Below are positions 1 through 64,000 of a stretch of DNA of 64,000 nt, in pieces (positions within the stretch are counted from its first letter, which is position 1; each line of letters begins with the position of its first letter). The stretch is from Cloacibacillus sp. An23 (GTDB lineage: Bacteria; Synergistota; Synergistia; Synergistales; Synergistaceae). A program made the position numbers and the translations under genes. Below the pieces are notes generated by a model. The model did no database searches. It worked only from the letters and a program-made list of their open reading frames with translations, and had not been told where the DNA came from. The stretch covers positions 1 through 64,000 of the forward strand of contig NZ_NFJQ01000009.1 of the NCBI RefSeq assembly GCF_002159945.1, given 5' to 3'.

Positions 1-18
1 CGCCGGAATTAGTTGAAT

Positions 19-51
19 GAGAGAGGGACGGCCTTAGGCCGTCCCTCTCTC
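19..51. terminator. Strong perfect hairpin at window edge
   Basis: A 15-bp perfect inverted repeat (19-33 and 37-51) with a 3-base loop. No clean T-run follows on either strand, so it may end a gene lying left of the window or be an mRNA-end structure rather than a classical terminator. Confidence 0.5.
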
Positions 52-440
52 GCTTTATTCTCTCGCTTTATATTATATTTATATCTACAGGAATCTCCCC
101 CCTGCGCCGGGAGCCCTTTCGGCTTACTGCCGTGAAAAGAATCTCCTCCGACGTAGTATAAGAAAGTCCCGCTTTTATATCTTCCTTCTGCTATATCCAT
201 ACGGCCCCGCCGCTCCGGCGGCCGCTGCGGGTGCGGCGCTCCCCGCCGCGGGCCTATAGCCGGACCGGACCGCGTGCTCTCGCTCGCCCCCATCCGGCTC
301 CGCTTCTCTACGCCCTTGAACTCAACGGTGAAATTCGTGAGATGGCAGTCTCGCTGGCGGCCTTTTGGCTGACGCCTTGCGGCGGCTGTGATTTCGCAGG
401 AATCTGCCTGCTTTTGATATTCTTATGCGCGGTTAAAGAT
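52..440. other. Intergenic stretch without recognisable gene
   Basis: About 390 bases between the edge hairpin and the promoter of the YrbL-like gene. It is GC-rich in the middle. Short open frames exist on both strands, but none has a ribosome-binding site, family resemblance or sensible composition. I see nothing functional here. Confidence 0.4.
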
Positions 441-442
441 TG

Positions 443-451
443 TGTTATAAT
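443..451 (+). promoter_or_regulatory. Extended -10 promoter for the YrbL-like gene
   Basis: TGT followed by a consensus TATAAT (446-451) forms an extended -10 element. The hexamer 17 bases upstream is poor. It lies 83 bases before the ATG at 535. Confidence 0.45.
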
Positions 452-534
452 ATACTAAAGTTCATTAAACATTCTATGTCGTTGTTTATTGTTCTTTTTA
501 TACCGTCTTTTAAGAATGTATAGGGGCGTCGATT

Positions 535-1158
535 ATGATTTATCTGACTGATTATATTGGCGGCAGCGCCGTCAGGATGTGTTATATACATCCGACGCGA
601 GCGGATAAATGCGTCAAGGTCGTGAAGGACGAGAAGGATTTGTCTCTGCTCACGCTTGAGATCGGCATCGCAAAGCTGGTGTCGTCTTTTCTTGAAGGGC
701 ATGTCGTCGCCTATGAGGACGAGCTTGTCGAGACGGATAAAGGGCCTGGCATGGTCTGCGATCTTGTCAGGAATTCCGACGGCACTGTCGCGCCCGCTTT
801 GATAACCTATCAGGAGTCCGGCGGCGATATCGGCGAGATCGAGCCTGATCTGCGCTCCGTGCTGCGCCGTCTTGTCCAATATAATCTGTTTTTCTATGAT
901 TTCAACAGGGGTAATTTCGTCGTAAAGACTACCTGCACCGGAGAAAAGAGGGTGGTGTTCATAGACCTCAAGGGCTTTCACACGAACGGCTATATGGGGT
1001 TTCTGAAGACGGAGCGTTATGTGGCTCCGTTCGCGCGTATCATTATGTTCCGGCGTATGCGGAGGCTTTACAGCGAGCTCGGTATCAACGGTTTTCCGCT
1101 CGACGGCCTTTGCAGGGAGAAGATGTTCAGCTCCTTCTGGGTAGACGTCAAGCTTTAG
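535..1158 (+). CDS. YrbL family protein (PhoP-network protein, kinase-like fold)
   Basis: 207 aa. The N-terminus has the YrbL-type pattern in which a Cys-His-Pro segment is followed by Cys-Val-Lys-Val (residues 16-29), resembling a nucleotide-binding lobe. FYDFNRGN at 120-127 and FIDLKG at 142-147 sit where protein-kinase-like enzymes carry the catalytic Asp/Asn loop and the metal-binding Asp. YrbL proteins are known from the enterobacterial PhoP and PmrA regulons; substrate and activity are not established. The ATG at 535 follows AGGGGCG. It is a single-gene unit ended by the strong hairpin at 1198-1245. No membrane segment or signal peptide. Family assignment rests on motif resemblance. Confidence 0.72.
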   Translation: MIYLTDYIGGSAVRMCYIHPTRADKCVKVVKDEKDLSLLTLEIGIAKLVSSFLEGHVVAYEDELVETDKGPGMVCDLVRNSDGTVAPALITYQESGGDIGEIEPDLRSVLRRLVQYNLFFYDFNRGNFVVKTTCTGEKRVVFIDLKGFHTNGYMGFLKTERYVAPFARIIMFRRMRRLYSELGINGFPLDGLCREKMFSSFWVDVKL

Positions 1159-1197
1159 GCTTTTTATATATTTTCCCTTTTATTCTTCATGCCCTGT

Positions 1198-1245
1198 AAA
1201 CGCGGACGCCGGCCTGCTCTTGAAGCGGCCGGCGTCCGCGTTTTT
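1198..1245. terminator. Bidirectional terminator between convergent genes
   Basis: Long GC-rich stem (1198-1214 with 1227-1240), 12-base loop, then T5 and more T on the plus strand. It separates the YrbL-like gene (+) from the SUFU protein gene (-). Confidence 0.85.
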
Positions 1246-1260
1246 GTTTTTTGCTGATTT

Positions 1261-3477
1261 TTATTTTTCCGCGCCGCCGCGCCGTTCCGACGCCCAGTCG
1301 TCGAAGCGGCGGCTGATGATTTCGGCGAGGGCTTTGTAGTAATTTTCGTCGAAGGGTACGAAGAGATATTCTTCGTCCTGCATTTCGCCGGATTCGCAGC
1401 GTTCTTTGCCGAAGCATCGCTCGGCGTAATCGTCCACATCTTTGGGATAGAACGGTTCGTCCGTGTCGGAGTAGTCGTAGTAGCTCCACGCGAAGGCGTC
1501 GCCCGTTTCGTCGAAGAGCGTGTGCAGCAGCCTGCCGCCGAGCTCGCCGCGGACGAATTCGCGCAGGTCCGTTTTTTCGCCTTCGAGGACTTGTTTCATG
1601 ACGTTTCCGTATTTTCTTGTGAAGTCCGCGCTCATGAGGCCGCGCTCTATGCACCAGCGGAGGTATATCGCCATGTGTCCGTAAGCCGTTATTTCATCCA
1701 GCGGCAGATTTTTCCCGCGCAGGTCCTTGAGGTGCCATTCTGCGTCGTCCATCAGCTCCGGCGGAATTTCGTCCGCGCCGCCGTCGCATGTGTTCGGGCG
1801 CCGCGGGTCTACGACGAAGCTTGTTCCAGCGTCCGCTAGCCTGGAAGAGAGCCCGTCTGCGCCGTGGGCTGTTTTGTAGTCCAGCTCTTCCTGGTATATC
1901 GGGATTACGAGGTAGAAGCATACTTTTTCGCCGCCGGGCAGAGCCGCGCGGAAGGCTTCTTTTTTGACGTTCTGCGGCGCGGCGAGGAAGGCGGCGCAGA
2001 GCTCCGTGTCGCGCGAGAAGGCGCGCCCGCCGCCTATTGTGTGCCCCCAGCCTATCCATGTATCCGGCTCGGAGGCTATTTCCGCAATCCAGCGCAGTAC
2101 GTTTGCGGGCCACTGCCAGACGTCGCCGCCGTCCGAGATTTTCCAGTCCTTCGGCAGGCATATCATGAGCTCCGCACGCGACATGTCGCTGTCTTTCAGC
2201 TCTTCCGGCAGGTCCATGACGTGCGCGCCTGCGCCGCATGTGACGAGAGTGTAGTAGTCGCGCTCGATCGACGGCGGGATTATGCAGATGTCCGCGCAGA
2301 CGCCGCCGGGATTGTTGTCGTGCGATATGGTTTTTATCTTTCCGTAGTATTTTTCGATGTGGGCGGTTATCGCCGCCGTTTCATCCTCGGTGTAGTATTC
2401 TGTTTCGCGTTCCGGCGTTTCGTCGTTTTTCTGCGCGATTATGCCGCCGTTTTTGTCGCGGCGTACGACGAAGGCTTCACCGCTTTCCGCGTCTGCGAGA
2501 TAATAGGCTTCGGTCGTGTAGTCGAGGGAGAGGGCTATGCCCGCGAGCGGGTACGTCCGCCCCTCGGCATCGGTTATTTCCGCCCATTCGCCGTCGATTT
2601 TGCCGCGCAGCTCCGTCAGCCATTCCTGACTGGTCTTGGAGAGTCCCGCTTCGTTCATACGGAAGACCATGTCTATTTCGCGCGCGCCGCCTTTGTAGGT
2701 GAAGCGGCGGAAGGGGCCGACCCGGTCGAGTGTTTCGATGTTGAATATAGCCTTTATCCTGTCGAGCTTTTCTTTATCGAGGACTATGCAGTCTATTTGG
2801 CGCAGCTTCGCTTCGGCGTCAGCGTCGAGCCCTTCCTGGAGATCGGCGTCGTAGTCCGGGTTTATCCAGTGGAATTCCATTTCTTCGAGCGTGCGCCCTT
2901 CTTCTATCTCGCGGCGCAGCGTCGTGAATTCATAGTCGCCCGGTACGAGTTCAAGCCCGCGCGCGGCGGCCTCGAGCGCTCCGGCTTTGTCGCCGAAATG
3001 CGCGCGCAGTTTGCCCGCGGTCAGCCAGCCCCACGGGTAGGACGGCTCTTCGACAAGCCCTTTTTCCGTGTATTCGCGCGCTTTTTCAAGCTGTCCGGTG
3101 TACATGAGCGCGCAGGCGTAGCGGTAGTACCACGCTCCGCAGCCTTTCGCGTTTTTCTCCGACGCCGGCATACGCTCCGCGACGGACCAGTATGCGCCGT
3201 ATTGGTCGAGGTTGTTGTAGATATAGGCGTACCAGAGCGCGATTTGCAGGTCTTCCGCCGCCTGTTCCTCGGTGAAGCGCCCTTCCTTTATCCCGGATTC
3301 TATGAAATCGTCGAGAAACTGCATCCCGCGTCCGAAGTAGCTCCGCGCTCCGTCGTCCGCGAGATAGTATTCGAGCATCGCGACGTCGTCTTCGCCGAGC
3401 AGGCTAGGCGCGCCGCGCCGCGTTTCGTCTTCGGTTCCGCCGTCGTCCGCGCCGTCAGGCCGGAGTGTTTCGTCCAT
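1261..3477 (-). CDS. TPR and suppressor-of-fused (SUFU) domain protein
   Basis: 738 aa, cytosolic. Residues about 30-200 are helical with TPR-like units (YACALMYTGQLEKAREYTEKG and a second GDKAGALEAAARGLELVPGD). After a middle domain of unknown type (about 225-350) comes a SUFU-like domain (about 370-540), recognised by GAHVMDLPEEL, RAELMICLPKDW and the GWGHTIG turn. The last about 150 residues begin DDAEWHL and form another uncharacterised domain, rich in acidic and aromatic residues. Bacterial SUFU domains recur among immunity proteins of polymorphic toxin systems, but no toxin gene lies beside this one. A single-gene unit with its own promoter at 3530-3558. Binding partner unknown. Confidence 0.7.
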   Translation of the reverse strand: MDETLRPDGADDGGTEDETRRGAPSLLGEDDVAMLEYYLADDGARSYFGRGMQFLDDFIESGIKEGRFTEEQAAEDLQIALWYAYIYNNLDQYGAYWSVAERMPASEKNAKGCGAWYYRYACALMYTGQLEKAREYTEKGLVEEPSYPWGWLTAGKLRAHFGDKAGALEAAARGLELVPGDYEFTTLRREIEEGRTLEEMEFHWINPDYDADLQEGLDADAEAKLRQIDCIVLDKEKLDRIKAIFNIETLDRVGPFRRFTYKGGAREIDMVFRMNEAGLSKTSQEWLTELRGKIDGEWAEITDAEGRTYPLAGIALSLDYTTEAYYLADAESGEAFVVRRDKNGGIIAQKNDETPERETEYYTEDETAAITAHIEKYYGKIKTISHDNNPGGVCADICIIPPSIERDYYTLVTCGAGAHVMDLPEELKDSDMSRAELMICLPKDWKISDGGDVWQWPANVLRWIAEIASEPDTWIGWGHTIGGGRAFSRDTELCAAFLAAPQNVKKEAFRAALPGGEKVCFYLVIPIYQEELDYKTAHGADGLSSRLADAGTSFVVDPRRPNTCDGGADEIPPELMDDAEWHLKDLRGKNLPLDEITAYGHMAIYLRWCIERGLMSADFTRKYGNVMKQVLEGEKTDLREFVRGELGGRLLHTLFDETGDAFAWSYYDYSDTDEPFYPKDVDDYAERCFGKERCESGEMQDEEYLFVPFDENYYKALAEIISRRFDDWASERRGGAEK

Positions 3478-3529
3478 CGTAAAAATCCCCGCTTTCGCAG
3501 TTTTTGGGCCGGCTTGCGCCGCCGCGGAT

Positions 3530-3558
3530 ATTATATGACGGAAAGGCGAATGTTATAA
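3530..3558 (-). promoter_or_regulatory. Sigma-70 type promoter for the SUFU protein gene
   Basis: On the minus strand, -35 TTATAA (3553-3558), 17-base spacer, -10 TATAAT (3530-3535). It lies about 50 bases before the ATG. Confidence 0.55.
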
Positions 3559-3589
3559 ACGTAATATTTTTATCAAAAAAAAACTGCGG

Positions 3590-4456
3590 TTACAATCGCA
3601 GCAGCGCGACTCCTAGCGGCATTGCGGCGATGCCTGCGAGCTGGGGCGCGGAGACGCGGCGGCGCGGCGCTCCGAGCCAGCCGCGCAGTTCCATGCAGAG
3701 GCTCAGAGACATCTGCCCGAAGATCAGCGACATGAAGAAAGCTTCCGCGCCTATGCGCGGAATCAGCCACGAGTTGCCGCAGATGGCGAGCGCGCCGCAG
3801 AAGCCGCCCAGCCGCATCCACCACGGGCCGCCGCGGAAGGCCGCGCGGACGTTCCGCAGTCTTCCGGTCGCGGCGCAGAAGAGTGCGTCGGCGCAGACCG
3901 CGATGACGAAGGACGACGAGGCCGCGCGCACCGCCGAGCCGAGCGCCGTCCCGAGCGTCCCGTATACCGCGCCTATCGTGGCCGGCATGCACCCCGCGGC
4001 GGCTCCGGCGGCCTGCCACGGCAGCGCGGAAGGGCTGCGCCCGCCTCCGTTTCGCGCGCTTTCCCTTATGTACGGGGCCGCCGCCGCGGCTATCGCCCCA
4101 GCCGTCACCAGCGCGGCCGCAAAGGCGCGCGCCGGGGTAATCGCAGCGCGAGCCGCGCCGAAGAGGCCGAAATGGTCTATGACTAGGCTGAAAAGCACCT
4201 GCCCGAGCATCGGAAGCAGCGAGGCCTGAAGCTGCCCCAGCGTCTTGAAAAGCTGTATCGAGGCGGCTATCGTGAAGAGCGCGACGACGCCGCCCGTCCA
4301 GCTCCACCACGGGGCGGCCGCGAGCTCGCCCGCCGAAGGCAGCGGCGAAAGCCCGACGGCGGCCTCCGCCGCTAGCAGCAGCGCGGCGGAGACTGTGAAG
4401 GATATGAGAGTCACAGCGGCGACGTCGCCGGCGTTTTGCTCGTTTTTGCAGATCAT
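3590..4456 (-). CDS. YdcZ-type DMT permease, double domain, 5' end missing
   Basis: Membrane protein of 288 aa from the ATG at 4456. It has two tandem YdcZ (DMT superfamily) halves; the QLFKTLGQLQASLLPMLGQ and LVIDHFGLFG segments are typical of the first half. Full-length double YdcZ proteins start with a hydrophobic helix leading into a conserved Asn-rich turn. Here the reading begins inside that turn. The open frame does continue upstream to 4576, but what it encodes is polar and unlike the family. I infer loss of about 20-25 N-terminal residues, so it may be non-functional. Substrate unknown. Confidence 0.6.
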   Translation of the reverse strand: MICKNEQNAGDVAAVTLISFTVSAALLLAAEAAVGLSPLPSAGELAAAPWWSWTGGVVALFTIAASIQLFKTLGQLQASLLPMLGQVLFSLVIDHFGLFGAARAAITPARAFAAALVTAGAIAAAAAPYIRESARNGGGRSPSALPWQAAGAAAGCMPATIGAVYGTLGTALGSAVRAASSSFVIAVCADALFCAATGRLRNVRAAFRGGPWWMRLGGFCGALAICGNSWLIPRIGAEAFFMSLIFGQMSLSLCMELRGWLGAPRRRVSAPQLAGIAAMPLGVALLRL

Positions 4457-4629
4457 AGAGAAGCAGGCGAAACGTCGGCGCGGGGGCAAAGTTTGAGGAT
4501 ATACTTGATTAACTTCTCCTAGAAAATCTATGTTGCCCCGCAAATTCTGCGTGCGAGGCTTCCGTCCTATACTCAATAGCCTCCGTCGCCTCTATACCGC
4601 TTCATTCAGCCTCGGGCCGGGGATGGAGA

Positions 4630-4712
4630 TTCCCTTGGAGGGGCCGCCCCGCTTTATCGGGCGCAGGACATTTCCGGGGCGGGTTCTCATGAAGATTGCC
4701 GGAATGACGTAA
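4630..4712. repeat. Possible dispersed-repeat fragment upstream of the truncated permease
   Basis: Read on the minus strand, this begins GTCATTCCGGC and runs through GGGAATCTCC, the style of the short intergenic repeats ending in GGAATGAC found in many genomes. It has no plausible gene and differs in texture from the flanks. Only one copy is visible here. Confidence 0.3.
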
Positions 4713-4742
4713 ATGTTTGCTGTTTTAGTTGATTCAGTATAT

Positions 4743-4776
4743 AAAAAACGCGGCGGGACGTGAAGCCCCGCCGCGT
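4743..4776 (-). terminator. Terminator of the nitronate monooxygenase gene
   Basis: 10-bp GC-rich stem (4748-4757 with 4767-4776) followed on the minus strand by T6. A T6 also follows on the plus side, so it could act both ways. Confidence 0.85.
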
Positions 4777-4810
4777 TCCGTTTTTTGCTTTTACGCGCGT
4801 TTCGCGCCGC

Positions 4811-5938
4811 TTACCTCGCCGGCTCGAGCGACGGCTCAGGCAGGCGGAAGTCGGCAACGAGCTCCTGCATGAGCTCCTTTACCTTCATTATCGATTTTAC
4901 CTTCGAGACATTCGTCCCGCAGAAGAAGAGGCCGTTTTCCCAGTCGCCGCGGTAGGCGCTGACGAGCGCGTCGGCTATGCAGAACGTCTCGTGCTGTAAT
5001 TTGCAGATGCAGTGCGAGAGGCAGCCGGCGCGGCAGCTCATTTTTTCGAGCGTGTTCGAGAAGTAGCGCTCGAGCAGAGGGCTCATTATCGCGCGGCCGG
5101 GCAGCCCGCATGGGCTTTTCAGAAGCACGACGTCCTTGTCGGTCGCCTCGACGTAGGCCTCCTTGAAGCGGTCGGAGGCGTCGCCCTCCTCGGTGGCTGC
5201 GAAGCGCGTGCCCATCTGGACGCCGCTCGCGCCCATCTCTATCGCATCGTCGATGTCGCTTGCGTCCCATATTCCGCCCGCCGCGATTACCGGGATGTTG
5301 AGGCCGAGGTCGCGGATGTATTTCACGAGGGCCGGGACGACCTCGCGCAGCGAGAATTTCCCGTCGAGAGCCTCGTCTTCGTTGCGCGCGCCGAGGTGTC
5401 CGCCCGCCGTGTTCGGCGTTTCGACGACGAAAGCGTCCGGGATGCGGCTGTAGTGCTTGAGCCAGCGGTTGAGAATGAGCCCCGCGGCCTTGACGCTGCT
5501 GACTATCGGGACGAGCGCCGTGTTCGGGTGGCCTTCCGCGAGCTGCGGCAGCTTGAGCGGCAGCCCCGCGCCGGAGATGATGACGTCCGCGCCCGCCTCG
5601 CAGGATGTGCGCACGAGATCCTCGTAGTCGCTGAGCGCGCACATGCAGTTGACGGCGATGACGCCACCGTTCGAGGCTTCCTTCGCCTCCTTGACGTAGC
5701 GCGCGAGTATCTGCTGGTTGCGCCCGCTGATCTCCTTCGGCCCGAGCGAGAGGTCGAAATCGTCGCTCGACGCGGCGAGGCCTACCGAGGCTATGGTGCC
5801 GATCCCGCCGGCTGCGGCGACCGCCGTCGCGAGTCTCGGCCCGGAGACCATGATGCCCATGCCGCCCTGGATTATGGGATATTTCGGCTGGTGCTCGCCG
5901 ATCTTTAATGCGGGTAATTCCTTGTTTTTAATGGCCAT
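4811..5938 (-). CDS. Nitronate monooxygenase / 2-nitropropane dioxygenase family flavoprotein
   Basis: 375 aa FMN-binding TIM-barrel protein. YPIIQGGMGIMVSGPRLA near the N-terminus, the GADVIISGAGLPLK strand-loop, NTAGGHLGARN (usual position of the His linked to FMN chemistry) and VIAAGGIWDASDI plus GVQMGTRF (phosphate-binding loops) are classic for the family. Members oxidise alkyl nitronates; related ones are enoyl-ACP reductases (FabK). A cluster of Cys near residues 305-315 and the long C-terminus match a clostridial and synergistete subgroup whose true substrate is not known. GAAAGGAATT precedes the ATG. Single-gene unit with promoter and an inverted repeat upstream. Confidence 0.85.
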   Translation of the reverse strand: MAIKNKELPALKIGEHQPKYPIIQGGMGIMVSGPRLATAVAAAGGIGTIASVGLAASSDDFDLSLGPKEISGRNQQILARYVKEAKEASNGGVIAVNCMCALSDYEDLVRTSCEAGADVIISGAGLPLKLPQLAEGHPNTALVPIVSSVKAAGLILNRWLKHYSRIPDAFVVETPNTAGGHLGARNEDEALDGKFSLREVVPALVKYIRDLGLNIPVIAAGGIWDASDIDDAIEMGASGVQMGTRFAATEEGDASDRFKEAYVEATDKDVVLLKSPCGLPGRAIMSPLLERYFSNTLEKMSCRAGCLSHCICKLQHETFCIADALVSAYRGDWENGLFFCGTNVSKVKSIMKVKELMQELVADFRLPEPSLEPAR

Positions 5939-5977
5939 TTTGAATTCCTTTCAGGATATTTATTCTCGAAACTACGG

Positions 5978-6001
5978 CGATTCCTCTTAATAGTGGAATC
6001 G
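5978..6001. promoter_or_regulatory. Inverted repeat at the transcription start of the nitronate monooxygenase gene
   Basis: CGATTCC (5978-5984) and GGAATCG (5995-6001) are perfect 7-base arms 10 bases apart, starting a few bases downstream of the -10 at 6007-6012. The position suits a repressor operator. Confidence 0.4.
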
Positions 6002-6006
6002 TGGAT

Positions 6007-6035
6007 ATATTATTCCATAATTACCGCTTTGGCAA
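6007..6035 (-). promoter_or_regulatory. Promoter of the nitronate monooxygenase gene
   Basis: Minus strand: -35 TTGCCA (6030-6035), 17-base spacer, -10 TAATAT (6007-6012). Confidence 0.55.
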
Positions 6036-6118
6036 GACCCGCACAGGATTTCCCGTATGTTTAGCAATTTTGCCGAGAACCGGTAGATTTTCTAAAGCAG
6101 TGCAAAGATTACTGATTG

Positions 6119-6146
6119 TTGACAACGACGCGGCGGCACGTAGAAT
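6119..6146 (+). promoter_or_regulatory. Promoter of umuC
   Basis: -35 TTGACA (6119-6124, perfect), 16-base spacer, -10 TAGAAT (6141-6146). I see no obvious LexA operator overlapping it. Confidence 0.6.
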
Positions 6147-6184
6147 AGTTATATAAGAGATTTCTTTATGAGGTGATTCGTTAC

Positions 6185-7501
6185 ATGAGGAAGTACTCCG
6201 AGCGTTCCATCGGCCTTTGCGACTGCAACAATTTTTTCGTCTCGTGCGAGCGCAGGGAGAATCCTTCGCTCGTCTCGCGTCCGGTCGTCGTGCTGAGCGG
6301 CAACGACGGCTGCGTCGTCTCCCGCTCGGAGGAGGTGAAGGCCGCGGGCGTCGCGATGGGCGAGCCGTACTTCAAGGCGCGCGGCGTGCTGGAGCACATC
6401 GGGGCCGTCGTGCTGAGCGGGCGGCTCGGCCTTTACAACAAGATATCCTCGGACGTTATGGCCTGCCTTTCGCGTTTTACGGATACGATGGAGGTCTATT
6501 CGATAGACGAGGCTTTCATAAATCTAGCCATAGCCTCAATTGAGGACGCGGAGGAATACTGCCGCGGGATACGCGCCGAGATATGGCGGAGATGCGGCAT
6601 CCCCGTGTCGCTCGGCATATCCTCGACGAAGACGCTCGCGAAGCTCGCCTCGCACGTCGCGAAAAAATCCCGCTCCGGCGTGTTCTGGCTCGACGCGGCG
6701 CACAGGGAGGACGCGGCGTGGATGGGGGCCTTTCCAGCCGGCGAGGTGTGGGGGATAGGGCGCAAGACCGCCGCGAAGCTCGCGCTGCGCGGGCGCGTCG
6801 TGACGGCGGCGGAGCTGATGCGCGCCGACGACCTGTGGCTCAAGGAAAATTTCTCGATAAACACCCTTTATACCGCATGGGAGCTGCGCGGCTACCCGGC
6901 CTACCCGCTCGCGGCGAACCACGGCGCGGCGAAGTCCGTGCAGGTCTCGCGCTCCTTCGGCGAGCCCGTCTGCGACTACGCGGAGCTGCTCGACGCGGTG
7001 TCATACTTCACTATCTGCGCGGCGCGCCAGCTTCGCGGCATGAAACAGCGTGCCTCGCGCATGGGGCTGTACCTCAGGACGAGCCCGTTCCACAGGGAGA
7101 GCTTCTACTCGCGGTTCGAAGAATGCACCTTCCGCCTGCCGCGCTCGCTCGACGCGGACTTCCTCGGCGCGGCGCGGCAGCTGCTGTCGCGCGCTTTCGA
7201 AGCCGGACGCCCATACAAGAAGGCCGGAGTCTTCCTCTCGGACTTCACGGACGTCAGCTGCGGCGTGCAGTCGCTCCTCTTCGACGGCGGGGAATCCGGC
7301 TCCGACGCGGCGCACCGTGCGGCGGAGACAGCCGACGCGCTCAACGCGGAGTTCGGGCGCGTCGTCATAGCCCCGGCGGACAATTTTACGGCGCCTGAGA
7401 AAAGCGCGCGCTGGCACCCGAAGCGCGAGCACGGCGCGGCTGAGGACGCGCGCGGACGCCCGGCGCTGCCTCTCGGCCCGAAGCGCCGCGTCAACTTCTG
7501 A
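6185..7501 (+). CDS. umuC: Y-family DNA polymerase, UmuC type
   Basis: 438 aa error-prone translesion polymerase. The first catalytic motif (LCDCNNFFVSCER) is near residues 11-23, followed by the SGNDGCVVSRS and KALGV-like segments of UmuC. The second catalytic motif is EVYSIDEAF. A helix-hairpin-helix region (GEVWGIGRKTAAKL) and a little-finger domain follow. GAGGTG at 6170-6175 fits the ATG at 6185 better than the in-frame GTG at 6173, which lies inside that site. No umuD, imuA or recA lies nearby, so it must act with partners encoded elsewhere or alone. The C-terminus is basic and lacks a clear beta-clamp peptide. Confidence 0.9.
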   Translation: MRKYSERSIGLCDCNNFFVSCERRENPSLVSRPVVVLSGNDGCVVSRSEEVKAAGVAMGEPYFKARGVLEHIGAVVLSGRLGLYNKISSDVMACLSRFTDTMEVYSIDEAFINLAIASIEDAEEYCRGIRAEIWRRCGIPVSLGISSTKTLAKLASHVAKKSRSGVFWLDAAHREDAAWMGAFPAGEVWGIGRKTAAKLALRGRVVTAAELMRADDLWLKENFSINTLYTAWELRGYPAYPLAANHGAAKSVQVSRSFGEPVCDYAELLDAVSYFTICAARQLRGMKQRASRMGLYLRTSPFHRESFYSRFEECTFRLPRSLDADFLGAARQLLSRAFEAGRPYKKAGVFLSDFTDVSCGVQSLLFDGGESGSDAAHRAAETADALNAEFGRVVIAPADNFTAPEKSARWHPKREHGAAEDARGRPALPLGPKRRVNF

Positions 7502-7618
7502 GCGCGGCGCAATGCCTTTCCGCTATGGAAGTATATTCGTCATAAGTATTTGCCATGGTTTCTTCACGGCGATATATTACGCGCGTGGAATTGAAAAATC
7601 TGCATTGGAGGAAAAAAC

Positions 7619-8161
7619 ATGTCTAAAAAAGTACTTGTGATAGCGACGAGCCTGCGCCGCGGCGGCAACTCCGAGACGCTCGCGGACGAGTTCATGCGCG
7701 GCGCGAAGGACGCGGGCAACGAGGTCGAAAAAATATTCCTCGGCGACTACGAGCTGAAATTCTGCAAAGGCTGCCTGGCCTGCCAGAAGACCGGTAAGTG
7801 CGTCATAAAGGACGGCGCCGCAGAGATAATCGGGAAGATGAAGGACGCCGACGTGATAGCCTTCGCGACGCCCATCTACTACTACGAGATGAGCGGGCAG
7901 ATGAAGACCCTGCTCGACCGCGCGAACCCGCTCTTCGGCTCGGACTACAACTTCCGCGACATTTATCTGTTCAGCGCGGCCGCTGACGATTCCGAGGACG
8001 CCGACGAGCGCGCGCTCTGCGGCCTGCAGGGCTGGATAGAGTGCTTTGAAAAAGCGGAGCTCAAGGGCAGCGTCCTCGCCGCGGGCGCGCAGAACGTCGG
8101 CGACGCGAAGGGCAATCCCGCGCTCGAACGCGCCTACGAGATGGGCCGATCCGTAAAATAG
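7619..8161 (+). CDS. NADPH-dependent FMN reductase family protein (flavodoxin fold)
   Basis: 180 aa. The N-terminal strand and phosphate loop (VIATSLRRGGNSETLADEF, residues 6-24) bind FMN. The family's Cys-rich segment CKGCLACQKTGKC lies near residues 50-62, and PIYYYEMSGQMKTLLDR contributes the isoalloxazine-binding loop. Such proteins reduce quinones, iron or flavin; the Cys motif could serve redox sensing or metal binding. GGAGG sits well before the ATG. The next gene starts 19 bases after the stop, so the two are probably co-transcribed. Confidence 0.85.
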   Translation: MSKKVLVIATSLRRGGNSETLADEFMRGAKDAGNEVEKIFLGDYELKFCKGCLACQKTGKCVIKDGAAEIIGKMKDADVIAFATPIYYYEMSGQMKTLLDRANPLFGSDYNFRDIYLFSAAADDSEDADERALCGLQGWIECFEKAELKGSVLAAGAQNVGDAKGNPALERAYEMGRSVK

Positions 8162-8180
8162 AGGAAAAAGAGCGTAATCA

Positions 8181-8693
8181 ATGAGACCAATACTGACTTT
8201 AGCCGCAGCCCTGACCGCAGCGCTCGGCCTCGCCGTCTGCGCGCAGGCCGCGCCCGTCCGCGCCGCCTCCGACGGCGCGCAGATCCAGCGTGAAAACACC
8301 GCGATGCCGACGCGCGTCGCGCCCGAGAACGGCACGAAGATAATCATGCACTTCGGCGACACAGTCATCCCCGGCGTGCTCAACGACGGCGAGACGGCGC
8401 GCGCCCTCGTCAAAATGCTTCCCTACAAGGTGCGCGTCAGCCGCTACTCGCACGACTTCTGCGGCGTCATGGACGACGCGCTCCCGTACAAAGAAGAGGA
8501 CGTACACTACGGCTGGCTCAACGGCGACATAGACTTCGCCGCAGACGCGGACTACTTCACGATACTCTTCGACGACGAGGAAAATTCCGAACAGTACGGC
8601 TATCAGGTCAACATCGGCGTGATAACCTGCGAACTGTCGAAGATAGCGGCGCTCGAAGGCAGCTATGAAGTTCTGATAGAGCTTGCGGAATAA
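8181..8693 (+). CDS. Exported cyclophilin-like fold protein
   Basis: 170 aa. Residues 1-25 form a signal peptide (basic start, Ala/Leu core, cleavage near AQA-A). The mature part holds a cyclophilin-like beta-barrel domain of the type often encoded beside flavodoxin-like reductases: KIIMHFGDTVIPGVLND, ARALVKMLPYKVRVSR, and later GDIDFAADADYFTILFDD and YQVNIGVITCELSKI. GAGGAAAAAGAG precedes the ATG. Its pairing with the FMN reductase upstream supports the assignment. Enzymatic activity is not established for this group. Confidence 0.72.
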   Translation: MRPILTLAAALTAALGLAVCAQAAPVRAASDGAQIQRENTAMPTRVAPENGTKIIMHFGDTVIPGVLNDGETARALVKMLPYKVRVSRYSHDFCGVMDDALPYKEEDVHYGWLNGDIDFAADADYFTILFDDEENSEQYGYQVNIGVITCELSKIAALEGSYEVLIELAE

Positions 8694-8729
8694 CGGCGCG
8701 CCGCTCAGCGCAAATCAAAAATACACAAG

Positions 8730-8761
8730 CCCCCGCTCCGCACGACGGCGCGGGGGTTTTT
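8730..8761 (+). terminator. Rho-independent terminator
   Basis: CCCCCG (8730-8735) pairs with CGGGGG (8751-8756), followed by T5. It closes the flavin reductase / cyclophilin-like unit. Confidence 0.85.
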
Positions 8762-8932
8762 GCGGCTTCGCGTGAGACGCATCAGTGTGTATAATCAAGG
8801 CGCGCCGTTTGCGGATAGTTTCTTCGGTGTTTTCACGCGCGGCTTTCGTGAGTGAAAAATTGTCGGAGGGCGGAGAAAATCAAATGCACGCGGAGCGGCG
8901 CGTAAACGGAGACGCGTGGGGAGGCGTTCAAA

Positions 8933-10042
8933 ATGCTTGATCACAGATGCCCGCAGTGCGGGCGCCGGCTCGGCTACGAGGGGCTGTGCTGGCTCTGCCG
9001 CGCGGAAGAGAAGCGGCGCGAGGCGCAGTCTTGGACCGCGGAGCAGATTGCGGAAAAACAGCGGAAGATAATCAAAAACATAACGGCGCTCGACGACTGG
9101 GACTCGCCGGAATGCGAGGACTTCTGGAGCCTGCTCTCGTATCACGGCGCGCCGGCGCCCGAGATGCAGCGCGCGGCGCTCGCGGCGGGAGTTTTCGGCT
9201 TTGAGCAAGTTTATTACCACGCTCCGTCGGACGTGGGCGCGGGGCTGGCTAAGGCGCTGATGGAGACTAAATCGCCGCACGAGGCGGGCTATTTGATGTG
9301 CTGCCTCGCGATGCAGGGCGGGGACGAGGCTCTCGCGGCTCTGCTCGAGCTTGAGCGCAGCCCGCGCGCGTGGCGCAAAAAACTGTACGTAGACCCGTCC
9401 ATATACGCCGAGTGCGGAGGCTGGACATTCGGCAAAGAGGGGCGGCGGCGCGAGCTCGTATTCGGGCGCTGTATCCCGCTCGTAAAAGGAACGCCCGGCG
9501 CAAACGAGCCGGCGCGCCTCATGCGTCCGCGCGAGGACTTCTGCCCGCACTGCGGCTGCCGTATGGTGGACGCGGTGATTCTCGACGGCCGCGACGAGCG
9601 GCTGCGTTTCCTCGGCGTGGACGGCGTGATAACCGCCGCCTGCTGTCCGAACTGCGTCGCCTTTACGGAGGGCGCCTTCACGCGCTTCGACCCGCGCGGG
9701 GGCGGCGAACCTCTGCCGGGAACGCTCATGCTCGACGATATTGAGAATTATCTTGGCGACGAAGGGCTTGCGGAGATTACAAACAATAGGCTCGTCCTCG
9801 CGGAGCGCTTCGAGCCGCCATTCTACGGCGCGTACTACGAGGGCGTGAGCACTATAGGCGGCTTCGCGAACTGGGTGCAGGACTGGCAGTATCTCGAATG
9901 TCCCGAGTGCGGCAGGCCGATGAAATACGCAGCGCAGATAGAGTGGGATATGCTATTTGATGAGTACGGCGGCGAAGGGACGCTCTATCTTGAAATATGC
10001 CCCGACTGCCATATTGCGGGGCTGCTGCACCAGCAGACGTAG
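8933..10042 (+). CDS. Zinc-ribbon protein with YwqG/DUF1963-like C-terminus
   Basis: 369 aa, cytosolic. It opens with CPQCGRRL and CWLC (residues 6-9 and 19-22), a treble-clef or zinc-ribbon pair. A second pair (CPHCGC and CCPNC) lies in the middle, and a third (CPECGRPM and CPDC) near the C-terminus. The region from STIGGFANWVQD through YAAQIEWD resembles the closing part of DUF1963 (YwqG) proteins, a group found among immunity and housekeeping proteins of unknown mechanism. I infer a structural zinc protein, not an enzyme. The downstream gene starts 21 bases later and is probably co-transcribed. Confidence 0.6.
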   Translation: MLDHRCPQCGRRLGYEGLCWLCRAEEKRREAQSWTAEQIAEKQRKIIKNITALDDWDSPECEDFWSLLSYHGAPAPEMQRAALAAGVFGFEQVYYHAPSDVGAGLAKALMETKSPHEAGYLMCCLAMQGGDEALAALLELERSPRAWRKKLYVDPSIYAECGGWTFGKEGRRRELVFGRCIPLVKGTPGANEPARLMRPREDFCPHCGCRMVDAVILDGRDERLRFLGVDGVITAACCPNCVAFTEGAFTRFDPRGGGEPLPGTLMLDDIENYLGDEGLAEITNNRLVLAERFEPPFYGAYYEGVSTIGGFANWVQDWQYLECPECGRPMKYAAQIEWDMLFDEYGGEGTLYLEICPDCHIAGLLHQQT

Positions 10043-10063
10043 GAGCGGAGGCGGGCGCATTAT

Positions 10064-10738
10064 ATGGGAAGAGACGAATACGCGGAGTTCTCCGAAGGGC
10101 TGCGCCGCTACGCCGCGCTCTACGAACGCGGCCTGAAAAAACAGGCCAATGCGTACATCGCGGACTTCGTCCAAAAATTTGAGAAAGACAAACCGGAGGC
10201 GGAACGGGACGCGCTCCTTTTCCGCTTCTGCTTCGACATCTGCGACGGCGGCAAATTTGCAGAACTGACCGAGCGCGGCGACGGCCTCCTGCCGCACGCG
10301 CTCGCGCGCGTCGTCTGGGACTATCTTATAAAAAAGTGCGCGGAGCGCAAAATGCCGCAAATGCGCTGGATCTTCCAGCTTTTCCGCAACAATCCTTTCG
10401 CTTTCGCGCCGTGCGGCGAACCCGACGTATATGAAATCCTCGAAGAAGCCTACGAAAGCCCGGAACGCGACGACAAGACCGCGGAGCTGTGGCTGCGCGA
10501 GCTGCTGCGCCGGCTGGACTACGGTTCGCACGAATTTCCCGCGTGCGGCCTCATATCGCGCGAATATTACGAAAAGACCGCAGCGGCGGCGGAGCGAGTG
10601 ATCGAAGAAAACGCCGTGGAGGCGGAGCTAGCCTCAGCGCTCGAATATTACAGGAAGCTGTACCGCTGTTATGAAGAATACAGGCAGAGCGGCGGAAGTA
10701 AGGATTTTTACAAACTCTGCAAAGATGCCGGAATATGA
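10064..10738 (+). CDS. Uncharacterised helical protein
   Basis: 224 aa. I do not recognise a family. The protein is almost entirely amphipathic helix, rich in Glu, Arg, Lys and aromatic residues, with no signal peptide or membrane segment. Segments such as QANAYIADFVQKFEKD and ALEYYRKLYRCYEEYRQSG look like a TPR-like helical array. GGAGGCGGG precedes the ATG. It follows the zinc-ribbon gene closely, so a shared role is likely but unknown. Confidence 0.6.
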   Translation: MGRDEYAEFSEGLRRYAALYERGLKKQANAYIADFVQKFEKDKPEAERDALLFRFCFDICDGGKFAELTERGDGLLPHALARVVWDYLIKKCAERKMPQMRWIFQLFRNNPFAFAPCGEPDVYEILEEAYESPERDDKTAELWLRELLRRLDYGSHEFPACGLISREYYEKTAAAAERVIEENAVEAELASALEYYRKLYRCYEEYRQSGGSKDFYKLCKDAGI

Positions 10739-10828
10739 ACGTCCTCTGCGGTGCGGAGGGAAAGCCGCTTCGTCATTGCTTCCGCGCCGTAAATGCGGAG
10801 ACCGAAGCGGGCGATACAAAAAAAAAAA

Positions 10829-10853
10829 GCGGCGCTTTGCAGCGCCGCCTTTT
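10829..10853. terminator. Bidirectional terminator
   Basis: GCGGCGCT (10829-10836), TTGC loop, AGCGCCGC (10841-10848), then CTTTTT on plus and an A-run on the other side that reads as T on minus. It serves the convergent helical-protein gene and rubrerythrin. Confidence 0.85.
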
Positions 10854-10864
10854 TATCAGTTCAA

Positions 10865-11347
10865 CTAGAACTTCTTGAACATCGAGGCCTTCGCGCCGCA
10901 GATGGGGCAGGCTTCCTCGGTCTTGCCCTTGTGGATGTAGCCGCAGAAGGGGCAGAGGTAGTAGTCGGCGTCGCCGTCGATGTCGGCGAGGGCCTCTTTG
11001 TAAAGCTGCGCATGTACCTTCTCGGCCTCGTTGGCGAGGTGGAAGACGCGGGCCGCGGTCTTGTCGCCCTCGGCTTCGGCTTCCTTTATCATCGGCGGGT
11101 ACATCTCTGTGAATTCGTAGGTCTCGCCGTTGATGGCGGCCTGGAGGTTCTCGGCGGTGGTGCCTACGCCGCCGTTGGCGCGGAACTCGGCGAAAGCGTG
11201 GATCTGCTCGGCCTCGGCCGCGGCGCGGAAGAGCTTCGCCGCGCCCTTGTGTCCTTCTTTCTCAGCCTGCTCGGCGAACATGAGATACTTGCGGTTGGCC
11301 TGGGACTCCCCGGCGAACGCTGTAGCGAGATTATCTTTTGTCGACAT
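10865..11347 (-). CDS. rbr: Rubrerythrin
   Basis: 160 aa non-haem iron peroxidase that removes hydrogen peroxide in anaerobes. The four-helix ferritin-like domain (1-120) carries the di-iron ligands: Glu14, Glu47 with His50, Glu81, and Glu107/Glu109 with His112. The C-terminal rubredoxin domain has Cys132-Cys135 and Cys147-Cys150 (CPFC, CPIC) for one iron. Length and domain order are usual for the short rubrerythrin class. AAGGAGG sits before the ATG. Single-gene unit with its own promoter and terminator; a palindrome over the -10 suggests redox control. Confidence 0.95.
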   Translation of the reverse strand: MSTKDNLATAFAGESQANRKYLMFAEQAEKEGHKGAAKLFRAAAEAEQIHAFAEFRANGGVGTTAENLQAAINGETYEFTEMYPPMIKEAEAEGDKTAARVFHLANEAEKVHAQLYKEALADIDGDADYYLCPFCGYIHKGKTEEACPICGAKASMFKKF

Positions 11348-11432
11348 AAAAATTTTCCTCCTTAAGAGCTCTTTATACTATTGCTTTTCCCACACATTTA
11401 ACGCGCCTTAGAACACGTTATCTAAAACGATT

Positions 11433-11450
11433 ATTAGTTTAATGTCTAAT
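11433..11450. promoter_or_regulatory. Palindrome overlapping the rubrerythrin -10
   Basis: ATTAG (11433-11437) and CTAAT (11446-11450) flank an AT-rich 8-base centre and cover the -10 hexamer. The composition resembles Fur/PerR-class operators, but the match is not exact, so the regulator is unassigned. Confidence 0.35.
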
Positions 11451-11464
11451 GGCGTTTTTGTCAA
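11436..11464 (-). promoter_or_regulatory. Promoter of rubrerythrin
   Basis: Minus strand: perfect -35 TTGACA (11459-11464), 17-base spacer, -10 TAAACT (11436-11441). It lies about 90 bases before the ATG. Confidence 0.6.
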
Positions 11465-11485
11465 GCGGCGTGAAATTTCCGCCGT

Positions 11486-12013
11486 TTAATATTCTATGCC
11501 GGCGCGCGCCTGTATCCCATCGCTGTACGGATGCTTGATCTCGCGCATTTCCGTCACGAGCTGCGCCGTTTTTATGAAAATCTCCGGCGCGTTTCGCCCC
11601 GTCAGCACGACCTCCGTTCCCTCCGCCTTTTTCGCGAGGACTTCCGCGACCTCCTCGGCTTTGAGAAGGCCGAAGTCCGCCGCCACGTTTATCTCGTCGA
11701 GTACGACGAGGTCGTATTCGCCCGAGCTGACGAATTCCGCCGCAGCTTCGAGGCCGCGCCGCGCCTCGGCGAAATCTTCCTCAGTCTCGTCGCCCTTGAA
11801 TATGCAGTGAGCGCGCCCCGTGCGTATGTGCGTGACGCCGGGAAGCATGGCGAGCGACGTTATCTCGCCGTATATGGGGCTTCCCTTCATGAACTGCACG
11901 AAGGCGATCTTCGCGCCGCGTCCGGCGGCTCGCAGCGCGAGGCCGAGCGCCGCCGTCGTCTTGCCCTTGCCGTCTCCCGTGTAGACCTGTATCAGCCCTT
12001 TTTCGCCTAGCAT
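11486..12013 (-). CDS. cobO: Cob(I)yrinic acid a,c-diamide adenosyltransferase
   Basis: 175 aa. It transfers the adenosyl group of ATP to the cobalt of corrinoids, making coenzyme B12 forms. The Walker A loop GDGKGKTT spans residues 13-20; VVLDEINVAADFGLL is the Walker B region, and ELVLTGRNAP-type sequence (EVVLTGRNAPEIF) follows, all as in CobO/BtuR. I start at the ATG at 12013 (MLGEKG), because longer forms lack family resemblance. That ATG overlaps the end of nudC by 7 bases, so translation is probably coupled. No other cobalamin gene is adjacent. Confidence 0.92.
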   Translation of the reverse strand: MLGEKGLIQVYTGDGKGKTTAALGLALRAAGRGAKIAFVQFMKGSPIYGEITSLAMLPGVTHIRTGRAHCIFKGDETEEDFAEARRGLEAAAEFVSSGEYDLVVLDEINVAADFGLLKAEEVAEVLAKKAEGTEVVLTGRNAPEIFIKTAQLVTEMREIKHPYSDGIQARAGIEY

Positions 12014-12786
12014 TTTTCCGGACCTCCCCCGTGCCTGCGCACGAAATCCTCTATCAGCCGCGCCGATATGCTTACGCCGCGGTAGTAGTCCGGTATCTCT
12101 TCCGGCGCGAACCAGCGCACATCGCTGACCTCCGTCCTGTCCGGGCATATTTCGCCCGATTCCCATTCCGCGGTGAAGCCGAGCATGAGCGAGCGCGGGA
12201 ATGCCCACGGCTGGCTCGCGAAGTATTTTATGTTTTTTACGCGGATCTTAGATTCCTCGTAGACTTCGCGCGCGACGCACTGCTCGAGGCTCTCGCCGGG
12301 CTCGACGAAGCCGGCGAGCACGCTGTAGCGCCCGGGCGGGAAATTTACTCCGTGGCCCAGAAGTATCTTTCCGCCGCGCTCGACGCAGACGATTATCGCG
12401 GGGCAGATGACGGGATAGGCGAGCTCGCCGCATTTCGTGCAGCGCATCGCCCATTCCTTTTCGTCGAAGACGTTCTCCGCGCCGCATCTGCCGCAGTATC
12501 TGTGCGTCCTCCGCCAGTCCATATAGTGAAATGCCTTGCCGACGCGGAAGAACTGCTCCTCGCCGAGCTCGGCCCAGCAGCTCCGCCGCTCGCGCTCGGA
12601 GAACCCGTCGGGCAGCGCGGCGGCGCCGTCTATCTCGGCCCACTGGTCGGAGCCTCCGTCCCTGTCCACGAGCCCGGAGCTGACGGCCCTTTCCATGAGC
12701 GAGGGCGGAACCTCGCCCGCCTCCGGCACGCGCCCGCCGCCGTCCAAAATCACGCGCCCGTTACGAAACATATAGCACAAAGACAT
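12007..12786 (-). CDS. nudC: NAD(+) diphosphatase, NudC-type Nudix hydrolase
   Basis: 259 aa. It hydrolyses NADH/NAD+ to NMN and AMP; family members also remove NAD caps from RNA. A four-Cys zinc site is at Cys98, Cys101, Cys116 and Cys119. The Nudix box runs from GFVEPGE (159-165) to REVYEES (173-179). The NudC-specific SQPWAFP motif is at 191-197. Full length for the family. The gene overlaps cobO by 7 bases and is upstream of it, so the two form an operon, an unusual pairing with no obvious metabolic link beyond nucleotide chemistry. Confidence 0.93.
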   Translation of the reverse strand: MSLCYMFRNGRVILDGGGRVPEAGEVPPSLMERAVSSGLVDRDGGSDQWAEIDGAAALPDGFSERERRSCWAELGEEQFFRVGKAFHYMDWRRTHRYCGRCGAENVFDEKEWAMRCTKCGELAYPVICPAIIVCVERGGKILLGHGVNFPPGRYSVLAGFVEPGESLEQCVAREVYEESKIRVKNIKYFASQPWAFPRSLMLGFTAEWESGEICPDRTEVSDVRWFAPEEIPDYYRGVSISARLIEDFVRRHGGGPEKC

Positions 12787-12903
12787 TTGCGCCCCTTCTT
12801 TCCAGTCTTTCGCGGATATATCCGAGAGTATTGTACTGGACTTGGCGGCAAAAGAACACTATCATTTATACACCGTATTTTATTTTTTTCAGGAGGGCTC
12901 GTC

Positions 12904-13224
12904 ATGATCGAAAAATTTGAACACGTCACCGCGGAGACGAGGGCGAACGTCTATTTCGACGGAAAGGTCGTCAGCCACACCCTGTGGCTCGCGAACGGCG
13001 AGAAGAGGACTCTCGGCATCTTCATGCCAGGCTCATACGAGTTCGGCACAGCCGAAGCGGAGATAATGGATCTCACAGAAGGAGAATGCGAGGTGCAGCT
13101 TCCCGGCTCCGATGAGTGGAAACCGATGAAAGCCGGCGAGGCTTTCCGCGTCCCCGCGAACAGCAAATACGGCCTCCGCTGCTGCGTCCCGGTGCAGTAC
13201 GTCTGCGCGTATATCAAGGAGTAA
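12904..13224 (+). CDS. ppnP: Pyrimidine/purine nucleoside phosphorylase PpnP
   Basis: 106 aa single-domain cupin (DUF1255, YaiE family). Escherichia coli PpnP phosphorolyses several nucleosides. FEHVTAETRANVYFDGKVVSHT at the N-terminus, KRTLGIFMPGSYEFGT and the C-terminal FRVPANSKYGLR are family hallmarks. CAGGAGGG precedes the ATG at 12904. A hairpin at 13255-13284 ends the unit. The YjjG nucleotidase gene lies about 375 bases away on the opposite strand, which hints at nucleotide salvage. Confidence 0.9.
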   Translation: MIEKFEHVTAETRANVYFDGKVVSHTLWLANGEKRTLGIFMPGSYEFGTAEAEIMDLTEGECEVQLPGSDEWKPMKAGEAFRVPANSKYGLRCCVPVQYVCAYIKE

Positions 13225-13254
13225 CGGCGCGCGTTAAAGTAAAGATCGGACGAC

Positions 13255-13284
13255 GGCCGGGGCGTTGAGTTCCGGCCTTCGTTT
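13255..13284 (+). terminator. Terminator of ppnP
   Basis: GGCCGG (13255-13260) pairs with CCGGCC (13272-13277), followed by TTCGTTTT. Confidence 0.65.
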
Positions 13285-13292
13285 TGTATTTG

Positions 13293-13301
13293 TGGTATGA
13301 T
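13293..13301 (+). promoter_or_regulatory. Extended -10 promoter of the structured RNA
   Basis: TGG directly before TATGAT (13296-13301) forms an extended -10. The predicted start falls near 13307-13310, a few bases before the closing stem of the RNA. Confidence 0.5.
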
Positions 13302-13306
13302 TCTCC

Positions 13307-13593
13307 GCGACGGACTTTCTAGGTAAGGGAACTCGAAGCAGAAGGTTCTCCCATGGTGAGGTGAAGCCGTGCCGCGAGACTCAGACGGATCCTCTCGGAA
13401 ACGCCGCCGCAGATGGAGACATTTAAGACGGCGAGAGGGACGTACCTTCGGTGCCCAGATGCTCCGATACGTCCCCCTGTTTGACTTACTGCTGAGGATG
13501 CTTAACTTGGCCCTCAAGCATCTCCGGTAGCCGGACTACCAGAGAGTATTTTTGCAGCCCAGCGCCTCCACCGTCAAGGAGACGCGGTTTTTT
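13307..13593 (+). ncRNA. Structured non-coding RNA of unassigned class (6S-like closing stem)
   Basis: A non-coding stretch with its own promoter and terminator. The ends pair: 13315-13325 with 13537-13546 (10 bp with one bulge). Inside are local stems: 13327-13332 with 13345-13350; 13391-13397 with 13432-13438 (perfect 7 bp); 13439-13444 with 13468-13473 (extendable to 8 bp); 13497-13503 with 13516-13522 (perfect 7 bp). A small hairpin, 13526-13530 with 13536-13540, competes with the 3' arm of the closing stem. No open frame here looks coding. It lacks hallmarks of RNase P RNA, tmRNA and SRP RNA. A divergent 6S RNA is the leading alternative. Confidence 0.55.
13562..13593 (+). terminator. 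Terminator of the structured RNA
   Basis: GCGCCTCC (13562-13569) pairs, with one mismatch, with GGAGACGC (13578-13585), then GG and T6. Confidence 0.65.
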
Positions 13594-13598
13594 GCGCG

Positions 13599-14288
13599 TT
13601 ACAGCAGCCCCGTCACCTCGTTCAGATCACTTATCTCGAAATCCGGCTTCGCTTCCGTCGCGTTCGGCGCGCCGTCGGGGTTGTACCAGCAGGTTTTTAT
13701 GCCAGCGCCCGCGCCGCCCGCGATGTCGCTCGTCAGCGAGTCGCCTACTATCAGCGCGGCGGCGCGCTTGTCCTCGCCTATCTCGCGGAATACTGCGTCG
13801 AAAAATTCTTTCGCGGGTTTTTCGTATCCTATCCGTTCGGAGAGGAAGACTCCGTCGAGCAGTTTGCCGAGGCCGGAGCGTGCGAGCTTGCGCGTCTGCG
13901 CGGCTGTCGTGCCGTTCGAGGCGGCGTACTGCTCTATTTTGCCGCGCAGCGAGGCGACGAGTTTGTCCGCGCCGTCTCGGAAGACTATCGTGTCGCCGAG
14001 GCGCGTTTGATAGGCCGCGTTGAATTCGGCGGCAGAGGGGCCGGAGAGCCCTTCTGCCGCGAAGAAGTCTTCGAAGCGGCGCACGAGTATCTCGGCCTTC
14101 GCCATTTCGCCGCGTTCGAGTTTGCGCCAGTATGATTTGTTTATCACGGAATATCGCGCGAGAGCGCCGTCCGTACATTCGCCGAGGCCGAAATCCGCGA
14201 AGAGCGAGCGCATCGCGGCGCGCTCCGCAGCCTTGAAGTCGAGCAGAGTGCCGTCCACGTCCCAGAGTATCGCGCGAAGTCCGCCCAT
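13599..14288 (-). CDS. yjjG: YjjG-family noncanonical pyrimidine nucleotidase (HAD superfamily)
   Basis: 229 aa phosphatase that removes phosphate from pyrimidine nucleoside monophosphates, including damaged ones. HAD motif I is DVDGT (10-14), with Asp10 as nucleophile; motif II is SNGT (124-127); motif III uses Lys157; motif IV is VGDSLTSD (181-188). The helical cap between 15 and 90 and the sequence GYEKPAKEFFDAVF match YjjG. The gene stops 14 bases before the M48 protease gene on its upstream side, so the two may share a transcript reading leftwards. Confidence 0.88.
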   Translation of the reverse strand: MGGLRAILWDVDGTLLDFKAAERAAMRSLFADFGLGECTDGALARYSVINKSYWRKLERGEMAKAEILVRRFEDFFAAEGLSGPSAAEFNAAYQTRLGDTIVFRDGADKLVASLRGKIEQYAASNGTTAAQTRKLARSGLGKLLDGVFLSERIGYEKPAKEFFDAVFREIGEDKRAAALIVGDSLTSDIAGGAGAGIKTCWYNPDGAPNATEAKPDFEISDLNEVTGLL

Positions 14289-14301
14289 AGTCCGTCCCTC
14301 C

Positions 14302-14937
14302 CTATTCCGGAATGACCGCGTCGGGCTCGAGCTCGAGTATTTTGTTCTTGATGTGCAGCATACGGCGGTCGTCCGGCGGATGGGAGTTGAATCCGCTAGG
14401 CTGCGTCTTGCTGACGGATGAGAGCTTCTTGATAGCCATGTACATCCCTACCGGGTCCTCGCCCTGCGCGTGCGCGAGTTCGACGGCGTAGTCGTCGGCC
14501 GCTATCTCCTGCTCCCGGCTCCAGCCCGAGTTCACGAGGTTCGCGCCGACGTTGACGGCGGCCCCCGCAAGGCCGTCTCCCAGTATATTGCCTAGTATCG
14601 CGGCGGCGAGCGACAGGCCGGCGGCGCGGTTCGCGCCGCTCTGGTGGTGGTTCAGCTTCACGTGTCCGGCCTCGTGGGCGAATACGGCGTACAGTTCGGA
14701 CTCGCTGTCGAGCAGGTCGAGCAGGCCCGTCGTGACCGTAACAGACTGCCCGTTCGTGACCCAGGCGTTGGGAGCTTCCTCGTTTTTTATGGAGAACGGA
14801 AGCCCGGTCAGCCCTGTCGGCGCCGCCACTTTGTTCCAAACCCGCCTGGCCTGCTCGTGCGATAAACCGGCGTATGACGGACAGGCCGCCAGAGTGAAAA
14901 TCATCAGCGCGAATGCGAAAATTTTTACCGCTTTCAA
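14302..14937 (-). CDS. M48 family metalloprotease, exported (likely lipoprotein)
   Basis: 211 aa. A signal segment (1-19) ends in LAAC, a lipobox that would anchor the protein by Cys19; ordinary cleavage after SYA is the alternative. The zinc site is HEAGH at 88-92, with the third ligand in EQEIAADDYAVELA. GFNSHPPDDRRM near the C-terminus is typical of M48 BepA/LoiP-type periplasmic quality-control proteases. Short for the family, with no TPR tail. Upstream of yjjG with a 13-base gap. Confidence 0.88.
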   Translation of the reverse strand: MKAVKIFAFALMIFTLAACPSYAGLSHEQARRVWNKVAAPTGLTGLPFSIKNEEAPNAWVTNGQSVTVTTGLLDLLDSESELYAVFAHEAGHVKLNHHQSGANRAAGLSLAAAILGNILGDGLAGAAVNVGANLVNSGWSREQEIAADDYAVELAHAQGEDPVGMYMAIKKLSSVSKTQPSGFNSHPPDDRRMLHIKNKILELEPDAVIPE

Positions 14938-14984
14938 ATTTTTAGCCTCCTTCGCCGGCGCGCCGCCCGCCTGGGGCGCGGCCT

Positions 14985-15917
14985 TTATTTTTTGTGCTCG
15001 TGCGCGTACCAGCAGGCGAGTCCCTGAATGTTCAGCTCGAGGTCCCAGCGGTGCGCGCGCTCTATTTCTTCCATGCGCGAAGCCTGTCCGTTCTCCGTTA
15101 TCAGCTCGCGGTAAAGCTCGGTGAGACGGCGGCTCAGCCCTTCGCGTTCGCCGCGCGAGGCGACCGCTATCTCGACGTATTTATCGACGGATTTTTTAAG
15201 GCTTTCCGCTATCTCCGCGATGTTCGTCAGCGGGCCGAAGTGCGTCAGAAACACAGTCTCCGGCTCGAGCGATACGATGTGGTCTATCGTCGCCTTCATC
15301 GCCTCCGGGTCGAACTGCACCGGAGAGGCCGTCGGTATCGCCCAGCGTCCGCGCGTCCCGTCCATGCAGCTGTACGAGATGCCGAAGCCGTCGCCAGCGA
15401 ATACAGACTTCGTCGTTTTCTCGAAAAATATCATGTGGTGTTTCGCGTGGCCCGGCGCGTCATAGCATACCAGCCGCCTGCCGCCCAGCGTCAGCTCTTC
15501 TCCGTCCTGCGGCGCGAGCACGCGCTCCGCCGGGACCGGGATTATCGTGCCGTAGAGGCGCTCCGTCTCCTCGGGGCCGTAGACTTCTTTGACGCCTTCG
15601 ACTAGCTTCGCCGGGTCTATCATGTGGCGCGCGCCGCGCGGATGCACGACGAGCTTCGCGTTCGGGAACTCGCGCATGTACGAGCCGGCGCCGCCCGCGT
15701 GGTCGAGATGGACGTGCGTCACGCAGACGTACTTCACGCTCTCGCGCGCCACGCCGAGTTCGCCGAGGGCCTCGAGCACGCAGGGCAGGGACCTGTTGTG
15801 CGCCGTCTCTATGATCGCGGCCTCGCCGAGGCTCCTGACAAGATACACCTCGACGAAGCCCTCGCCCTCGTAATGGGCGTCTATCCCGTAAATTCCGTTG
15901 CCGTAGTCGTAAAACAT
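14985..15917 (-). CDS. MBL-fold metallohydrolase
   Basis: 310 aa. The metal-binding motif THVHLDHAGG lies near residue 66, a further His in the VVHP strand, a metal-bridging Asp in VFAGDGFGI, and a last His in VFLTHFGPL. Closest in layout to glyoxalase II-like hydrolases of unknown substrate; a helical C-terminal extension of about 80 residues follows the core. I start at the ATG at 15917, since GGAGGAG lies six bases before it. The in-frame ATG 27 bases further upstream has no such site. Confidence 0.82.
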   Translation of the reverse strand: MFYDYGNGIYGIDAHYEGEGFVEVYLVRSLGEAAIIETAHNRSLPCVLEALGELGVARESVKYVCVTHVHLDHAGGAGSYMREFPNAKLVVHPRGARHMIDPAKLVEGVKEVYGPEETERLYGTIIPVPAERVLAPQDGEELTLGGRRLVCYDAPGHAKHHMIFFEKTTKSVFAGDGFGISYSCMDGTRGRWAIPTASPVQFDPEAMKATIDHIVSLEPETVFLTHFGPLTNIAEIAESLKKSVDKYVEIAVASRGEREGLSRRLTELYRELITENGQASRMEEIERAHRWDLELNIQGLACWYAHEHKK

Positions 15918-16062
15918 GTAACTCCTCCAATATAATAATCGCACCTAATAGTAAGCCGCAGCGCGCCGGGCCGTCAACACCTTTATGCAGCCTGAGACAT
16001 CCGCGCCGCGCCGTGATAGTATGTAACGCGGACGCAAAAGAAAATTTTTGGAGGTGTTTTCG

Positions 16063-16824
16063 CTGAAAGAGGTCATTTTTGAAAAGAGGGACGGGGCCGC
16101 GTGGGTGACGATGAACAGGCCCGAGGCGCTGAACTCTCTGACCGCGGAGCTGTGCGCCGGGCTTGTGGAAACGCTCGCGGAATGCGAGCGCGACGCGTGC
16201 GTGCGCGCCGTCGTCCTCACTGGGGCCGGGCGCGCCTTCTGCGCCGGAGGCGACCTGAAGACGCTCGCCGCGCTCAAAAGCCGCGAGGAGGCGGAGGCCT
16301 ACGTGCGGACGGCCGGGGCCGTCGCGCTCGCCGTGATACGCTCTGCGAAGCCCTACGTCGCGATGGTGAACGGGGCCGCCGCCGGCGCGGGGTTCAACCT
16401 CGCGCTCGCATGCGATTTCGTCTGCGCGTCGAAAAAAGCGAAATTCACGCAGGCATTCAGCACGATAGGGCTGATATCCGACTGCGGCGGAAACTTCCTG
16501 CTGCCGCGCCTCGTAGGGCCGGCCATGGCGAAACGGCTGATGATGCTGCCCGAGACGCTTTCCGCGGACGAAGCCGCCGCGCTCGGCCTCGTCTCTGCGG
16601 TCGCGGATGATGCGGAACTCGCGGAAAAAACGGCGGCGCTCGCCGCCCGCCTCGCGAAGCAGCCTCCGCGGGCGCTGGCAGAAATAAAAAAATTCCAGAA
16701 CGATGCGGAACTATTCGAAGCCGCGCTTCACCGGGAGGAGAAAATACAGGCGGAGCTGATATGCGGCGGAGAATGCAAAGAGGGCGTAGCCGCCTTCCTT
16801 GAAAAACGCGAGCCTAAATTTTAG
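16063..16824 (+). CDS. Enoyl-CoA hydratase/isomerase family protein, PaaG-like
   Basis: About 253 aa crotonase-fold protein. AGRAFCAGGDLKTL gives the first oxyanion-hole strand, and NGAAAGAGFNLALACDF the second. Both hydratase catalytic Glu positions are replaced (Asn in GAGFNLAL, Phe in FTQAF), while an Asp is present in IGLISDCGG, as in PaaG-type isomerases. So double-bond isomerisation is likelier than hydration. Start choice: GGAGG at 16050-16054 points to a CTG at 16063; an in-frame TTG at 16048 would overlap that site. Substrate unknown. No beta-oxidation neighbours. Confidence 0.75.
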   Translation: MKEVIFEKRDGAAWVTMNRPEALNSLTAELCAGLVETLAECERDACVRAVVLTGAGRAFCAGGDLKTLAALKSREEAEAYVRTAGAVALAVIRSAKPYVAMVNGAAAGAGFNLALACDFVCASKKAKFTQAFSTIGLISDCGGNFLLPRLVGPAMAKRLMMLPETLSADEAAALGLVSAVADDAELAEKTAALAARLAKQPPRALAEIKKFQNDAELFEAALHREEKIQAELICGGECKEGVAAFLEKREPKF

Positions 16825-16843
16825 CGTGCCGCCGGAAACGCAC

Positions 16844-16884
16844 AAAAAAGCCGCCCGCCTTACGTTTCGGCGGGCGGCTTCTGC
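16844..16884. terminator. Bidirectional terminator
   Basis: A 10-bp stem (16850-16859 with 16869-16878). A6 on the left reads as T6 for cstA on the minus strand. On plus it is followed by a weaker TTCTGCGTTTT. Confidence 0.8.
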
Positions 16885-16899
16885 GTTTTCCTTAAATTG

Positions 16900-18381
16900 C
16901 TATCCGAGCTTCTTCTCCTGATAGGGCTTCACGCACTTTACCCAGAACAGCACGAAGCAGACCGCGGCGAAAACTATCCCCGCTGGGTAGCCCGCCTTCG
17001 CCGCAGCGTCGATGGCCGCCGCGCCCGAAAGGGCGGAGCCGGCGGCCGCGCGCGAAATCATCGGGCCGAAGCCCTCCGGCGCGACCAGAATGTACGTGCT
17101 GCACACAGCCGACATAAAAACGGCGGGAATCACGACGGGCCAGAAATTATGGCGCACCTTCGCGAGGAAGGCCGCCGCCGTCCAAAGCGTGATCATAGCG
17201 AGCGTCTGGTTAGACCACGAGAAATAGCGCCAGATAATCTGGAAATTGACGAGCGACAGCGCGCCGCCGCAGAGAAGCAGCGGAAGCGAAAGCATCAGCC
17301 GCTTCATGTGCGGCTTCTGGTCCACGCCGAACCAGTCCGCGAGGGTGAGGCGCGCCGAGCGGAACGCAGTGTCGCCCGAAGTTATCGGGCAGACGATGAC
17401 TCCGAGCATAGCCAGCACCGCTCCGGCCGGGCCGAGCAGAGTATTGCAGATGTCGTAGACCAGCGCCGACTGCCCCGCGAGGCGGTTCGTCGCCTCCCAC
17501 AGACCGCCGGTGCCGTTATACACCGTCACGCCCGCGGCGGCCCAGATAAGCGCTATAACGCCCTCCGCGACCATCGCGCCGTAAAAGACCTTGCGCCCCT
17601 CGTACTCGCTGCGGATACAGCGCGCCATCATCGGCGACTGCGTGGCGTGGAAGCCAGAAATCGCGCCGCATGCGACAGTGATGAACATCAGAGGCCATAT
17701 CGGCAGCCCGTCGGGATGCAGATTGCCGAAATTATGCCACATCTCCGGCATCTCATAGCCCTGCGCGACCATGCCGCCGCCGACTCCGAGGCACATAATG
17801 ATAAGCGCCGCGCCGAAAAGCGGATAGAGCCGCCCGATGATCTTATCTATAGGCAGCAGAGTCGCAAGGAAATAATAGATCAAAATCACGGCGAGCCAGA
17901 AATGCATGTCGAGCGACTCCGGCGTAAGCAGAGCAAGCAGCCCCGCCGGGCCGATAGAGAAAGTGGCCCCGACGAAGATGAGCAGCACGACGGAAAAAAA
18001 GCGCATCACAGTCTTCATCACGGGGCCGAGGTAAAAGCCGACGATCTCCGAAATACTGCCGCCGTTGTGGCGCTCCGAAAGCATCCCCGAGAAATAATCG
18101 TGAACGCCGCCCGCAAAGATAGTCCCGAAGACTATCCAGAAATAGACCACCGGCCCCCACAGAGCGCCGGAGAGCGCGCCGAAGATAGGGCCGAGCCCGG
18201 CGATATTCAGAAGCTGGATAAGGAACGACTTCCACAGCGGCAGCGGAATATAGTCCACGCCGTCCGGATGGTCGATAGCCGGAGTCTTCCGCTCGTCCGG
18301 CGGAAGCAGCCGCTCGACGAACTTAGCGTAAACCGCGAAGCCCGCTATGAGCATGAAAAGCGCTATAAAAAACGTAACCAT
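16900..18381 (-). CDS. cstA: CstA family permease (carbon starvation protein A)
   Basis: 493 aa polytopic inner-membrane protein, with about 13-15 hydrophobic helices. Family segments: IDHPDGVDYIPLPLW, NIAGLGPIFGALSGALWGP and DYFSGMLSERHNGGSISEI. CstA proteins import peptides, and some import pyruvate. This short form lacks the long C-terminal region of the enterobacterial proteins. In an amino-acid-fermenting anaerobe, peptide or pyruvate uptake both make sense. It has its own promoter (18431-18459) and terminator. Confidence 0.88.
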   Translation of the reverse strand: MVTFFIALFMLIAGFAVYAKFVERLLPPDERKTPAIDHPDGVDYIPLPLWKSFLIQLLNIAGLGPIFGALSGALWGPVVYFWIVFGTIFAGGVHDYFSGMLSERHNGGSISEIVGFYLGPVMKTVMRFFSVVLLIFVGATFSIGPAGLLALLTPESLDMHFWLAVILIYYFLATLLPIDKIIGRLYPLFGAALIIMCLGVGGGMVAQGYEMPEMWHNFGNLHPDGLPIWPLMFITVACGAISGFHATQSPMMARCIRSEYEGRKVFYGAMVAEGVIALIWAAAGVTVYNGTGGLWEATNRLAGQSALVYDICNTLLGPAGAVLAMLGVIVCPITSGDTAFRSARLTLADWFGVDQKPHMKRLMLSLPLLLCGGALSLVNFQIIWRYFSWSNQTLAMITLWTAAAFLAKVRHNFWPVVIPAVFMSAVCSTYILVAPEGFGPMISRAAAGSALSGAAAIDAAAKAGYPAGIVFAAVCFVLFWVKCVKPYQEKKLG

Positions 18382-18430
18382 AAAACTCCACCCCTCCGTC
18401 CCTAAAATATGGGACTATTTTATATTTGAC

Positions 18431-18459
18431 TTTATAGCATTTACATATATTAGGGTCAA
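18431..18459 (-). promoter_or_regulatory. Promoter of cstA
   Basis: Minus strand: -35 TTGACC (18454-18459), 17-base spacer, -10 TATAAA (18431-18436). The surrounding about 230 bases (18382-18615) are AT-rich and hold no gene. Confidence 0.6.
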
Positions 18460-18615
18460 TACTAAGAGATATGCCATTTTGTGCAACACGCGATGCCGTT
18501 TTAGGAATAGCAGAAAAGAAGAAAAACTGTGTTAAGCGCTAAAAATAAAGTAATAGCATGGTTTAGGCGCAAATATTACATTAAACGATAATTGAGAGCG
18601 GACTTCAACCCCGAC

Positions 18616-18650
18616 AAAAAACGGAAGCCGCGCCGAAGCGCGGCCTCCGT
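18616..18650 (-). terminator. Terminator of the Synergist-CTERM protein gene
   Basis: 18621-18632 pairs with 18639-18650 (small mismatches), and an A6 on the left reads as T6 on the minus strand. Confidence 0.75.
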
Positions 18651-18682
18651 ATATACGACGCTTTGTTGGAGCTCTCGAAAAA

Positions 18683-20251
18683 TTACCTCTTCCTCATGCG
18701 GAAAAGCGGAACAGCCGCAAGCAGAGCAAGCGCGCCGAACCCAGCCGAGCACCCTCCGCCGCTGCCGCCGGTGTGCGGAGGCGTGACGTCGTCGGAGGTG
18801 ACTGGCGGTGTAATCGGAGTATCGTCTTCGGTTACTGTTACCGTGCAGGAGGCCGAAATAGTGTCGTAGTCAGCCAGTGTCGCCGTTATAGTCGTTTCTC
18901 CTGCCGCGGCGGGAGTTATCTCGCCGTTTGCATCGACTGTTGCGATTTCAGGATTGCTGCTCGTCCAGTTAATCATGGCGTTTGCCGGAACGACCGTATA
19001 ATCAAGAGTAATCGTTTCATTCATGGCAAGCGTTATTACGTTGGTCGCAAACGTCAGTGACGGTACAACGAAATGGCCTTCCCCGTCATCGACGAAAGTG
19101 ACATTTTCAGCGAGATATTTTTCTTCCGGCTGACTGCTGAAAGCACCGCCGCTGATGGAGACGTTGCCATTCGTGTTATCTTCATCGCCCTTATTCTGTA
19201 TTGAAAGAGCGCCTACTTTACCTTCAAAAGTGCCGCTTGTAATAGTCAGTGCAACCAGCTGCGTGTCGCTTTCATTGCCTGCTGTCTCATGGTTTGCTTC
19301 GTAAATTGCGTATGACCCTTCACCCGTTGCGATTACCTCCGCATCGCCTGATATTGTCGCGCTCATATTTCCGCGGTATCCGACTTTTTCAGGGTCTCCG
19401 TTCGTGATAAATGCAATCCCTGCGCCGATTGCAACAACTCCGTTTGAACTCGGTGTGACGGCAGTCGGCATATTTCCGTTACTAATTACAGTACCACCGG
19501 TCATATTCAGCGTACCGCTTCTGAACTGTATCCCGACGTAGCCGGATACAGTCCCTCCGGTTATGTTCAGAACTCCTTCCTGAGAATGGAAGATGCCTGC
19601 GCCTGCGATATAGTCGCGTCCAGAAGACGGGTTACTATCAGATTCCAAGCCCGTGCCACCTATGAGCTGGCCACCGTTGACGTTTATAATTGTTCCGTGA
19701 TAGCTTACGGGATTTTTATTTGAATCCGTTGTTGCGGAAGAACCGGAAACAGCATATCCATCAACAGCCGTTACTTGAACTATTCCATCGTTGATGTCGA
19801 ACTGCGCGCCTTTTCCCATGACCGTGATAGGATACCACTGTGCTTCTATCGTCCCGCCGTTCAAAATCAGTTTGGAATTAATAGCGGACGCGTTCTCATC
19901 AGGCGAAGTTTCGCCTAATATTTGTATTGCAGCCCATCCATTGCTGGATATTTTGCCGCCCCCGGCTGTGTCATTAATGGTAAAAGTGGCTCCGTCTGTA
20001 ACGACAAATATATCAGCCCCTTCAAGAGTAGCACTTACGGTATGCCCGTTTAAATCAAGAGTTGCATTGGTTGATACGATGAGCTGTGAAGTAATTTGGA
20101 AATCGCCAGTAACGGTGATTCCTTCTGTCCCGTTTAATGCGCTTTGCAGACTGTCAAAACTGTCAACTTCCACCGCCATCGCCGCCGGTGCGAAAAACGC
20201 TACGCACAGCGCTGCGGCAAGCGCGGCCAGTCCTTTTTTGCCGAATTTCAT
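18683..20251 (-). CDS. Surface beta-helix protein with Ig-like domain and Synergist-CTERM sorting signal
   Basis: 522 aa. A signal peptide covers residues 1-26 (cleavage near AMA-V). Residues about 30-385 form a right-handed beta-helix with repeating LNGGTI/LNITGGTV/LNMTGGTV-type turns. An Ig-like group 2 (BID_2) domain follows, with TWSSSNPEIATVDANGEIT-type sequence at about 430-450. A Thr/Pro-rich linker leads to GGSGGGCSAG, a hydrophobic helix and RMRKR. That C-terminus is the Synergist-CTERM layout, thought to be cut and processed at the cell surface by a dedicated enzyme. Codon use is noticeably less GC-rich than in its neighbours, as often in surface proteins under exchange. Ligand unknown. 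Confidence 0.85.
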   Translation of the reverse strand: MKFGKKGLAALAAALCVAFFAPAAMAVEVDSFDSLQSALNGTEGITVTGDFQITSQLIVSTNATLDLNGHTVSATLEGADIFVVTDGATFTINDTAGGGKISSNGWAAIQILGETSPDENASAINSKLILNGGTIEAQWYPITVMGKGAQFDINDGIVQVTAVDGYAVSGSSATTDSNKNPVSYHGTIINVNGGQLIGGTGLESDSNPSSGRDYIAGAGIFHSQEGVLNITGGTVSGYVGIQFRSGTLNMTGGTVISNGNMPTAVTPSSNGVVAIGAGIAFITNGDPEKVGYRGNMSATISGDAEVIATGEGSYAIYEANHETAGNESDTQLVALTITSGTFEGKVGALSIQNKGDEDNTNGNVSISGGAFSSQPEEKYLAENVTFVDDGEGHFVVPSLTFATNVITLAMNETITLDYTVVPANAMINWTSSNPEIATVDANGEITPAAAGETTITATLADYDTISASCTVTVTEDDTPITPPVTSDDVTPPHTGGSGGGCSAGFGALALLAAVPLFRMRKR

Positions 20252-20419
20252 TCGTCCTTCTCCTTTCAGTATCCTTCGTCGTCCTCAGTTCTGTGATGAA
20301 AAAGCCTTTGCGCGCGGATTTTGCCGTGGTGCTTTGAGATGTCCGACCTCCCTCCTGCTTCGCAATTCGGTATGTCGTGTTTCACTTTTTCCTCGCTGAT
20401 ATTGAATAATTTCTAGCTT

Positions 20420-20448
20420 ATTGTAGATATAACCTCGCTTAAAGTCAA
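20420..20448 (-). promoter_or_regulatory. Promoter of the Synergist-CTERM protein gene
   Basis: Minus strand: -35 TTGACT (20443-20448), 17-base spacer, -10 TACAAT (20420-20425). It gives an untranslated leader of about 160 bases. Confidence 0.6.
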
Positions 20449-20557
20449 TAATAGTTGCATTTTATCGCTATAATCTGGGTTGTCCATATTGTTTGAGCTT
20501 GTAGTCTTTTCGCTTATTTGTGTGAGAAAGTAACGGTAAGCGAGAGGTGAGCTGCAT

Positions 20558-20959
20558 ATGTGGAAAATTCAGAAATATAGAATAAATAAAGGGCTCACTC
20601 AAGAGCGTCTGGCAGAAGAAGTAGACCTTTCTCCGGGGTATGTGTCAGAGATTGAGACCGGGAAGAAAAGAGCGTCAATGAAAACATTGCAGAAAATCGC
20701 CTCCGTCCTAGACGTGCCGCTTGCTGCGCTGCTTGACGACGGCCCGGACGTGGAACAGAAAAAAGACGTGTTCGTACAGTGTCCCTTCATATCTTATATG
20801 GACTCGCCTTCGGCTCTGGCGGAGGTGAGCGGCATTACAAGGGAGATTTTTTCCGTCGTGACGGAGCTTCCTGTCGAGGAGAAGATAAAGGTGCTCTCCT
20901 ACGCGCGCGACCTGAAAAAACTGGCCGATCTGACGGGCGGGAAAAACGCGAAAGAGTGA
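20558..20959 (+). CDS. XRE-family transcriptional regulator
   Basis: 133 aa. An N-terminal helix-turn-helix of the Cro/CI type fills residues 1-62 (GLTQERLAEEVDLSPGYVSEI is the HTH, followed by KTLQKIASVLDVPLAALL). Residues 70-130 are an unrecognised helical tail with a Cys and an EEKIKVLSYARDLKKL helix, possibly for dimerisation or sensing. GAGAGGTGAG precedes the ATG. It is divergent from the Synergist-CTERM gene with about 300 bases between, so it may regulate that gene, itself, or both. Confidence 0.85.
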   Translation: MWKIQKYRINKGLTQERLAEEVDLSPGYVSEIETGKKRASMKTLQKIASVLDVPLAALLDDGPDVEQKKDVFVQCPFISYMDSPSALAEVSGITREIFSVVTELPVEEKIKVLSYARDLKKLADLTGGKNAKE

Positions 20960-21227
20960 TCCTTAGTATATGGCGGTTCAGTCATAAAGAGTAAGGGCGG
21001 ATTCCGCCGAGTGCCGTCTGACGCGCGGCCCGGACCGGGCCGGCGTCCGCGGCGCGCGCGTGACGGCGGCGCGTAACGCCGCGTCAGCCGGCGAGGGCGC
21101 TCCGTGTATCGGCGAAGCGCCGGTGTATTAAATATCCGCCGGCTCGAATGACGCGAACTGTGCTTTGCGCCTGAGTCCGGCATGACGGTTTTTCTTTTTC
21201 CGTTATTTTGCCGGACTGTTATAAACG
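20960..21227. other. GC-rich intergenic stretch
   Basis: About 270 bases between the XRE gene and the aldehyde dehydrogenase terminator, with several short inverted repeats. I see no gene or known RNA. Confidence 0.35.
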
Positions 21228-21256
21228 TGAAAAGCCCCGCCTTGGGGGCGGGGCTT
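21228..21256 (-). terminator. Terminator of the aldehyde dehydrogenase gene
   Basis: AAGCCCCGCC (21232-21241) pairs with GGCGGGGCTT (21247-21256), followed by TTTTC on the minus strand. Confidence 0.75.
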
Positions 21257-21280
21257 GGTTTGGGTATGCTCCAGGCGCCG

Positions 21281-22774
21281 TTAGTCTTTCGGGTAGAAGC
21301 CGGTAGGCGACTCTCCGAGGTTTATCATGATGTTCTTCATCTGAGTGTAGTGTTCGAGGATGACTTTGTGCGTCTCGCGTCCGATGCCGCTTTCTTTGTA
21401 GCCGCCGAAGGGCGCTCCCGCCGGTATCGAGTTGTATGTGTTGACCCACATGCGCCCAGTTTCGACGCCGCGCGCCACGCGGATGGCGCGGTTGACGTCG
21501 CGCGTCCAGACCGCGCCTCCGAGGCCGTATTTGCTGTCGTTGGCCATTTTTATGACTTCTTCTTCCGTGCGGAACTTTATGACGCATGCGACGGGGCCGA
21601 AGATTTCTTCCTGCGCGACCTTCATGTCGTTCGTCACGTTCGTGAGCAGCGTCGGCGCGTAGAAGGCTCCGCCGGCGAGCTCGCCTTCGGTGAGCGGGTG
21701 CCCGCCGCAGGCTATCGCCGCACCCTCTTTGACTCCGGCCTCGACGCATTCCTGGATGTGCTCGACCTGGTGTTTGTTGATCTGGCTGCCCATCTGGGTC
21801 TCCTCTTTCCACGGCAGCCCGACTTTTATCTTGTTGAAGGCCGCGGCGGCGTCCGCCACGAATTTGTCGTAGATGTCCTCGTGGACGAAGACGCGCGACC
21901 CGGCGCAGCAGACCTGTCCCTGGTTGAAGAGTATGCCCATTTGCAGGCCGTCCATCGCCATGTCCCATTTGCAGTCTGGGAAATAGATGTTCGCCGATTT
22001 TCCGCCGAGTTCGAGCGTTGACGGAATGAGGCGGTCCGCCGCCGCTCTCGCCACGTCGCGGCCTACGTCTGTAGAACCCGTGAAGGCCAGCTTGCGGAAG
22101 CCCGGATGTTCGAGTATGTACTGGCCCGACTTCGAGCCCTTGCCGGTGACGACGTTGAATACGCCGGGAGGCAGTATGCCTTCGACGATGCGGGCGAACT
22201 CGAGCACGGAGAGCGGCGTTATGCTCGACGGCTTGAAGACCGTGCAGCAGCCCGCGGCTAGCACAGGCGCGAGTTTCCACGCCGCCATGAGGAACGGGAA
22301 GTTCCACGGCACGATCTGCCCGACTACGCCTATCGGCTCGCGGAGTATCAGCGAGAGCGTGTTTCCGTCGAGCATCGCGGCGCTGCCTTCTTCCGTGCGC
22401 ACCGCGCCCGCGAAGTAGCGGAAGTGGTCGGCCGACATAGGCACGTCGACGTTCAGCGTTTCGCGTATCGGCTTGCCGTTGTCGAGCGTCTCGACCATCG
22501 CGAGACGTTCTTTATTCGCGTCTATCGCGTCGGCGACTTTCATCAGGATCGCCGCGCGCTCTGCGGGAGCGACGTTCTTCCATGACTCCCACGCTTTCCA
22601 CGCGGCTTTTACCGCGTCGTCCACATCCTCGCGCGTCGCCTCTGCGCACGACGCGAGCAGCCGCCCGTCCGCCGGGCAGTGTGTCTCGAATGTCTTCCCG
22701 TCCTTCGCCGGACGCCACTCGCCGCCGATGAAGCAGCCGTATTCCTTCTGAAGCTCTGGCATTGCAAAAGCCAT
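21281..22774 (-). CDS. NAD(P)-dependent aldehyde dehydrogenase
   Basis: 497 aa enzyme that oxidises aldehydes to acids. IVPWNFPFLMAAWKLAPVL and FTGSTDVGR are cofactor-binding segments. The general base Glu is in LELGGKSANI and the catalytic Cys in NQGQVCCAGSR. MWVNTYNSIPAGAPFGGYK ESGIGRE-type sequence near the C-terminus is standard. The sequence pattern is closest to acetaldehyde/betaine-aldehyde type ALDHs; the substrate cannot be fixed from sequence alone. TAAGGAGG precedes the ATG. Single gene with its own terminator. Confidence 0.88.
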   Translation of the reverse strand: MAFAMPELQKEYGCFIGGEWRPAKDGKTFETHCPADGRLLASCAEATREDVDDAVKAAWKAWESWKNVAPAERAAILMKVADAIDANKERLAMVETLDNGKPIRETLNVDVPMSADHFRYFAGAVRTEEGSAAMLDGNTLSLILREPIGVVGQIVPWNFPFLMAAWKLAPVLAAGCCTVFKPSSITPLSVLEFARIVEGILPPGVFNVVTGKGSKSGQYILEHPGFRKLAFTGSTDVGRDVARAAADRLIPSTLELGGKSANIYFPDCKWDMAMDGLQMGILFNQGQVCCAGSRVFVHEDIYDKFVADAAAAFNKIKVGLPWKEETQMGSQINKHQVEHIQECVEAGVKEGAAIACGGHPLTEGELAGGAFYAPTLLTNVTNDMKVAQEEIFGPVACVIKFRTEEEVIKMANDSKYGLGGAVWTRDVNRAIRVARGVETGRMWVNTYNSIPAGAPFGGYKESGIGRETHKVILEHYTQMKNIMINLGESPTGFYPKD

Positions 22775-22919
22775 TTCTGTGTCCTCCTTACTGTCGGCTT
22801 TCCGCCGTGTGTTTACGCGGAAAGAAGAATCTATCTAATTATTATTATATATCACCCGTCAATATGTAGAGTACGCTATAACTTAGTGATATTATGAACA
22901 TAAGTAACTAAAAGAGTAT

Positions 22920-22946
22920 AAAAAATTCCCCCGCGCGGAGCGGGGG
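22920..22946 (-). terminator. Terminator of glnN
   Basis: CCCCCG (22928-22933) pairs with CGGGGG (22941-22946), followed by a T-rich tract on minus. Confidence 0.8.
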
Positions 22947-22972
22947 ATAGGTTCGGATTTTGCGTCCGCGCG

Positions 22973-25108
22973 TTACGCGGAGAGCGAGAGCAGGTTCCTG
23001 TAGTTCGGGTAGGGCATGTTCTCCGCGGAGAAGAATATCTCGACGGAGTCGGCGATTTTGCGTATCTCGAGCATGAGCGGCACTGCCCTCTTAACTATCG
23101 CCTCGGCGTGGGCGCGCGTGGTCATGCGGGACATCTCCTCGCGCAGCTTCGCGAGCTCTTCTGTCTTTGCTATGAGGTCGAGCTTCGCCGCGGCAAGCCG
23201 GACGATGATGCCGTCCCATTTTTCCAGCGACAGCGCGTCGTAGCCGGCGACGGCGTCGCGCGAGCTTTTCTCGAGAAGCATTTGTTTCGAGAGCGCGGGG
23301 AGTATCCCCTCCCATACCATGTCGCGCAGCACGGACATTTCTATCTCGATGCTCTTGACGAACTGCTCGAGTTTTATCGTGTGGAAGGCTTCGATCTCTT
23401 TTTTCGAGAATACCTTCATTTCTTCGAGCATTTTTATCGTAGACGGCTCTACGAAGAGATCTATGCCCTCGGGTATCGTCTTGGCCTTGAGCAGGCCGCG
23501 GCGCTCCGCCTCCTCGTGCCAGTTGGCGCTGTAGGCGTTGCCCTCGAAGCGGATGTTGCGGCTCATCGCGGCGACCTTGCGTATCGTCTTTATCGCGGCG
23601 TCCACGGGGTCGAGGCCCGCGTTTATCTCTTCTTCGAAGAAGCCGAGGAACTTTTCCATGCCGGCGGCCCAGACTGTGAGCAGCGCCATGACCGGTATGG
23701 CCATAGCCTGCGACGCGCCGGGCGCGCGGAACTCGAACTTGTTGCCGGTGAAGGCTATCGGGCTCGTGCGGTTGCGGTCGCTGTCGAAGGCCACGATGTC
23801 GGGCAGCTTCGAGAGGCCGAGGTCGAGCGTGCCGCGCGACGGCTTCATCGTGCCGTCGTCGGTGCCCTCTTCGACGGCGCGCAGCATGGAGGCTATAGCG
23901 TCGCCGAGGTAGACGCAGATGATGTTCGGCGGAGCCTCCTGCCCGCCAAGGCGGTACATGTTGCCCGGCGTAGAGACGGAGGCCTGGAGCAGTCCGAAGT
24001 GCTCCGCCGTGCCGAGTATGAATGACGAGAGGAAGGCGAGGAATATTACGTTCTTCCTGTGGTTCGTCGAAGGCTTCAGAAGGTTGCGTCCCTCGCTGTC
24101 TTCGAGTGAGAAGTTGATGTGCTTGCCGCTGCCGTTCATGCCGTTGAACGGCTTCTCGTGGAAGAGCAGGCGCAGCTCGTGCTCGCGCGCCATCTTGCGC
24201 ATCGTCTCCATGACGAGCTGGTTCTGGTCGCAGGCGAGGTTCGCCTCGGTGAACTGCGGCGCGAACTCGAACTGGCATCTGGCGTTTTCGTTGTGGCGCG
24301 TCGCGAGGTCGACGCCGAGGCGCGCCAGGTCGCGCTGCACGTCCTCCATGTAGGATAGGACGCGCGTCGGTATCGCGCCGAAGTAGTGGTCTTCCATCTT
24401 CTGGTCGCGCGGCGGCGGCGAGCCGACGAGCGTGCGTCCGCAGAAGCGGATGTCCGGGCGCTTCTGCGCGCGCGGACGGTCGAGCAGGAAGAATTCCTGT
24501 TCGCCTCCGACGGTCGCGTGGACGTAGCGGACGCCGCGGTTGCCGAAGAGCTTGAGCATTCGCATCGAGCGCGTCTCTATCGCCTGCATCGCGCGCAGCA
24601 GATAGGTCTTCATGTCGAGCGGCGAGCCGTCGTAGGCTATGAATATCGACGGTATGCAGAGCGTGCCGCCCTTCTTCGACTTGATGATGAAGGCGGGGCT
24701 CGTCGGGTCCCACGCGGAATAGCCGCGCGCCTCGAAGGTGCTGCGCGTGCCGCCGGACGGGAAAGAGGAGGCGTCCGGTTCGCTCTGCATGAGGTCCTTG
24801 CCGCGGAAGGAGTTCAGCGGGTTGCCGTTTTCGTCCGCCATCAGGAAAGCCGTGTGCTTCTCCGCGGTCAGCTCGGTGAGCGGGTGGAACCAGTGCGCCC
24901 AGTGGTCGGCGCCCTTGCTTACGGCCCAGTCCTTCATAGCGAGTGCGACGGTGTCGGCGATGCTCGAGTCGAGCTTCTGCCGCCCCTCCATAGCCGCGAC
25001 GAGGCTGTCGAAGACGTCGCGCGGAAGCCGCTGCTTCATCTCCCTCTGGTCAAAGACGAGAGAGCCGTAAATGTCTTTCATCTTTGGGTATTCTCTTATC
25101 TCTGTCAT
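22973..25108 (-). CDS. glnN: Glutamine synthetase type III
   Basis: 711 aa, the usual size of GSIII (types I and II are far shorter). It makes glutamine from glutamate, ammonia and ATP. FPSGGTRSTFEARGY is the GSIII N-terminal signature. HATVGGEQEFFLLD-type sequence carries metal-binding Glu residues, FNGMNGSGKHINFSL the conserved His loop, and NRTSPIAFTGNKFEFRAPGASQAMA the Arg/Glu glutamate-binding region. GGAGGATAATGT sits directly before the ATG. A clean promoter lies at 25151-25179. No PII gene or amt is adjacent. Confidence 0.95.
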   Translation of the reverse strand: MTEIREYPKMKDIYGSLVFDQREMKQRLPRDVFDSLVAAMEGRQKLDSSIADTVALAMKDWAVSKGADHWAHWFHPLTELTAEKHTAFLMADENGNPLNSFRGKDLMQSEPDASSFPSGGTRSTFEARGYSAWDPTSPAFIIKSKKGGTLCIPSIFIAYDGSPLDMKTYLLRAMQAIETRSMRMLKLFGNRGVRYVHATVGGEQEFFLLDRPRAQKRPDIRFCGRTLVGSPPPRDQKMEDHYFGAIPTRVLSYMEDVQRDLARLGVDLATRHNENARCQFEFAPQFTEANLACDQNQLVMETMRKMAREHELRLLFHEKPFNGMNGSGKHINFSLEDSEGRNLLKPSTNHRKNVIFLAFLSSFILGTAEHFGLLQASVSTPGNMYRLGGQEAPPNIICVYLGDAIASMLRAVEEGTDDGTMKPSRGTLDLGLSKLPDIVAFDSDRNRTSPIAFTGNKFEFRAPGASQAMAIPVMALLTVWAAGMEKFLGFFEEEINAGLDPVDAAIKTIRKVAAMSRNIRFEGNAYSANWHEEAERRGLLKAKTIPEGIDLFVEPSTIKMLEEMKVFSKKEIEAFHTIKLEQFVKSIEIEMSVLRDMVWEGILPALSKQMLLEKSSRDAVAGYDALSLEKWDGIIVRLAAAKLDLIAKTEELAKLREEMSRMTTRAHAEAIVKRAVPLMLEIRKIADSVEIFFSAENMPYPNYRNLLSLSA

Positions 25109-25150
25109 ACATTATCCTCCATATCAGGTTAATGCTGATGCACTCGTATC

Positions 25151-25179
25151 TTTATATCTCTTTTTAAACGCAAAATCAA
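25151..25179 (-). promoter_or_regulatory. Promoter of glnN
   Basis: Minus strand: -35 TTGATT (25174-25179), 17-base spacer, -10 TATAAA (25151-25156). Confidence 0.6.
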
Positions 25180-25298
25180 GCGGAGAAAGGCGCTTAAATC
25201 CCGACGGCGGAAGACGGGGCGGGAAGAAAAAAATTTTTTGCGGCGGACGGCCGCGCATAACGGAAGCACCGGCTATAGAACGAAACGCGGCCGGCAAA

Positions 25299-25973
25299 TT
25301 ATAGCTTTTGGATTGGCTGAGGCTTGGGAAAATATGATTTTAACCTGTCTATGTGTTCCTGCAAGTCCGGCTTGATGGGCGCCCACATAGGGTCGAGTAT
25401 AAATTACATTCCTTCTCTTCTGGCCAGCTTGGCGGCTGGGACGAAATCGCTGTCCCCTGATATCAGTACGATACGCTGAACCTGCTTTTTATATGTCACG
25501 GAGGCGATATCAAGTCCTATCCGCATATCGACTCCTTTTTGTTTTACGTTTAGGGTCACGTCGTCCTCCAAAAGGTCCGCAACTTGTATCTTTCCTGCTC
25601 ATAGTTTTTTTATTTTGTCATTTGAAATCGACCAGCTGCAATTGACATCGTCAAGCACGCCGAGCCTAAGAGCCACCTTAGGCGTGCGCCTCAATACGTC
25701 GTGAAAAGCTCTGCGCCAGTTTGATTTTTCGGATTTTGCATAATCTATAGGCTTGCCTGTAAGCGGATGATGCATTTTTTTCTGAAGCGGCGGACAGTCG
25801 TAAAAGAAAATGCGGTAAAGGCTTTCATTTACCGGTATCCCCTTCTGGGACGCATGAGCGCATGAATGCCTGTAAAGACGCGATGCCAGCTGTTCAGGGT
25901 CAAGAGCGCCGAAAATGTGCCTAGCCCTGCGGATGAAAAAAGCTCCGTCTATCATTATCGCAGTCCTTATCAA
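25299..25973 (-). pseudogene. NYN-domain (LabA/DUF88-like) protein, broken by two in-frame stops
   Basis: One continuous frame of 225 codons on the minus strand reads as a complete NYN-domain protein apart from a TGA at 25599-25601 and a TAA after LARREGM. The first part holds IMIDGAFFIRRAR, with the conserved metal-binding Asp. The second part, after the TGA, reads DVTLNVKQKGVDMRIGLDIA and IVLISGDSDFVPAAKLARR, the second acidic cluster. The third reads FILDPMWAPIKPDL. NYN domains are PIN-like RNases. Each piece is in the same frame, so these are nonsense mutations, not frameshifts. GGAGGC precedes a TTG start at 25973. Confidence 0.85.
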
Positions 25974-26138
25974 TTAAATTCGCCTCCGAATTAAAAATAA
26001 TCCCTGAGTTCGGCGTTTTCCGGACTTTACGAAAACGCGTACTGTCAGGGATGGACATCTCAATATAATTGAGTGTAATTACAATAATACATTTGCGTTA
26101 TTTTGTGTAGCTATAAATTTAGCCGTTTTTTCCTGCGA

Positions 26139-26167
26139 TTTTCACGCGCGCGCTTTCCGTCTATAAT
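26139..26167 (+). promoter_or_regulatory. Promoter of the ABC-F gene
   Basis: -35 TTTTCA (26139-26144), 17-base spacer, -10 TATAAT (26162-26167). Confidence 0.5.
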
Positions 26168-26205
26168 TAACGCGACTGTTTGACGACGGAGGGAAATATC
26201 TTCCT

Positions 26206-28137
26206 ATGATCGAGATAAAAGGTTTGAAAGTACGCTTCGGCGAACAGGAGGTGCTGCGCGGGATAGACTGGTTCATCCCGCCGAAAAGCCGCGTCGGCTT
26301 GGTCGGCGGCAACGGCGCTGGCAAGACTACGCTGCTGCGCGTCCTCGCGGGCGAAGCCGATTACGAAGGCAGCGTCTCCGTCCCGAAGGGGCATACCGTC
26401 GGCTATCTGCCGCAGGATTTGGTCGAGGTCAAAGACGAAGTGCTGCTCGACTACCTGCGCGAGCGCGCGGGGCTGACTGACATATCCGCAAAGCTCGCGG
26501 ACTGCGAGGCGCGCATGAGCGAGGCTTCGGGCGACGCGGTGAAGCCGCTGCTCGCGGAGCACGCCAGGCTTCAGCGCGAGTTCGAGGCGAAGGGCGGCTT
26601 CGGCTTCGACGTGGAGGCCAAACAGGTGATGAAGGGGCTCGGCTTCGCGCCCGAAGTGGACGCGGCGCGCCGCACCTCGGAGTTCTCGGGCGGCTGGAAA
26701 ATGCGCATCGCGCTCGCGGCGCTGCTGCTGTCTCACGCCGACATACTTCTGCTCGACGAGCCTACGAACCACCTTGACACCGAGAGCATGGAGTGGCTGG
26801 AGTCGTGGCTGCGCGACTACCGCGGCACGATAATCGCCGTCTCGCACGACCGCCGCTTCCTCGACAACATGGTGACGACCGTCGCCGAGCTCGCGAACGG
26901 AGAAATACATCTTTATTCGTGCGGCTACGAAAAATTCCTCACCGAGCGCGAAGAGCGCCGCGCGCGCCTCGAAGCCGAGTGGGAACAGCAGAAGGAAAAA
27001 ATAGAAGAAATCCAGAAATTCGTCGAGCGCTTCCGCTACAAGGCGACGAAGGCACGCCAGGTGCAGAGCCGCATAAAGCAGCTCGAAAAGATGGAGATAA
27101 CGGAGCTCGAAGGGCCGCAGAAGAGCGTCAGCTTCAAGTTCCCGGAATGTCCGCGCAGCGGCCGCGAGGTGATAAAGGCCGAAAATCTTGAAAAGCGCTA
27201 CGGAGAGCACGTCGTATTCAGCGGCGTGAATTTCACGATAGAGCGCGGGCAGCGCGTCGCCCTCGTCGGCGTCAACGGCGCGGGCAAATCGACGCTGATG
27301 CGGCTCATCGACCAGATAGAAGAGCCGACCGCGGGGCGCGCAACGCTCGGCCTCAACGTCAAAAAAGCCTACTTCTCGCAGGAGAGCGCGCAGAACCTCG
27401 ACTACAGCCGCACGATATGGCAGGAGGTCAACAACACCGGCTCGAAGCTGCTCGAAGGCGAAAAACGCAACCTGCTGGGCGCGTTCCTCTTCCACGGCGA
27501 CGAGATACACAAGCCCGTCTCCGTGCTCTCGGGCGGCGAAAAGTCGCGCCTCGGCCTGCTCAAGATGCTGCTCTCCGAATCCAACCTTCTCATACTCGAC
27601 GAGCCCACCAACCACCTAGACTACGGCACGAAGGAACTTTTTCAGAAAGCGCTGCTCGAGTACGGCGGCACGATATTCATAGTCTCGCACGACCGCGCCT
27701 TCCTAGACGACCTCGTGGACCGCGTACTCGAGATACGCGGCGGACACGTTTACGACTACCCGGGCAACTATTCGTGGTTCATAGAGAAGCGCGCCGAACG
27801 CGAGGCGCGAGAGGCCGCCGGGCGCGCGAATGCGGCGCAGCCCGAGAAAAGCGAAAGCAAGACGAAAGAGCAGAAACGCGCCGAAGCCGAGGAACGCAAC
27901 CGCATCTACCGCGCGAAGAAAGATTTCGTCGCGCGCCTCAAAAAATGCGAGGAAGAGATAGCCGCCGGCGAAGCGCGCAAAGAAGAAATAAACGGGCTTC
28001 TATGCACGCAGGAAGTGTTGTCCGACTCGAAGCGCGTTCAGGGACTTATGATAGAACTCAAAGAAAAAGAAAACTCGCTGAAAAAACTCTACGACGAGTG
28101 GGAAGAGCTCAGCCTCAAGATAGAAGAGATAAAATAG
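26206..28137 (+). CDS. ABC-F family ATP-binding protein
   Basis: 643 aa with two ABC ATPase domains and no membrane segments, so a translation factor-type ABC-F rather than a transporter. Walker A loops: GGNGAGKTT (about 35-43) and GVNGAGKST (about 358-366). Signature motifs: FSGGWKMR and LSGGEKSR. Walker B: ILLLDEPTNHLD and LLILDEPTNHLD. The linker between domains is charged and helical, and residues about 545-643 form a coiled coil (a Uup/YdiF-like C-terminal extension). ABC-F proteins act on stalled ribosomes, and some give antibiotic resistance. The next gene begins 11 bases after the stop. Confidence 0.9.
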   Translation: MIEIKGLKVRFGEQEVLRGIDWFIPPKSRVGLVGGNGAGKTTLLRVLAGEADYEGSVSVPKGHTVGYLPQDLVEVKDEVLLDYLRERAGLTDISAKLADCEARMSEASGDAVKPLLAEHARLQREFEAKGGFGFDVEAKQVMKGLGFAPEVDAARRTSEFSGGWKMRIALAALLLSHADILLLDEPTNHLDTESMEWLESWLRDYRGTIIAVSHDRRFLDNMVTTVAELANGEIHLYSCGYEKFLTEREERRARLEAEWEQQKEKIEEIQKFVERFRYKATKARQVQSRIKQLEKMEITELEGPQKSVSFKFPECPRSGREVIKAENLEKRYGEHVVFSGVNFTIERGQRVALVGVNGAGKSTLMRLIDQIEEPTAGRATLGLNVKKAYFSQESAQNLDYSRTIWQEVNNTGSKLLEGEKRNLLGAFLFHGDEIHKPVSVLSGGEKSRLGLLKMLLSESNLLILDEPTNHLDYGTKELFQKALLEYGGTIFIVSHDRAFLDDLVDRVLEIRGGHVYDYPGNYSWFIEKRAEREAREAAGRANAAQPEKSESKTKEQKRAEAEERNRIYRAKKDFVARLKKCEEEIAAGEARKEEINGLLCTQEVLSDSKRVQGLMIELKEKENSLKKLYDEWEELSLKIEEIK

Positions 28138-28148
28138 GAGGAAAAACG

Positions 28149-28601
28149 ATGGTCTACGACTCCCTCGACAATTTAATAGAAAACCTGCCGCGCTATATGC
28201 CGCGCTGCGCCGGACTCGCGGACTTCCTTTGCGCCGCGCGCGAAAAAAGTTTCGAGGAGCTCAAAAATACGGACTTTTCACCGCTCGGCCTGCGCTTCAA
28301 CGAATACGAGACAAAGCCCGGAAACGAGATACCCTACGAGGCGCACAGGAAATTCTGGGACCTGCAGCTCGTCTTGGAAGGCGAGGAACTTATCGGCGTC
28401 GCGCCGCTCGAAACGCTGACGGAGACAATCTCCTACGACGAGGCGGAAGACATAGCGTTTTATAAGGGAAGCGGCAGCGAAGTAAAACTCGCGCGCGGCG
28501 TCGCGGCTCTGCTCGCGCCGTGGGACGGGCACCGCCCCGGCGCTTCGTGCGGAGACGAGCCGTCGCGCGTCAAAAAGATAGTCGTCAAGCTCGCGTGGTA
28601 G
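28149..28601 (+). CDS. YhcH/YjgK/YiaL family protein (DUF386)
   Basis: 150 aa double-stranded beta-helix protein. FNEYETKPGNEIPYEAHRKF-type sequence and WDLQLVLEGEELIGVAPLE are family hallmarks, as is the C-terminal FPWDGHRPG equivalent (APWDGHRPGASCG). KKIVVKLAW closes the protein as usual. Members sit in sialic-acid and other sugar operons and are thought to act on sugar anomers; no sugar genes are present here. It is probably co-transcribed with the ABC-F gene (GGAGG overlaps that stop) and with the LysR gene after it. Confidence 0.85.
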   Translation: MVYDSLDNLIENLPRYMPRCAGLADFLCAAREKSFEELKNTDFSPLGLRFNEYETKPGNEIPYEAHRKFWDLQLVLEGEELIGVAPLETLTETISYDEAEDIAFYKGSGSEVKLARGVAALLAPWDGHRPGASCGDEPSRVKKIVVKLAW

Positions 28602-28647
28602 CCGCGGCGTAAAATACCGGACGGAACGGAAAAAGGAGGACGCGCCC

Positions 28648-29532
28648 GTGGATCTCAAAAAGTGCCGCATACTGCTCGACGCGATAGACTGCCGCAGCCT
28701 CTCCAAGGTCGCTAAGGACTACGGCTACACGCCCTCCGGAGTCTGGCACATGATAGACGCAATCGAGAACGAGCTCGGCTTTCCGCTTTTCCTGCGCGGC
28801 AGCGGCGGCGTGACGCCGACCGACAACTGCCTGCGCCTCGCGCCCGAGCTGCGCGAGCTGGTGCGGTGCAGCGAGCGCTTCTCGCGCAAGATGGAAGAGA
28901 TACGCGGCATAAGAAGCGGCTCTGTCACGATAGGCAGCTACCCGAGCGTCTCGATACAGTGGCTTCCGCACGTCGTCAAGGCCTTCCGCGCCGACTACCC
29001 AGGCATAAGGATACAGATACGCGAGGGCATCCGTCAGGAGCTTCAAAGCTGGCTCGACGACGGCAGCGTCGAGATGTGCTTCTACACCGAGCGCCCCGGT
29101 ATGAAGGGTGAGTGGATACCGCTCGCCGAAGACCCTATAGTCGCGGTGCTTCCCAAAACCCACCCGCTCGCGGAGACTTCTAGCTACCCTCTCGCGCGAT
29201 GCGCCGAAGAGGACTTCATCATGCCGGCGCTCGGACGCGACGAGGACGTCGCCGCCGTGCTCGAAGAGGCCGGAATATCCCCCAACATAGTTTTTTCGAC
29301 GATCGAAAATTTCGCCGCCATCTCGATGATAGAGTGCGGCCTCGGCATGAGCATAATGAACGAGCTCATAACGAAATGCCGCGTCCACGACGCCGCGATA
29401 ATCCCGCTCGACCCGCCGCGCGCGATAAATTTCGGCATAGCCTACCCGTCGTCGGACAAGCTCTCTCCCGCCGCGCTCGAATTCATAGAATACGCGAAGC
29501 GCATGATTCCAGGACTGCGCGCGCGGCGCTAG
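28648..29532 (+). CDS. LysR-family transcriptional regulator
   Basis: 294 aa. Winged HTH at residues 1-60 (SLSKVAKDYGYTPSGVWHMIDAIENELGFPLFLR), then a periplasmic-binding-protein-like sensor domain (about 90-290) with SVTIGSYPSVSIQWLP opening its first lobe. The GTG start at 28648 follows AAGGAGGA. Unusual for LysR genes, it lies on the same strand as its upstream neighbours rather than divergent from a target. Its target genes are not evident. Confidence 0.88.
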   Translation: MDLKKCRILLDAIDCRSLSKVAKDYGYTPSGVWHMIDAIENELGFPLFLRGSGGVTPTDNCLRLAPELRELVRCSERFSRKMEEIRGIRSGSVTIGSYPSVSIQWLPHVVKAFRADYPGIRIQIREGIRQELQSWLDDGSVEMCFYTERPGMKGEWIPLAEDPIVAVLPKTHPLAETSSYPLARCAEEDFIMPALGRDEDVAAVLEEAGISPNIVFSTIENFAAISMIECGLGMSIMNELITKCRVHDAAIIPLDPPRAINFGIAYPSSDKLSPAALEFIEYAKRMIPGLRARR

Positions 29533-29575
29533 CCGCTCCGACAAATTGCCCGAGACGGAGAAAGGGAATCACACT

Positions 29576-30544
29576 ATGGAGGATTTTCCCAGAAGAGCCA
29601 GATGCGTAGACTGGCGCGACGGAACGCTTATATTCGACGGCGGCGCGCCCGTCGAAGCGTACGAGCCCACGATTGAAATAATGGAGCGCCTCGGCGCGCT
29701 GTCAGGCATGGCCGGCTTCCATTCATACGGCGTGCCGCTGACGGACGAACTGATACAGCCGCTCGCCGGGCTGAAAAATATGGTCAACCTCGGCGTGGAG
29801 GGCGGCCTGCTGACCGACGGTTGCTTTCCCATATTCGCGTCGATGCCGAAACTCGAGATACTGCTGCTCGACGGCAACTCCGGCATAAACGGCGAGGGGC
29901 TTTCCGCGCTGGGAAACTCCAAGGTGAATTTAATCTCGCTCAACGATACGATGCTTGACGACGGCGGCCTTAAGCTGGCGGCGGCGCTTCCCAAACTGTC
30001 ATATATCCATGCGGAACGCACGAAAATAACCTACGGCGGAATGATGGCAGTCTCCGGCAACAGGCGGCTGAACATCATTGCAAGCGGCCTGTTCACGGCG
30101 GAACAGATGGAAGCCTTTCATAAAGAACAGCGAGAAAGGGCGAAGAAGAAAACTGCGATTGACGAAAACTCCGTGCGTGAGGCGAAAGATACTCTCCGCG
30201 CCTTCTTCGCCGCGATGACGCAATGGGAGGCGGAGACGGAGCGAAACGGCTTCGACCATCCGGACACAGCGCCGTCGCTTCTTGCCGTATGGGACAAGTT
30301 CGTCAGCGAGAAGCCGAGGCCGGGCTATCGTCCCGTCAGCCTTTCCTATTCCAGCCTCGGGACATATACGGGTGTCAGTGTCACAGACGCGGAGCAGGTG
30401 ACGAAAAACAAACTCTGGCTCTACGCGGACCAGACTGGCGGAGCGAAGAGCGAATACAGATTTCTGATGAAACGGACGGCGGAGGGCTGGAAGATAGATT
30501 ACGTTCAGATGCGTCTTGACGACTGGCGGCGCTGCGGGCTGTAA
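29576..30544 (+). CDS. Leucine-rich-repeat protein with NTF2-like C-terminus
   Basis: 322 aa, cytosolic. Residues about 30-175 show irregular LRR units (PLAGLKNMVNLGVEGG, FASMPKLEILLLDGNSG, LAAALPKLSYIHAERTKI). The last about 140 residues start with a helix containing AKDTLRAFFAAMTQWEAE and end in YRFLMKRTAEGWKIDYVQMR, the cone-shaped NTF2/SnoaL-like fold ending. NTF2-fold domains are frequent among immunity proteins. The ATG at 29576 follows GAGAAAGGG. The DUF285 repeat gene starts 27 bases after the stop, so the two form a pair. Function unknown. Confidence 0.6.
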   Translation: MEDFPRRARCVDWRDGTLIFDGGAPVEAYEPTIEIMERLGALSGMAGFHSYGVPLTDELIQPLAGLKNMVNLGVEGGLLTDGCFPIFASMPKLEILLLDGNSGINGEGLSALGNSKVNLISLNDTMLDDGGLKLAAALPKLSYIHAERTKITYGGMMAVSGNRRLNIIASGLFTAEQMEAFHKEQRERAKKKTAIDENSVREAKDTLRAFFAAMTQWEAETERNGFDHPDTAPSLLAVWDKFVSEKPRPGYRPVSLSYSSLGTYTGVSVTDAEQVTKNKLWLYADQTGGAKSEYRFLMKRTAEGWKIDYVQMRLDDWRRCGL

Positions 30545-30571
30545 AACCGTAAATGAAAGGGACTCGAAAAA

Positions 30572-32761
30572 ATGGGCAAACTGTACAAACCCGGCTGCTG
30601 GCGGGAGCTGTGGAAGCTGACGGAGGATGAGAGCGTCTGCCTCGGAGACATCGACACCTCTCTGATAACGAGGATGGATATGCTGTTCCGTTTTTCAAAG
30701 CGCAGAAACTTCGACGGGCTTGAAACGTGGAACACCTCGAACGTGACCACGATGAAGGGAATGTTCTGCTGCGCGAAATATTTCAATCACCCTATAGAAT
30801 GCTGGGACGTATCGAAGGTCAGGGACATGTCGCATATGTTCAGCGAGGCTTCCGCCTTCAACCAGCCGCTCGATGGCTGGGACGTGTCGAACGTCAGGAA
30901 CATGGAATCCATGTTTGCATGGGCGCGCTGCTTCAACCGGCCGCTCGAAGGCTGGAACGTGTCGAACGCAGAGAATATGCGCTGCATGTTTTATTACGCG
31001 AAGAGCTTCAACCGGCCCCTCAACTCATGGAACGTCTCAAAGGTTCGGGACATTTCGTGTATGTTCTGCGGCGCGCAGTCGTTCGACCAGCCTCTCGACG
31101 AATGGGACACGTCGAGCGTCACGGACATGGGAATGACCTTCAGCATGTGCCCTGAGTTCGATCAGAATATCGATTCATGGGACACGTCGAAGGTCGAGGA
31201 CATGTCCGGTATGTTCACGAATGCGGTTCGCTTCAATCAGCCGCTCAATTCGTGGCGGACCGGCGGCGTCAGGGACATGAGCGGTATGTTTAGGGGGGCG
31301 TCGAGCTTCGACCAGCCGCTCGACAACTGGGACGTGAGCCGCGTCGAAACGGCGGAAAAGATGTTCAACGACGCGGCGAGTTTCAGCCGGCCGCTCGATA
31401 TGTGGCAAATTCCGAGATTCTGCAACGTCAACGATATGTTTACCGACGCGCTGCGCTTCACCGACGTCAAAACTTTGGCGCTTAACTTCTTCCTGACCAA
31501 CAAAAAGAGATACCGCGAGTACTTGAAGGAAGTCCTCGGCAGATTCGACGCCGCGCGGGTGTACGCCGAGCTCTCGCGTTATGACTGCAAGCACACGGCG
31601 GAATACCGGCGCGAGCTCGAAGCGGCTCATCCGGAACTGCGCGGCTCCGTTCGCGCCGCCGCGGCGACGGGAAAGCACAGGCCCCGCACCAAACGCGAGC
31701 TGATAGAGCTGCTGGACAGGGACGCCAAAGCGCCGCTCGGCGGCATCGACACCTCTCTGATAACGGACATGGAGGGGCTGTTCCGCAAGTCGAAGCGTAA
31801 AAACTTCGACGGGATAGAGCTGTGGGATACTTCGAACGTGGTCACGATGAAGAATATGTTCGCCGGAGCGAAGTTCTTCAACCACGACATAAGCGGGTGG
31901 AACGTCTCGCGCGTCGAAAACATGAGCAATATGTTCCACTGCGCTTTTCACTTCAATCAGCCGCTCGACGGCTGGGACGTCTCGAACGTCGCGGATATGG
32001 AAGGAATGTTCTGCGGCTGCCGTAACTTCAACCGTCCTCTGGGAAGCTGGAACGTCTCAAAGGTGCGCAGTATGCGGTTCATGTTCCTGTGGGCATGCAG
32101 CTTCAATCAGGATATAAGCTCGTGGGACACATCAGGCGTGAAGGATATGTGCGGCATGTTCGACGCGGCAAAGAGCTTCAACCGGCCGCTCGAAGCGTGG
32201 AACGTCTCCGGCGTCACGGATATGAGCAGGATGTTCCATCAGGCGGACGCGTTCAATCAGCCGCTTGCGTCGTGGGACGTCTCAAATGTGAGGGACATGA
32301 GCGATATGTTCCACTACGCTTTGAGCTTCAACCAGCCGCTGAACTCGTGGAACGTCTCGAACGTCGAAAACATGGCGCTGATGTTCGACGGGGCGGAGCG
32401 CTTCAACCAGCCGCTCGGCCGCTGGGACGTTTCCAAGGTCATGGATATGGACTATATGTTCTGCGAAGCGGCGTCGTTCCGGCAGCCGCTGACGGCGTGG
32501 CGGCTGCGTGATCAGTCTCCGAGGCATATATTCCTCAGGTCGCCGCGCTACCGCGATATGGAGTCGCGCGTGATGTGCCTCGCCGCGCTCGACCGGAACA
32601 GCAGGGAATACGACCTTCAGGAGATGATAAAAATATTCGGGGCCAGGGCCGTCTGTGAAGCTCTGCTGCAATACGGCGCGAAATACGGCGCCGCGGAGTG
32701 CGTCGAATACGTAAAATCGCATTACGCGGACGAACTGAAAGCGCAGCGCCTGCGCGCCTGA
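30572..32761 (+). CDS. Two-module DUF285/BspA-type repeat protein without signal peptide
   Basis: 729 aa built of two similar modules. Each starts with a DIDTSLIT/GIDTSLIT lead, runs through 25-residue DUF285 units (pattern WDVSNVxxMxxMFxxAxxFNQPL), and ends in a helical tail (about 310-370 and 665-729). I count 9 clear units plus one degenerate unit in module 1, and 9 in module 2. Such repeats are usual in secreted BspA-like and mycoplasma surface proteins, but there is no signal peptide, membrane segment or CTERM signal, so this protein appears cytosolic. Follows the LRR/NTF2 gene. Partner and role unknown. Confidence 0.8.
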   Translation: MGKLYKPGCWRELWKLTEDESVCLGDIDTSLITRMDMLFRFSKRRNFDGLETWNTSNVTTMKGMFCCAKYFNHPIECWDVSKVRDMSHMFSEASAFNQPLDGWDVSNVRNMESMFAWARCFNRPLEGWNVSNAENMRCMFYYAKSFNRPLNSWNVSKVRDISCMFCGAQSFDQPLDEWDTSSVTDMGMTFSMCPEFDQNIDSWDTSKVEDMSGMFTNAVRFNQPLNSWRTGGVRDMSGMFRGASSFDQPLDNWDVSRVETAEKMFNDAASFSRPLDMWQIPRFCNVNDMFTDALRFTDVKTLALNFFLTNKKRYREYLKEVLGRFDAARVYAELSRYDCKHTAEYRRELEAAHPELRGSVRAAAATGKHRPRTKRELIELLDRDAKAPLGGIDTSLITDMEGLFRKSKRKNFDGIELWDTSNVVTMKNMFAGAKFFNHDISGWNVSRVENMSNMFHCAFHFNQPLDGWDVSNVADMEGMFCGCRNFNRPLGSWNVSKVRSMRFMFLWACSFNQDISSWDTSGVKDMCGMFDAAKSFNRPLEAWNVSGVTDMSRMFHQADAFNQPLASWDVSNVRDMSDMFHYALSFNQPLNSWNVSNVENMALMFDGAERFNQPLGRWDVSKVMDMDYMFCEAASFRQPLTAWRLRDQSPRHIFLRSPRYRDMESRVMCLAALDRNSREYDLQEMIKIFGARAVCEALLQYGAKYGAAECVEYVKSHYADELKAQRLRA
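30722..32489 (+). repeat. Tandem 75-bp coding repeats in two blocks
   Basis: Two blocks (about 30722-31471 and 31815-32489) of 75-bp units encode the 25-residue DUF285 repeat. Units are diverged at the DNA level but keep exact length, so frame is conserved. The helical tail and lead sequence lie between the blocks. Confidence 0.8.
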
Positions 32762-32806
32762 GTTCTTCGTCGCCCGCCGCCACGCGCGCGGCGGTATTTT
32801 CGCGCG

Positions 32807-32833
32807 GCGGCTGTGAGAAACTTTCACAGCCGC
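32807..32833 (+). terminator. Probable terminator after the DUF285 repeat gene
   Basis: GCGGCTGTGA (32807-32816) pairs with TCACAGCCGC (32824-32833), followed by a modest TGTTAATTTCTC tract. Confidence 0.6.
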
Positions 32834-32924
32834 TGTTAATTTCTCTCTCTTTTCCGGCGCGCCCGCGCGTCTTATCATTTATATAGAAAATGAAACTTAT
32901 ATCAAAAGCAAAGGAGTGTGCGGC

Positions 32925-33932
32925 GTGATTGACAACGCGATGCTGATAACTCTTTTCGACAGGCTTTATCCGTGCTGGGACAAAGAGATGCTCGAAGCCG
33001 AGGGTGCGGACATGGAGGCGGTCGCGCGGCTCGCGGGCGAGGGGCTGCTCGACGCGCGCGGCGGCGTCTATTCGCTGACGGAGGCGGGCGCGGAGGAATT
33101 CCGCCGCGCGGCGCTCGAGAACTTCCTCGACGAGAAGCCGGGCAAAGCTCCGGCTGACCGCGCGAGGTCGGTGCGCGCCGCGAAATTTCTGAGAAAGCTC
33201 GACGCGGCGCACGCGCAGCGCTGGGGCATAAAGCAGTACTATACTTCGCCGGCGCTCGAAATGTTCCCGAAAGTCGCGGACGATGAGCTCTTCCGCATCG
33301 ACGGGGACGTTTTGTCGTGGCCTTACATGGAGGGCGCGGCTGAGACGGAGATGGAGGAAGCCTTCGTACCCGGCGGCCTGCGCGGAAGGCGCGAGCGGCT
33401 CGCCGCCGCGTGCGAAAAGGCATCGGCGTGGATGGAGGCCAACCGCGCGCTGATAGACATATATTCGCCCGACGTTTTTTACGTCTGCCGCTACGACCAC
33501 GGCTGCTACGACCATTTCAGGCCGCACCCGAACGACCCGATGAGGCTCGTGAACACAGACCGCTTCTCATTCGTCTTCGACGGCGGAAGCGAGGCGGACG
33601 AGCTGCGCGAAATCGGGAAATTCCGCCGCTGGGTCATGCTGACGCGTCGCGTCGTGCTGGCCGACTATTTCGACATAGACGAGCAGGAGCAGGACAGCGT
33701 GAGCGTGCTGTACCTCGTCTCGAAAAAGGAATCCGAGGCCGTGGAACGCGCGGAGAAGCTGGCGCGCTTCGGCGAGGCGCTCACGGCGTGGGCGGAGCCC
33801 TTCGAGATATGGACGCTATCGGAAGAGGCTCTCTTTTCCGTGAAGGACAGGCGCGAGGTGATATGGGAGCTGCTTCCGTATATCGCGCGTCCCGTGCGCC
33901 GCATGGAGGCCTGCGGCTGCTGCCGCTGCTAG
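32925..33932 (+). CDS. Uncharacterised protein with wHTH-like N-terminus
   Basis: 335 aa; I do not recognise the family. Residues 1-60 look like a winged helix (two helices, then GGVYSLTEAGAEEFRRAA). The rest is mixed alpha/beta, with SPDVFYVCRYDHGCYDHFRPHPNDPMR near residues 180-205 and a C-terminal CGCCRC tail that could bind metal. Start: AAGGAG at 32911-32916 fits the GTG at 32925; the GTG at 32916 overlaps the site. It leads a run of close same-strand genes (EamA, LemA, DUF3137). Confidence 0.65.
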   Translation: MIDNAMLITLFDRLYPCWDKEMLEAEGADMEAVARLAGEGLLDARGGVYSLTEAGAEEFRRAALENFLDEKPGKAPADRARSVRAAKFLRKLDAAHAQRWGIKQYYTSPALEMFPKVADDELFRIDGDVLSWPYMEGAAETEMEEAFVPGGLRGRRERLAAACEKASAWMEANRALIDIYSPDVFYVCRYDHGCYDHFRPHPNDPMRLVNTDRFSFVFDGGSEADELREIGKFRRWVMLTRRVVLADYFDIDEQEQDSVSVLYLVSKKESEAVERAEKLARFGEALTAWAEPFEIWTLSEEALFSVKDRREVIWELLPYIARPVRRMEACGCCRC

Positions 33933-33944
33933 AGGGGCCGGCTC

Positions 33945-34832
33945 ATGGGCGGTTTCTCAAAAAACGCGATGAAGGGGACGCTCTGCGTCCTCGGCGCCGG
34001 TATGTGCTGGGGCACCACTGGGACGATACAGGCCTTCGCGCCCGAGGGGGCCTCGTCTCTCACGGTCGGCGCGGCGCGCGTGTTCTTTTCCGGAATCGTG
34101 CTGATGGCCTTCATGCTCGCTAAAGATGGGCGGAAGCTCTTCTCCGGCGGCTGGAACGTGCGCGGCGTGCTTCTCGCGGCGGCCGGGCTCGCGGCTTATC
34201 AGCTCACGTTCTTCACCGCCGTGCGCATGACCGGCGTCGCGGTCGGTACGATGGTGGCGATAGGCGCGGCCCCGCCCGTCGCGGGGATATGCGGACGGCT
34301 CTTCTTCGGTGAAAGGCTCTCCGCGCGCTGGTATGCGGCGACCGTCCTCGCGGTCGCGGGCTGCGTCATGCTCGTCCTCGGCGGAAACGGCGGCGGCGCG
34401 CTCAAGGTCAGCGCCTTCGGGGTGTTCCTCGCCTTCTGCGCCGCGCTCTCCTACGCGCTCGAGGGCGTAGGCCTGCGCATGATAGAAAAAGGCCCCTACG
34501 AGACGATAGCGGTAGTCAGCATCGTCAGCGGCCTGATGGCGCTGCCGTGGCTGCTCGCGGGCGACGTCTCATGGATGTTCGAGCCGCGCGGCGCGGCCTG
34601 CATGGCGCTCCTGACCTTTCTCAGCACAGTAATCCCCTACACGCTCTTCACGATAGGCGTTCAGAGCATCAAGCTCGGCGTAGTGTACACGCTCGGCCTC
34701 GCGGAGCCTCTGACGGCGTGGTTCCTCTCGACGGTGCTGCTCGGCGAACGTCTCTCCCCGCTCGGTATGACCGGCGTCGCGGTGCTCTTCGCGGGGATAC
34801 TTCTGCTCGCGCTTTCCAAGAAGGACGGATGA
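33945..34832 (+). CDS. EamA-family DMT transporter
   Basis: 295 aa, about ten transmembrane helices in two EamA halves. The first half opens with LCVLGAGMCWGTTGTIQAFAPEG; the paired endings are GERLSARWYAATVLAVAG and GERLSPLGMTGVAVLFAG. Likely exports amino acids or metabolites; the substrate is not given by sequence. GAGGGG precedes the ATG. Starts 12 bases after the preceding stop. Confidence 0.88.
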   Translation: MGGFSKNAMKGTLCVLGAGMCWGTTGTIQAFAPEGASSLTVGAARVFFSGIVLMAFMLAKDGRKLFSGGWNVRGVLLAAAGLAAYQLTFFTAVRMTGVAVGTMVAIGAAPPVAGICGRLFFGERLSARWYAATVLAVAGCVMLVLGGNGGGALKVSAFGVFLAFCAALSYALEGVGLRMIEKGPYETIAVVSIVSGLMALPWLLAGDVSWMFEPRGAACMALLTFLSTVIPYTLFTIGVQSIKLGVVYTLGLAEPLTAWFLSTVLLGERLSPLGMTGVAVLFAGILLLALSKKDG

Positions 34833-34885
34833 GCGGCGCTGTCGTATAATTGACGAAGCCGCGGTCGCGGCGGGGAGGTTTCGAC

Positions 34886-35641
34886 ATGCAGATACAGATG
34901 ATAGCGGGAGGCGCGGCGCTCGCCGCCGTCGTGGGCTACATAGCGATGTACAACAGGCTGCGCCGCCTGTCCGTAAAGGTCGAGGAAGGAAGCTCGGGCA
35001 TCGACGTTGCGCTCGAAAAACGCTACGACCTTCTCTCGGAAGAGATAGAGGCCGTCAAGAAATTCCTCAGACACGAATACGAGACGTACACGGCGGTCAC
35101 GGCGCTGCGCGGCGGCACGGAGCTCGAGGAAAAGACTTTCGAGGAGCGCCGGGCGCTCTCGCGCGAGGCGGTCGAGGCGATAGACGGCGAGATACGCGCG
35201 CAGTCGGAAAAGATGGCTCAGATCAAAAAACAGCTCGACGTCCGCCGCGAGAGAAGAAGGCGCGGCGGCGGCAAAGCGGAGGCGAAGCGGGAGCTCGAGG
35301 CCGGGGCCGAAAAGCTGCGCGAGGCCGCGGGACAGAAGATCGGGCTGCTCGCCTCGATACAGCAGGGGCTCGGCGGAGTCGGCGCGGCGGTGGACGCGCT
35401 TGCCGAACAGTACCCCGTGCTTTACTCGTCGGCTTCGATGGGGCATTTCCAGAGCTCGATACGCGACGCTGAGGAACACCTTCAGGCCGCGCGCCGTCTC
35501 TACAACGCCAACGTATCGCTCTACAACCAGACGATACAGTCCTTCCCGTGGCTCGTCGTCGCGCGGCTGCACGGTATGGAGAAGGCCGAATTTTACGAAG
35601 CGGACGACAAGAAAAGAGAGTTCAAGGTAAATTTTGACTGA
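34886..35641 (+). CDS. lemA: LemA family protein
   Basis: 251 aa. One N-terminal membrane helix (5-23), then a long helical-bundle domain. YNRLRRLSVKVEEGSSGIDVALEKRYDLL is the LemA start pattern, and ARRLYNANVSLYNQTIQSFPWLVVA the conserved end. Longer than minimal LemA (about 190 aa), owing to a charged coiled-coil insert around residues 100-150. Start at the ATG at 34886 after GGGGAGG. It overlaps the DUF3137 gene by 8 bases. LemA proteins are membrane-associated and of unresolved function; pairing with DUF3137 is seen in other genomes. Confidence 0.85.
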   Translation: MQIQMIAGGAALAAVVGYIAMYNRLRRLSVKVEEGSSGIDVALEKRYDLLSEEIEAVKKFLRHEYETYTAVTALRGGTELEEKTFEERRALSREAVEAIDGEIRAQSEKMAQIKKQLDVRRERRRRGGGKAEAKRELEAGAEKLREAAGQKIGLLASIQQGLGGVGAAVDALAEQYPVLYSSASMGHFQSSIRDAEEHLQAARRLYNANVSLYNQTIQSFPWLVVARLHGMEKAEFYEADDKKREFKVNFD

Positions 35642-36584
35642 CGCGGAAAGCGCGCGCGGCGCGGAGATAACGGTCGAAGAGCTTGAAAAAATGCGCGAGT
35701 CTGCGAAGCGGCGGCTCTGCGCCGTATTCGCCGCGGGCGCTGCGGCCTTCCCCCTCTTCGCGTGGCTCGTCTACAGCGGCAGGGACTCCGGCGAGGGAGC
35801 GCTCAAGACGCTCCTGACGACGGCCGGCGCGGCTGCGGCGCTCTCCGGCTGTGCGGCGGGCGCGCTGTGGTACGTGATAGGCAGGCGCGCTTACGACCGC
35901 TTTGTGGAAAGCTTCAAATCTAAATACGTCCTCGGCGTCGTCGGCGCGATGGACGGCTTCTCCGGCCTCGAATACGACAGCCGTTCCGGCTTCACGTGGG
36001 ACGAGCTGCGCGGCGCTGCTGTCGTGGACTGCGGGCAGGAAAAATATTTCAAGAGCGAGGACCGGCTCACGGGGTTTTACAACGGCGCGCGCTTCCGCAT
36101 AAGCGACGTTACCGCGCGCAAAATGACGCGGCGCGGCAAAAAGAACGAGCTCGTAGAGGTCTTCGGCGGGCAGCTCCTATGCTTCAGCCGCACAGGCGGC
36201 AAGGAGAGCGCCGGGCTCGTGCAGGTGTTCCGGAAAGAATTCTTCCGCGACATGGGCGGCCCGCGCGCTGAGCACAGGATACGCACGGAGAACGCGCGCT
36301 TCAACGACGAATTCAACATCTACGCCGACGACGAGCACAACGCCTACTACATACTCACGCCGCCTATGATGGAAAAAATATCGTTCTTCGCGGAGTCGGC
36401 CGGCGGGCAGGTTTCGCTCTCGTTCTCAGGCGAGACGCTCTACGTGGCTGTGCGCCGCCGCGGAATGTTCTCGCCCGTCATAGACGTTCCGGTGGAACGG
36501 CAGGCCGCGGAAATCCGCGGCGACGTCGCGATAATAGCGAAAGCCGGAGACGTCTTCCTCGGAGTGCCGGAGCGGGACGCATAA
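35634..36584 (+). CDS. DUF3137 family membrane protein
   Basis: 316 aa. Two transmembrane helices near residues 28-48 and 60-82 follow a short cytosolic start, and a large soluble domain follows. FYNGARFRISDVTARK and VEVFGGQLLCFSR are typical DUF3137 segments. The TTG start (35634) has AAGGTAA just upstream and overlaps the end of lemA, so translation is probably coupled. Partners LemA in the membrane; mechanism unknown. Confidence 0.82.
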   Translation: MTDAESARGAEITVEELEKMRESAKRRLCAVFAAGAAAFPLFAWLVYSGRDSGEGALKTLLTTAGAAAALSGCAAGALWYVIGRRAYDRFVESFKSKYVLGVVGAMDGFSGLEYDSRSGFTWDELRGAAVVDCGQEKYFKSEDRLTGFYNGARFRISDVTARKMTRRGKKNELVEVFGGQLLCFSRTGGKESAGLVQVFRKEFFRDMGGPRAEHRIRTENARFNDEFNIYADDEHNAYYILTPPMMEKISFFAESAGGQVSLSFSGETLYVAVRRRGMFSPVIDVPVERQAAEIRGDVAIIAKAGDVFLGVPERDA

Positions 36585-36842
36585 CCGAGCGCGCGGCGGC
36601 TCGTAAGTTATAAAAATTTTTTTGCACATTGGTAATTTTGCCTATTTTTTTAGGTCTTTTACCTTACGCCCAAACGTGAACAAAACGTAAGAGCGCGCCG
36701 GAAAACATTTCCGCGCCTTCCGAAACGCGCGCCCCTCCGGACATTTTTAATGTAAAACATTCTTAAACGACTGTAAATTCCGCGATAAATAAGGCCGCCT
36801 GCGCGCCGTGCCTTGATAAACACGGCCTTTGCCGCGCGCGGC
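36585..36842. other. AT-rich intergenic stretch with inverted repeats
   Basis: After the DUF3137 stop there is a weak hairpin (36587-36591 with 36600-36604), then T-rich sequence. CTTACG...CGTAAG arms (36663-36668 with 36686-36691) and a GCGC-GGAAA/TTTCC-GCGC hairpin near 36693-36717 follow. No gene is visible. It may hold a terminator and control region for the transglycosylase gene. Confidence 0.35.
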
Positions 36843-36870
36843 TTGACTTCTCGGCGCTTGACGTTATCAT
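36843..36870 (+). promoter_or_regulatory. Promoter of the lytic transglycosylase gene
   Basis: -35 TTGACT (36843-36848), 16-base spacer, -10 TATCAT (36865-36870). Confidence 0.5.
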
Positions 36871-36986
36871 AAAAACGCGTTTAGAGTGACGGCGACGGAC
36901 GCAGCCGCGAAAATATATAAAAATGCGGAGATTATTTGTTTTTGAGGAACGCTCCTCGCCGTGTTCGAACTCTCAAGGAGGTAAAT

Positions 36987-37853
36987 ATGCGGAAACTAAT
37001 GAGAAAGCGGCATTTCCACCTGCCGCGGATCGCAGCGATGTTCCTGCTCGCCCTTTCCGTCGTCCTTCATCCGGACGCTGGCATGGGAAGCACGGAACGG
37101 CAGCCGAAAACACATACCACCCTCTCGGACGAAACTGTGATAAAACCGGCGGAAAAGCCCGCCGAAGCGCAGACGGCTGCCGACAAGATACGGAGCGAGA
37201 TACTCCGCATCGCGCAGGACAACGCCGCGGTACAGGCGAAAGCCGAAAAAAGACGCGAAGAGGCGAAAGCGGCGCGGTACGATCAGTCCATATACGGGGC
37301 GCTCAAACACCAGGGGCTGACGGAGGAACATATCGCGAAATGGCGTCACAAGCACCCGCTCAGCACGCTCAACAGGCTGGACAAGCTCCCGCCGGCAAAA
37401 CAGCGCAGCGTGGCGGACACAGCTACGTTTATAAGAAAAGTCAACCCCAATATACCGCACGAGACGGCGTGGCGCGAAGCCTGCGCTCTCGTGTTCTACA
37501 GCGTGAAATACGGCGTGCCCGCAAACCTAGCGGTCGGCATAGCGAAAGCCGAAAGCCACTTCAACCCGAACGCGAAAAGCAGCGCGGGGGCGCTCGGCGT
37601 CATGCAGGTGATGTGGAAGGTACACAACGGGATGCTGCGCGCCAAAGGCATAGCCCCGACGCGCGACCACATGTTCGACCCCGAGCGCGGGGTCGAGGCG
37701 GGGGTGCTGATACTCTCGCGCTATATCTCGGCCTACGGCACGGTGCAGAAGGCGCTCAACAGATATTACGGAGGCATATCGAACAGCTATTTGAAGAAAG
37801 TCAACAAAAACATGGCGCAGCTTAAAAGCCACTCGGAAGCCATGGGATACTAG
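36987..37853 (+). CDS. Exported lytic transglycosylase, SLT domain
   Basis: 288 aa. An N-terminal signal or anchor segment covers residues about 14-30. A charged linker (60-100) leads to a goose-lysozyme-type SLT domain at about 155-285. Catalytic Glu189 lies in GIAKAESHFNPNAKSS, followed by GALGVMQVMW and the C-terminal ALNRYYGG of MltC/Slt enzymes. It cleaves peptidoglycan between MurNAc and GlcNAc. AAGGAGGTAAAT before the ATG at 36987 decides the start. Single gene with its own promoter and terminator. Confidence 0.9.
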   Translation: MRKLMRKRHFHLPRIAAMFLLALSVVLHPDAGMGSTERQPKTHTTLSDETVIKPAEKPAEAQTAADKIRSEILRIAQDNAAVQAKAEKRREEAKAARYDQSIYGALKHQGLTEEHIAKWRHKHPLSTLNRLDKLPPAKQRSVADTATFIRKVNPNIPHETAWREACALVFYSVKYGVPANLAVGIAKAESHFNPNAKSSAGALGVMQVMWKVHNGMLRAKGIAPTRDHMFDPERGVEAGVLILSRYISAYGTVQKALNRYYGGISNSYLKKVNKNMAQLKSHSEAMGY

Positions 37854-37876
37854 GAAAACGCAAACACTCTGACGTA

Positions 37877-37908
37877 ACCGGAAGGCGTCGCCGCCTTCCG
37901 GTTTTTTT
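37877..37908 (+). terminator. Terminator of the lytic transglycosylase gene
   Basis: A strong stem (37877-37886 with 37893-37903) followed by T7. Confidence 0.9.
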
Positions 37909-37919
37909 GCGCCGGATCG

Positions 37920-37948
37920 TTGGCGCGCGGGCCGCGCGGCTATATAAT
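37920..37948 (+). promoter_or_regulatory. Promoter of azlCD
   Basis: -35 TTGGCG (37920-37925), 17-base spacer, consensus -10 TATAAT (37943-37948). Confidence 0.6.
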
Positions 37949-37980
37949 CGTCGCATGAAGGGCGGACGGAGGGATTGCGT

Positions 37981-38703
37981 ATGACCGGCGGAAGCGCGGC
38001 GTCCGAGTTTCTTTGCGGCGCGCGTAAGAGCCTGCCCGTAATAACGGGCATGATACCGAGCGCGGCGGCTTTCGGCATACTCGCTGAGACGGCGGGCTTC
38101 TCCGTGTGGGAAAGCCTGCTGATGTCGATGACCGTCTTCGCCGGGGCCAGCCAGTTCGCGGCGCTCAACCTGCTCGCGGCCGGAGCGCCGGCCGCGGACA
38201 TAGTGCTCGCCACGGCGCTGCTTAACGCGCGCCACATAATGATGGGCCCGTCGCTCTCGCGGCGTATTGAAGGCGGCGGAAGGCCGCTCTTTCGGGCCGC
38301 CCTCTTCTTCTTCCTAACAGACGAAAGTTTCAGCGTCGCGTCGCTGCAGGGCGTCGGCCCGGTAAGCGTTCCGTTCCTCTGGGGGCTTCAGACGCCGATA
38401 TACTTTACGTGGAACGCCCTTACCGTGTTCGGATGGCTCGGGACCTCGGCCCTTCCTCCCGCTCTTAGATCGAGCATGGGGATAGCGATATACGCGCTCT
38501 TCATCGCGCTCATAATACCGTCCGCGCGCAAAAGCCGCGCCGCGCTCGCCGTCACGCTGGCGGCGATGGCGCTCTCGTCTCTTTTCAAATTCGCGCCGGT
38601 CCTCTCGGAGCTCAACAAAGGCGTTGCGATAATGATTTCCGCGGGAGGCGCGGCGCTCTTCGGCGCGCTGCTGTTCCCGCCGCGCGGGGAGGAAGCCGCG
38701 TGA
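37981..38703 (+). CDS. azlC: AzlC family branched-chain amino acid exporter, large subunit
   Basis: 240 aa membrane protein. Family segments: PVITGMIPSAAAFGILAETAGFS, FAGASQFAALNLL and LNARHIMMGPSLS. With AzlD it exports branched-chain amino acids (and azaleucine). CGGAGGG before the ATG at 37981 decides the start over an in-frame TTG. The stop overlaps the GTG of azlD in GTGA, so the two are coupled. Confidence 0.9.
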   Translation: MTGGSAASEFLCGARKSLPVITGMIPSAAAFGILAETAGFSVWESLLMSMTVFAGASQFAALNLLAAGAPAADIVLATALLNARHIMMGPSLSRRIEGGGRPLFRAALFFFLTDESFSVASLQGVGPVSVPFLWGLQTPIYFTWNALTVFGWLGTSALPPALRSSMGIAIYALFIALIIPSARKSRAALAVTLAAMALSSLFKFAPVLSELNKGVAIMISAGGAALFGALLFPPRGEEAA

Positions 38704-39008
38704 GGCCCGAACTCGTATATCTTTTCATAATGATGATGCTCGCGACCGCGCCGTCGCGCGTGCTGCCGCCCTTCCTGCTCGCCGGGAGGAAGCTGCCGCC
38801 GCTGCTCTCCGCCGTGCTCGGCTACATGCCGTTCGCGGTCATAGGCTCGATAACCTTCCCCGACTGCCTTTTCGCGACCGGGAACTTTTACAGCTCCGCA
38901 GCCGGAACGATAGCCGCCTTCGCCGCGGGCTGGTACAGCGGCAGCGTCGTCACCGTCATGGCGGCCTCCATCGCCTCGGCCTTCCTTATAGCGCAGATCG
39001 GATTTTAG
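38700..39008 (+). CDS. azlD: AzlD family branched-chain amino acid exporter, small subunit
   Basis: 102 aa with three or four transmembrane helices, the partner of AzlC. TAPSRVLPPFLLAGRKLPP and LLSAVLGYMPFAVIGSI are typical of AzlD. GTG start overlapping the azlC stop by 4 bases. Its own stop overlaps the stop of the convergent LysE gene by 4 bases, so there is no terminator space between them. Confidence 0.88.
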   Translation: MRPELVYLFIMMMLATAPSRVLPPFLLAGRKLPPLLSAVLGYMPFAVIGSITFPDCLFATGNFYSSAAGTIAAFAAGWYSGSVVTVMAASIASAFLIAQIGF

Positions 39009-39592
39009 AAGAGGATTCCCGCGGCGCAGTAGACGAGAAGCAGCGCCATGACCGCGTTGAAAAGCCTGCCGCGGCGGCGCAGCGCGCGCTCGAAAAACAC
39101 TCCGAAGAGCGCCCACGTCCAGTTCGCCGCGGAGCCTATCACGGCAAGCAGCAGCGCGAATGCCGCGACGGCTGCGTTCGAATCGAAGGCCGGCATGACG
39201 AACGAAGTCAGAGCCGTCACGCCGTACAGCATTATCTTCACGTTTACGAATTCGAGCGCGAATCCGGCCCAGAAACTGCAGTCCGCCTCCACGCCGCCCG
39301 ACTCTCCGGAAGAGCGCCACGTCCGCCAAGCGAGCCAGAGGATATAGGCGGCGCCGCCCCAGCGCATGAACGGCATTATGCGCGGCACGAGCGAGGCGAG
39401 CGCGACGGAGAAAAGCGCGCAGAGCAGCATGACGATCACAAAGCCGGCGAAGACCCCTACGAGCACGCGCCACGCGCGCGCTATGCCGTAGCGCCCAGCC
39501 GCGGACATTGAAAGGATGTTGTTCGGCCCCGGCGTGAACGCCGAGGCGAATACGTAAAGCGCGAAGCCGGCAAAATTGAACTCTTCCATCAC
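39005..39592 (-). CDS. LysE/RhtB family amino acid exporter
   Basis: 195 aa, about six transmembrane helices. ASAFTPGPNNILSMSAAGRYG at the N-terminus is the LysE/RhtB signature; WGGAAYILWLAWRTWRS follows in the middle. It exports amino acids such as threonine or homoserine; the exact substrate is unknown. Converges with azlCD by a 4-base overlap, so two different amino-acid exporters meet tail to tail. Confidence 0.9.
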   Translation of the reverse strand: MMEEFNFAGFALYVFASAFTPGPNNILSMSAAGRYGIARAWRVLVGVFAGFVIVMLLCALFSVALASLVPRIMPFMRWGGAAYILWLAWRTWRSSGESGGVEADCSFWAGFALEFVNVKIMLYGVTALTSFVMPAFDSNAAVAAFALLLAVIGSAANWTWALFGVFFERALRRRGRLFNAVMALLLVYCAAGILF

Positions 39593-39732
39593 GCACGCTC
39601 CAAAGTTTTTTCATATTCTACCACCGCGCCTCGCCGCCGCAGCCCTGCGCGGAGGCGGAAAAAAGCCGCGCGCGCGCCGAAACACGGAGCCCTGTGCGGA
39701 TTACGGGATTTTACGAAGCCGCCGTGTTTTGC

Positions 39733-39761
39733 TTGACATGTGTGCATATGCACATTATTAT
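39733..39761 (+). promoter_or_regulatory. Consensus promoter with internal palindromic operator
   Basis: -35 TTGACA (39733-39738, perfect), 17-base spacer, -10 TATTAT (39756-39761). The spacer contains a perfect 14-base palindrome, TGTGCATATGCACA (39741-39754), so a bound protein would block polymerase directly. Confidence 0.75.
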
Positions 39762-39781
39762 AAGCGCGAGAAGACGGAGGG

Positions 39782-40609
39782 ATGAAATTGCCCGGAGTGA
39801 CGAAATGCCGCCGCGTCTGCTGCGACACGCGCGCGCGGCGGTTTTTGACGGAAGGCGCGGCCGGCTTCGTGACGCTCACGGTCGAAGAGCTCGAAAGTCT
39901 AAGGCTCTGCGACCTGGAAGGCGCCGACCAGAGCGCCGCGGCGCAGTCGATGGGCGTGTCGCGCGGCACGCTCCAGCGCATCGTCTATTCGGCGCGGCGC
40001 AAGGTCGCGGACGCGCTTTGCTCCGGAAAGGCCATCCACATCGGCGGAGGCAATTTCAGCGCCGCCGTGCGGAAATGCGGGCGCGCGGGATGTTCGCGAT
40101 GCCGCTTCGCGCGCGGCGAAGGCTGCGGGAATTCTGATAAAGAGACGAATTCGGAAACGGAGGACGAAGCCATGATGAAAGACGGAATAATAGCGGTAAC
40201 CATGGAAGACGGACAGATTTTCCAGCATTTCGGACACACCAGATTTTTCGAGCTGTACGAGATAAAGGACGGCGCGGTCGCGTCTCACAGGACGCTCGAC
40301 GCCGAGGGCAGCGGGCATTCGGCGCTCGGCGGACTTCTGCGCGAAAACGGCGTGAATCTGCTCATCTGCGGCGGCATAGGCGGAGGCGCGAAAAACGTCC
40401 TAGCGGCTGCCGGCATCGAACTGATATCGGGCGTCAGCGGCCCGGTGGACGAGGCCGTTAAACTCTATCTCGAAGGGAAACTTCACGACGACCCGTCCGC
40501 GGAATGCACGCACCATCACGGCCACGAAGGGCACGAATGCGGCGGGAGCGGCGGAGCTCCGCAGGGAGAATGCCGCGGCTGCGGCCACGGAAGCCACGGC
40601 TGCGAATAA
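39782..40609 (+). CDS. Fused DUF134 DNA-binding and NifX/NifB-type domain protein
   Basis: 275 aa. Residues 1-105 are a DUF134 domain with a sigma-like HTH (DQSAAAQSMGVSRGTLQRIVYSARRKVADAL) and Cys pairs (CRRVCC, and later CGRAGCSRC). Residues about 133-235 are a dinitrogenase iron-molybdenum-cofactor-type domain (VTMEDGQIFQHFGHTRFFELYEI, GVNLLICGGIGGGAKNVLAAAG), which binds metal clusters. The tail from 240 is His/Cys-rich. I infer a metal- or cluster-sensing regulator; the palindrome in its own promoter suggests autorepression. No nitrogenase genes are near. Confidence 0.88.
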   Translation: MKLPGVTKCRRVCCDTRARRFLTEGAAGFVTLTVEELESLRLCDLEGADQSAAAQSMGVSRGTLQRIVYSARRKVADALCSGKAIHIGGGNFSAAVRKCGRAGCSRCRFARGEGCGNSDKETNSETEDEAMMKDGIIAVTMEDGQIFQHFGHTRFFELYEIKDGAVASHRTLDAEGSGHSALGGLLRENGVNLLICGGIGGGAKNVLAAAGIELISGVSGPVDEAVKLYLEGKLHDDPSAECTHHHGHEGHECGGSGGAPQGECRGCGHGSHGCE

Positions 40610-40621
40610 GCGGGATTTTAC

Positions 40622-40650
40622 GGCGCGGAGCAAGTCTTCGCGCCTTTTCT
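40622..40650 (+). terminator. Terminator of the DUF134-NifX gene
   Basis: GGCGCG (40622-40627) pairs with CGCGCC (40639-40644), followed by TTTTCT. The next about 270 bases to 40923 hold no gene that I can support. Confidence 0.6.
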
Positions 40651-40923
40651 GTTATGCCGCCTGACGAACGAAAACGACGGCGCGCCGCCGGTCAGCCGCG
40701 CTGGGCCTCGCGTGCCTGGCGTTGGAGGCTGCGCCGGTGCGCGCTCCGCGTTTCGCCCGGCGCGTGAAATTTGCGGAACGCCGGCCTTGAACACGGATGC
40801 CGAACGAAGCGGCATGGCTGCAGAGAAATGGACGGAACCCCGCACGCCCCGCCCCGTCTGGCACGGAAGATCTGCACGGCTGCGTGTTTATTTGTAACAG
40901 TATGACGGTTTGCGCTGAGGTGT

Positions 40924-40960
40924 GAAAAAGCCGCCGCCTTCGGGGAACCGGGGCGGCGGC
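40924..40960 (-). terminator. Terminator of pepF
   Basis: GCCGCCGCC (40930-40938) pairs with GGCGGCGGC (40952-40960), and A5 on the left reads as T5 on minus. Confidence 0.85.
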
Positions 40961-40992
40961 TTTGCGTTTTTGATTTACGCTCGGACTTTCTG

Positions 40993-42828
40993 CTATTTCG
41001 CCAGCTCTTCCATTTCGTCGAGCGTTTCGGAGAACTGCTTTATCACGGCCTCGACGGGCTGCGGCGTGCTCATGTCAACGCCCGCGCCCTTGAGCAGCTC
41101 GATGGGGTAGTCGGAGCCGCCTTTGGTGAGGAAGCTCAGGTATCTGCGCGTCGCGGGCCCGCCCTGCTCGAGTATCGCGGAAGCGAGCGCCGTTGCGGCG
41201 GAGTAGCCGGTCGCGTACTGGTAGACGTAGAATGGCGTGTAGAAGTGCGGGATGCGCGCCCATTCCATTTTGAGCGGCTCGTCTATCGTTATCCCCTCGC
41301 CGTAGTATTTCCTGTTGAGCTCGTACCATAGCTGTTTGAGCCCGTCGGGGGTCGTGTCTCCGCCCTCCGCCGCGCGCTTGTGTACCTCGCGCTCGAAGGA
41401 GGCGAACATAGTCTGGCGATAGACTGTGGTGCGGATGTTCTCGAGGCGGCGGTTGAGCAGGTAGAGCCGCTTTTTCCTGTCGTCCGTCTCGGCGAGCAGG
41501 CCGGAGAGGAATAGCACTTCGTTGGTCGTCGAGGCCACCTCGGCGGTGAATATGCAGTAGTCGGCCGTCGCGTAGGGCTGATTCTTCCGCGAGTACCAGC
41601 TGTGCATGGAGTGCCCCATTTCGTGGACGAGCGTCAGGACGTCGTTGAGGTTGTTCGTGTAGTTCATGAAGATGTACGGATGCGTGCCGTAGGTGCCCCA
41701 CGAGTAGGCCCCGCTGCGCTTGCCCTTGTTCGGGAAGACGTCGGCCCAGCCTCCCTCGACGCCGGCCTTTATCTGCTCGAGGTATTGTCCGCCGAGCGGC
41801 GCGAGATAGCGGTACATCATCTCTTTCGCGTCGCTCCACGCTATTTCTTTGTACGGGTCTTCGACGAGCGGGACGTAGAGGTCGTACATGTGCAGCTCTT
41901 TGACGCCGAGCATTTTGCGGCGGAGCTTCATGTAGCGGTACATCGGCGCCAGGTTGTCCTCGATGGCGGAGACGAGGCTGTCGTAGACGGATACGGGGAT
42001 GTTGTCCGCGTCGAGCGCCTCCTCGAGCGGCGAGCCGTAGCGGCGGCATTCGGCGTAGAACTTCGCCGATTTGAGCATCCCGTCGAAGGTCGCGCCGATC
42101 GTGTTCTTCATCTTGGAGTAAGGCTCGTAGAGCGAGGCGAAGGCCGCCCTGCGCACGGAGCGCTTCGGCGAACGCAGGTAGGCGACGGCGCGCTCTTCGG
42201 ACATCTCGACTTTCTTGCCTTCCTCGTCGCGTATCGGCGGGAATTCCATGTCGGCGTTGGTGAGCATCGAGAATGCGTTGTCCGCCGTCTGAGCCATGTC
42301 GCCGGAGCGCGCGAGTATCAGCTCCTCGGCCTCGGAGAGCACGTGCGCCTTGCGGCGGAGCAGCTCGCGCAGCGGGAAGGCGTATTCAGCGAGACAGGGG
42401 GCCGCGGCGAATTCCCTCAGCCTTTCCTCAGGCATCGAGAGTATCTCCGGCGTGACGTAGCTCACGGCGGCGGAGAATTCGACGGCGAGCGCCGAGACGC
42501 GGTTCGCCGGCCCCTGGTTGGATGAGTCGCCGGTGTCCTCGTGGCTCTTCATGTTCGCGTAGACGTAGAGCTTGCCGAGCTCTATCGACAGCTCGTCTCG
42601 CAGTTTGAAAAATTCGAGCATTTTTTCCGGCGACTGCGCCAGTGTACCCCTGTAGGCCGCGAGCTCCGGCAGGCGCGATTTTATCTCCGCGAACGATTTT
42701 TCCCAATCCTCGCGCGTAGCGCAGATGTCTTCGAGCTTCCACCTGTATTCCGCGGGCACCGCGGAGCGCTCGGGCAGCGACGAACCGCGCCCGAGTTCGA
42801 GTTCCTTCTTCTTTATATCGGACTTCAT
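40993..42828 (-). CDS. pepF: Oligoendopeptidase F (M3B peptidase)
   Basis: 611 aa cytosolic zinc peptidase that cuts short peptides. The zinc motif is HEMGH in LTLVHEMGHSMHSWYS, with the third ligand in the following ASTTNEVLF helix. Full length for PepF. GGAGGAA lies before the ATG at 42828; an upstream in-frame ATG (42861) has no such site and adds an unrelated stretch. Divergent from patB across an AT-rich gap (42829-42968). Fits peptide fermentation. Confidence 0.93.
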   Translation of the reverse strand: MKSDIKKKELELGRGSSLPERSAVPAEYRWKLEDICATREDWEKSFAEIKSRLPELAAYRGTLAQSPEKMLEFFKLRDELSIELGKLYVYANMKSHEDTGDSSNQGPANRVSALAVEFSAAVSYVTPEILSMPEERLREFAAAPCLAEYAFPLRELLRRKAHVLSEAEELILARSGDMAQTADNAFSMLTNADMEFPPIRDEEGKKVEMSEERAVAYLRSPKRSVRRAAFASLYEPYSKMKNTIGATFDGMLKSAKFYAECRRYGSPLEEALDADNIPVSVYDSLVSAIEDNLAPMYRYMKLRRKMLGVKELHMYDLYVPLVEDPYKEIAWSDAKEMMYRYLAPLGGQYLEQIKAGVEGGWADVFPNKGKRSGAYSWGTYGTHPYIFMNYTNNLNDVLTLVHEMGHSMHSWYSRKNQPYATADYCIFTAEVASTTNEVLFLSGLLAETDDRKKRLYLLNRRLENIRTTVYRQTMFASFEREVHKRAAEGGDTTPDGLKQLWYELNRKYYGEGITIDEPLKMEWARIPHFYTPFYVYQYATGYSAATALASAILEQGGPATRRYLSFLTKGGSDYPIELLKGAGVDMSTPQPVEAVIKQFSETLDEMEELAK

Positions 42829-42968
42829 GCTATTCCTCCATTCGACATTGTTCAAGCGCATATTTTTTTATATTCTACATCTATTTTATACTTGCGCGCG
42901 CGGGCGCGAAAGCGGAAAATATAAAATTGAATAAATACGGCTTCGGCCGCGAAACGGAGGGCTTTTTT

Positions 42969-44147
42969 ATGACGTACGATTTCGACAGATATATGGAGCG
43001 CCGCGGCACTGACTGTGAAAAATGGGACGGCATGGCTGAGGATTTCGGAACCAACGACCTTCTCGCTATGTGGGTCGCCGACATGGATTTTCCCGCCGCG
43101 CCGGAGATTCTCGACGCGATACGCGCGAAGCTTGATCAGGGCGCCCTCGGCTATCCGATAATCCCCGATTCGCTGCGCGACGCCGTGCGCAAGTGGGAGA
43201 AGGACCACTACGGCTGGGAGTTCGGGCGCGAGGCGGTAAGCTGGGCCTGCGGCGTAGTGGCGGGGCTCTCCTTCGCGACGATGGGGCTGACGAAGCCCGG
43301 CGACCAGATGATAATCCAGACGCCCGTCTACATGCCTTTCTACCGCACCGTGCGCGAGGCCGGACGCATAATCGTCGAGAACCCGCTCGTCTACAGGAAC
43401 GGGCGCTATGAGATGAACCTCGAGGAACTCGAGAGCCTCGTCACTCCGACCTGCCGCACGCTTATCCTTTGCAGCCCGCACAACCCCGTCTCGCGCGTCT
43501 GGAGCCGCGAGGAGCTCGAAGCCCTCGCCGACGTCGTGCGCCGCAAAGACATGATAGTCATCGCCGACGAAATCCATCAGGACCTCGTCTACAGCGACGC
43601 GAAGCACACATGCCTCGGCTCTCTGCCCGGAATGGACAAGCACGTGCTGACCTTCATCGCTCCGAGCAAGACCTTCAACATCGCCGGCATGAAGGCCTCC
43701 GTCGCGATAATCCCCGACGAGCGCCTGCGCGGCGTCTACGTCTCCGTGCTCGAGCGCTTCCACCTCAATTCGCTGAACATCCTCGGCATCGCCGCGATGG
43801 AAGCCGCCTACGGAAAGTGCGGCGAGTGGCACAGGCAGCTCATGGCCTACCTGGAGGGCAACCGCGACTTCACGGAACAGTTCGTCAGGGAGCGTATGCC
43901 GAAGGCGCACATGGATCACCCCGAGGGGACGTACATCTTCTGGATAGACTTCCGCGGCTACGGTTTCAACGACGAAACTCTGACCGAGTTCCTCGTCAAA
44001 GAGGCGAAGGTCGCGCTCGACCCCGGCAAGTGGTTCGGAGCTGCCGGCGACGGCTTCGCGCGCATCAACATCGGAACGACGCGCGCGCAGCTTAAGGAAG
44101 GGCTGGAACGCATAGCGGCGGCCCTCGAGAAAAGAGAAGGCAAGTAA
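42969..44147 (+). CDS. patB: PatB/MalY family pyridoxal-phosphate aminotransferase-fold lyase (likely cystathionine beta-lyase)
   Basis: 392 aa fold-type I PLP enzyme. MWVADMDFPAAPEI near the start and PVYMPFYRTVREAGR are typical of the MalY/PatB group. The Schiff-base Lys is in APSKTFNIAGMKAS, and the PLP-contact segments are CSPHNPVSRVW and VIADEIHQDLVY. Members cleave cystathionine or cysteine to a thiol, pyruvate and ammonia. CGGAGGG precedes the ATG at 42969. The FAH gene follows 12 bases after, so both are probably one unit. Confidence 0.88.
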   Translation: MTYDFDRYMERRGTDCEKWDGMAEDFGTNDLLAMWVADMDFPAAPEILDAIRAKLDQGALGYPIIPDSLRDAVRKWEKDHYGWEFGREAVSWACGVVAGLSFATMGLTKPGDQMIIQTPVYMPFYRTVREAGRIIVENPLVYRNGRYEMNLEELESLVTPTCRTLILCSPHNPVSRVWSREELEALADVVRRKDMIVIADEIHQDLVYSDAKHTCLGSLPGMDKHVLTFIAPSKTFNIAGMKASVAIIPDERLRGVYVSVLERFHLNSLNILGIAAMEAAYGKCGEWHRQLMAYLEGNRDFTEQFVRERMPKAHMDHPEGTYIFWIDFRGYGFNDETLTEFLVKEAKVALDPGKWFGAAGDGFARINIGTTRAQLKEGLERIAAALEKREGK

Positions 44148-44159
44148 GGCGGCGCGGCG

Positions 44160-44939
44160 ATGAGAAAAGAAACCCCGCTTCTTTACTGCCGTTTCACGAT
44201 GGACGGGCGCGCCTACAGCGGGCAGCTCCGCGGCGGCTCGGTGGACATAGTGGAGGGCGACCCGTTCTCAGGCATAACCTCGCAGATACGTCTCAGCTAT
44301 CCAGTCGAGCGGATAAAATTCCTGCCGCCTTTCATGCCTAAAAAAATCTGGTGCGTCGGACGCAACTACGTCGGCCACGTCAAGGAGCTCGACCACGACA
44401 TCCCGGAAGAGCCGCTGATATTCCTCAAAGCGACCTCCGCCGTCACCGGAGCGCACGACTTCATCCGTATCCCGAAATGGGCCGGCCCGATACACTACGA
44501 GGGCGAACTCGCCGTCGTAATAGGCAAAGGCGGCAAAAATATCCCGGAAGAAGAAGTTTACGACCACGTCCTCGGCTACACGATAATGAACGACGTAACG
44601 GCCCGCGCGCTCCAAAACAAGGACGGACAGTGGACGCGCGCCAAAAGCTTCGACACATTTGCGCCGCTCGGCCCCGCGATACTCGTCACGAAAGAGCTGC
44701 CGCAGGAGACGCGCGTCGTGACCCGCGTCAACGGCCGAGTCGTCCAGGACGGCGCGATAGAGCAGATGATATTCCCGATACCGCGCATAATCTCGCACAT
44801 CAGCCGCTTCGCGACGCTCGAGGAAGGCGACGTGATATCGACCGGCACGCCGCAGGGCGTCGGCGAAATAGTCCCCGGCGACCTTGTCGAAGTCGAGATA
44901 GAACCGATAGGAAAACTCCGCAACATCTGCGGCGAATGA
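44160..44939 (+). CDS. Fumarylacetoacetate hydrolase (FAH) family protein
   Basis: 259 aa. The divalent-metal site is built by the HYEGELAVVIG and GYTIMNDVTAR segments; VISTGTPQGVGEIVPGD is the usual C-terminal motif. Relatives include acylpyruvases, 2-hydroxyhepta-diene isomerases and oxaloacetate decarboxylases of the FAHD1 kind. An oxaloacetate or acylpyruvate substrate would suit the neighbouring citrate pathway, but this is inference. Co-directional with patB, convergent with the GntR gene. Confidence 0.88.
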   Translation: MRKETPLLYCRFTMDGRAYSGQLRGGSVDIVEGDPFSGITSQIRLSYPVERIKFLPPFMPKKIWCVGRNYVGHVKELDHDIPEEPLIFLKATSAVTGAHDFIRIPKWAGPIHYEGELAVVIGKGGKNIPEEEVYDHVLGYTIMNDVTARALQNKDGQWTRAKSFDTFAPLGPAILVTKELPQETRVVTRVNGRVVQDGAIEQMIFPIPRIISHISRFATLEEGDVISTGTPQGVGEIVPGDLVEVEIEPIGKLRNICGE

Positions 44940-44979
44940 CGCGAAGCGGCGCGGCCGCGGAAATTTTATAAGAAAAGAC

Positions 44980-45012
44980 AAAAAAGCGGCGCTCCGTAAA
45001 AAGAGCGCCGCT
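44980..45012 (-). terminator. Terminator between the FAH and GntR genes
   Basis: AGCGGCGCT (44985-44993) pairs with AGCGCCGCT (45004-45012), followed on minus by a T-rich tract. Confidence 0.8.
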
Positions 45013-45035
45013 TCCCGTATTCTTTCGGCTTTCGT

Positions 45036-45728
45036 TCAATTTTGCGGATCTTTCCTCTGACGCCAGAGCTTGAGGTACATCTCCATCGAGTCGCGCAGAT
45101 GCACCGACGTCGCGCGCGCCGCGCCCTCGTAGTCCTTCTCCGCGACGAGGCGCAGTATCTCCTCGTGCTCGCGCAGCGCCTGCGCCGTGCGCGACGGCTC
45201 CTTGAACGACGTAAAGCGGAAAGTGCGCAGATATTTATGCGTGTTCTTGATCTGCTCCTTGAGGCGCGGCATGCCGCAGCAGTCGTAAAGCCTGTCGTTG
45301 AACCTGCCGGTCCACTTGCAGACCTCGTCGCGGTCGCCGGCGAGACGCGCGTCCTCGGCCCTTCGGCAGTAGCACTCAAGCTCGTGGATTTCATCTTTCG
45401 TTATCTTGTCGATGACGATCTTTATCGCGCAGACCTCGAGCGCCTCGCGTATCGTGTAATACTCGCGGATGTCCTCCTCCGTATATTCTGCGACGATGAG
45501 CCCCTTGCGCGGCACCGAATTGATCAGCCCCTCGCTCTCGAGCATGCGCAGCGCCTCGCGCACAGGCATACGGCTCACGCCGAGCTGCGACGCTATCTCA
45601 GTTTCTATAAGGCGCGTGCCGCTCGGTATCTCTCCGTCGAGAATCTGCTTGCGCAGCAGATTCGCGACCTCGGCGCGAAGCGTGCTGTTATGGGCTAAAT
45701 CCAGCCCGGTCTCCAATTTTATAGCCAC
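45036..45728 (-). CDS. GntR-family regulator with FCD ligand domain
   Basis: About 230 aa. N-terminal winged HTH (about 10-75 from the GTG start; GTRLIETEIASQLGVSRMPVREAL and RMLESEGLINSVPRKG), then an all-helical FCD domain that binds carboxylates. The GTG at 45728 has GGGAGTGG just upstream; an in-frame ATG at 45755 is the alternative and adds nine residues. Divergent from tctC, whose promoter carries a triple repeat, so it is the likely regulator of the citrate operon. FCD regulators usually bind organic acids, which fits citrate. Confidence 0.88.
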   Translation of the reverse strand: MAIKLETGLDLAHNSTLRAEVANLLRKQILDGEIPSGTRLIETEIASQLGVSRMPVREALRMLESEGLINSVPRKGLIVAEYTEEDIREYYTIREALEVCAIKIVIDKITKDEIHELECYCRRAEDARLAGDRDEVCKWTGRFNDRLYDCCGMPRLKEQIKNTHKYLRTFRFTSFKEPSRTAQALREHEEILRLVAEKDYEGAARATSVHLRDSMEMYLKLWRQRKDPQN

Positions 45729-45830
45729 AGTGCGCCACTCCCAACTCTTTCTCATGCTGATCCGGTCACTAGAATAACATAAAAATTAAAATAAGCGCTC
45801 GGCATAAACCAAGAAACTTTTTTGCACGTA

Positions 45831-45858
45831 TTGACTTTTCGCCTCGCAGTACTATTAT
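45831..45858 (+). promoter_or_regulatory. Promoter of the tct-cit operon
   Basis: -35 TTGACT (45831-45836), 16-base spacer, -10 TATTAT (45853-45858). It points away from the divergent GntR gene. Confidence 0.7.
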
Positions 45859-45869
45859 ATAGCTATCGC

Positions 45870-45892
45870 GGATACATGGATACATGGATACA
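45870..45892 (+). promoter_or_regulatory. Triple GGATACAT direct repeat, likely operator
   Basis: GGATACAT (45870-45877), GGATACAT (45878-45885), GGATACA (45886-45892): three units with 8-base periodicity, starting 11 bases after the -10, in the early leader before the ribosome-binding site of tctC. Position suits repression by the divergent GntR protein; the binding protein is inferred. Confidence 0.55.
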
Positions 45893-45919
45893 AAAAACAG
45901 TAAGGAGGAATTTTTTCAA

Positions 45920-46903
45920 ATGAAGCGTTCAGCAGCAGTATCGGTGTTAGCGGCATTGTTCGTTGCGGTATTCGCGTTTGCGGCAACGGCGGCGGATTAT
46001 CCGTCGAAACCCTTTGAGTTTCTCGCCCCCGCGGGAGCCGGCGGCGGCTGGGACACGACCATAAGGCTCGTAGGCAAGGCGCTGGGCGACCTCAAGCTCG
46101 TCACGCAGCCGATGCCCGTCACAAACAAGCCCGGAGGCGGCGGCGCGGTCAACCTCGCGTACATTCAGAGAAAGAAGAACGACCCCTACGTCATCACCGT
46201 GTATTCGCCCCCGCTTCTTCTCATCAACCTCACCGGACAGACCCCGCTCGGTTATAAGAATCTTACGCCCATCGCCCGCCTTATCGACGACTACGGAGCG
46301 TTTGCCGTCCCGAAGAACTCGCCTTACAACAGTATGATGGACGTGGTCGAAGCCATCAAGAAGGATCCGAGGAGCGTAAAGGTCGGAGGCACCAGCTCCG
46401 CGGGAAGCATGGATCACGTGCAGTTCCTTCAGGCGATGCGCGCAGCCGGTGTGACTGCGCTTAAAGAAATCCCGTTCATCTCCCTTCAGGAAGGAAGCAT
46501 GGCTTCGCTCATGGGCGGACACATTGACCTTCTTTCCACCGGTATGGCCGAAACGGTCGGAGCTCTTGAGTCGGGCGACATCAAAGTCCTCGCGATAAGC
46601 GCCCCCGAGCGTGTGAAGAGCGGCCCGCTCGCCGCCGTCCCGACGCTCAAGGAAGCCGGCATCGACACCGTGTTCATCAACTGGCGCGGACTTTTCGGCG
46701 CGCCGAACATGGGCGATGAAGCGCGCGACTACATGGCGAACGTCTTAAAGCAGATGTCCGAAAGCCAGGAGTGGCTCGACATTTGCGAAAAGAACGGATG
46801 GGAACCCGTGTACGCCGGGCCGGAGGAGTTCGCGAAATTCCTCGACCAGACCAACGAAGAGTACAAGGTCATCCTTGACGAAATAGGATTCCTAAAGAAA
46901 TAG
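45920..46903 (+). CDS. tctC: Tripartite tricarboxylate transporter substrate-binding protein
   Basis: 327 aa. A signal peptide (1-25) ends at ATA-A. The mature protein is a Bug/TctC-type binding protein: DYPSKPFEFLAPAGAGGGWD is the usual start, and KVGGTSSAGSMDHVQF and FINWRGLFGAPNM are family segments. It captures a carboxylate, here probably citrate because of the citrate lyase genes downstream, for the TctAB membrane pair. AAGGAGGAA precedes the ATG at 45920. A strong hairpin between tctC and tctB may raise tctC mRNA relative to the rest. Confidence 0.93.
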   Translation: MKRSAAVSVLAALFVAVFAFAATAADYPSKPFEFLAPAGAGGGWDTTIRLVGKALGDLKLVTQPMPVTNKPGGGGAVNLAYIQRKKNDPYVITVYSPPLLLINLTGQTPLGYKNLTPIARLIDDYGAFAVPKNSPYNSMMDVVEAIKKDPRSVKVGGTSSAGSMDHVQFLQAMRAAGVTALKEIPFISLQEGSMASLMGGHIDLLSTGMAETVGALESGDIKVLAISAPERVKSGPLAAVPTLKEAGIDTVFINWRGLFGAPNMGDEARDYMANVLKQMSESQEWLDICEKNGWEPVYAGPEEFAKFLDQTNEEYKVILDEIGFLKK

Positions 46904-46920
46904 CAAGAACGTTATCAAAG

Positions 46921-46943
46921 GGCGGCAGACTGTGTCTGCCGCC
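46921..46943 (+). other. Intercistronic hairpin after tctC
   Basis: A perfect 10-bp stem with a 3-base loop (GGCGGCAGAC, TGT, GTCTGCCGCC) and no T-tract. Probably protects the tctC message or sets its excess over tctB/A, as at other binding-protein genes. Confidence 0.6.
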
Positions 46944-46966
46944 ACGTTTATAAAGGAGTGAGAAAT

Positions 46967-47407
46967 GTGAACTCTGACGTTATCGTCGGCCTGTTCTCGT
47001 TAGTGTTCTGCATCGCCTACACTATCGCGGCGTGGCTTCTGCCGGACGCGGCTATCGGCAATCCGATGGCGCCGAAGTACTTCCCGCTCGGCGTAGGGAT
47101 AATGGGAGCGGTCTTCTCCCTGATGCTTCTCTCGCGCGGAATGAAGCGCGGGCGCGTCGCGAGGAAGGGCAAGGCTCCCGACCCCGGCTATTGGGTCCTT
47201 ATCGCCGGACTCTGCGCCTGCTGCCTTGTCTATGCCGCCGTTCTTGAAAGGATAGGCTTTCTTATCAGCACCACGGTCTTCCTCGCGGCTATGCTGTTCT
47301 TGGTCAACGGGGTCAAGGGCTGGATCGCCAATATAGCCGTCTCGCTCGTCTTCACGGTAGGCATCTGGTATGCCTTTACGAAAATATTCCTGTTCACTCT
47401 GCCATAA
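46967..47407 (+). CDS. tctB: Tripartite tricarboxylate transporter small membrane subunit
   Basis: 146 aa with four transmembrane helices, typical of TctB. AWLLPDAAIGNPMAPKYFPLGVG and the LVNGVKGWIANIAVSLVFTVG end are family-like. It partners TctA in the membrane. The GTG at 46967 is eight bases after GGAG; the ATG two bases before leads directly to a stop, so GTG is preferred. Confidence 0.88.
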   Translation: MNSDVIVGLFSLVFCIAYTIAAWLLPDAAIGNPMAPKYFPLGVGIMGAVFSLMLLSRGMKRGRVARKGKAPDPGYWVLIAGLCACCLVYAAVLERIGFLISTTVFLAAMLFLVNGVKGWIANIAVSLVFTVGIWYAFTKIFLFTLP

Positions 47408-47422
47408 GGGAGGAATATCTGA

Positions 47423-48925
47423 ATGGAAACTTTAAGTCTGTTGTTCTCAGGCTTCGCGCAGGCCATGACGCCGCTCAACCTTATATGGCTGGCGGCCGGG
47501 TCGGCGCTCGGCACGGTCCTCGGGATGCTTCCCGGGCTCGGGCCGACGACTGGCATAGCGCTCCTGATGCCGCTCACATTTACGATGCCGCCGGACACGG
47601 CTCTCGTCACTATGTGCGCTATTTACTACGGCGCGATGTTCGGCGGCTCGCGCAGCTCGATACTTCTCAACGTTCCGGGAGACGGCGCCGCCGTCGCCTC
47701 ATGCTTCGACGGCTACCCGATGGCCCAGCAGGGACGCGCGGAGGCGGCCCTCGCTATTTCCGCCATCGCGTCGTTCATAGGCGGCCTGCTTTCTACTATA
47801 GCTTTCGTCGCGGTCGCCGTCCCTGTAGCGCGTTTCGCGCTTAAGTTCGGTCCCCCGGAATATTTCATGCTGATGTGCTTCGCGCTCGCAGCGACGGCTG
47901 CCATCTCCAAGGAGGCCATGCTCAAGGGGCTTCTCTCGATGTGCCTCGGCCTCATGATCGCTACGGTCGGCATCGACCCGCAGTCGGGCGCTATACGCTT
48001 CACCTTCGGCATAACCGAGCTTCAGACCGGCATCGACGTCGTCGTCGTCATCATCGGCATCTACGGCCTCGGCGAAGTATTCCACAATATGGAGCATATA
48101 AGGTCCGATCTCGCCGTGAAGGTTCAGACGAAGTTCGGGCGTATCTGGGTCACGATGGCTGAGTTCAAGCGCTGCCTGCCCGCGATTCTGCGCCAGACTC
48201 CAGTCGGCTTCTTCGTGGGCGTCCTTCCCGGAGCCGGCGGCACTATAGCCTGTCTTATGGCCTATAACAACGAAAAGCAGATGGCGAAGAACCCGGACGA
48301 TTTCGGCAAGGGTGAAATAATAGGCCTCGCGGCTCCCGAAGCGGCGAACAACGCCTGCTCCGTCGGAGCGCTCATCCCGATGATGACGCTCGGCGTCCCA
48401 GGCTCAGGCACGACGGCGGTCATGCTCGGCGCTCTTATGATACTCGGAATGCAGCCGGGGCCGCTCCTCTTCGAGCAGCACGCCGACGTGGCGTGGACTG
48501 TCATCGCGAGTATGTTCCTCGGCAACGTCATATGCGCCGTCATCAACCTGCCGCTCGCGAGCCTTCTCGTCCGCGTCCTCGCCGTCCCGACTAAGATACT
48601 CTATCCCGCGATAGTGGCGGTCGCTCTTATCGGCGTCTATACGATAAACTTCAGTGCCGTGGATTTCGTGGTTTTGGTGGTGCTTGGGCTCATCGGCTAC
48701 TTTATGAAGAAGTACAAGGTGCCGACATCTCCGTTGATACTCGCCGTCGTCGTCGGCGTCTCGATGGAGCAGTCCTACCGTCAGGCTATGATGATATCCG
48801 ACGGCGACCCGTCGATATTCTTCCGCGGCGGTATCTGCTGGGCGCTGTTCTTCCTGACTATCTTCTCGATAGCGTGGCCTTTCATAAGCGATTGGAGGAA
48901 AAAGCGGAAGGCGGCCGCCGCGTAG
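47423..48925 (+). CDS. tctA: Tripartite tricarboxylate transporter large permease
   Basis: 500 aa, about 11-12 transmembrane helices. GTVLGMLPGLGPTTGIALLMPLTF is the TctA signature, and AIYYGAMFGGSRSSILLNVPGD and TPVGFFVGVLPGAGGTIA are conserved loops. It carries the carboxylate, driven by an ion gradient. GGGAGGAATATCTG precedes the ATG. A UUCG-type hairpin at 48951-48970 separates it from citD. Confidence 0.94.
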   Translation: METLSLLFSGFAQAMTPLNLIWLAAGSALGTVLGMLPGLGPTTGIALLMPLTFTMPPDTALVTMCAIYYGAMFGGSRSSILLNVPGDGAAVASCFDGYPMAQQGRAEAALAISAIASFIGGLLSTIAFVAVAVPVARFALKFGPPEYFMLMCFALAATAAISKEAMLKGLLSMCLGLMIATVGIDPQSGAIRFTFGITELQTGIDVVVVIIGIYGLGEVFHNMEHIRSDLAVKVQTKFGRIWVTMAEFKRCLPAILRQTPVGFFVGVLPGAGGTIACLMAYNNEKQMAKNPDDFGKGEIIGLAAPEAANNACSVGALIPMMTLGVPGSGTTAVMLGALMILGMQPGPLLFEQHADVAWTVIASMFLGNVICAVINLPLASLLVRVLAVPTKILYPAIVAVALIGVYTINFSAVDFVVLVVLGLIGYFMKKYKVPTSPLILAVVVGVSMEQSYRQAMMISDGDPSIFFRGGICWALFFLTIFSIAWPFISDWRKKRKAAAA

Positions 48926-48950
48926 GGGGCTATAATTAGAAAACGTTTGT

Positions 48951-48970
48951 GGGGAAGCTTCGGCTTCCCC
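48951..48970 (+). other. UUCG tetraloop hairpin between tctA and citD
   Basis: GGGGAAGC, TTCG, GCTTCCCC: a very stable 8-bp stem with a tetraloop and no T-tract. It is probably a mRNA processing or stability element inside the operon. Confidence 0.6.
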
Positions 48971-48998
48971 GTTAGTTTAACGGAGGGGTGATGATGCC

Positions 48999-49265
48999 AT
49001 GAAACTTCTTCACACGGCGAGCGCCGGCACTCTCGAGTCGTCGGACTGCGTCGTCACCGTTTCGCCGGGCGGAGCTTTCGCGCTCGACTACCGCGGGGCG
49101 AACAGCGTAGTATTTGCAAAGAGGACGGAAACGCTTGTGCGCGGAATACTGGAAAAACATTCTGTCGAAGCCGCCAACATCGTTATACAGGACCAGGGCG
49201 CGATAGAAATCACGATAAAGGCGCGGCTCGAGACGGCTCTGCTGCGCGCGGCGAAGGGGGAATAG
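48999..49265 (+). CDS. citD: Citrate lyase acyl carrier protein (gamma subunit)
   Basis: 88 aa. Carries the phosphoribosyl-dephospho-CoA prosthetic group on the Ser of GTLESSD (about residues 10-16). The acetyl thioester on this arm swaps with citrate during cleavage. Full length for CitD. First of the closely spaced citD-citE-citF set. The attaching enzymes CitX and CitG are not in the window. Confidence 0.93.
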   Translation: MKLLHTASAGTLESSDCVVTVSPGGAFALDYRGANSVVFAKRTETLVRGILEKHSVEAANIVIQDQGAIEITIKARLETALLRAAKGE

Positions 49266-49268
49266 TTC

Positions 49269-50153
49269 ATGCGTCCGATGCGCTCGATGCTCTATATTCC
49301 CGCGAACTCGCCCGGGATGCTGCAGCACGCGCCCGTCTTCGGCTGCGACAGCATACTGATAGACCTCGAGGACGCGATAGCCTACACGGAGAAGGACTCG
49401 GCGCGCGTGATGGCCTCGTGGTTCCTGCGCGAGTTCGACTTCAAGGACTTGTTCGTGACGGTGCGCCTCAACGGCGCGGACACGGAATTTTTTGAAAAGG
49501 ACATAGAGACGGTAATCCCATGCCGCCCGCACGCTGTGCGCCTGCCTAAGTGCAACTCGGAAGCCGACGTGCTGCTCGCCGACGGGAAGATAGGCGAGGC
49601 TGAGGAGAGATGCGGCATACCGCGCGGCACTGTGCAGCTCCACGCTATGGTCGAGACCGCGCTGGGCCTCGAGAACGCCTTCCGCATCGCCTCGGCCTGC
49701 CCGCGCGTGACGGCTCTGACGCTCGGCGGACAGGACTTCACGGCCGACATGGGGATACAGAAGACGCGCGGCGGGCGCGAGCTCTTCTACGCGCGCAGCC
49801 GCATAGTCGCCGCGGCGCACGCGGCGGGCGTCGCCTCGTTTGACACGGTCTGGACCGATCTCAACGACCCCGAGGGCCTTTACATGGAATCCAAGGAGAT
49901 AGTCGAGCTAGGCTTCACAGGCAAGGCCTGCATACACCCCGGGCAGATAGCGACTATCCACAAGGCCTTCATGCCCGAGATGACGGAGCTGCGCAAGGCG
50001 CTGCGCGTCGTCGAGGCCGCGGAGGCGGCTGAACGCGAGGGCAAGGGAGTAATCTCGGTCGGCGGCAAGATGGTGGACGCGCCGATTGTCGCGCGCTCGG
50101 CGCACCTGCTCGAGCTAGCGCGGATGTACGGCATAGAAAGGGAGGCGCTTTAG
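49269..50153 (+). CDS. citE: Citrate lyase beta subunit (citryl-ACP lyase)
   Basis: 294 aa TIM-barrel enzyme that splits citryl-ACP into acetyl-ACP and oxaloacetate. MLYIPANSPGMLQHAPVFGCD and ILIDLEDAIA at the start carry the phosphate-binding and Asp metal positions; VRLNGADTEF, and FTGKACIHPGQI near the end, are canonical. Begins four bases after citD and ends immediately before the citF start, so translation is coupled. Confidence 0.95.
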   Translation: MRPMRSMLYIPANSPGMLQHAPVFGCDSILIDLEDAIAYTEKDSARVMASWFLREFDFKDLFVTVRLNGADTEFFEKDIETVIPCRPHAVRLPKCNSEADVLLADGKIGEAEERCGIPRGTVQLHAMVETALGLENAFRIASACPRVTALTLGGQDFTADMGIQKTRGGRELFYARSRIVAAAHAAGVASFDTVWTDLNDPEGLYMESKEIVELGFTGKACIHPGQIATIHKAFMPEMTELRKALRVVEAAEAAEREGKGVISVGGKMVDAPIVARSAHLLELARMYGIEREAL

Positions 50154-51719
50154 ATGAAGACCGTTGTTAATTCTCTCGGCAGGACTGTGCCTCTCGAGGT
50201 TCCCGGCGTCGGGGCCTTCGAGCCTTACCTTTCGCCCTTCGGCAAAATCGAGGCGGCCTCCGGGCTGCGCTCCGCGCCTCGCCCCGTGCGCGCGGCGGCC
50301 CCGTGCCGCGACAAGCGCGCGAAGTCGCTGCGCGAGGCGATAGAAAAGTCCGGCCTGCGCGACGGCATGACGGTTTCCTTCCACCACCATCTGCGCAACG
50401 GCGACGCCGTAATACCGATGGTGCTCGCCGAGCTCGACGCTATGGGATTCAGGAACCTCACCTTCGCCCCAAGCTCGATACCGGACGCGCACGACTGCGT
50501 CGCGGACTACATAAGGAGCGGGCTTATCGGCAAACTTTATACCTCCGGCGTCCGCGGCAAGCTCGGGCAGCTTCTTTCAAGCGGCGAGGCCGGCATCCCG
50601 GTGATAATACGCAGCCACGGAGGACGCGCGCGCGCCATCGAAGAGGGCTCCATACAGATAGACGTCGCCTTCCTCGCGGCCCCCTCCTGCGACTGCCTCG
50701 GCAACATAAACGGCGTGCAGGGCCCTTCGGCCTGTGGTTCGCTCGGCTACGCGATAACCGACGCGCGCAGCGCGGCCCACGTCATAGCGATAACGGACAA
50801 CCTCGTCGAGTATCCGCTCTCGCCGAAAATCTCCATTCCGCAATACCTCGTAGACCAGGTCGTCGTAGCAGACAGCATCGGCGACCCGGCGAAGATCGCC
50901 ACAGGCGCGGCACGCATCACGCGCAACCCGGTAGACTTGAAAATCGCGCAGGATTCCTTCCGTCTCATGAAAGCCTCGGGCATTGTACAGCCGGGCTTCT
51001 CCTTCCAGATGGGCGTCGGCGGCGCGAGCCTCGCGGTCGCGGCCTACCTTGAGGAATACATGGCGGAGAAGGGCATAACCGGCAGCTTCGGTCTCGGCGG
51101 AGTCGGCGGCTACATGGCCTCGATGCACGACAAAGGGCTATTCCGCACCGTATTCGACGTGCAGTCGTTCGACGCCGTGGTCACGAAGTCGATGCTCTCC
51201 AACCCGAACCACATCGAAATAGACGCCTCGTGGTACGCGAACCCGTTCAACGCTGGCGCGCTCGTCAACAACCTCGACTGCGTAATACTCGCGGCGCTCG
51301 AGGCAGACACGGATTTCAACGTCAACGTGCTCACCGGCAACGACGGCGTCCTGCGCGGAGCTTCGGGCGGACATCAAGACGCCGCGGCAGGCGCGGCGCT
51401 CTCGATAATAGTCTGCCCGTCATTCAGGGGCGGCGTGCCCTCGATAAAAAGCCGCGTCACCACAGTCACGACCCCCGGCGAGACGGTGGACGCGATAGTT
51501 ACCGAACGCGGGATATGCGTCAACCCGAGACGGGCCGATCTGCTCGAAGCGGCCCTCAAGGCGAAGCTTCCGGTAGTTGATATAGAAAAGCTCAAGGCCG
51601 AGGTCGAAAAGCTCACCGGAACGCCGGAGCCGATAGAGTTCGACTACGGCAGGCTTATAGCAGCCGTCGAATACCGCGACGGCACACTCATCGACGGAGT
51701 GTACGCGGCGAAACGCTAG
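50154..51719 (+). CDS. citF: Citrate lyase alpha subunit (citrate-ACP transferase)
   Basis: 521 aa. Exchanges the acetyl group on the ACP for citrate. CoA-transferase fold: DGMTVSFHHHLRNGDAV, IPVIIRSHGGRARAIE and LTGNDGVLRGASGGHQDAA are CitF segments. Starts at the base after the citE stop, and is the last gene before a strong terminator at 51749-51785. Together with citDE this makes a complete lyase core; the ligase CitC needed to acetylate the ACP is absent here. Confidence 0.95.
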   Translation: MKTVVNSLGRTVPLEVPGVGAFEPYLSPFGKIEAASGLRSAPRPVRAAAPCRDKRAKSLREAIEKSGLRDGMTVSFHHHLRNGDAVIPMVLAELDAMGFRNLTFAPSSIPDAHDCVADYIRSGLIGKLYTSGVRGKLGQLLSSGEAGIPVIIRSHGGRARAIEEGSIQIDVAFLAAPSCDCLGNINGVQGPSACGSLGYAITDARSAAHVIAITDNLVEYPLSPKISIPQYLVDQVVVADSIGDPAKIATGAARITRNPVDLKIAQDSFRLMKASGIVQPGFSFQMGVGGASLAVAAYLEEYMAEKGITGSFGLGGVGGYMASMHDKGLFRTVFDVQSFDAVVTKSMLSNPNHIEIDASWYANPFNAGALVNNLDCVILAALEADTDFNVNVLTGNDGVLRGASGGHQDAAAGAALSIIVCPSFRGGVPSIKSRVTTVTTPGETVDAIVTERGICVNPRRADLLEAALKAKLPVVDIEKLKAEVEKLTGTPEPIEFDYGRLIAAVEYRDGTLIDGVYAAKR

Positions 51720-51748
51720 GAAAAACTCGCAAAATCACGATAAACCCA

Positions 51749-51785
51749 AGAGCCCTCCCGCCATGTGCGCGAGGGCTCTTTCTTC
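51749..51785 (+). terminator. Terminator of the tct-cit operon
   Basis: AGAGCCCTC (51749-51757) pairs with GAGGGCTCT (51771-51779), followed by TTTCTT. Confidence 0.85.
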
Positions 51786-52011
51786 GCGCCGCGGCACGGC
51801 GCTTGGAATTTTTACGCAGCTTTTACATAGATACAGGCGCATAATAACGGCGGAACGGCGTCTATTTTTTAATATTGGCGCGTATTGCCGATATCTTGAC
51901 GTACTTAGCGCGGAGAGCTGGAAATTTGCAGAAAATTATGTAATAATAAGGCGTTTGATAATGATATATGCGCAAACCCCAAATGTTGGGAAGCAAATGG
52001 GAGGTAAAGAA

Positions 52012-55000
52012 ATGTCAGAAAGAAAGATGGTAACGGTAGACGGAAACGAAGCGGCGGCGCACGTAGCGCACGCGGTGAACGAGGTAATATCAATATACCC
52101 GATCACGCCGTCGTCGCCGATGGGAGAATGGTCCGACCAGTGGTCGGCGGAGCACCGTCCGAACATATGGGGCACGGTGCCGCTCGTAGAAGAGATGCAG
52201 AGCGAAGCCGGAGCCTCCGGAGCCTACCACGGAGCCATACAGGCCGGAGCGCTCGGCACCACATTCACGGCGTCGCAGGGACTCCTCCTCATGATCCCGA
52301 ACATGTACAAGATAGCTGGAGAACTCACCAGCACAGTAATGCACGTGACGGCGAGAAGCCTCGCCACCCACGCGCTCTCCATATTCGGAGACCACTCGGA
52401 CGTAATGGCGGTACGCAACACCGGCTGGGCCATGCTCTGCTCCTCCACCGTACAGGAAACGACGGACTTCGCACTCATATCGCAGATGGCGACCCTCGAG
52501 GGACACGTCCCCGTCCTCCACTTCTTCGACGGCTTCCGCACAAGCCACGAAGAAATGAAAATAGAAGAAATATCCTACGACACAATGCGCGCCTGCATCG
52601 ACGACGACCTCGTCCGCGAGCACCGCTACAACAGACTCACGCCCGACGCCCCGCTCGTCCGCGGCACCGCGCAGAACCCCGACGTATTCTTCCAGGCCAG
52701 AGAAGGCGCCAACCGCTACTATGCGGATATGCCCGACATCTTCCAGAGCGCCATGGATAAATTCGCTAAAATCACCGGCCGCCAGTACCACCTCTTCGAC
52801 TACTACGGAGCGCCCGACGCGGAGCGCGTAATAGTAATCATGGGCTCGGGCGCCGCCGTGACCCGCGAAACAGTCGACTACATGCTCAAGCAGGGTGAAA
52901 AAGTCGGCCTCGTCGCAGTCCGCCTCTTCCGTCCCTTCGACGTCAAGCGCTTCTGCAACGCGCTCCCCGCGACAGTCAAGACCATAGCCGTACTCGACCG
53001 CAGCAAAGATCCCGCGGCGATATGCGAGCCCCTCTGCGCCGACGTGCGCGAAGCGCTTAACGGCAGCGGCATCACAGTAGTCGGCGGACGCTACGGCCTC
53101 TCGTCCAAGGACTTCACCCCGGCGATGGTCAAAGGAGTCTACGACGAACTCAACAAACTCGAACCCAAGGACGGCTTCACCATCGGCATAGAAGACGACG
53201 TCACCTTCACCAGCCTGCCCTACGACCCGTCCTTCGACACCGAAAACCCCAAGACAGTCCGCTGCCTCTTCTACGGGCTTGGCTCCGACGGAACAGTCGG
53301 AGCGAACAAGAACTCCATTAAGATAATAGGCCAGGAGACCGACCTCTACGCGCAGGGCTACTACAGCTACGACTCCAAGAAGTCCGGAGGCATCACCGTC
53401 AGCCACCTGCGCTTCGGCCCCGACCCAATATACGCCAGCTACCTCATCAACAAGGCCAACTTCCTCGCCTGCCACGTCTACTCATTCCTTGAGAAACTCG
53501 ACGTGCTCAAGAACGCGGCCGACGGCGGCACCTTCCTGCTCAACGCGCCCTTCGGCCCCGAAGAGATCTGGGACAAGCTGCCCTACCGCTACCAGAGGCA
53601 GATAATAGACAAACACCTCAAATTCTACGTCATCGACGCCGTCAAAATAGCGAAAGAGACCGGCATGGGCTCGCGCACCAACACCATAATGCAGACCTGC
53701 TTCTTCGCGATAAGCGGCATCCTCCCGCAGGACGAGGCCATCAAAGCCATCAAAGACTCCATAGTCAAGAGCTACAGCCGCAAAGGCCAGGCCATAGTAG
53801 ACAAGAACATCAAAGCCGTCGACGAGACCCTAGCCAACCTCCACGAGGTCAAAGTCCCCGCCGAAGCGACCAGCACCTTCGACATCAAGCCGCCCGTCGC
53901 CGACGACGCGCCCGACTTCGTCAAAGAAGTCCTCGGCCCTATGATGGTACAGGAAGGCGACAGCCTCCCCGTCTCCGCGCTGCCTGAAGACGGCACCTTC
54001 CCGACCGCGACCACGCAGTACGAAAAGAGAAACATAGCGATAGACATACCCGTCTGGGATCCGAGCCTCTGCATCCAGTGCGGCAAATGCGTACTCGTCT
54101 GCCCGCATGCTGCGATACGCTCCAAAGTCTACGACAAGAAACTGCTCGAAGAAGCGCCCGAAACCTTCAAACACGCCGACGCGAAATGGAAAAACTTCCC
54201 CGGCGAAGCCTTCACCGTACAGATAGCGCCCGAAGACTGCACCGGCTGCGGCCTCTGCGCCCACAACTGCCCGGTAAAGGCCAAGGAAGAAGGCGGCCCG
54301 CGCCCGCTCACGATGCGCACCCAGATGCCGCTGCGCGAGACGGAGCGCGCCAACTGGAAATTCTTCCTCGACATACCCGAGACAGACAGAAACCAGCTCA
54401 ACACCTCGACAGTCAAAGACGTACAGCTCCTCCGTCCGCTCTTTGAATTCTCGGGAGCCTGCGCCGGCTGCGGCGAAACGCCGTACCTCAAACTCCTCTC
54501 GCAGCTCTTCGGCGACAGGGCGATAATAGCCAACGCCACGGGCTGCTCCTCGATATACGGAGGCAACCTGCCCACCACGCCGTGGTGCGTCAACGACGAA
54601 GGCAGAGGCCCCGCGTGGAGCAACTCGCTATTTGAAGACGCCGCCGAATTCGGCCTCGGCTTCCGCCTCGCGATAGACAAACACGCCGAATACGCCGCGG
54701 AGCTCCTCAAGAAGCTCGAGCCCGAACTCGGCGAAGAGACCGTCAAGGCGATACTCGAAGCGCCTCAGACCACCGAAGCCGAAATAAAGGCCGTCGAAGA
54801 AAAGATAGACGAAGTCAAAGCCCAGCTCCACTACATGGGCGCCGAAGAAGCAGAAGAGCTTGAGTCCGTCATCGACAACCTCGCCAAGAAATCCGTCTGG
54901 AGCATAGGCGGAGACGGCTGGGCCTACGACATCGGCTACGGCGGACTCGACCACGTGATAGCCTCGGGCCGCAACATCAACATCCTCGTCCTCGACACCG

Positions 55001-55542
55001 AAGTCTACTCCAACACCGGCGGACAGGCCTCGAAATCCACGCCGCGCGGAGCCGTGGCGAAATTCGCCGCCGCCGGCAAAAAGATGGGCAAGAAAGACCT
55101 CGCCATGATGGCCATGAGCTACGGCGACGTCTACGTCGGCAAAGTCGCGATAGGCGCCAACGACGCGCACACCGTCAAAGTCTTTAAGGAAGCCGAAGCC
55201 TACAACGGCCCGTCGATAATCATAGCCTACTGCCACTGCATAGCGCACGGCATAGACATGGTGAACGGCCTCGACCAGCAGAAACGCGCGGTGGAATCCG
55301 GCCACTGGATGCTCATGCGCTACAACCCGGACCTCGCCAAAGAAGGCAAGAACCCGCTCATCATAGACAGCAAAGAGCCGACGCTGCCGCTTGAGGACTA
55401 CATCTACAACGAAGTCCGCTACAAGAGCCTCAAGACCATGAACGCGGAAGAAGCCGCGGTGCTGCTCGAAGAAGAAAAGAAAGCCATCAAGGACAGATGG
55501 CGCTTCTACAAGCATATGGCCGAGATGAAGATGGACGACTAG
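52012..55542 (+). CDS. nifJ: Pyruvate:ferredoxin (flavodoxin) oxidoreductase, single chain
   Basis: 1176 aa, the full fused form. It oxidises pyruvate with CoA to acetyl-CoA, CO2 and reduced ferredoxin. Domain I starts with the YPITPSSPMGEW motif. The ferredoxin-like domain holds two [4Fe-4S] Cys sets (CIQCGKCVLVCP and CTGCGLCAHNCP). The TPP domain has CAGCGETPY and GDGWAYDIGYGGLDH, with SNTGGQ further on. I start at the ATG at 52012 after GGGAGG (51999-52004). Follows the citrate operon, from which a terminator separates it. Codon bias is strong, as for a highly expressed gene. Confidence 0.96.
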   Translation: MSERKMVTVDGNEAAAHVAHAVNEVISIYPITPSSPMGEWSDQWSAEHRPNIWGTVPLVEEMQSEAGASGAYHGAIQAGALGTTFTASQGLLLMIPNMYKIAGELTSTVMHVTARSLATHALSIFGDHSDVMAVRNTGWAMLCSSTVQETTDFALISQMATLEGHVPVLHFFDGFRTSHEEMKIEEISYDTMRACIDDDLVREHRYNRLTPDAPLVRGTAQNPDVFFQAREGANRYYADMPDIFQSAMDKFAKITGRQYHLFDYYGAPDAERVIVIMGSGAAVTRETVDYMLKQGEKVGLVAVRLFRPFDVKRFCNALPATVKTIAVLDRSKDPAAICEPLCADVREALNGSGITVVGGRYGLSSKDFTPAMVKGVYDELNKLEPKDGFTIGIEDDVTFTSLPYDPSFDTENPKTVRCLFYGLGSDGTVGANKNSIKIIGQETDLYAQGYYSYDSKKSGGITVSHLRFGPDPIYASYLINKANFLACHVYSFLEKLDVLKNAADGGTFLLNAPFGPEEIWDKLPYRYQRQIIDKHLKFYVIDAVKIAKETGMGSRTNTIMQTCFFAISGILPQDEAIKAIKDSIVKSYSRKGQAIVDKNIKAVDETLANLHEVKVPAEATSTFDIKPPVADDAPDFVKEVLGPMMVQEGDSLPVSALPEDGTFPTATTQYEKRNIAIDIPVWDPSLCIQCGKCVLVCPHAAIRSKVYDKKLLEEAPETFKHADAKWKNFPGEAFTVQIAPEDCTGCGLCAHNCPVKAKEEGGPRPLTMRTQMPLRETERANWKFFLDIPETDRNQLNTSTVKDVQLLRPLFEFSGACAGCGETPYLKLLSQLFGDRAIIANATGCSSIYGGNLPTTPWCVNDEGRGPAWSNSLFEDAAEFGLGFRLAIDKHAEYAAELLKKLEPELGEETVKAILEAPQTTEAEIKAVEEKIDEVKAQLHYMGAEEAEELESVIDNLAKKSVWSIGGDGWAYDIGYGGLDHVIASGRNINILVLDTEVYSNTGGQASKSTPRGAVAKFAAAGKKMGKKDLAMMAMSYGDVYVGKVAIGANDAHTVKVFKEAEAYNGPSIIIAYCHCIAHGIDMVNGLDQQKRAVESGHWMLMRYNPDLAKEGKNPLIIDSKEPTLPLEDYIYNEVRYKSLKTMNAEEAAVLLEEEKKAIKDRWRFYKHMAEMKMDD

Positions 55543-55569
55543 TCCGCTTCGTAAAAATAAGCGGAGACA

Positions 55570-55597
55570 AGAGAGCCCCGGAGACGGGGCTCTCTTT
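55570..55597 (+). terminator. Terminator of nifJ
   Basis: AGAGAGCCCCG (55570-55580) pairs with CGGGGCTCTCT (55585-55595), followed by TT and an AT-rich tract. Confidence 0.8.
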
Positions 55598-55839
55598 ATG
55601 TATATGCAGCTTGAAGAAGTTTGCCGATAAGTATTTATCTGCGCGCCGAATCATGTAAATTGTCAATAATTGACGCAAAAAACCGACATACCACTTGAAT
55701 TAAACCCTCATAACGAAGTAATATACAGTAGCGTTACAGCCGCCGGCATAAAACGCCGGAGCCGCGCCCGAGGGGCGGCGCAGCTTCGCGCGGCCTGCGG
55801 CGGTGCAGATGGAAATCAAGAGGGAAGGGTAGGTCATCC

Positions 55840-57384
55840 ATGTCAGAAACAGTGGTGAAGCAGGAAATCAAGGACGCCAACGGCAACGTGATAGCCACGA
55901 AGATAACGACGGCCGAGGCCGCTCAGCAGGCGGAAGCCGCCGCGCCGGCGGTCACCGTAAACGAGGTAAAAAAGCCGGCTGAAGCGAAGAAGAAACCCCG
56001 CGTCGGAATAACCGAGACGGCATTCCGCGACGCGCATCAGTCGATTATGGCGACGCGCCTCCGCACGGAGGATATGCTGCCGATATGCGAGGCAGTGGAT
56101 GAGGTAGGCTACCACTCCATAGAATGCTGGGGCGGAGCGACTTTCGACGCCGCGATGCGCTTCCTTCACGAAGATCCGTGGGACAGGCTCCGTCAGCTTA
56201 AAAAACGCCTCAAGAAAACCAAGACGCAGATGCTCCTTCGCGGGCAGAACCTCGTCGGCTACCGCCATTACTCCGACGAGACCGTGCGCGAATTCGTCAA
56301 GCGCGCGATAGGCAACGGAGTAGACATCGTCCGCGTATTCGACGCGCTCAACGACCTCCGCAACATGTCCATAGCCGCCGAGACCGTCAAGAAAGAGGGC
56401 GGCGAGCTCCAGATGACGATCTCCTACACCGTATCGCCGGTCCATACGCTCGAGCTCTTCGCCAAGCAGGCGAAGGACATGGCGGACATGGGCGCGGACT
56501 CGATATGCATCAAGGACATGGCCGGCCTTCTCTCGCCCGTCTCCGTCGCAGCGCTCGTCAAGGCGATAAAGAAAAAGGTGAACCTGCCCGTACAGATACA
56601 CAGCCACTACACGAGCGGCATGGCGTCCATGACCTACATGGCGGCTCTCGAGGCCGGCGCGGACGTCGTGGACTGCGCCATCTCGCCCTTCGCGATGGGC
56701 ACGAGCCAGCCCGCCACGGAAACGATGGTCGCGGCGCTCGCGGGCGGCCCGCTCGACACGGGACTCTCGCTCGAGAAGCTCCTGCCGATAGCGAAGCACT
56801 ACCAGAAACTCCGCGAGAAATACAAGGATCTCATCATGGGCATCAGCGGCGTAGACGTCAACATCCTGCTCTACCAGATACCGGGCGGAATGTACTCGAA
56901 CCTCCAGAGCCAGCTCAAGGAGGGCGGATGCCTCGACAAATTCAACGAGGTGCTTGAAGAGGTGCCGCGCGTCCGCAAGGAGATGGGATACCCGCCGCTC
57001 GTCACTCCGACCAGCCAGATAGTCGGAACGCAGGCCGCGATGAACGTCATCTCCGGCAAACGCTGGAAGATGATACCGAACGAAGTGCGTCAGTACTTCC
57101 GCGGCTACTACGGAAAGACCCCGGCTCCGGTCGATCCCGAGATACAGAAAATAGTCCTCGGCGACGAACAGCCGATCACCTGCCGCCCCGGCGAAAAGAT
57201 CCCGCCGGAGATCGAGCAGGCGAAGAAGGAGATCGGCGTCTGGTGCACCCAGCCGGAGGACGTCCTCTCCTACATCCTCTTCCCGCAGGTCGCGAAGGAC
57301 TTCCTCCCCGCGAAATTCGCGAGGGAAAACCTCGTAGACATCGGCGAAGAACCCCAGGAAGCCCCGGAAGCCTACGCGATATAG
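55840..57384 (+). CDS. oadA: Carboxyltransferase subunit, oxaloacetate decarboxylase alpha / pyruvate carboxylase B type
   Basis: 514 aa. Residues about 52-500 are a carboxyltransferase TIM barrel and its tail. GITETAFRDAHQSIMATRLRT is the start, IECWGGATFDAAMRFLHEDPW, MLLRGQNLVGYRHY and the metal-binding HSHYTSG follow. There is no C-terminal biotinyl domain (no Met-Lys-Met), so the biotin carrier must be a separate protein. A 50-residue Ala/Glu/Lys-rich N-terminal extension is unusual. It probably decarboxylates the oxaloacetate made by citrate lyase, or carboxylates pyruvate; the neighbourhood favours the former. Confidence 0.85.
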   Translation: MSETVVKQEIKDANGNVIATKITTAEAAQQAEAAAPAVTVNEVKKPAEAKKKPRVGITETAFRDAHQSIMATRLRTEDMLPICEAVDEVGYHSIECWGGATFDAAMRFLHEDPWDRLRQLKKRLKKTKTQMLLRGQNLVGYRHYSDETVREFVKRAIGNGVDIVRVFDALNDLRNMSIAAETVKKEGGELQMTISYTVSPVHTLELFAKQAKDMADMGADSICIKDMAGLLSPVSVAALVKAIKKKVNLPVQIHSHYTSGMASMTYMAALEAGADVVDCAISPFAMGTSQPATETMVAALAGGPLDTGLSLEKLLPIAKHYQKLREKYKDLIMGISGVDVNILLYQIPGGMYSNLQSQLKEGGCLDKFNEVLEEVPRVRKEMGYPPLVTPTSQIVGTQAAMNVISGKRWKMIPNEVRQYFRGYYGKTPAPVDPEIQKIVLGDEQPITCRPGEKIPPEIEQAKKEIGVWCTQPEDVLSYILFPQVAKDFLPAKFARENLVDIGEEPQEAPEAYAI

Positions 57385-57405
57385 CTTCTTGTCGGAAAAC
57401 CATAG

Positions 57406-57443
57406 AAAAAAGCGAGACGCCATTGCGAGCGTCTCGCTTTTTT
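57406..57443. terminator. Bidirectional terminator
   Basis: GCGAGACGC (57412-57420) pairs with GCGTCTCGC (57429-57437), with T-runs outside on both sides. Ends oadA and, on minus, the MATE gene. Confidence 0.9.
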
Positions 57444-57548
57444 ATTTTCAACATCTTGGCTTCGCCGCTCTCGGAATGGCAGGCCCGGCCTTCCGCTGAA
57501 AAGCTGCGGCAGCCGTCAGGACCGCGCCGGAACGCGGGGCGGCGGCGC

Positions 57549-58907
57549 TCATCCTATGTGCGCCGAGAGGTCGCCGCTTCGTCTTTCTCGCCTCTCGAGC
57601 CACAGGTAGACGCCGGCGCATATCGCGGCGGAGAAGACGGAGCCGGCCGGCGAGGCGAGCCCCATCGGGAAGAGCGTGTAAGGGAAATAGACGGAGGCGA
57701 GGTACGAGAGCGGCACGCGCACGCACGCCATCGAGAGCGAGTTGTGTATGAATGAGACGACGGAAAGTCCGCGCGCGCAGAAGTAGCCGCTGAAGCAGAA
57801 GTGTATCCCCGCGAAGATGCAGTCCCATACGTAGCCGCGCATATACTGCCCGCCGAGCGTTATCACGGCGGCGGCGTCGGAGAAGAGCGCCACCGCGCCG
57901 TCAGCGTAAAGCTGCATCGCCGCCGTCGCCGCGACGCCCCAGCCGACGGCAATCGCCGCCGCGTATTTGAGCGTCAGCCGCGCGCGCTCCGGCTTGCCTG
58001 CGCCGAAGTTCTGCGCCGACAGCGCGGAGACTGCCGAGAGCATCGACGACGGCACGAGGAAGAGCACGGAGATGATCTTCTCGACGATGCCGACGGCCGC
58101 CGCGTCGTTTAGCCCGCGCCTGTTCGCTATTACCGTTATCACTATGAAAGCTATCTGTATGAAGCCGTCCTGAAGCGACACCGGCACGCCTATCTTGAGC
58201 AGTCCCGCCATAGTTTTCCGCTCCGGGCGGAAGTCCGCGCGCGCCGGCCTTATCTGCGTTTTGCGCCGCCTGACCACGGCGAGCGCCACGGCGACGCTGA
58301 CAGCCTGCGAGAGCGTCGTCGCGAGAGCCGCTCCCTCCGCGTCCATGCCGAAGCCGCCGATGAACAGATAATCGAGGCCGACGTTCGCGGCGCAGGCGAC
58401 GGCGACGAAATACATCGGGCTTTTAGAGTCGCCCATGCCGCGGAATATCGAGCTGATAATGTTATAGGCCGTTATGAAAGGAACTCCCGCGAAGCATATC
58501 GCAAGATAGGCCGCCGCGCCGGCGGCGGCCTCGGGCGGCGTGGACATGGCACGCACTATCGGCCCTACCGAGGCCAGCAGCGCCGCCGTCAGCACTACCG
58601 AGAGCGCCATGAAAAGCGTCACGGTGTTCCCGACGGCGCGCGCCGCGCCCCTGTGATCCATACCGCCGACGGCTCGTCCTATCATCACCGTCGCGCCCAT
58701 CGCGAGGCCGACTATCATTACCGTCAGCATGTGCATCACCTGGCTGCCTATCGCGACAGCCGTCGTGCTGGCCACTCCGCGGAACTGCCCGATGATGAAC
58801 AGATCCGCCATTCCGTAAAGAGTCTGCAAAAAATACGAAAGAAGGTAGGGCAGCGAAAAATACACCACAGTCTTAAAAACGCTGCCAGTCGTCAAATTTT
58901 TCTCCAT
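57549..58907 (-). CDS. MATE-family efflux transporter
   Basis: 452 aa, 12 transmembrane helices in two bundles. LPYLLSYFLQTLYGMADLFIIG and VGLAMGATVMIGRAVG in the first half, and LSAQNFGAGKPERARLTLK in the second, are typical of the DinF/NorM-like MATE group. It exports drugs or metabolites using Na+ or H+. I start at the ATG at 58907 (MEKNLTTGS) because the further N-terminal residues are unlike the family. Confidence 0.9.
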   Translation of the reverse strand: MEKNLTTGSVFKTVVYFSLPYLLSYFLQTLYGMADLFIIGQFRGVASTTAVAIGSQVMHMLTVMIVGLAMGATVMIGRAVGGMDHRGAARAVGNTVTLFMALSVVLTAALLASVGPIVRAMSTPPEAAAGAAAYLAICFAGVPFITAYNIISSIFRGMGDSKSPMYFVAVACAANVGLDYLFIGGFGMDAEGAALATTLSQAVSVAVALAVVRRRKTQIRPARADFRPERKTMAGLLKIGVPVSLQDGFIQIAFIVITVIANRRGLNDAAAVGIVEKIISVLFLVPSSMLSAVSALSAQNFGAGKPERARLTLKYAAAIAVGWGVAATAAMQLYADGAVALFSDAAAVITLGGQYMRGYVWDCIFAGIHFCFSGYFCARGLSVVSFIHNSLSMACVRVPLSYLASVYFPYTLFPMGLASPAGSVFSAAICAGVYLWLERRERRSGDLSAHIG

Positions 58908-59065
58908 AACCGGCCCCCCGCGCGACGCGACGTTCTCCTTGTAACATTTTACAACGCCTGGCGGCATTGCGGAAACCGCGCATTCGCCGCGCGCTCGTTG
59001 AAGTTTCGCGCGCGCTTGAGTACAATGTAGAGAATCACTGGAAAAGTGAAAGGGGGAGGCGCGTG

Positions 59066-59623
59066 ATGCTGAACTATGGCACGGCGGCGCTCGAAAACAG
59101 GATTCCCGCGGACGAATATATAAGGGGCTACGTTGACGTGCCGCGTTTTCTCGAATGCTGCCGCGCGTGCCCGAACTACACCGTCAAATGGTCGTGCCCG
59201 CCGTATGATTTCGACCCGCTTGCGCTCTGGCGCGGATTCCGCGAGTTCTGGATATTCGGCACTAAGCTGACCTTCGGCGCTGAGGCGGGAAGCGGCTGGG
59301 ACGTTTGGGACAAGGGAGGCGGCGTACATGCGGCGCTCGCGGCGGAAAAGACAAAGCTGCTCGACCGCGCGCTGGCGCTCGAAAAAGAATATCCCGGCAG
59401 CCTCGCCCTCTACGCCGGAAGCTGCGAAATATGCGGCGCGAACTGCACGAAAAGATTCGGCTCGCCCTGCCGCCGCCCCGACCGGATGCGCTACTCTATA
59501 GAGTCGCTCGGCGGCAATGTGTGCGACACGGCGGAAAAGCTTCTCGGCACTCCTATAAAATGGGCCGCCGACGGGAAACTGCCGGAGTATCTCGTGCTCG
59601 TCTGCGGCATACTGCTCAAATAG
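59066..59623 (+). CDS. DUF2284 cysteine-rich metal-binding protein
   Basis: 185 aa. Cysteine motifs dominate: CCRACPNY and WSCPPYDFDP near the start, CEICGANCTKRFGSPCRRP in the second half. This pattern suggests iron-sulphur or zinc binding; the function of the family is not known. GGGGGAGG precedes the ATG at 59066. The DUF1622 gene begins 9 bases after the stop, so they are co-transcribed. Confidence 0.82.
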   Translation: MLNYGTAALENRIPADEYIRGYVDVPRFLECCRACPNYTVKWSCPPYDFDPLALWRGFREFWIFGTKLTFGAEAGSGWDVWDKGGGVHAALAAEKTKLLDRALALEKEYPGSLALYAGSCEICGANCTKRFGSPCRRPDRMRYSIESLGGNVCDTAEKLLGTPIKWAADGKLPEYLVLVCGILLK

Positions 59624-59632
59624 AGGCGCGCC

Positions 59633-60031
59633 ATGAGCATACTTGCATACGCGCCCGAAGTTCTGCACATATTCGCGGAATACTCCTGCGCCGTCATCGA
59701 ATTCGTCAGCATTGTTATAATAATATGCGGCGTCGGTTCGGCGCTCGTCCGCGGCGCTGCGCTTCGGCTCTCGGGCCGCAGGGCGGCCAAGAACGAATGG
59801 ATACACCTGCGGCTCTCGCTTGAAGAGACGCTCATGCTCGGCCTGCAGTTCCTCATGGCGGCGGATATAATAGGGACGATAAGCAATCCCGACCTTCAGG
59901 GCGTCGCGGTGCTCGCCGTCATCGTGCTGCTGCGCGTCATACTGAGCTTCACGCTGAGCCGCGAAGTCGCGGAGATGGACAGGCGCGAGCGCGAGATAAA
60001 CGAACGCGCCGCGGAAACGGAAAAAAGATGA
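59633..60031 (+). CDS. DUF1622 membrane protein
   Basis: 132 aa, with three hydrophobic helices (about 12-40, 68-88 and 92-108) and a charged C-terminal helix. HLRLSLEETLMLGLQFLMAADIIGTI is the characteristic DUF1622 segment. Function unknown. The transaldolase-like gene follows 52 bases later on the same strand with its own ribosome-binding site. Confidence 0.85.
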   Translation: MSILAYAPEVLHIFAEYSCAVIEFVSIVIIICGVGSALVRGAALRLSGRRAAKNEWIHLRLSLEETLMLGLQFLMAADIIGTISNPDLQGVAVLAVIVLLRVILSFTLSREVAEMDRREREINERAAETEKR

Positions 60032-60083
60032 AACGCGGCCCCGCCGTAAAAATTTATAAATTATCCCAAAAGGAGCTACGAAA

Positions 60084-60740
60084 ATGAAATTTTTCCTCGA
60101 CACAGCCAACCTGGACGAAATCAAAGAAGCATGCTCGTGGGGCGTCGTCGCCGGCGTCACCACCAACCCGACGCTCGTATCCAAAGAGGGCGGCATCGAC
60201 TTCCACACGCGCGTGCGCGAGATAGCCGAGGTGGTGGACGGCCCCGTCAGCGCCGAAGCCGTGTCGCTAGAAAAGGCGAAGCTCGTCGAAGAGGCCAAGG
60301 TCATCGCCAAGATACACCCGCATGTCGTCGTCAAGATACCGCTCTGCCCCGACGGACTCGGCGCGGCCAGGGAGCTGACGGCGCTCGGCATCAAGACCAA
60401 CGTCACGCTCGTCTTCTCCGCCAATCAGGCGATACTCGCCGCGGCGGCGGGCGCGACCTACGTCAGCCCCTTCGTCGGACGCCTCGACGACATCGGCGAA
60501 GACGGACTGAAGCTCGTCTACGACGTAGTGGACATATACCGGTCCTACGGCATAGAGACGAAAGTCATAGCCGCAAGCCTGCGCCACCCGGCGCACGTCC
60601 TCGAATGCGCCAAAGCCGGCGCCGACTACGCTACCGTTCCATTCAAAGTCCTGAAAATGCTCTTCAATCACCCGCTCACGACCAAAGGCATAGACCAGTT
60701 CAACGCCGACTGGGCGAAGTATATGGAAGGGAAGAAATAG
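60084..60740 (+). CDS. fsa: Transaldolase / fructose-6-phosphate aldolase, TalC-type
   Basis: 218 aa single-domain class I aldolase. [13 protein letters not shown] and [13 protein letters not shown] are the short-transaldolase start; the Schiff-base Lys is in [15 protein letters not shown] (about residue 87), and [12 protein letters not shown] binds phosphate. Works in the non-oxidative pentose phosphate pathway or as an F6P aldolase; sequence alone does not separate the two. AAAGGAGC precedes the ATG. Confidence 0.92.
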
Positions 60741-60859
60741 CGCGGACCGCTCGAACGGCGCCGGGCGGCGCTGCCGCCCTTAAACCTTCCCGTGCGGAAC
60801 GAACGGCGGGACTTTTATATATTGTAAACATTTTATAAAATTCTATAAAATTTCTGCCT

Positions 60860-60888
60860 TTGACTTACAATCTATAAAATATTAGAAT
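60860..60888 (+). promoter_or_regulatory. Promoter of the YfcC-type transporter unit
   Basis: -35 TTGACT (60860-60865), 17-base spacer, -10 TAGAAT (60883-60888). AT-rich repeats of the TATAAAATT kind lie just upstream (60833-60853). Confidence 0.65.
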
Positions 60889-60892
60889 GTCC

Positions 60893-60920
60893 CGGGGTCG
60901 CAAGGCCCCGTTAGTTTTTT
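60893..60920 (+). terminator. Hairpin with T-tract at the start of the YfcC transcript
   Basis: CGGGGTC (60893-60899), GCAA loop, GGCCCCG (60904-60910), then TTAG and T6. It sits at the predicted transcription start, so it may terminate the upstream transaldolase transcript or attenuate this one. Confidence 0.6.
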
Positions 60921-60953
60921 ATAGACTTTTTACTAAAAGGAAGGATTCATGAA

Positions 60954-62351
60954 ATGGCAGAAACAACGGAAAAGAAATCTAGGATACCGCACGTGCTGGT
61001 CGTCTTCGTCGCGATAATAATCGCAACGGCGCTTCTGACATACGTCATACCGGCGGGGAAGTTCGACACGGCGGTGAACGCGAGCGGGCGCACGGTCGTC
61101 GTCGCCGGGTCGTATCATCTTGTCGAGGAAAATCCCTGCACGATAAGCGGCTTCTTCGAGTCGTTCATCAAAGGAATGCAGTATAACGCGTCCGTCATTT
61201 TCTTCGTCCTCATCATCGGCGGCGCTTTCCAGATAATCACGGCGACGGGAGTCATCACGAAGATTTCAGTCAGCGCGGCGAGACGCTTCGCCGGCAACGA
61301 GGTCTGGGTCATACCCATATTCGTCTGCCTCTTCGCGACATTCGGGACGACTATGGCCATGTCGCAGGAGCTGGTGCTCTTCGTGCCGCTCGGAGTGGCG
61401 ATAGCGCGGAGCATGGGGTTCGACGCTCTCACCGGGACTGGAATGATAGGCCTCGGCGCCGTCGCTGGATATTCCTGCGGACTGACGAGCCCGTTCAACA
61501 CCGGCGTCGCTCAGACGATAGCAGAGCTGCCGCTCTACTCCGGCATGGGCTTCCGCGCCGCGCTGCTCGCCATACTGCTAGTCGCGACCTGCGCGTATCT
61601 GATGATGTACGCGCGCAAGGTGAAGAAAAACCCTGAGCTCAGCATCGTCGCCGACCTGGAAAAAGAAGAGAAGGGCACCAATAAGCTCAACTTCGACGAG
61701 GTCGAGAAATTCACGCCGAGCGACTGGGTCGTGGTCGTCATACTCATCGGCGGCCTCGCGTGGCTCGTTTACAGCGTCGGCAAGGGCGGCTGGTGGTTCG
61801 CCGAGATGTCGGCGCTCTTCATCGTCATAGGCTTCCTCTCCGGCGTCGTCAAACGCTTCAGCATGAACAAGATAGCCAAAGAATTCACGGCTGGCGCGGA
61901 AATGCTCGTCCTCGGCGCGCTCGTAGTCGGCTGCGCTGGCTCCGTCTCGGTAATAATGAACGACGCGGGCATCCGCGACTCGATAATCAACGCCTGCGCG
62001 ACCGCGATCGGCGGCCTGCCGAGCCAGCTCTCAGCGATAGGCATGTACATCACTCAGACGCTCATCAACTTCCCGATACAGTCCGGCTCGGGACAGGCCA
62101 GCGTCACGATGCCGATAATGGTGCCGCTCGGCGACCTCGTCGGCGTCTCGCGTCAGACGACGGTGCTGGCCTTCCTTCTCGGCGACGGCTTCACAAACAT
62201 AATCTACCCGACCGGCGCGAGCATGATGACCTACATCGCGATGGTAAAGATACCGTACGCTAAGTGGGTTAAGTTCGTCTTCCCTATAGTCGCTGTTTGG
62301 TTCGTCATAGGGCTCGTCGCCGTCTACGTCGCGGCCAGCATCGGCTACTAA
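60954..62351 (+). CDS. YfcC-type short-chain/dicarboxylate or amino-acid transporter
   Basis: 465 aa with about 12 transmembrane helices, of the YfcC/ArcD-related part of the ion-transporter superfamily. LTYVIPAGKFDT near the start and GGAFQIITATGVITKISV are typical; FPIQSGSGQASVTMPIMVPL carries the substrate hairpin motif. Candidate substrates are arginine/ornithine, C4-dicarboxylates or short peptides; none is proved. The UroD-family and M20 peptidase genes follow closely, which favours an amino-acid or dipeptide substrate. Confidence 0.82.
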   Translation: MAETTEKKSRIPHVLVVFVAIIIATALLTYVIPAGKFDTAVNASGRTVVVAGSYHLVEENPCTISGFFESFIKGMQYNASVIFFVLIIGGAFQIITATGVITKISVSAARRFAGNEVWVIPIFVCLFATFGTTMAMSQELVLFVPLGVAIARSMGFDALTGTGMIGLGAVAGYSCGLTSPFNTGVAQTIAELPLYSGMGFRAALLAILLVATCAYLMMYARKVKKNPELSIVADLEKEEKGTNKLNFDEVEKFTPSDWVVVVILIGGLAWLVYSVGKGGWWFAEMSALFIVIGFLSGVVKRFSMNKIAKEFTAGAEMLVLGALVVGCAGSVSVIMNDAGIRDSIINACATAIGGLPSQLSAIGMYITQTLINFPIQSGSGQASVTMPIMVPLGDLVGVSRQTTVLAFLLGDGFTNIIYPTGASMMTYIAMVKIPYAKWVKFVFPIVAVWFVIGLVAVYVAASIGY

Positions 62352-62362
62352 CGGGGCGCGGC

Positions 62363-63388
62363 ATGAGCGGAATGACCAAAACGGAGAGAGTGCGGGCCGC
62401 CGTCGCCTTCGATGCGGCGGACCGCATACCGATAGGCCTGTGGCCGCACTTCACGCCGGTTGATCAGGACGTGGATAAGCTGGCCGCGGCGCACTACAGA
62501 TTTTACGACGAGCTGGACCTCGACTTCGTTAAGCTCATGCCCTACGGGCTCTACGGCGTCGAGGACTACGGCGTGAAGATAAAGAAGTTCAACCTGCCCG
62601 ACCAGTGGGCGAAGGTAGACGAGGAATTTATCAAAACGCCGGACGATTGGGAAAAGATACGCCCGCTCGACGTGACGAAGGGCGTCTACGGCAAGCAGCT
62701 CCGCTACGCGGAAATGATGCTCGCCGGGATGCGCGCGCACGGCGACGAAGCGCCGGTCATACACACGATATTCAGCCCGCTCACGACGCTCTACAAGCTG
62801 ATGGGCTGGGACGCGCTGAAAAAATCCATGGTGGAATGCCCTGAGCGCGTACACAGGGCGCTCGCGACGATAACGGAGACGACGGCCGCATTCGTGCGCG
62901 AAAACCTCCGTTTGGGCGTGAGCGGCTTCTTCTTCGCTAGCCAGCTCGCCAACTATAAATTCATGGACGACGCCGCATACGACGAATTCGGCGAAAAATA
63001 CGACCGCGAAGTGTTTGAGGCGATGGACGAAAGAAGCTGGTTCAACGTCGTCCATATCCACAGCTTCACGCCTGAGCCCGAAAAGTCGATGTTCCGCCGT
63101 CTCGTCGGCTATCCAGCGAACTGCATAAACTGGCACGACAGATGGTGCGGCCCGACCCTCTCCGAGGCGCGGAAGCTGACGCACAAATGTCTGATCGGCG
63201 GGATAAACGAAGAACAATTTCTCAACAGGGTGGACTATCACGAGCTCTACGAGCACGTGCGCGAGGCTGTGGAATACTCCGGCGGACGCGGATTCATGCT
63301 CGGCCCCGGATGCACCATCTACGAGGACACGCCGCTTGAGAATTACTTCGCAGTCCGCATGGCGGCGGAAAAGTACGGACGGCTTTAA
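62363..63388 (+). CDS. Uroporphyrinogen decarboxylase (UroD/MtaA) family protein
   Basis: 341 aa TIM-barrel protein. RVRAAVAFDAADRIPIGLW at the start and VHIHSFTPEPEKSMF and GGINEEQFLNR later match the UroD family branch that includes methylcobamide:CoM methyltransferases. The Cys/His pattern of true methyltransferases is not clear, and the haem-type substrate Arg residues are absent, so a degradative or methyl-transfer role is likelier than haem synthesis. Start at 62363; the ATG at 62372 is an alternative. Confidence 0.75.
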   Translation: MSGMTKTERVRAAVAFDAADRIPIGLWPHFTPVDQDVDKLAAAHYRFYDELDLDFVKLMPYGLYGVEDYGVKIKKFNLPDQWAKVDEEFIKTPDDWEKIRPLDVTKGVYGKQLRYAEMMLAGMRAHGDEAPVIHTIFSPLTTLYKLMGWDALKKSMVECPERVHRALATITETTAAFVRENLRLGVSGFFFASQLANYKFMDDAAYDEFGEKYDREVFEAMDERSWFNVVHIHSFTPEPEKSMFRRLVGYPANCINWHDRWCGPTLSEARKLTHKCLIGGINEEQFLNRVDYHELYEHVREAVEYSGGRGFMLGPGCTIYEDTPLENYFAVRMAAEKYGRL

Positions 63389-63390
63389 AA

Positions 63391-64000
63391 ATGGCTGAAA
63401 AATCGGAAATAGCGGCTAAGCTCGCGCGCGCTCTTGAAGACGAGCGCGTGCGAGCCGCGCTCCGCTTCATAAAAGAATCCGAAGGCGATACGCTGGAACT
63501 TCAGAAAAGAATAGCCCTCACTGAAAGCCCGACCTTCCACGAGGAAGGGCGCGCCGCGCTCGTCGCTGAACATTTCGAGCGGCTAGGCTTGAGCGGAATA
63601 ACGCGCGACGAAACCGGCAACGTTTTCGGCGCGCTGCGCGGAAGCGGCTGCGGATGCGTCGCCGCCGAAGCGCATTTGGACACGGTATTCCCCTTCAGGA
63701 CAGTCAAAGAAGTGACGGAAAAGGACGGGATACTTTACTGCCCGGGCATCTCCGACGATGCGCGCGGCCTCGCGGCGCTGCTGACCGTCGCGGAGGCGTT
63801 CGTAAAATCCGGCGTAAGAACAAAAAAAGACGTCGTCTTCCTCGCGACCGTTCGCGAAGAAGGGATAGGCGGCTGCGCCGGAATCTCGTACTTTCTTGAA
63901 AAACATCCTGCCGTAGAAAGCTGTTTGTCGATAGACGGCCCCGATTCCGACGTCGTCGTATGCGGCGGTCCCGGCATAAGGACGAGGCGCGTCACATTCA
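63391..64000 (+). CDS. M20 family metallopeptidase, 5' part
   Basis: At least 203 aa, cut by the window end. Zinc ligands so far: His and Asp in EAHLDTVFPF, Asp in CPGISDDARGLAALL, Glu-Glu in ATVREEGIGGC. Resembles PepT-type tripeptidases and peptidases of the M20A branch. The ATG lies 2 bases after the UroD-family stop, so the two are co-transcribed. Substrate unknown until the dimerisation domain is seen. Confidence 0.85.
   Translation, partial: MAEKSEIAAKLARALEDERVRAALRFIKESEGDTLELQKRIALTESPTFHEEGRAALVAEHFERLGLSGITRDETGNVFGALRGSGCGCVAAEAHLDTVFPFRTVKEVTEKDGILYCPGISDDARGLAALLTVAEAFVKSGVRTKKDVVFLATVREEGIGGCAGISYFLEKHPAVESCLSIDGPDSDVVVCGGPGIRTRRVTF

Follow-up and report, generated by a model that had tools for sequence, protein, structure and literature searches.

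A candidate type I toxin-antitoxin locus with a locked mRNA between ppnP and yjjG in Cloacibacillus sp. An23, and its relatives in Synergistota

What kind of gene occupies the approximately 290 bases that separate a ppnP-like gene from yjjG in Cloacibacillus sp. An23? The element in question extends from position 13306 to 13593 of a 64,000-nucleotide stretch of contig NZ_NFJQ01000009.1, referred to here as the window. The product of yjjG matches NCBIfam YjjG above the cutoff, while the match of the ppnP-like protein lies below its own. In the initial annotation the interval was described as coding for nothing plausible and was assigned to a structured RNA gene, perhaps a divergent 6S RNA or a new Synergistota RNA. 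Most of the signals cited for that reading were found again. An extended -10 is present at 13293-13301 and a T6 terminator at 13562-13593, two perfect 7-bp stems are formed by GGACGTA (13438-13444) with TACGTCC (13468-13474) and by GATGCTT (13497-13503) with AAGCATC (13516-13522), and the closing stem, given as 10 bp, comprises 11 bp with one bulge in the minimum-energy fold of the window transcript and belongs to a 5'-3' lock. An antisense promoter in the same 290 bases had not been mentioned. The features of the locus are as follows.

13293-13301, plus strand: promoter of the sense (toxin) mRNA, extended -10 TGgTATGAT (TGGTATGAT), read from the sequence
13309-13313, plus strand: conserved mRNA 5' end GACGG, 5' arm of helix LDI-a and partner of the terminator loop CCGTC, with compensatory types in homologues
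13314-13325, plus strand: 5' arm of the closing stem (LDI-b), pairing with 13537-13547 in the minimum-energy fold of the window and covarying in homologues
13358-13364, plus strand: Shine-Dalgarno GAGGTGA, locked in homologues in a local hairpin TCCC..GGGA that is shortened in the window copy
13369-13530, plus strand: small ORF with GTG start and TAG stop, 53 aa (MPRDSDGSSRKRRRRWRHLRRREGRTFGAQMLRYVPLFDLLLRMLNLALKHLR), candidate toxin with a conserved frame and a profile match
13425-13541, minus strand: predicted antisense RNA of ~115 nt, its extent set by the promoter and terminator positions, its 3' end weak in the window copy
13434-13478, no strand assigned: stem-loop within the ORF (AGAGGGACGTA/TACGTCCCCCT), covarying, with double changes in 7 pairs
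13537-13547, plus strand: 3' arm of the closing stem (LDI-b) in the 3' UTR, supported by covariation and the minimum-energy fold of the window
13548-13577, minus strand: promoter of the antisense (antitoxin) RNA, TTGACG - 18 - AAAAAT with TG, found by mechanical scan at a site conserved among loci
13562-13593, plus strand: sense intrinsic terminator with T6 and CCGTC in its loop, read from the sequence, its stem covarying in homologues
13571-13575, plus strand: terminator-loop CCGTC, 3' arm of LDI-a, pairing with the mRNA 5' end, with compensatory changes

Folded as a single sequence, the element was only mildly more stable than its shuffled versions (z -2.0, with 6 of 200 shuffles as good; z -2.6 for the reverse strand), so folding alone does not prove a gene and homologues were needed. 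It is conservation among these homologues that marks the window element as a gene.

A DNA search recovered further copies in the window's genome and in its sister species, identified in a scan of the collection as Candidatus Caccocola faecipullorum, a name that stems from chicken-gut metagenomics (PMC8035907). A first covariance model, built from eight copies, gave matches in 15 of 183 genomes of the order. A second model, built from diverged members, matched 20 of the 53 genomes that belong to the window's own Synergistota family. Many of these genomes are fragmented metagenome assemblies, the E-values of the models rest on a brief calibration, simple regular expressions in scripts were used to score some loci, and the promoter and terminator motifs are predictions. 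The window's branch amounts to 49 loci, with up to seven per genome (four in the window's genome, its own copy included) and with tandem copies on contigs G019:C115 and G022:C24; within the genus the copies share about 72-80% identity. Nearly all full-length homologues have TATAAT, TAGAAT or TAAAAT aligned shortly upstream of their conserved 5' end.

In the sister species the interval between ppnP and yjjG is devoid of the element. Window positions 12001-13231 and 13622-14937 align, and the 390 bases between them are replaced by 114 bases with a terminator-like hairpin (L182:1404-1517). This empty site, together with the dispersed and tandem copies, would suit a non-autonomous mobile or repeat element that spreads promoters and stems. 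However, the copies are diverged, with selection on the reading frame and on paired changes, and neither shared flanks nor target duplication are apparent in the alignment outside the element, which makes such an origin very improbable.

Several copies are damaged. One, in the window's genome (L076:1501-1805; G000:C5:147047-147351), has ACG where the start codon should be, as well as a frameshift; it is further decayed than the window copy and retains the 5' and 3' ends and the antisense promoter. In the truncated loci L057 (2358-2585), L066 and L063 the 5' region is gone and what remains is the 3' half, antisense promoter included; in L079 the 5' end is present and part of the C-terminal coding region is missing.

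Searches against known RNAs gave no assignment. None of 4,227 Rfam families reached threshold with the window or its homologues, relaxed searches included, and no match to RNase P, tmRNA, SRP or a riboswitch class was found, as the initial annotation had anticipated. Weak Rfam matches to a plastid 3' UTR and to tmRNA were below threshold and were judged to be chance; a tRNA/tmRNA identity of the window element was rejected. RF00013 (6S RNA) was not found in the nearly complete window genome, and the same search was positive in 5 of 14 control genomes. Exact-motif matches in unrelated phyla and in one viral contig were attributed to chance, since they showed neither extended similarity nor a model match. 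The phage and plasmid collections contained no match to the element.

The alignment of the family pointed instead to a small gene. In its members an ORF of 44-54 codons, opened by ATG or GTG, follows a shared Shine-Dalgarno, GGGAGGTGA, and no intact start lacks this signal. In frame 0, the 23 intact members contain no stops, compared to 42 expected by column shuffling, and the codons that differ are conservative relative to the column-shuffle null (z 5.6; z range 4.7-5.6), whereas z ranged from -2.2 to 2.4 in the other five frames. All close pairs examined had a pS above pN (0.19 against 0.05 in the orthologous L052 and L075, for instance). Codon-position counts over seven close pairs (56, 34, 62) are a weak signal on their own, which would be expected of a sequence under additional constraint from RNA structure and an antisense gene. 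In the window, the frame at 13369-13530 looks coding, and no other frame does.

The claim that nothing plausible is encoded is therefore contradicted by the 53-codon ORF, preceded by a Shine-Dalgarno and conserved in frame through the family. A noncoding structured RNA (divergent 6S or new to Synergistota) with an incidental ORF would account for the strongly conserved structure, with its compensatory changes, and for the lack of an Rfam match. Such an RNA is hard to reconcile with coding z of 5.6 in a single frame free of stops and with a ribosome-binding site at every intact start, and we regard it as scarcely credible; for 6S RNA, the Rfam and genome searches were negative as well. What holds of the proposed RNA gene is that a promoter and a terminator of its own delimit a separate structured unit, which has so far turned up in Synergistota only; the structure belongs to the mRNA of a peptide.

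The predicted peptides (44-54 aa) have a basic N-terminus and a hydrophobic C-terminal helix with nearly invariant Pro-Leu, Glu and Leu. Their best 18-residue KD values range from 1.2 to 2.3, and they are small (<60 aa), hydrophobic and helical, as type I toxins are. In AlphaFold models the C-terminal helix was the most confident part (residues 35-52 in the window peptide, with a similar result for another modelled peptide), at a modest overall confidence (pTM 0.34-0.35). Nothing meaningful was found for the peptides in Pfam, NCBIfam, PADLOC, PHROGs or PDB.

The compensatory changes that the initial annotation had proposed to look for are present. In 15 diverged members, the GACGG/CCGTC helix and the adjacent helix between 5' UTR and 3' UTR were paired in 92.8% of cells, compared to 31-57% when slid. 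Double changes occurred in 13 cells of this lock, whose covariation was matched by none of 500 shuffles (made without correction for relatedness), and the partners observed included GACGG/CCGTC, GGCGG/CCGCC and GACAG/CTGTC. Permutation of loci gave p 0.0003 for the terminator-loop helix (LDI-a), and modest support for the second helix taken by itself (p 0.05 with all pairs counted, 0.02 with Watson-Crick pairs only). Thermodynamic folding on its own does not favour the lock in most members (mean probability 0.26), and minimum-energy folding gave no proof of it; the claim thus rests on covariation. Pairing between the distant 5' and 3' ends, as in hok/aapA-like mRNAs, is predicted on these grounds.

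Local structure over the Shine-Dalgarno, a further property of hok/aapA-like mRNAs, is likewise predicted. Five local helices, including the Shine-Dalgarno hairpin (kept in 83% of cells) and two stems within the ORF, showed covariation as high as in none of 500 shuffles, again uncorrected for relatedness. Because the bases of the local 5' hairpin overlap those of the second long-range helix, the two are alternatives, between which energy models do not choose. The two states suggested for the RNA thus survive in altered form: in homologues it is the 5' segment that can pair either locally or with the 3' UTR, rather than the 3' arm of the closing stem folding into a small hairpin.

The opposite strand appears to carry a second gene. 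A mechanical consensus scan of the window, for which 0.1 promoter-like sites would be expected, reported a single one, at 13577-13548 of the minus strand, and the sites found by the scan in L054 and L077 lie at the equivalent place. A sigma-70 match of at least 9/12 was found anywhere on the minus strand in 43 of the 49 loci (6.6 expected under mononucleotide shuffling), and inspection of positions placed this predicted antisense promoter at the equivalent site, just past the stop codon, in 40 of them. Its -10 nearly always fits TAnAAT, usually with a preceding TG; since the third position varies while the others hold, a promoter fits better than RNA pairing. The -35 overlaps the loop of the sense terminator, and RNA pairing rather than promoter function may account for its conservation. 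In most loci outside the window's genus, a minus-strand hairpin of ~8-17 pairs followed by a T-run lies inside the ORF and constitutes an antisense terminator, whose U-tract is complementary to the Lys-Lys codons of a KKEE motif. The predicted antisense RNA would be ~115-120 nt long and nested in the toxin transcript. At L054:1423-1452, just upstream of a tandem pair, there is an extra strong minus-strand promoter match, TTGACT-18-TATAAT (11/12), possibly a remnant of a third copy.

The window copy departs from its homologues in several respects. Its antisense -10 is AAAAAT, with the first T lost (TAtAAT or TAcAAT in homologues), and it has no antisense T-run; the Shine-Dalgarno hairpin is shortened, an A-C mismatch interrupts the ORF stem, and the peptide has Asn at the position of the nearly invariant Glu. 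The ORF, start, Shine-Dalgarno, closing stem and terminator are retained. The helix of the window peptide, which includes D, R and N, has a KD of 1.23 over 18 residues; it is only moderately hydrophobic, more amphipathic than transmembrane, and is marginally of the hydrophobic type. Probably, the window holds a diverging or decaying copy.

A second branch, in another Synergistota family, was reached through weak profile matches (loci L100, L102, L103 and L184-L213 among them). Its peptides were found in 24 genomes (G098, G109, G117, G089 and 20 others), and 39 loci were examined. They are 42-49 aa long, with the consensus MxxxxxKxRKxTxKKQRRDxLxxIxHLAAAxYWxVRLxLLLWDRFxR, ending in LLWDRF-, and they too occur in tandem arrays, such as four copies on G089:C147. 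A minus-strand extended -10 lies just beyond the 3' terminator in all 37 of 37 loci (0.32 expected), and at least six Watson-Crick pairs join the mRNA 5' end to the 3' UTR in 32 of 36 (5.8 expected). These pairings involve 17 different, partly overlapping sequence pairs, in which the partner of the 5' end was seen, when inspected, to sit in a loop resembling that of a terminator. Only some of the loci show a clear antisense terminator within the ORF. The second branch independently repeats the predicted layout of the window's family. A comparison of the two branch profiles (probability 73%, E 3e-5) makes common ancestry likely, not certain, and the shared position of KKEER and KKQRR is consistent with it.

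The element is best explained, with a probability of about 0.77, as a chromosomal type I toxin-antitoxin locus, or a decaying copy of one, with a locked mRNA and an antisense antitoxin. A short membrane-type peptide, an antisense promoter in cis, a locked mRNA with a covered ribosome site and variable or decayed copies together make up a type I anatomy, as described for such loci (PMC6733600, PMC8309996, PMC4147584). The sequences themselves display the coding frame, the 5'-3' pairing, both promoter motifs, the antisense terminator outside the window's genus and the multiple copies; from these we infer the following scheme, in which both RNAs are produced, the mRNA is activated, the peptide is toxic to the membrane and the antisense RNA neutralises the toxin. 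The plus strand would yield an mRNA of ~285 nt encoding the 53-residue peptide, whose basic N-terminus and hydrophobic or amphipathic C-terminal helix would be expected to act on the cell's own membrane. Fresh full-length mRNA would be inactive, its 5' end engaged both by the loop of its terminator (GACGG/CCGUC) and, through the closing stem, by the 3' UTR, and a local hairpin would cover the Shine-Dalgarno. Trimming of the 3' end would free the 5' end and permit translation, by analogy with hok/Sok and aapA/IsoA. The minus strand would yield the antisense RNA of ~115 nt, starting in the mRNA 3' UTR just past the stop codon and ending inside the ORF, and its pairing with the toxin mRNA may block translation, expose the mRNA to RNase III, or both.

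The toxicity of the peptide is a prediction, some of the helices are amphipathic and not plainly transmembrane, and the chromosomal copies sit between housekeeping genes. The same data could therefore describe a non-toxic small membrane protein, such as a regulator or an envelope-stress peptide, with 5'-3' pairing and an antisense RNA controlling its mRNA. We consider this unlikely: varying copy number, tandem and decayed copies, and presence or absence between sister species fit a toxin-antitoxin locus better, and a 5'-3' lock is a known feature of toxin mRNAs (PMC6733600).

The element recalls several known type I systems. Like aapA/IsoA of Helicobacter, it occurs as multi-copy chromosomal loci with a short candidate toxin and a predicted cis antisense RNA, and the lock and covered Shine-Dalgarno predicted for its mRNA have their counterparts in full-length aapA mRNA, which is inactivated by a 5'-3' long-distance interaction and by hairpins covering the Shine-Dalgarno (PMC6733600). 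No sequence relation to aapA/IsoA was seen, however; the Synergistota peptide has 44-54 aa compared to 30 aa in AapA3, its mRNA 5' end would pair with the loop of the intrinsic terminator, and its antisense RNA would start in the 3' UTR and end inside the ORF. With hok/Sok it shares a membrane-type peptide of ~50 aa, a model of 3'-end processing and refolding, and several chromosomal copies, many of them broken (PMC8309996). In contrast to hok/Sok, no overlapping mok reading frame was identified and the cysteine signature is missing, and the predicted antitoxin covers the 3' half of the toxin gene, not the leader.

In txpA/RatA, bsrG/SR4 and Fst, toxin and antitoxin transcripts are also convergent and overlap at the toxin 3' end, by ~75-120 nt in txpA/RatA and bsrG/SR4 (PMC4147584), whereas the toxin transcript would enclose the whole of the predicted Synergistota antitoxin, whose terminator falls within the ORF and whose -35 occupies the loop of the sense terminator. 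A hydrophobic helix with charged ends is common to the Fst/Ldr superfamily, and the Trp-Asp-Arg ending of the second branch resembles the signature of Trp plus charged tail (PMC7472228); the window's family has no conserved Trp or PxxxG motif and no Pfam match, and we do not place it in that superfamily. The msoT1/msoA1 locus of Microcystis, too, is a type I candidate from beyond Proteobacteria, Firmicutes and Tenericutes (PMC12390103), but it belongs to a different phylum, and its toxicity and antitoxin effect were tested in E. coli, while the Synergistota loci are known from sequence alone.

According to the 2025 paper on that cyanobacterial candidate, type I hosts had until then been only Proteobacteria, Firmicutes and Tenericutes, a narrow range that its authors blame on methods seeking relatives of known loci (PMC12390103). 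The open-access literature searched contained no type I locus from Synergistota. Whether the two branches form a previously undescribed Synergistota superfamily of type I loci with an economical multi-use layout (the lock of 5' end and terminator loop, the -35 in that loop, the U-tract from lysine codons) is, in our judgement, evenly balanced. If true, the terminator loop would lock the mRNA 5' end and, in the window's branch, its DNA would serve also as the antitoxin -35; lysine codons of the toxin (AAAAAA) would encode the U-tract of the antitoxin terminator; and one short stretch would be coding sequence, structured mRNA and antitoxin gene at once. The case illustrates that a short coding gene can pass for a noncoding RNA. 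As the family was found from RNA structure and not from known toxins, it would provide a direct test of the idea of method bias, and the covarying pairing of 5' end and terminator loop would offer a clear, mutable mechanism by which a toxin mRNA may be silenced until its 3' end is trimmed.
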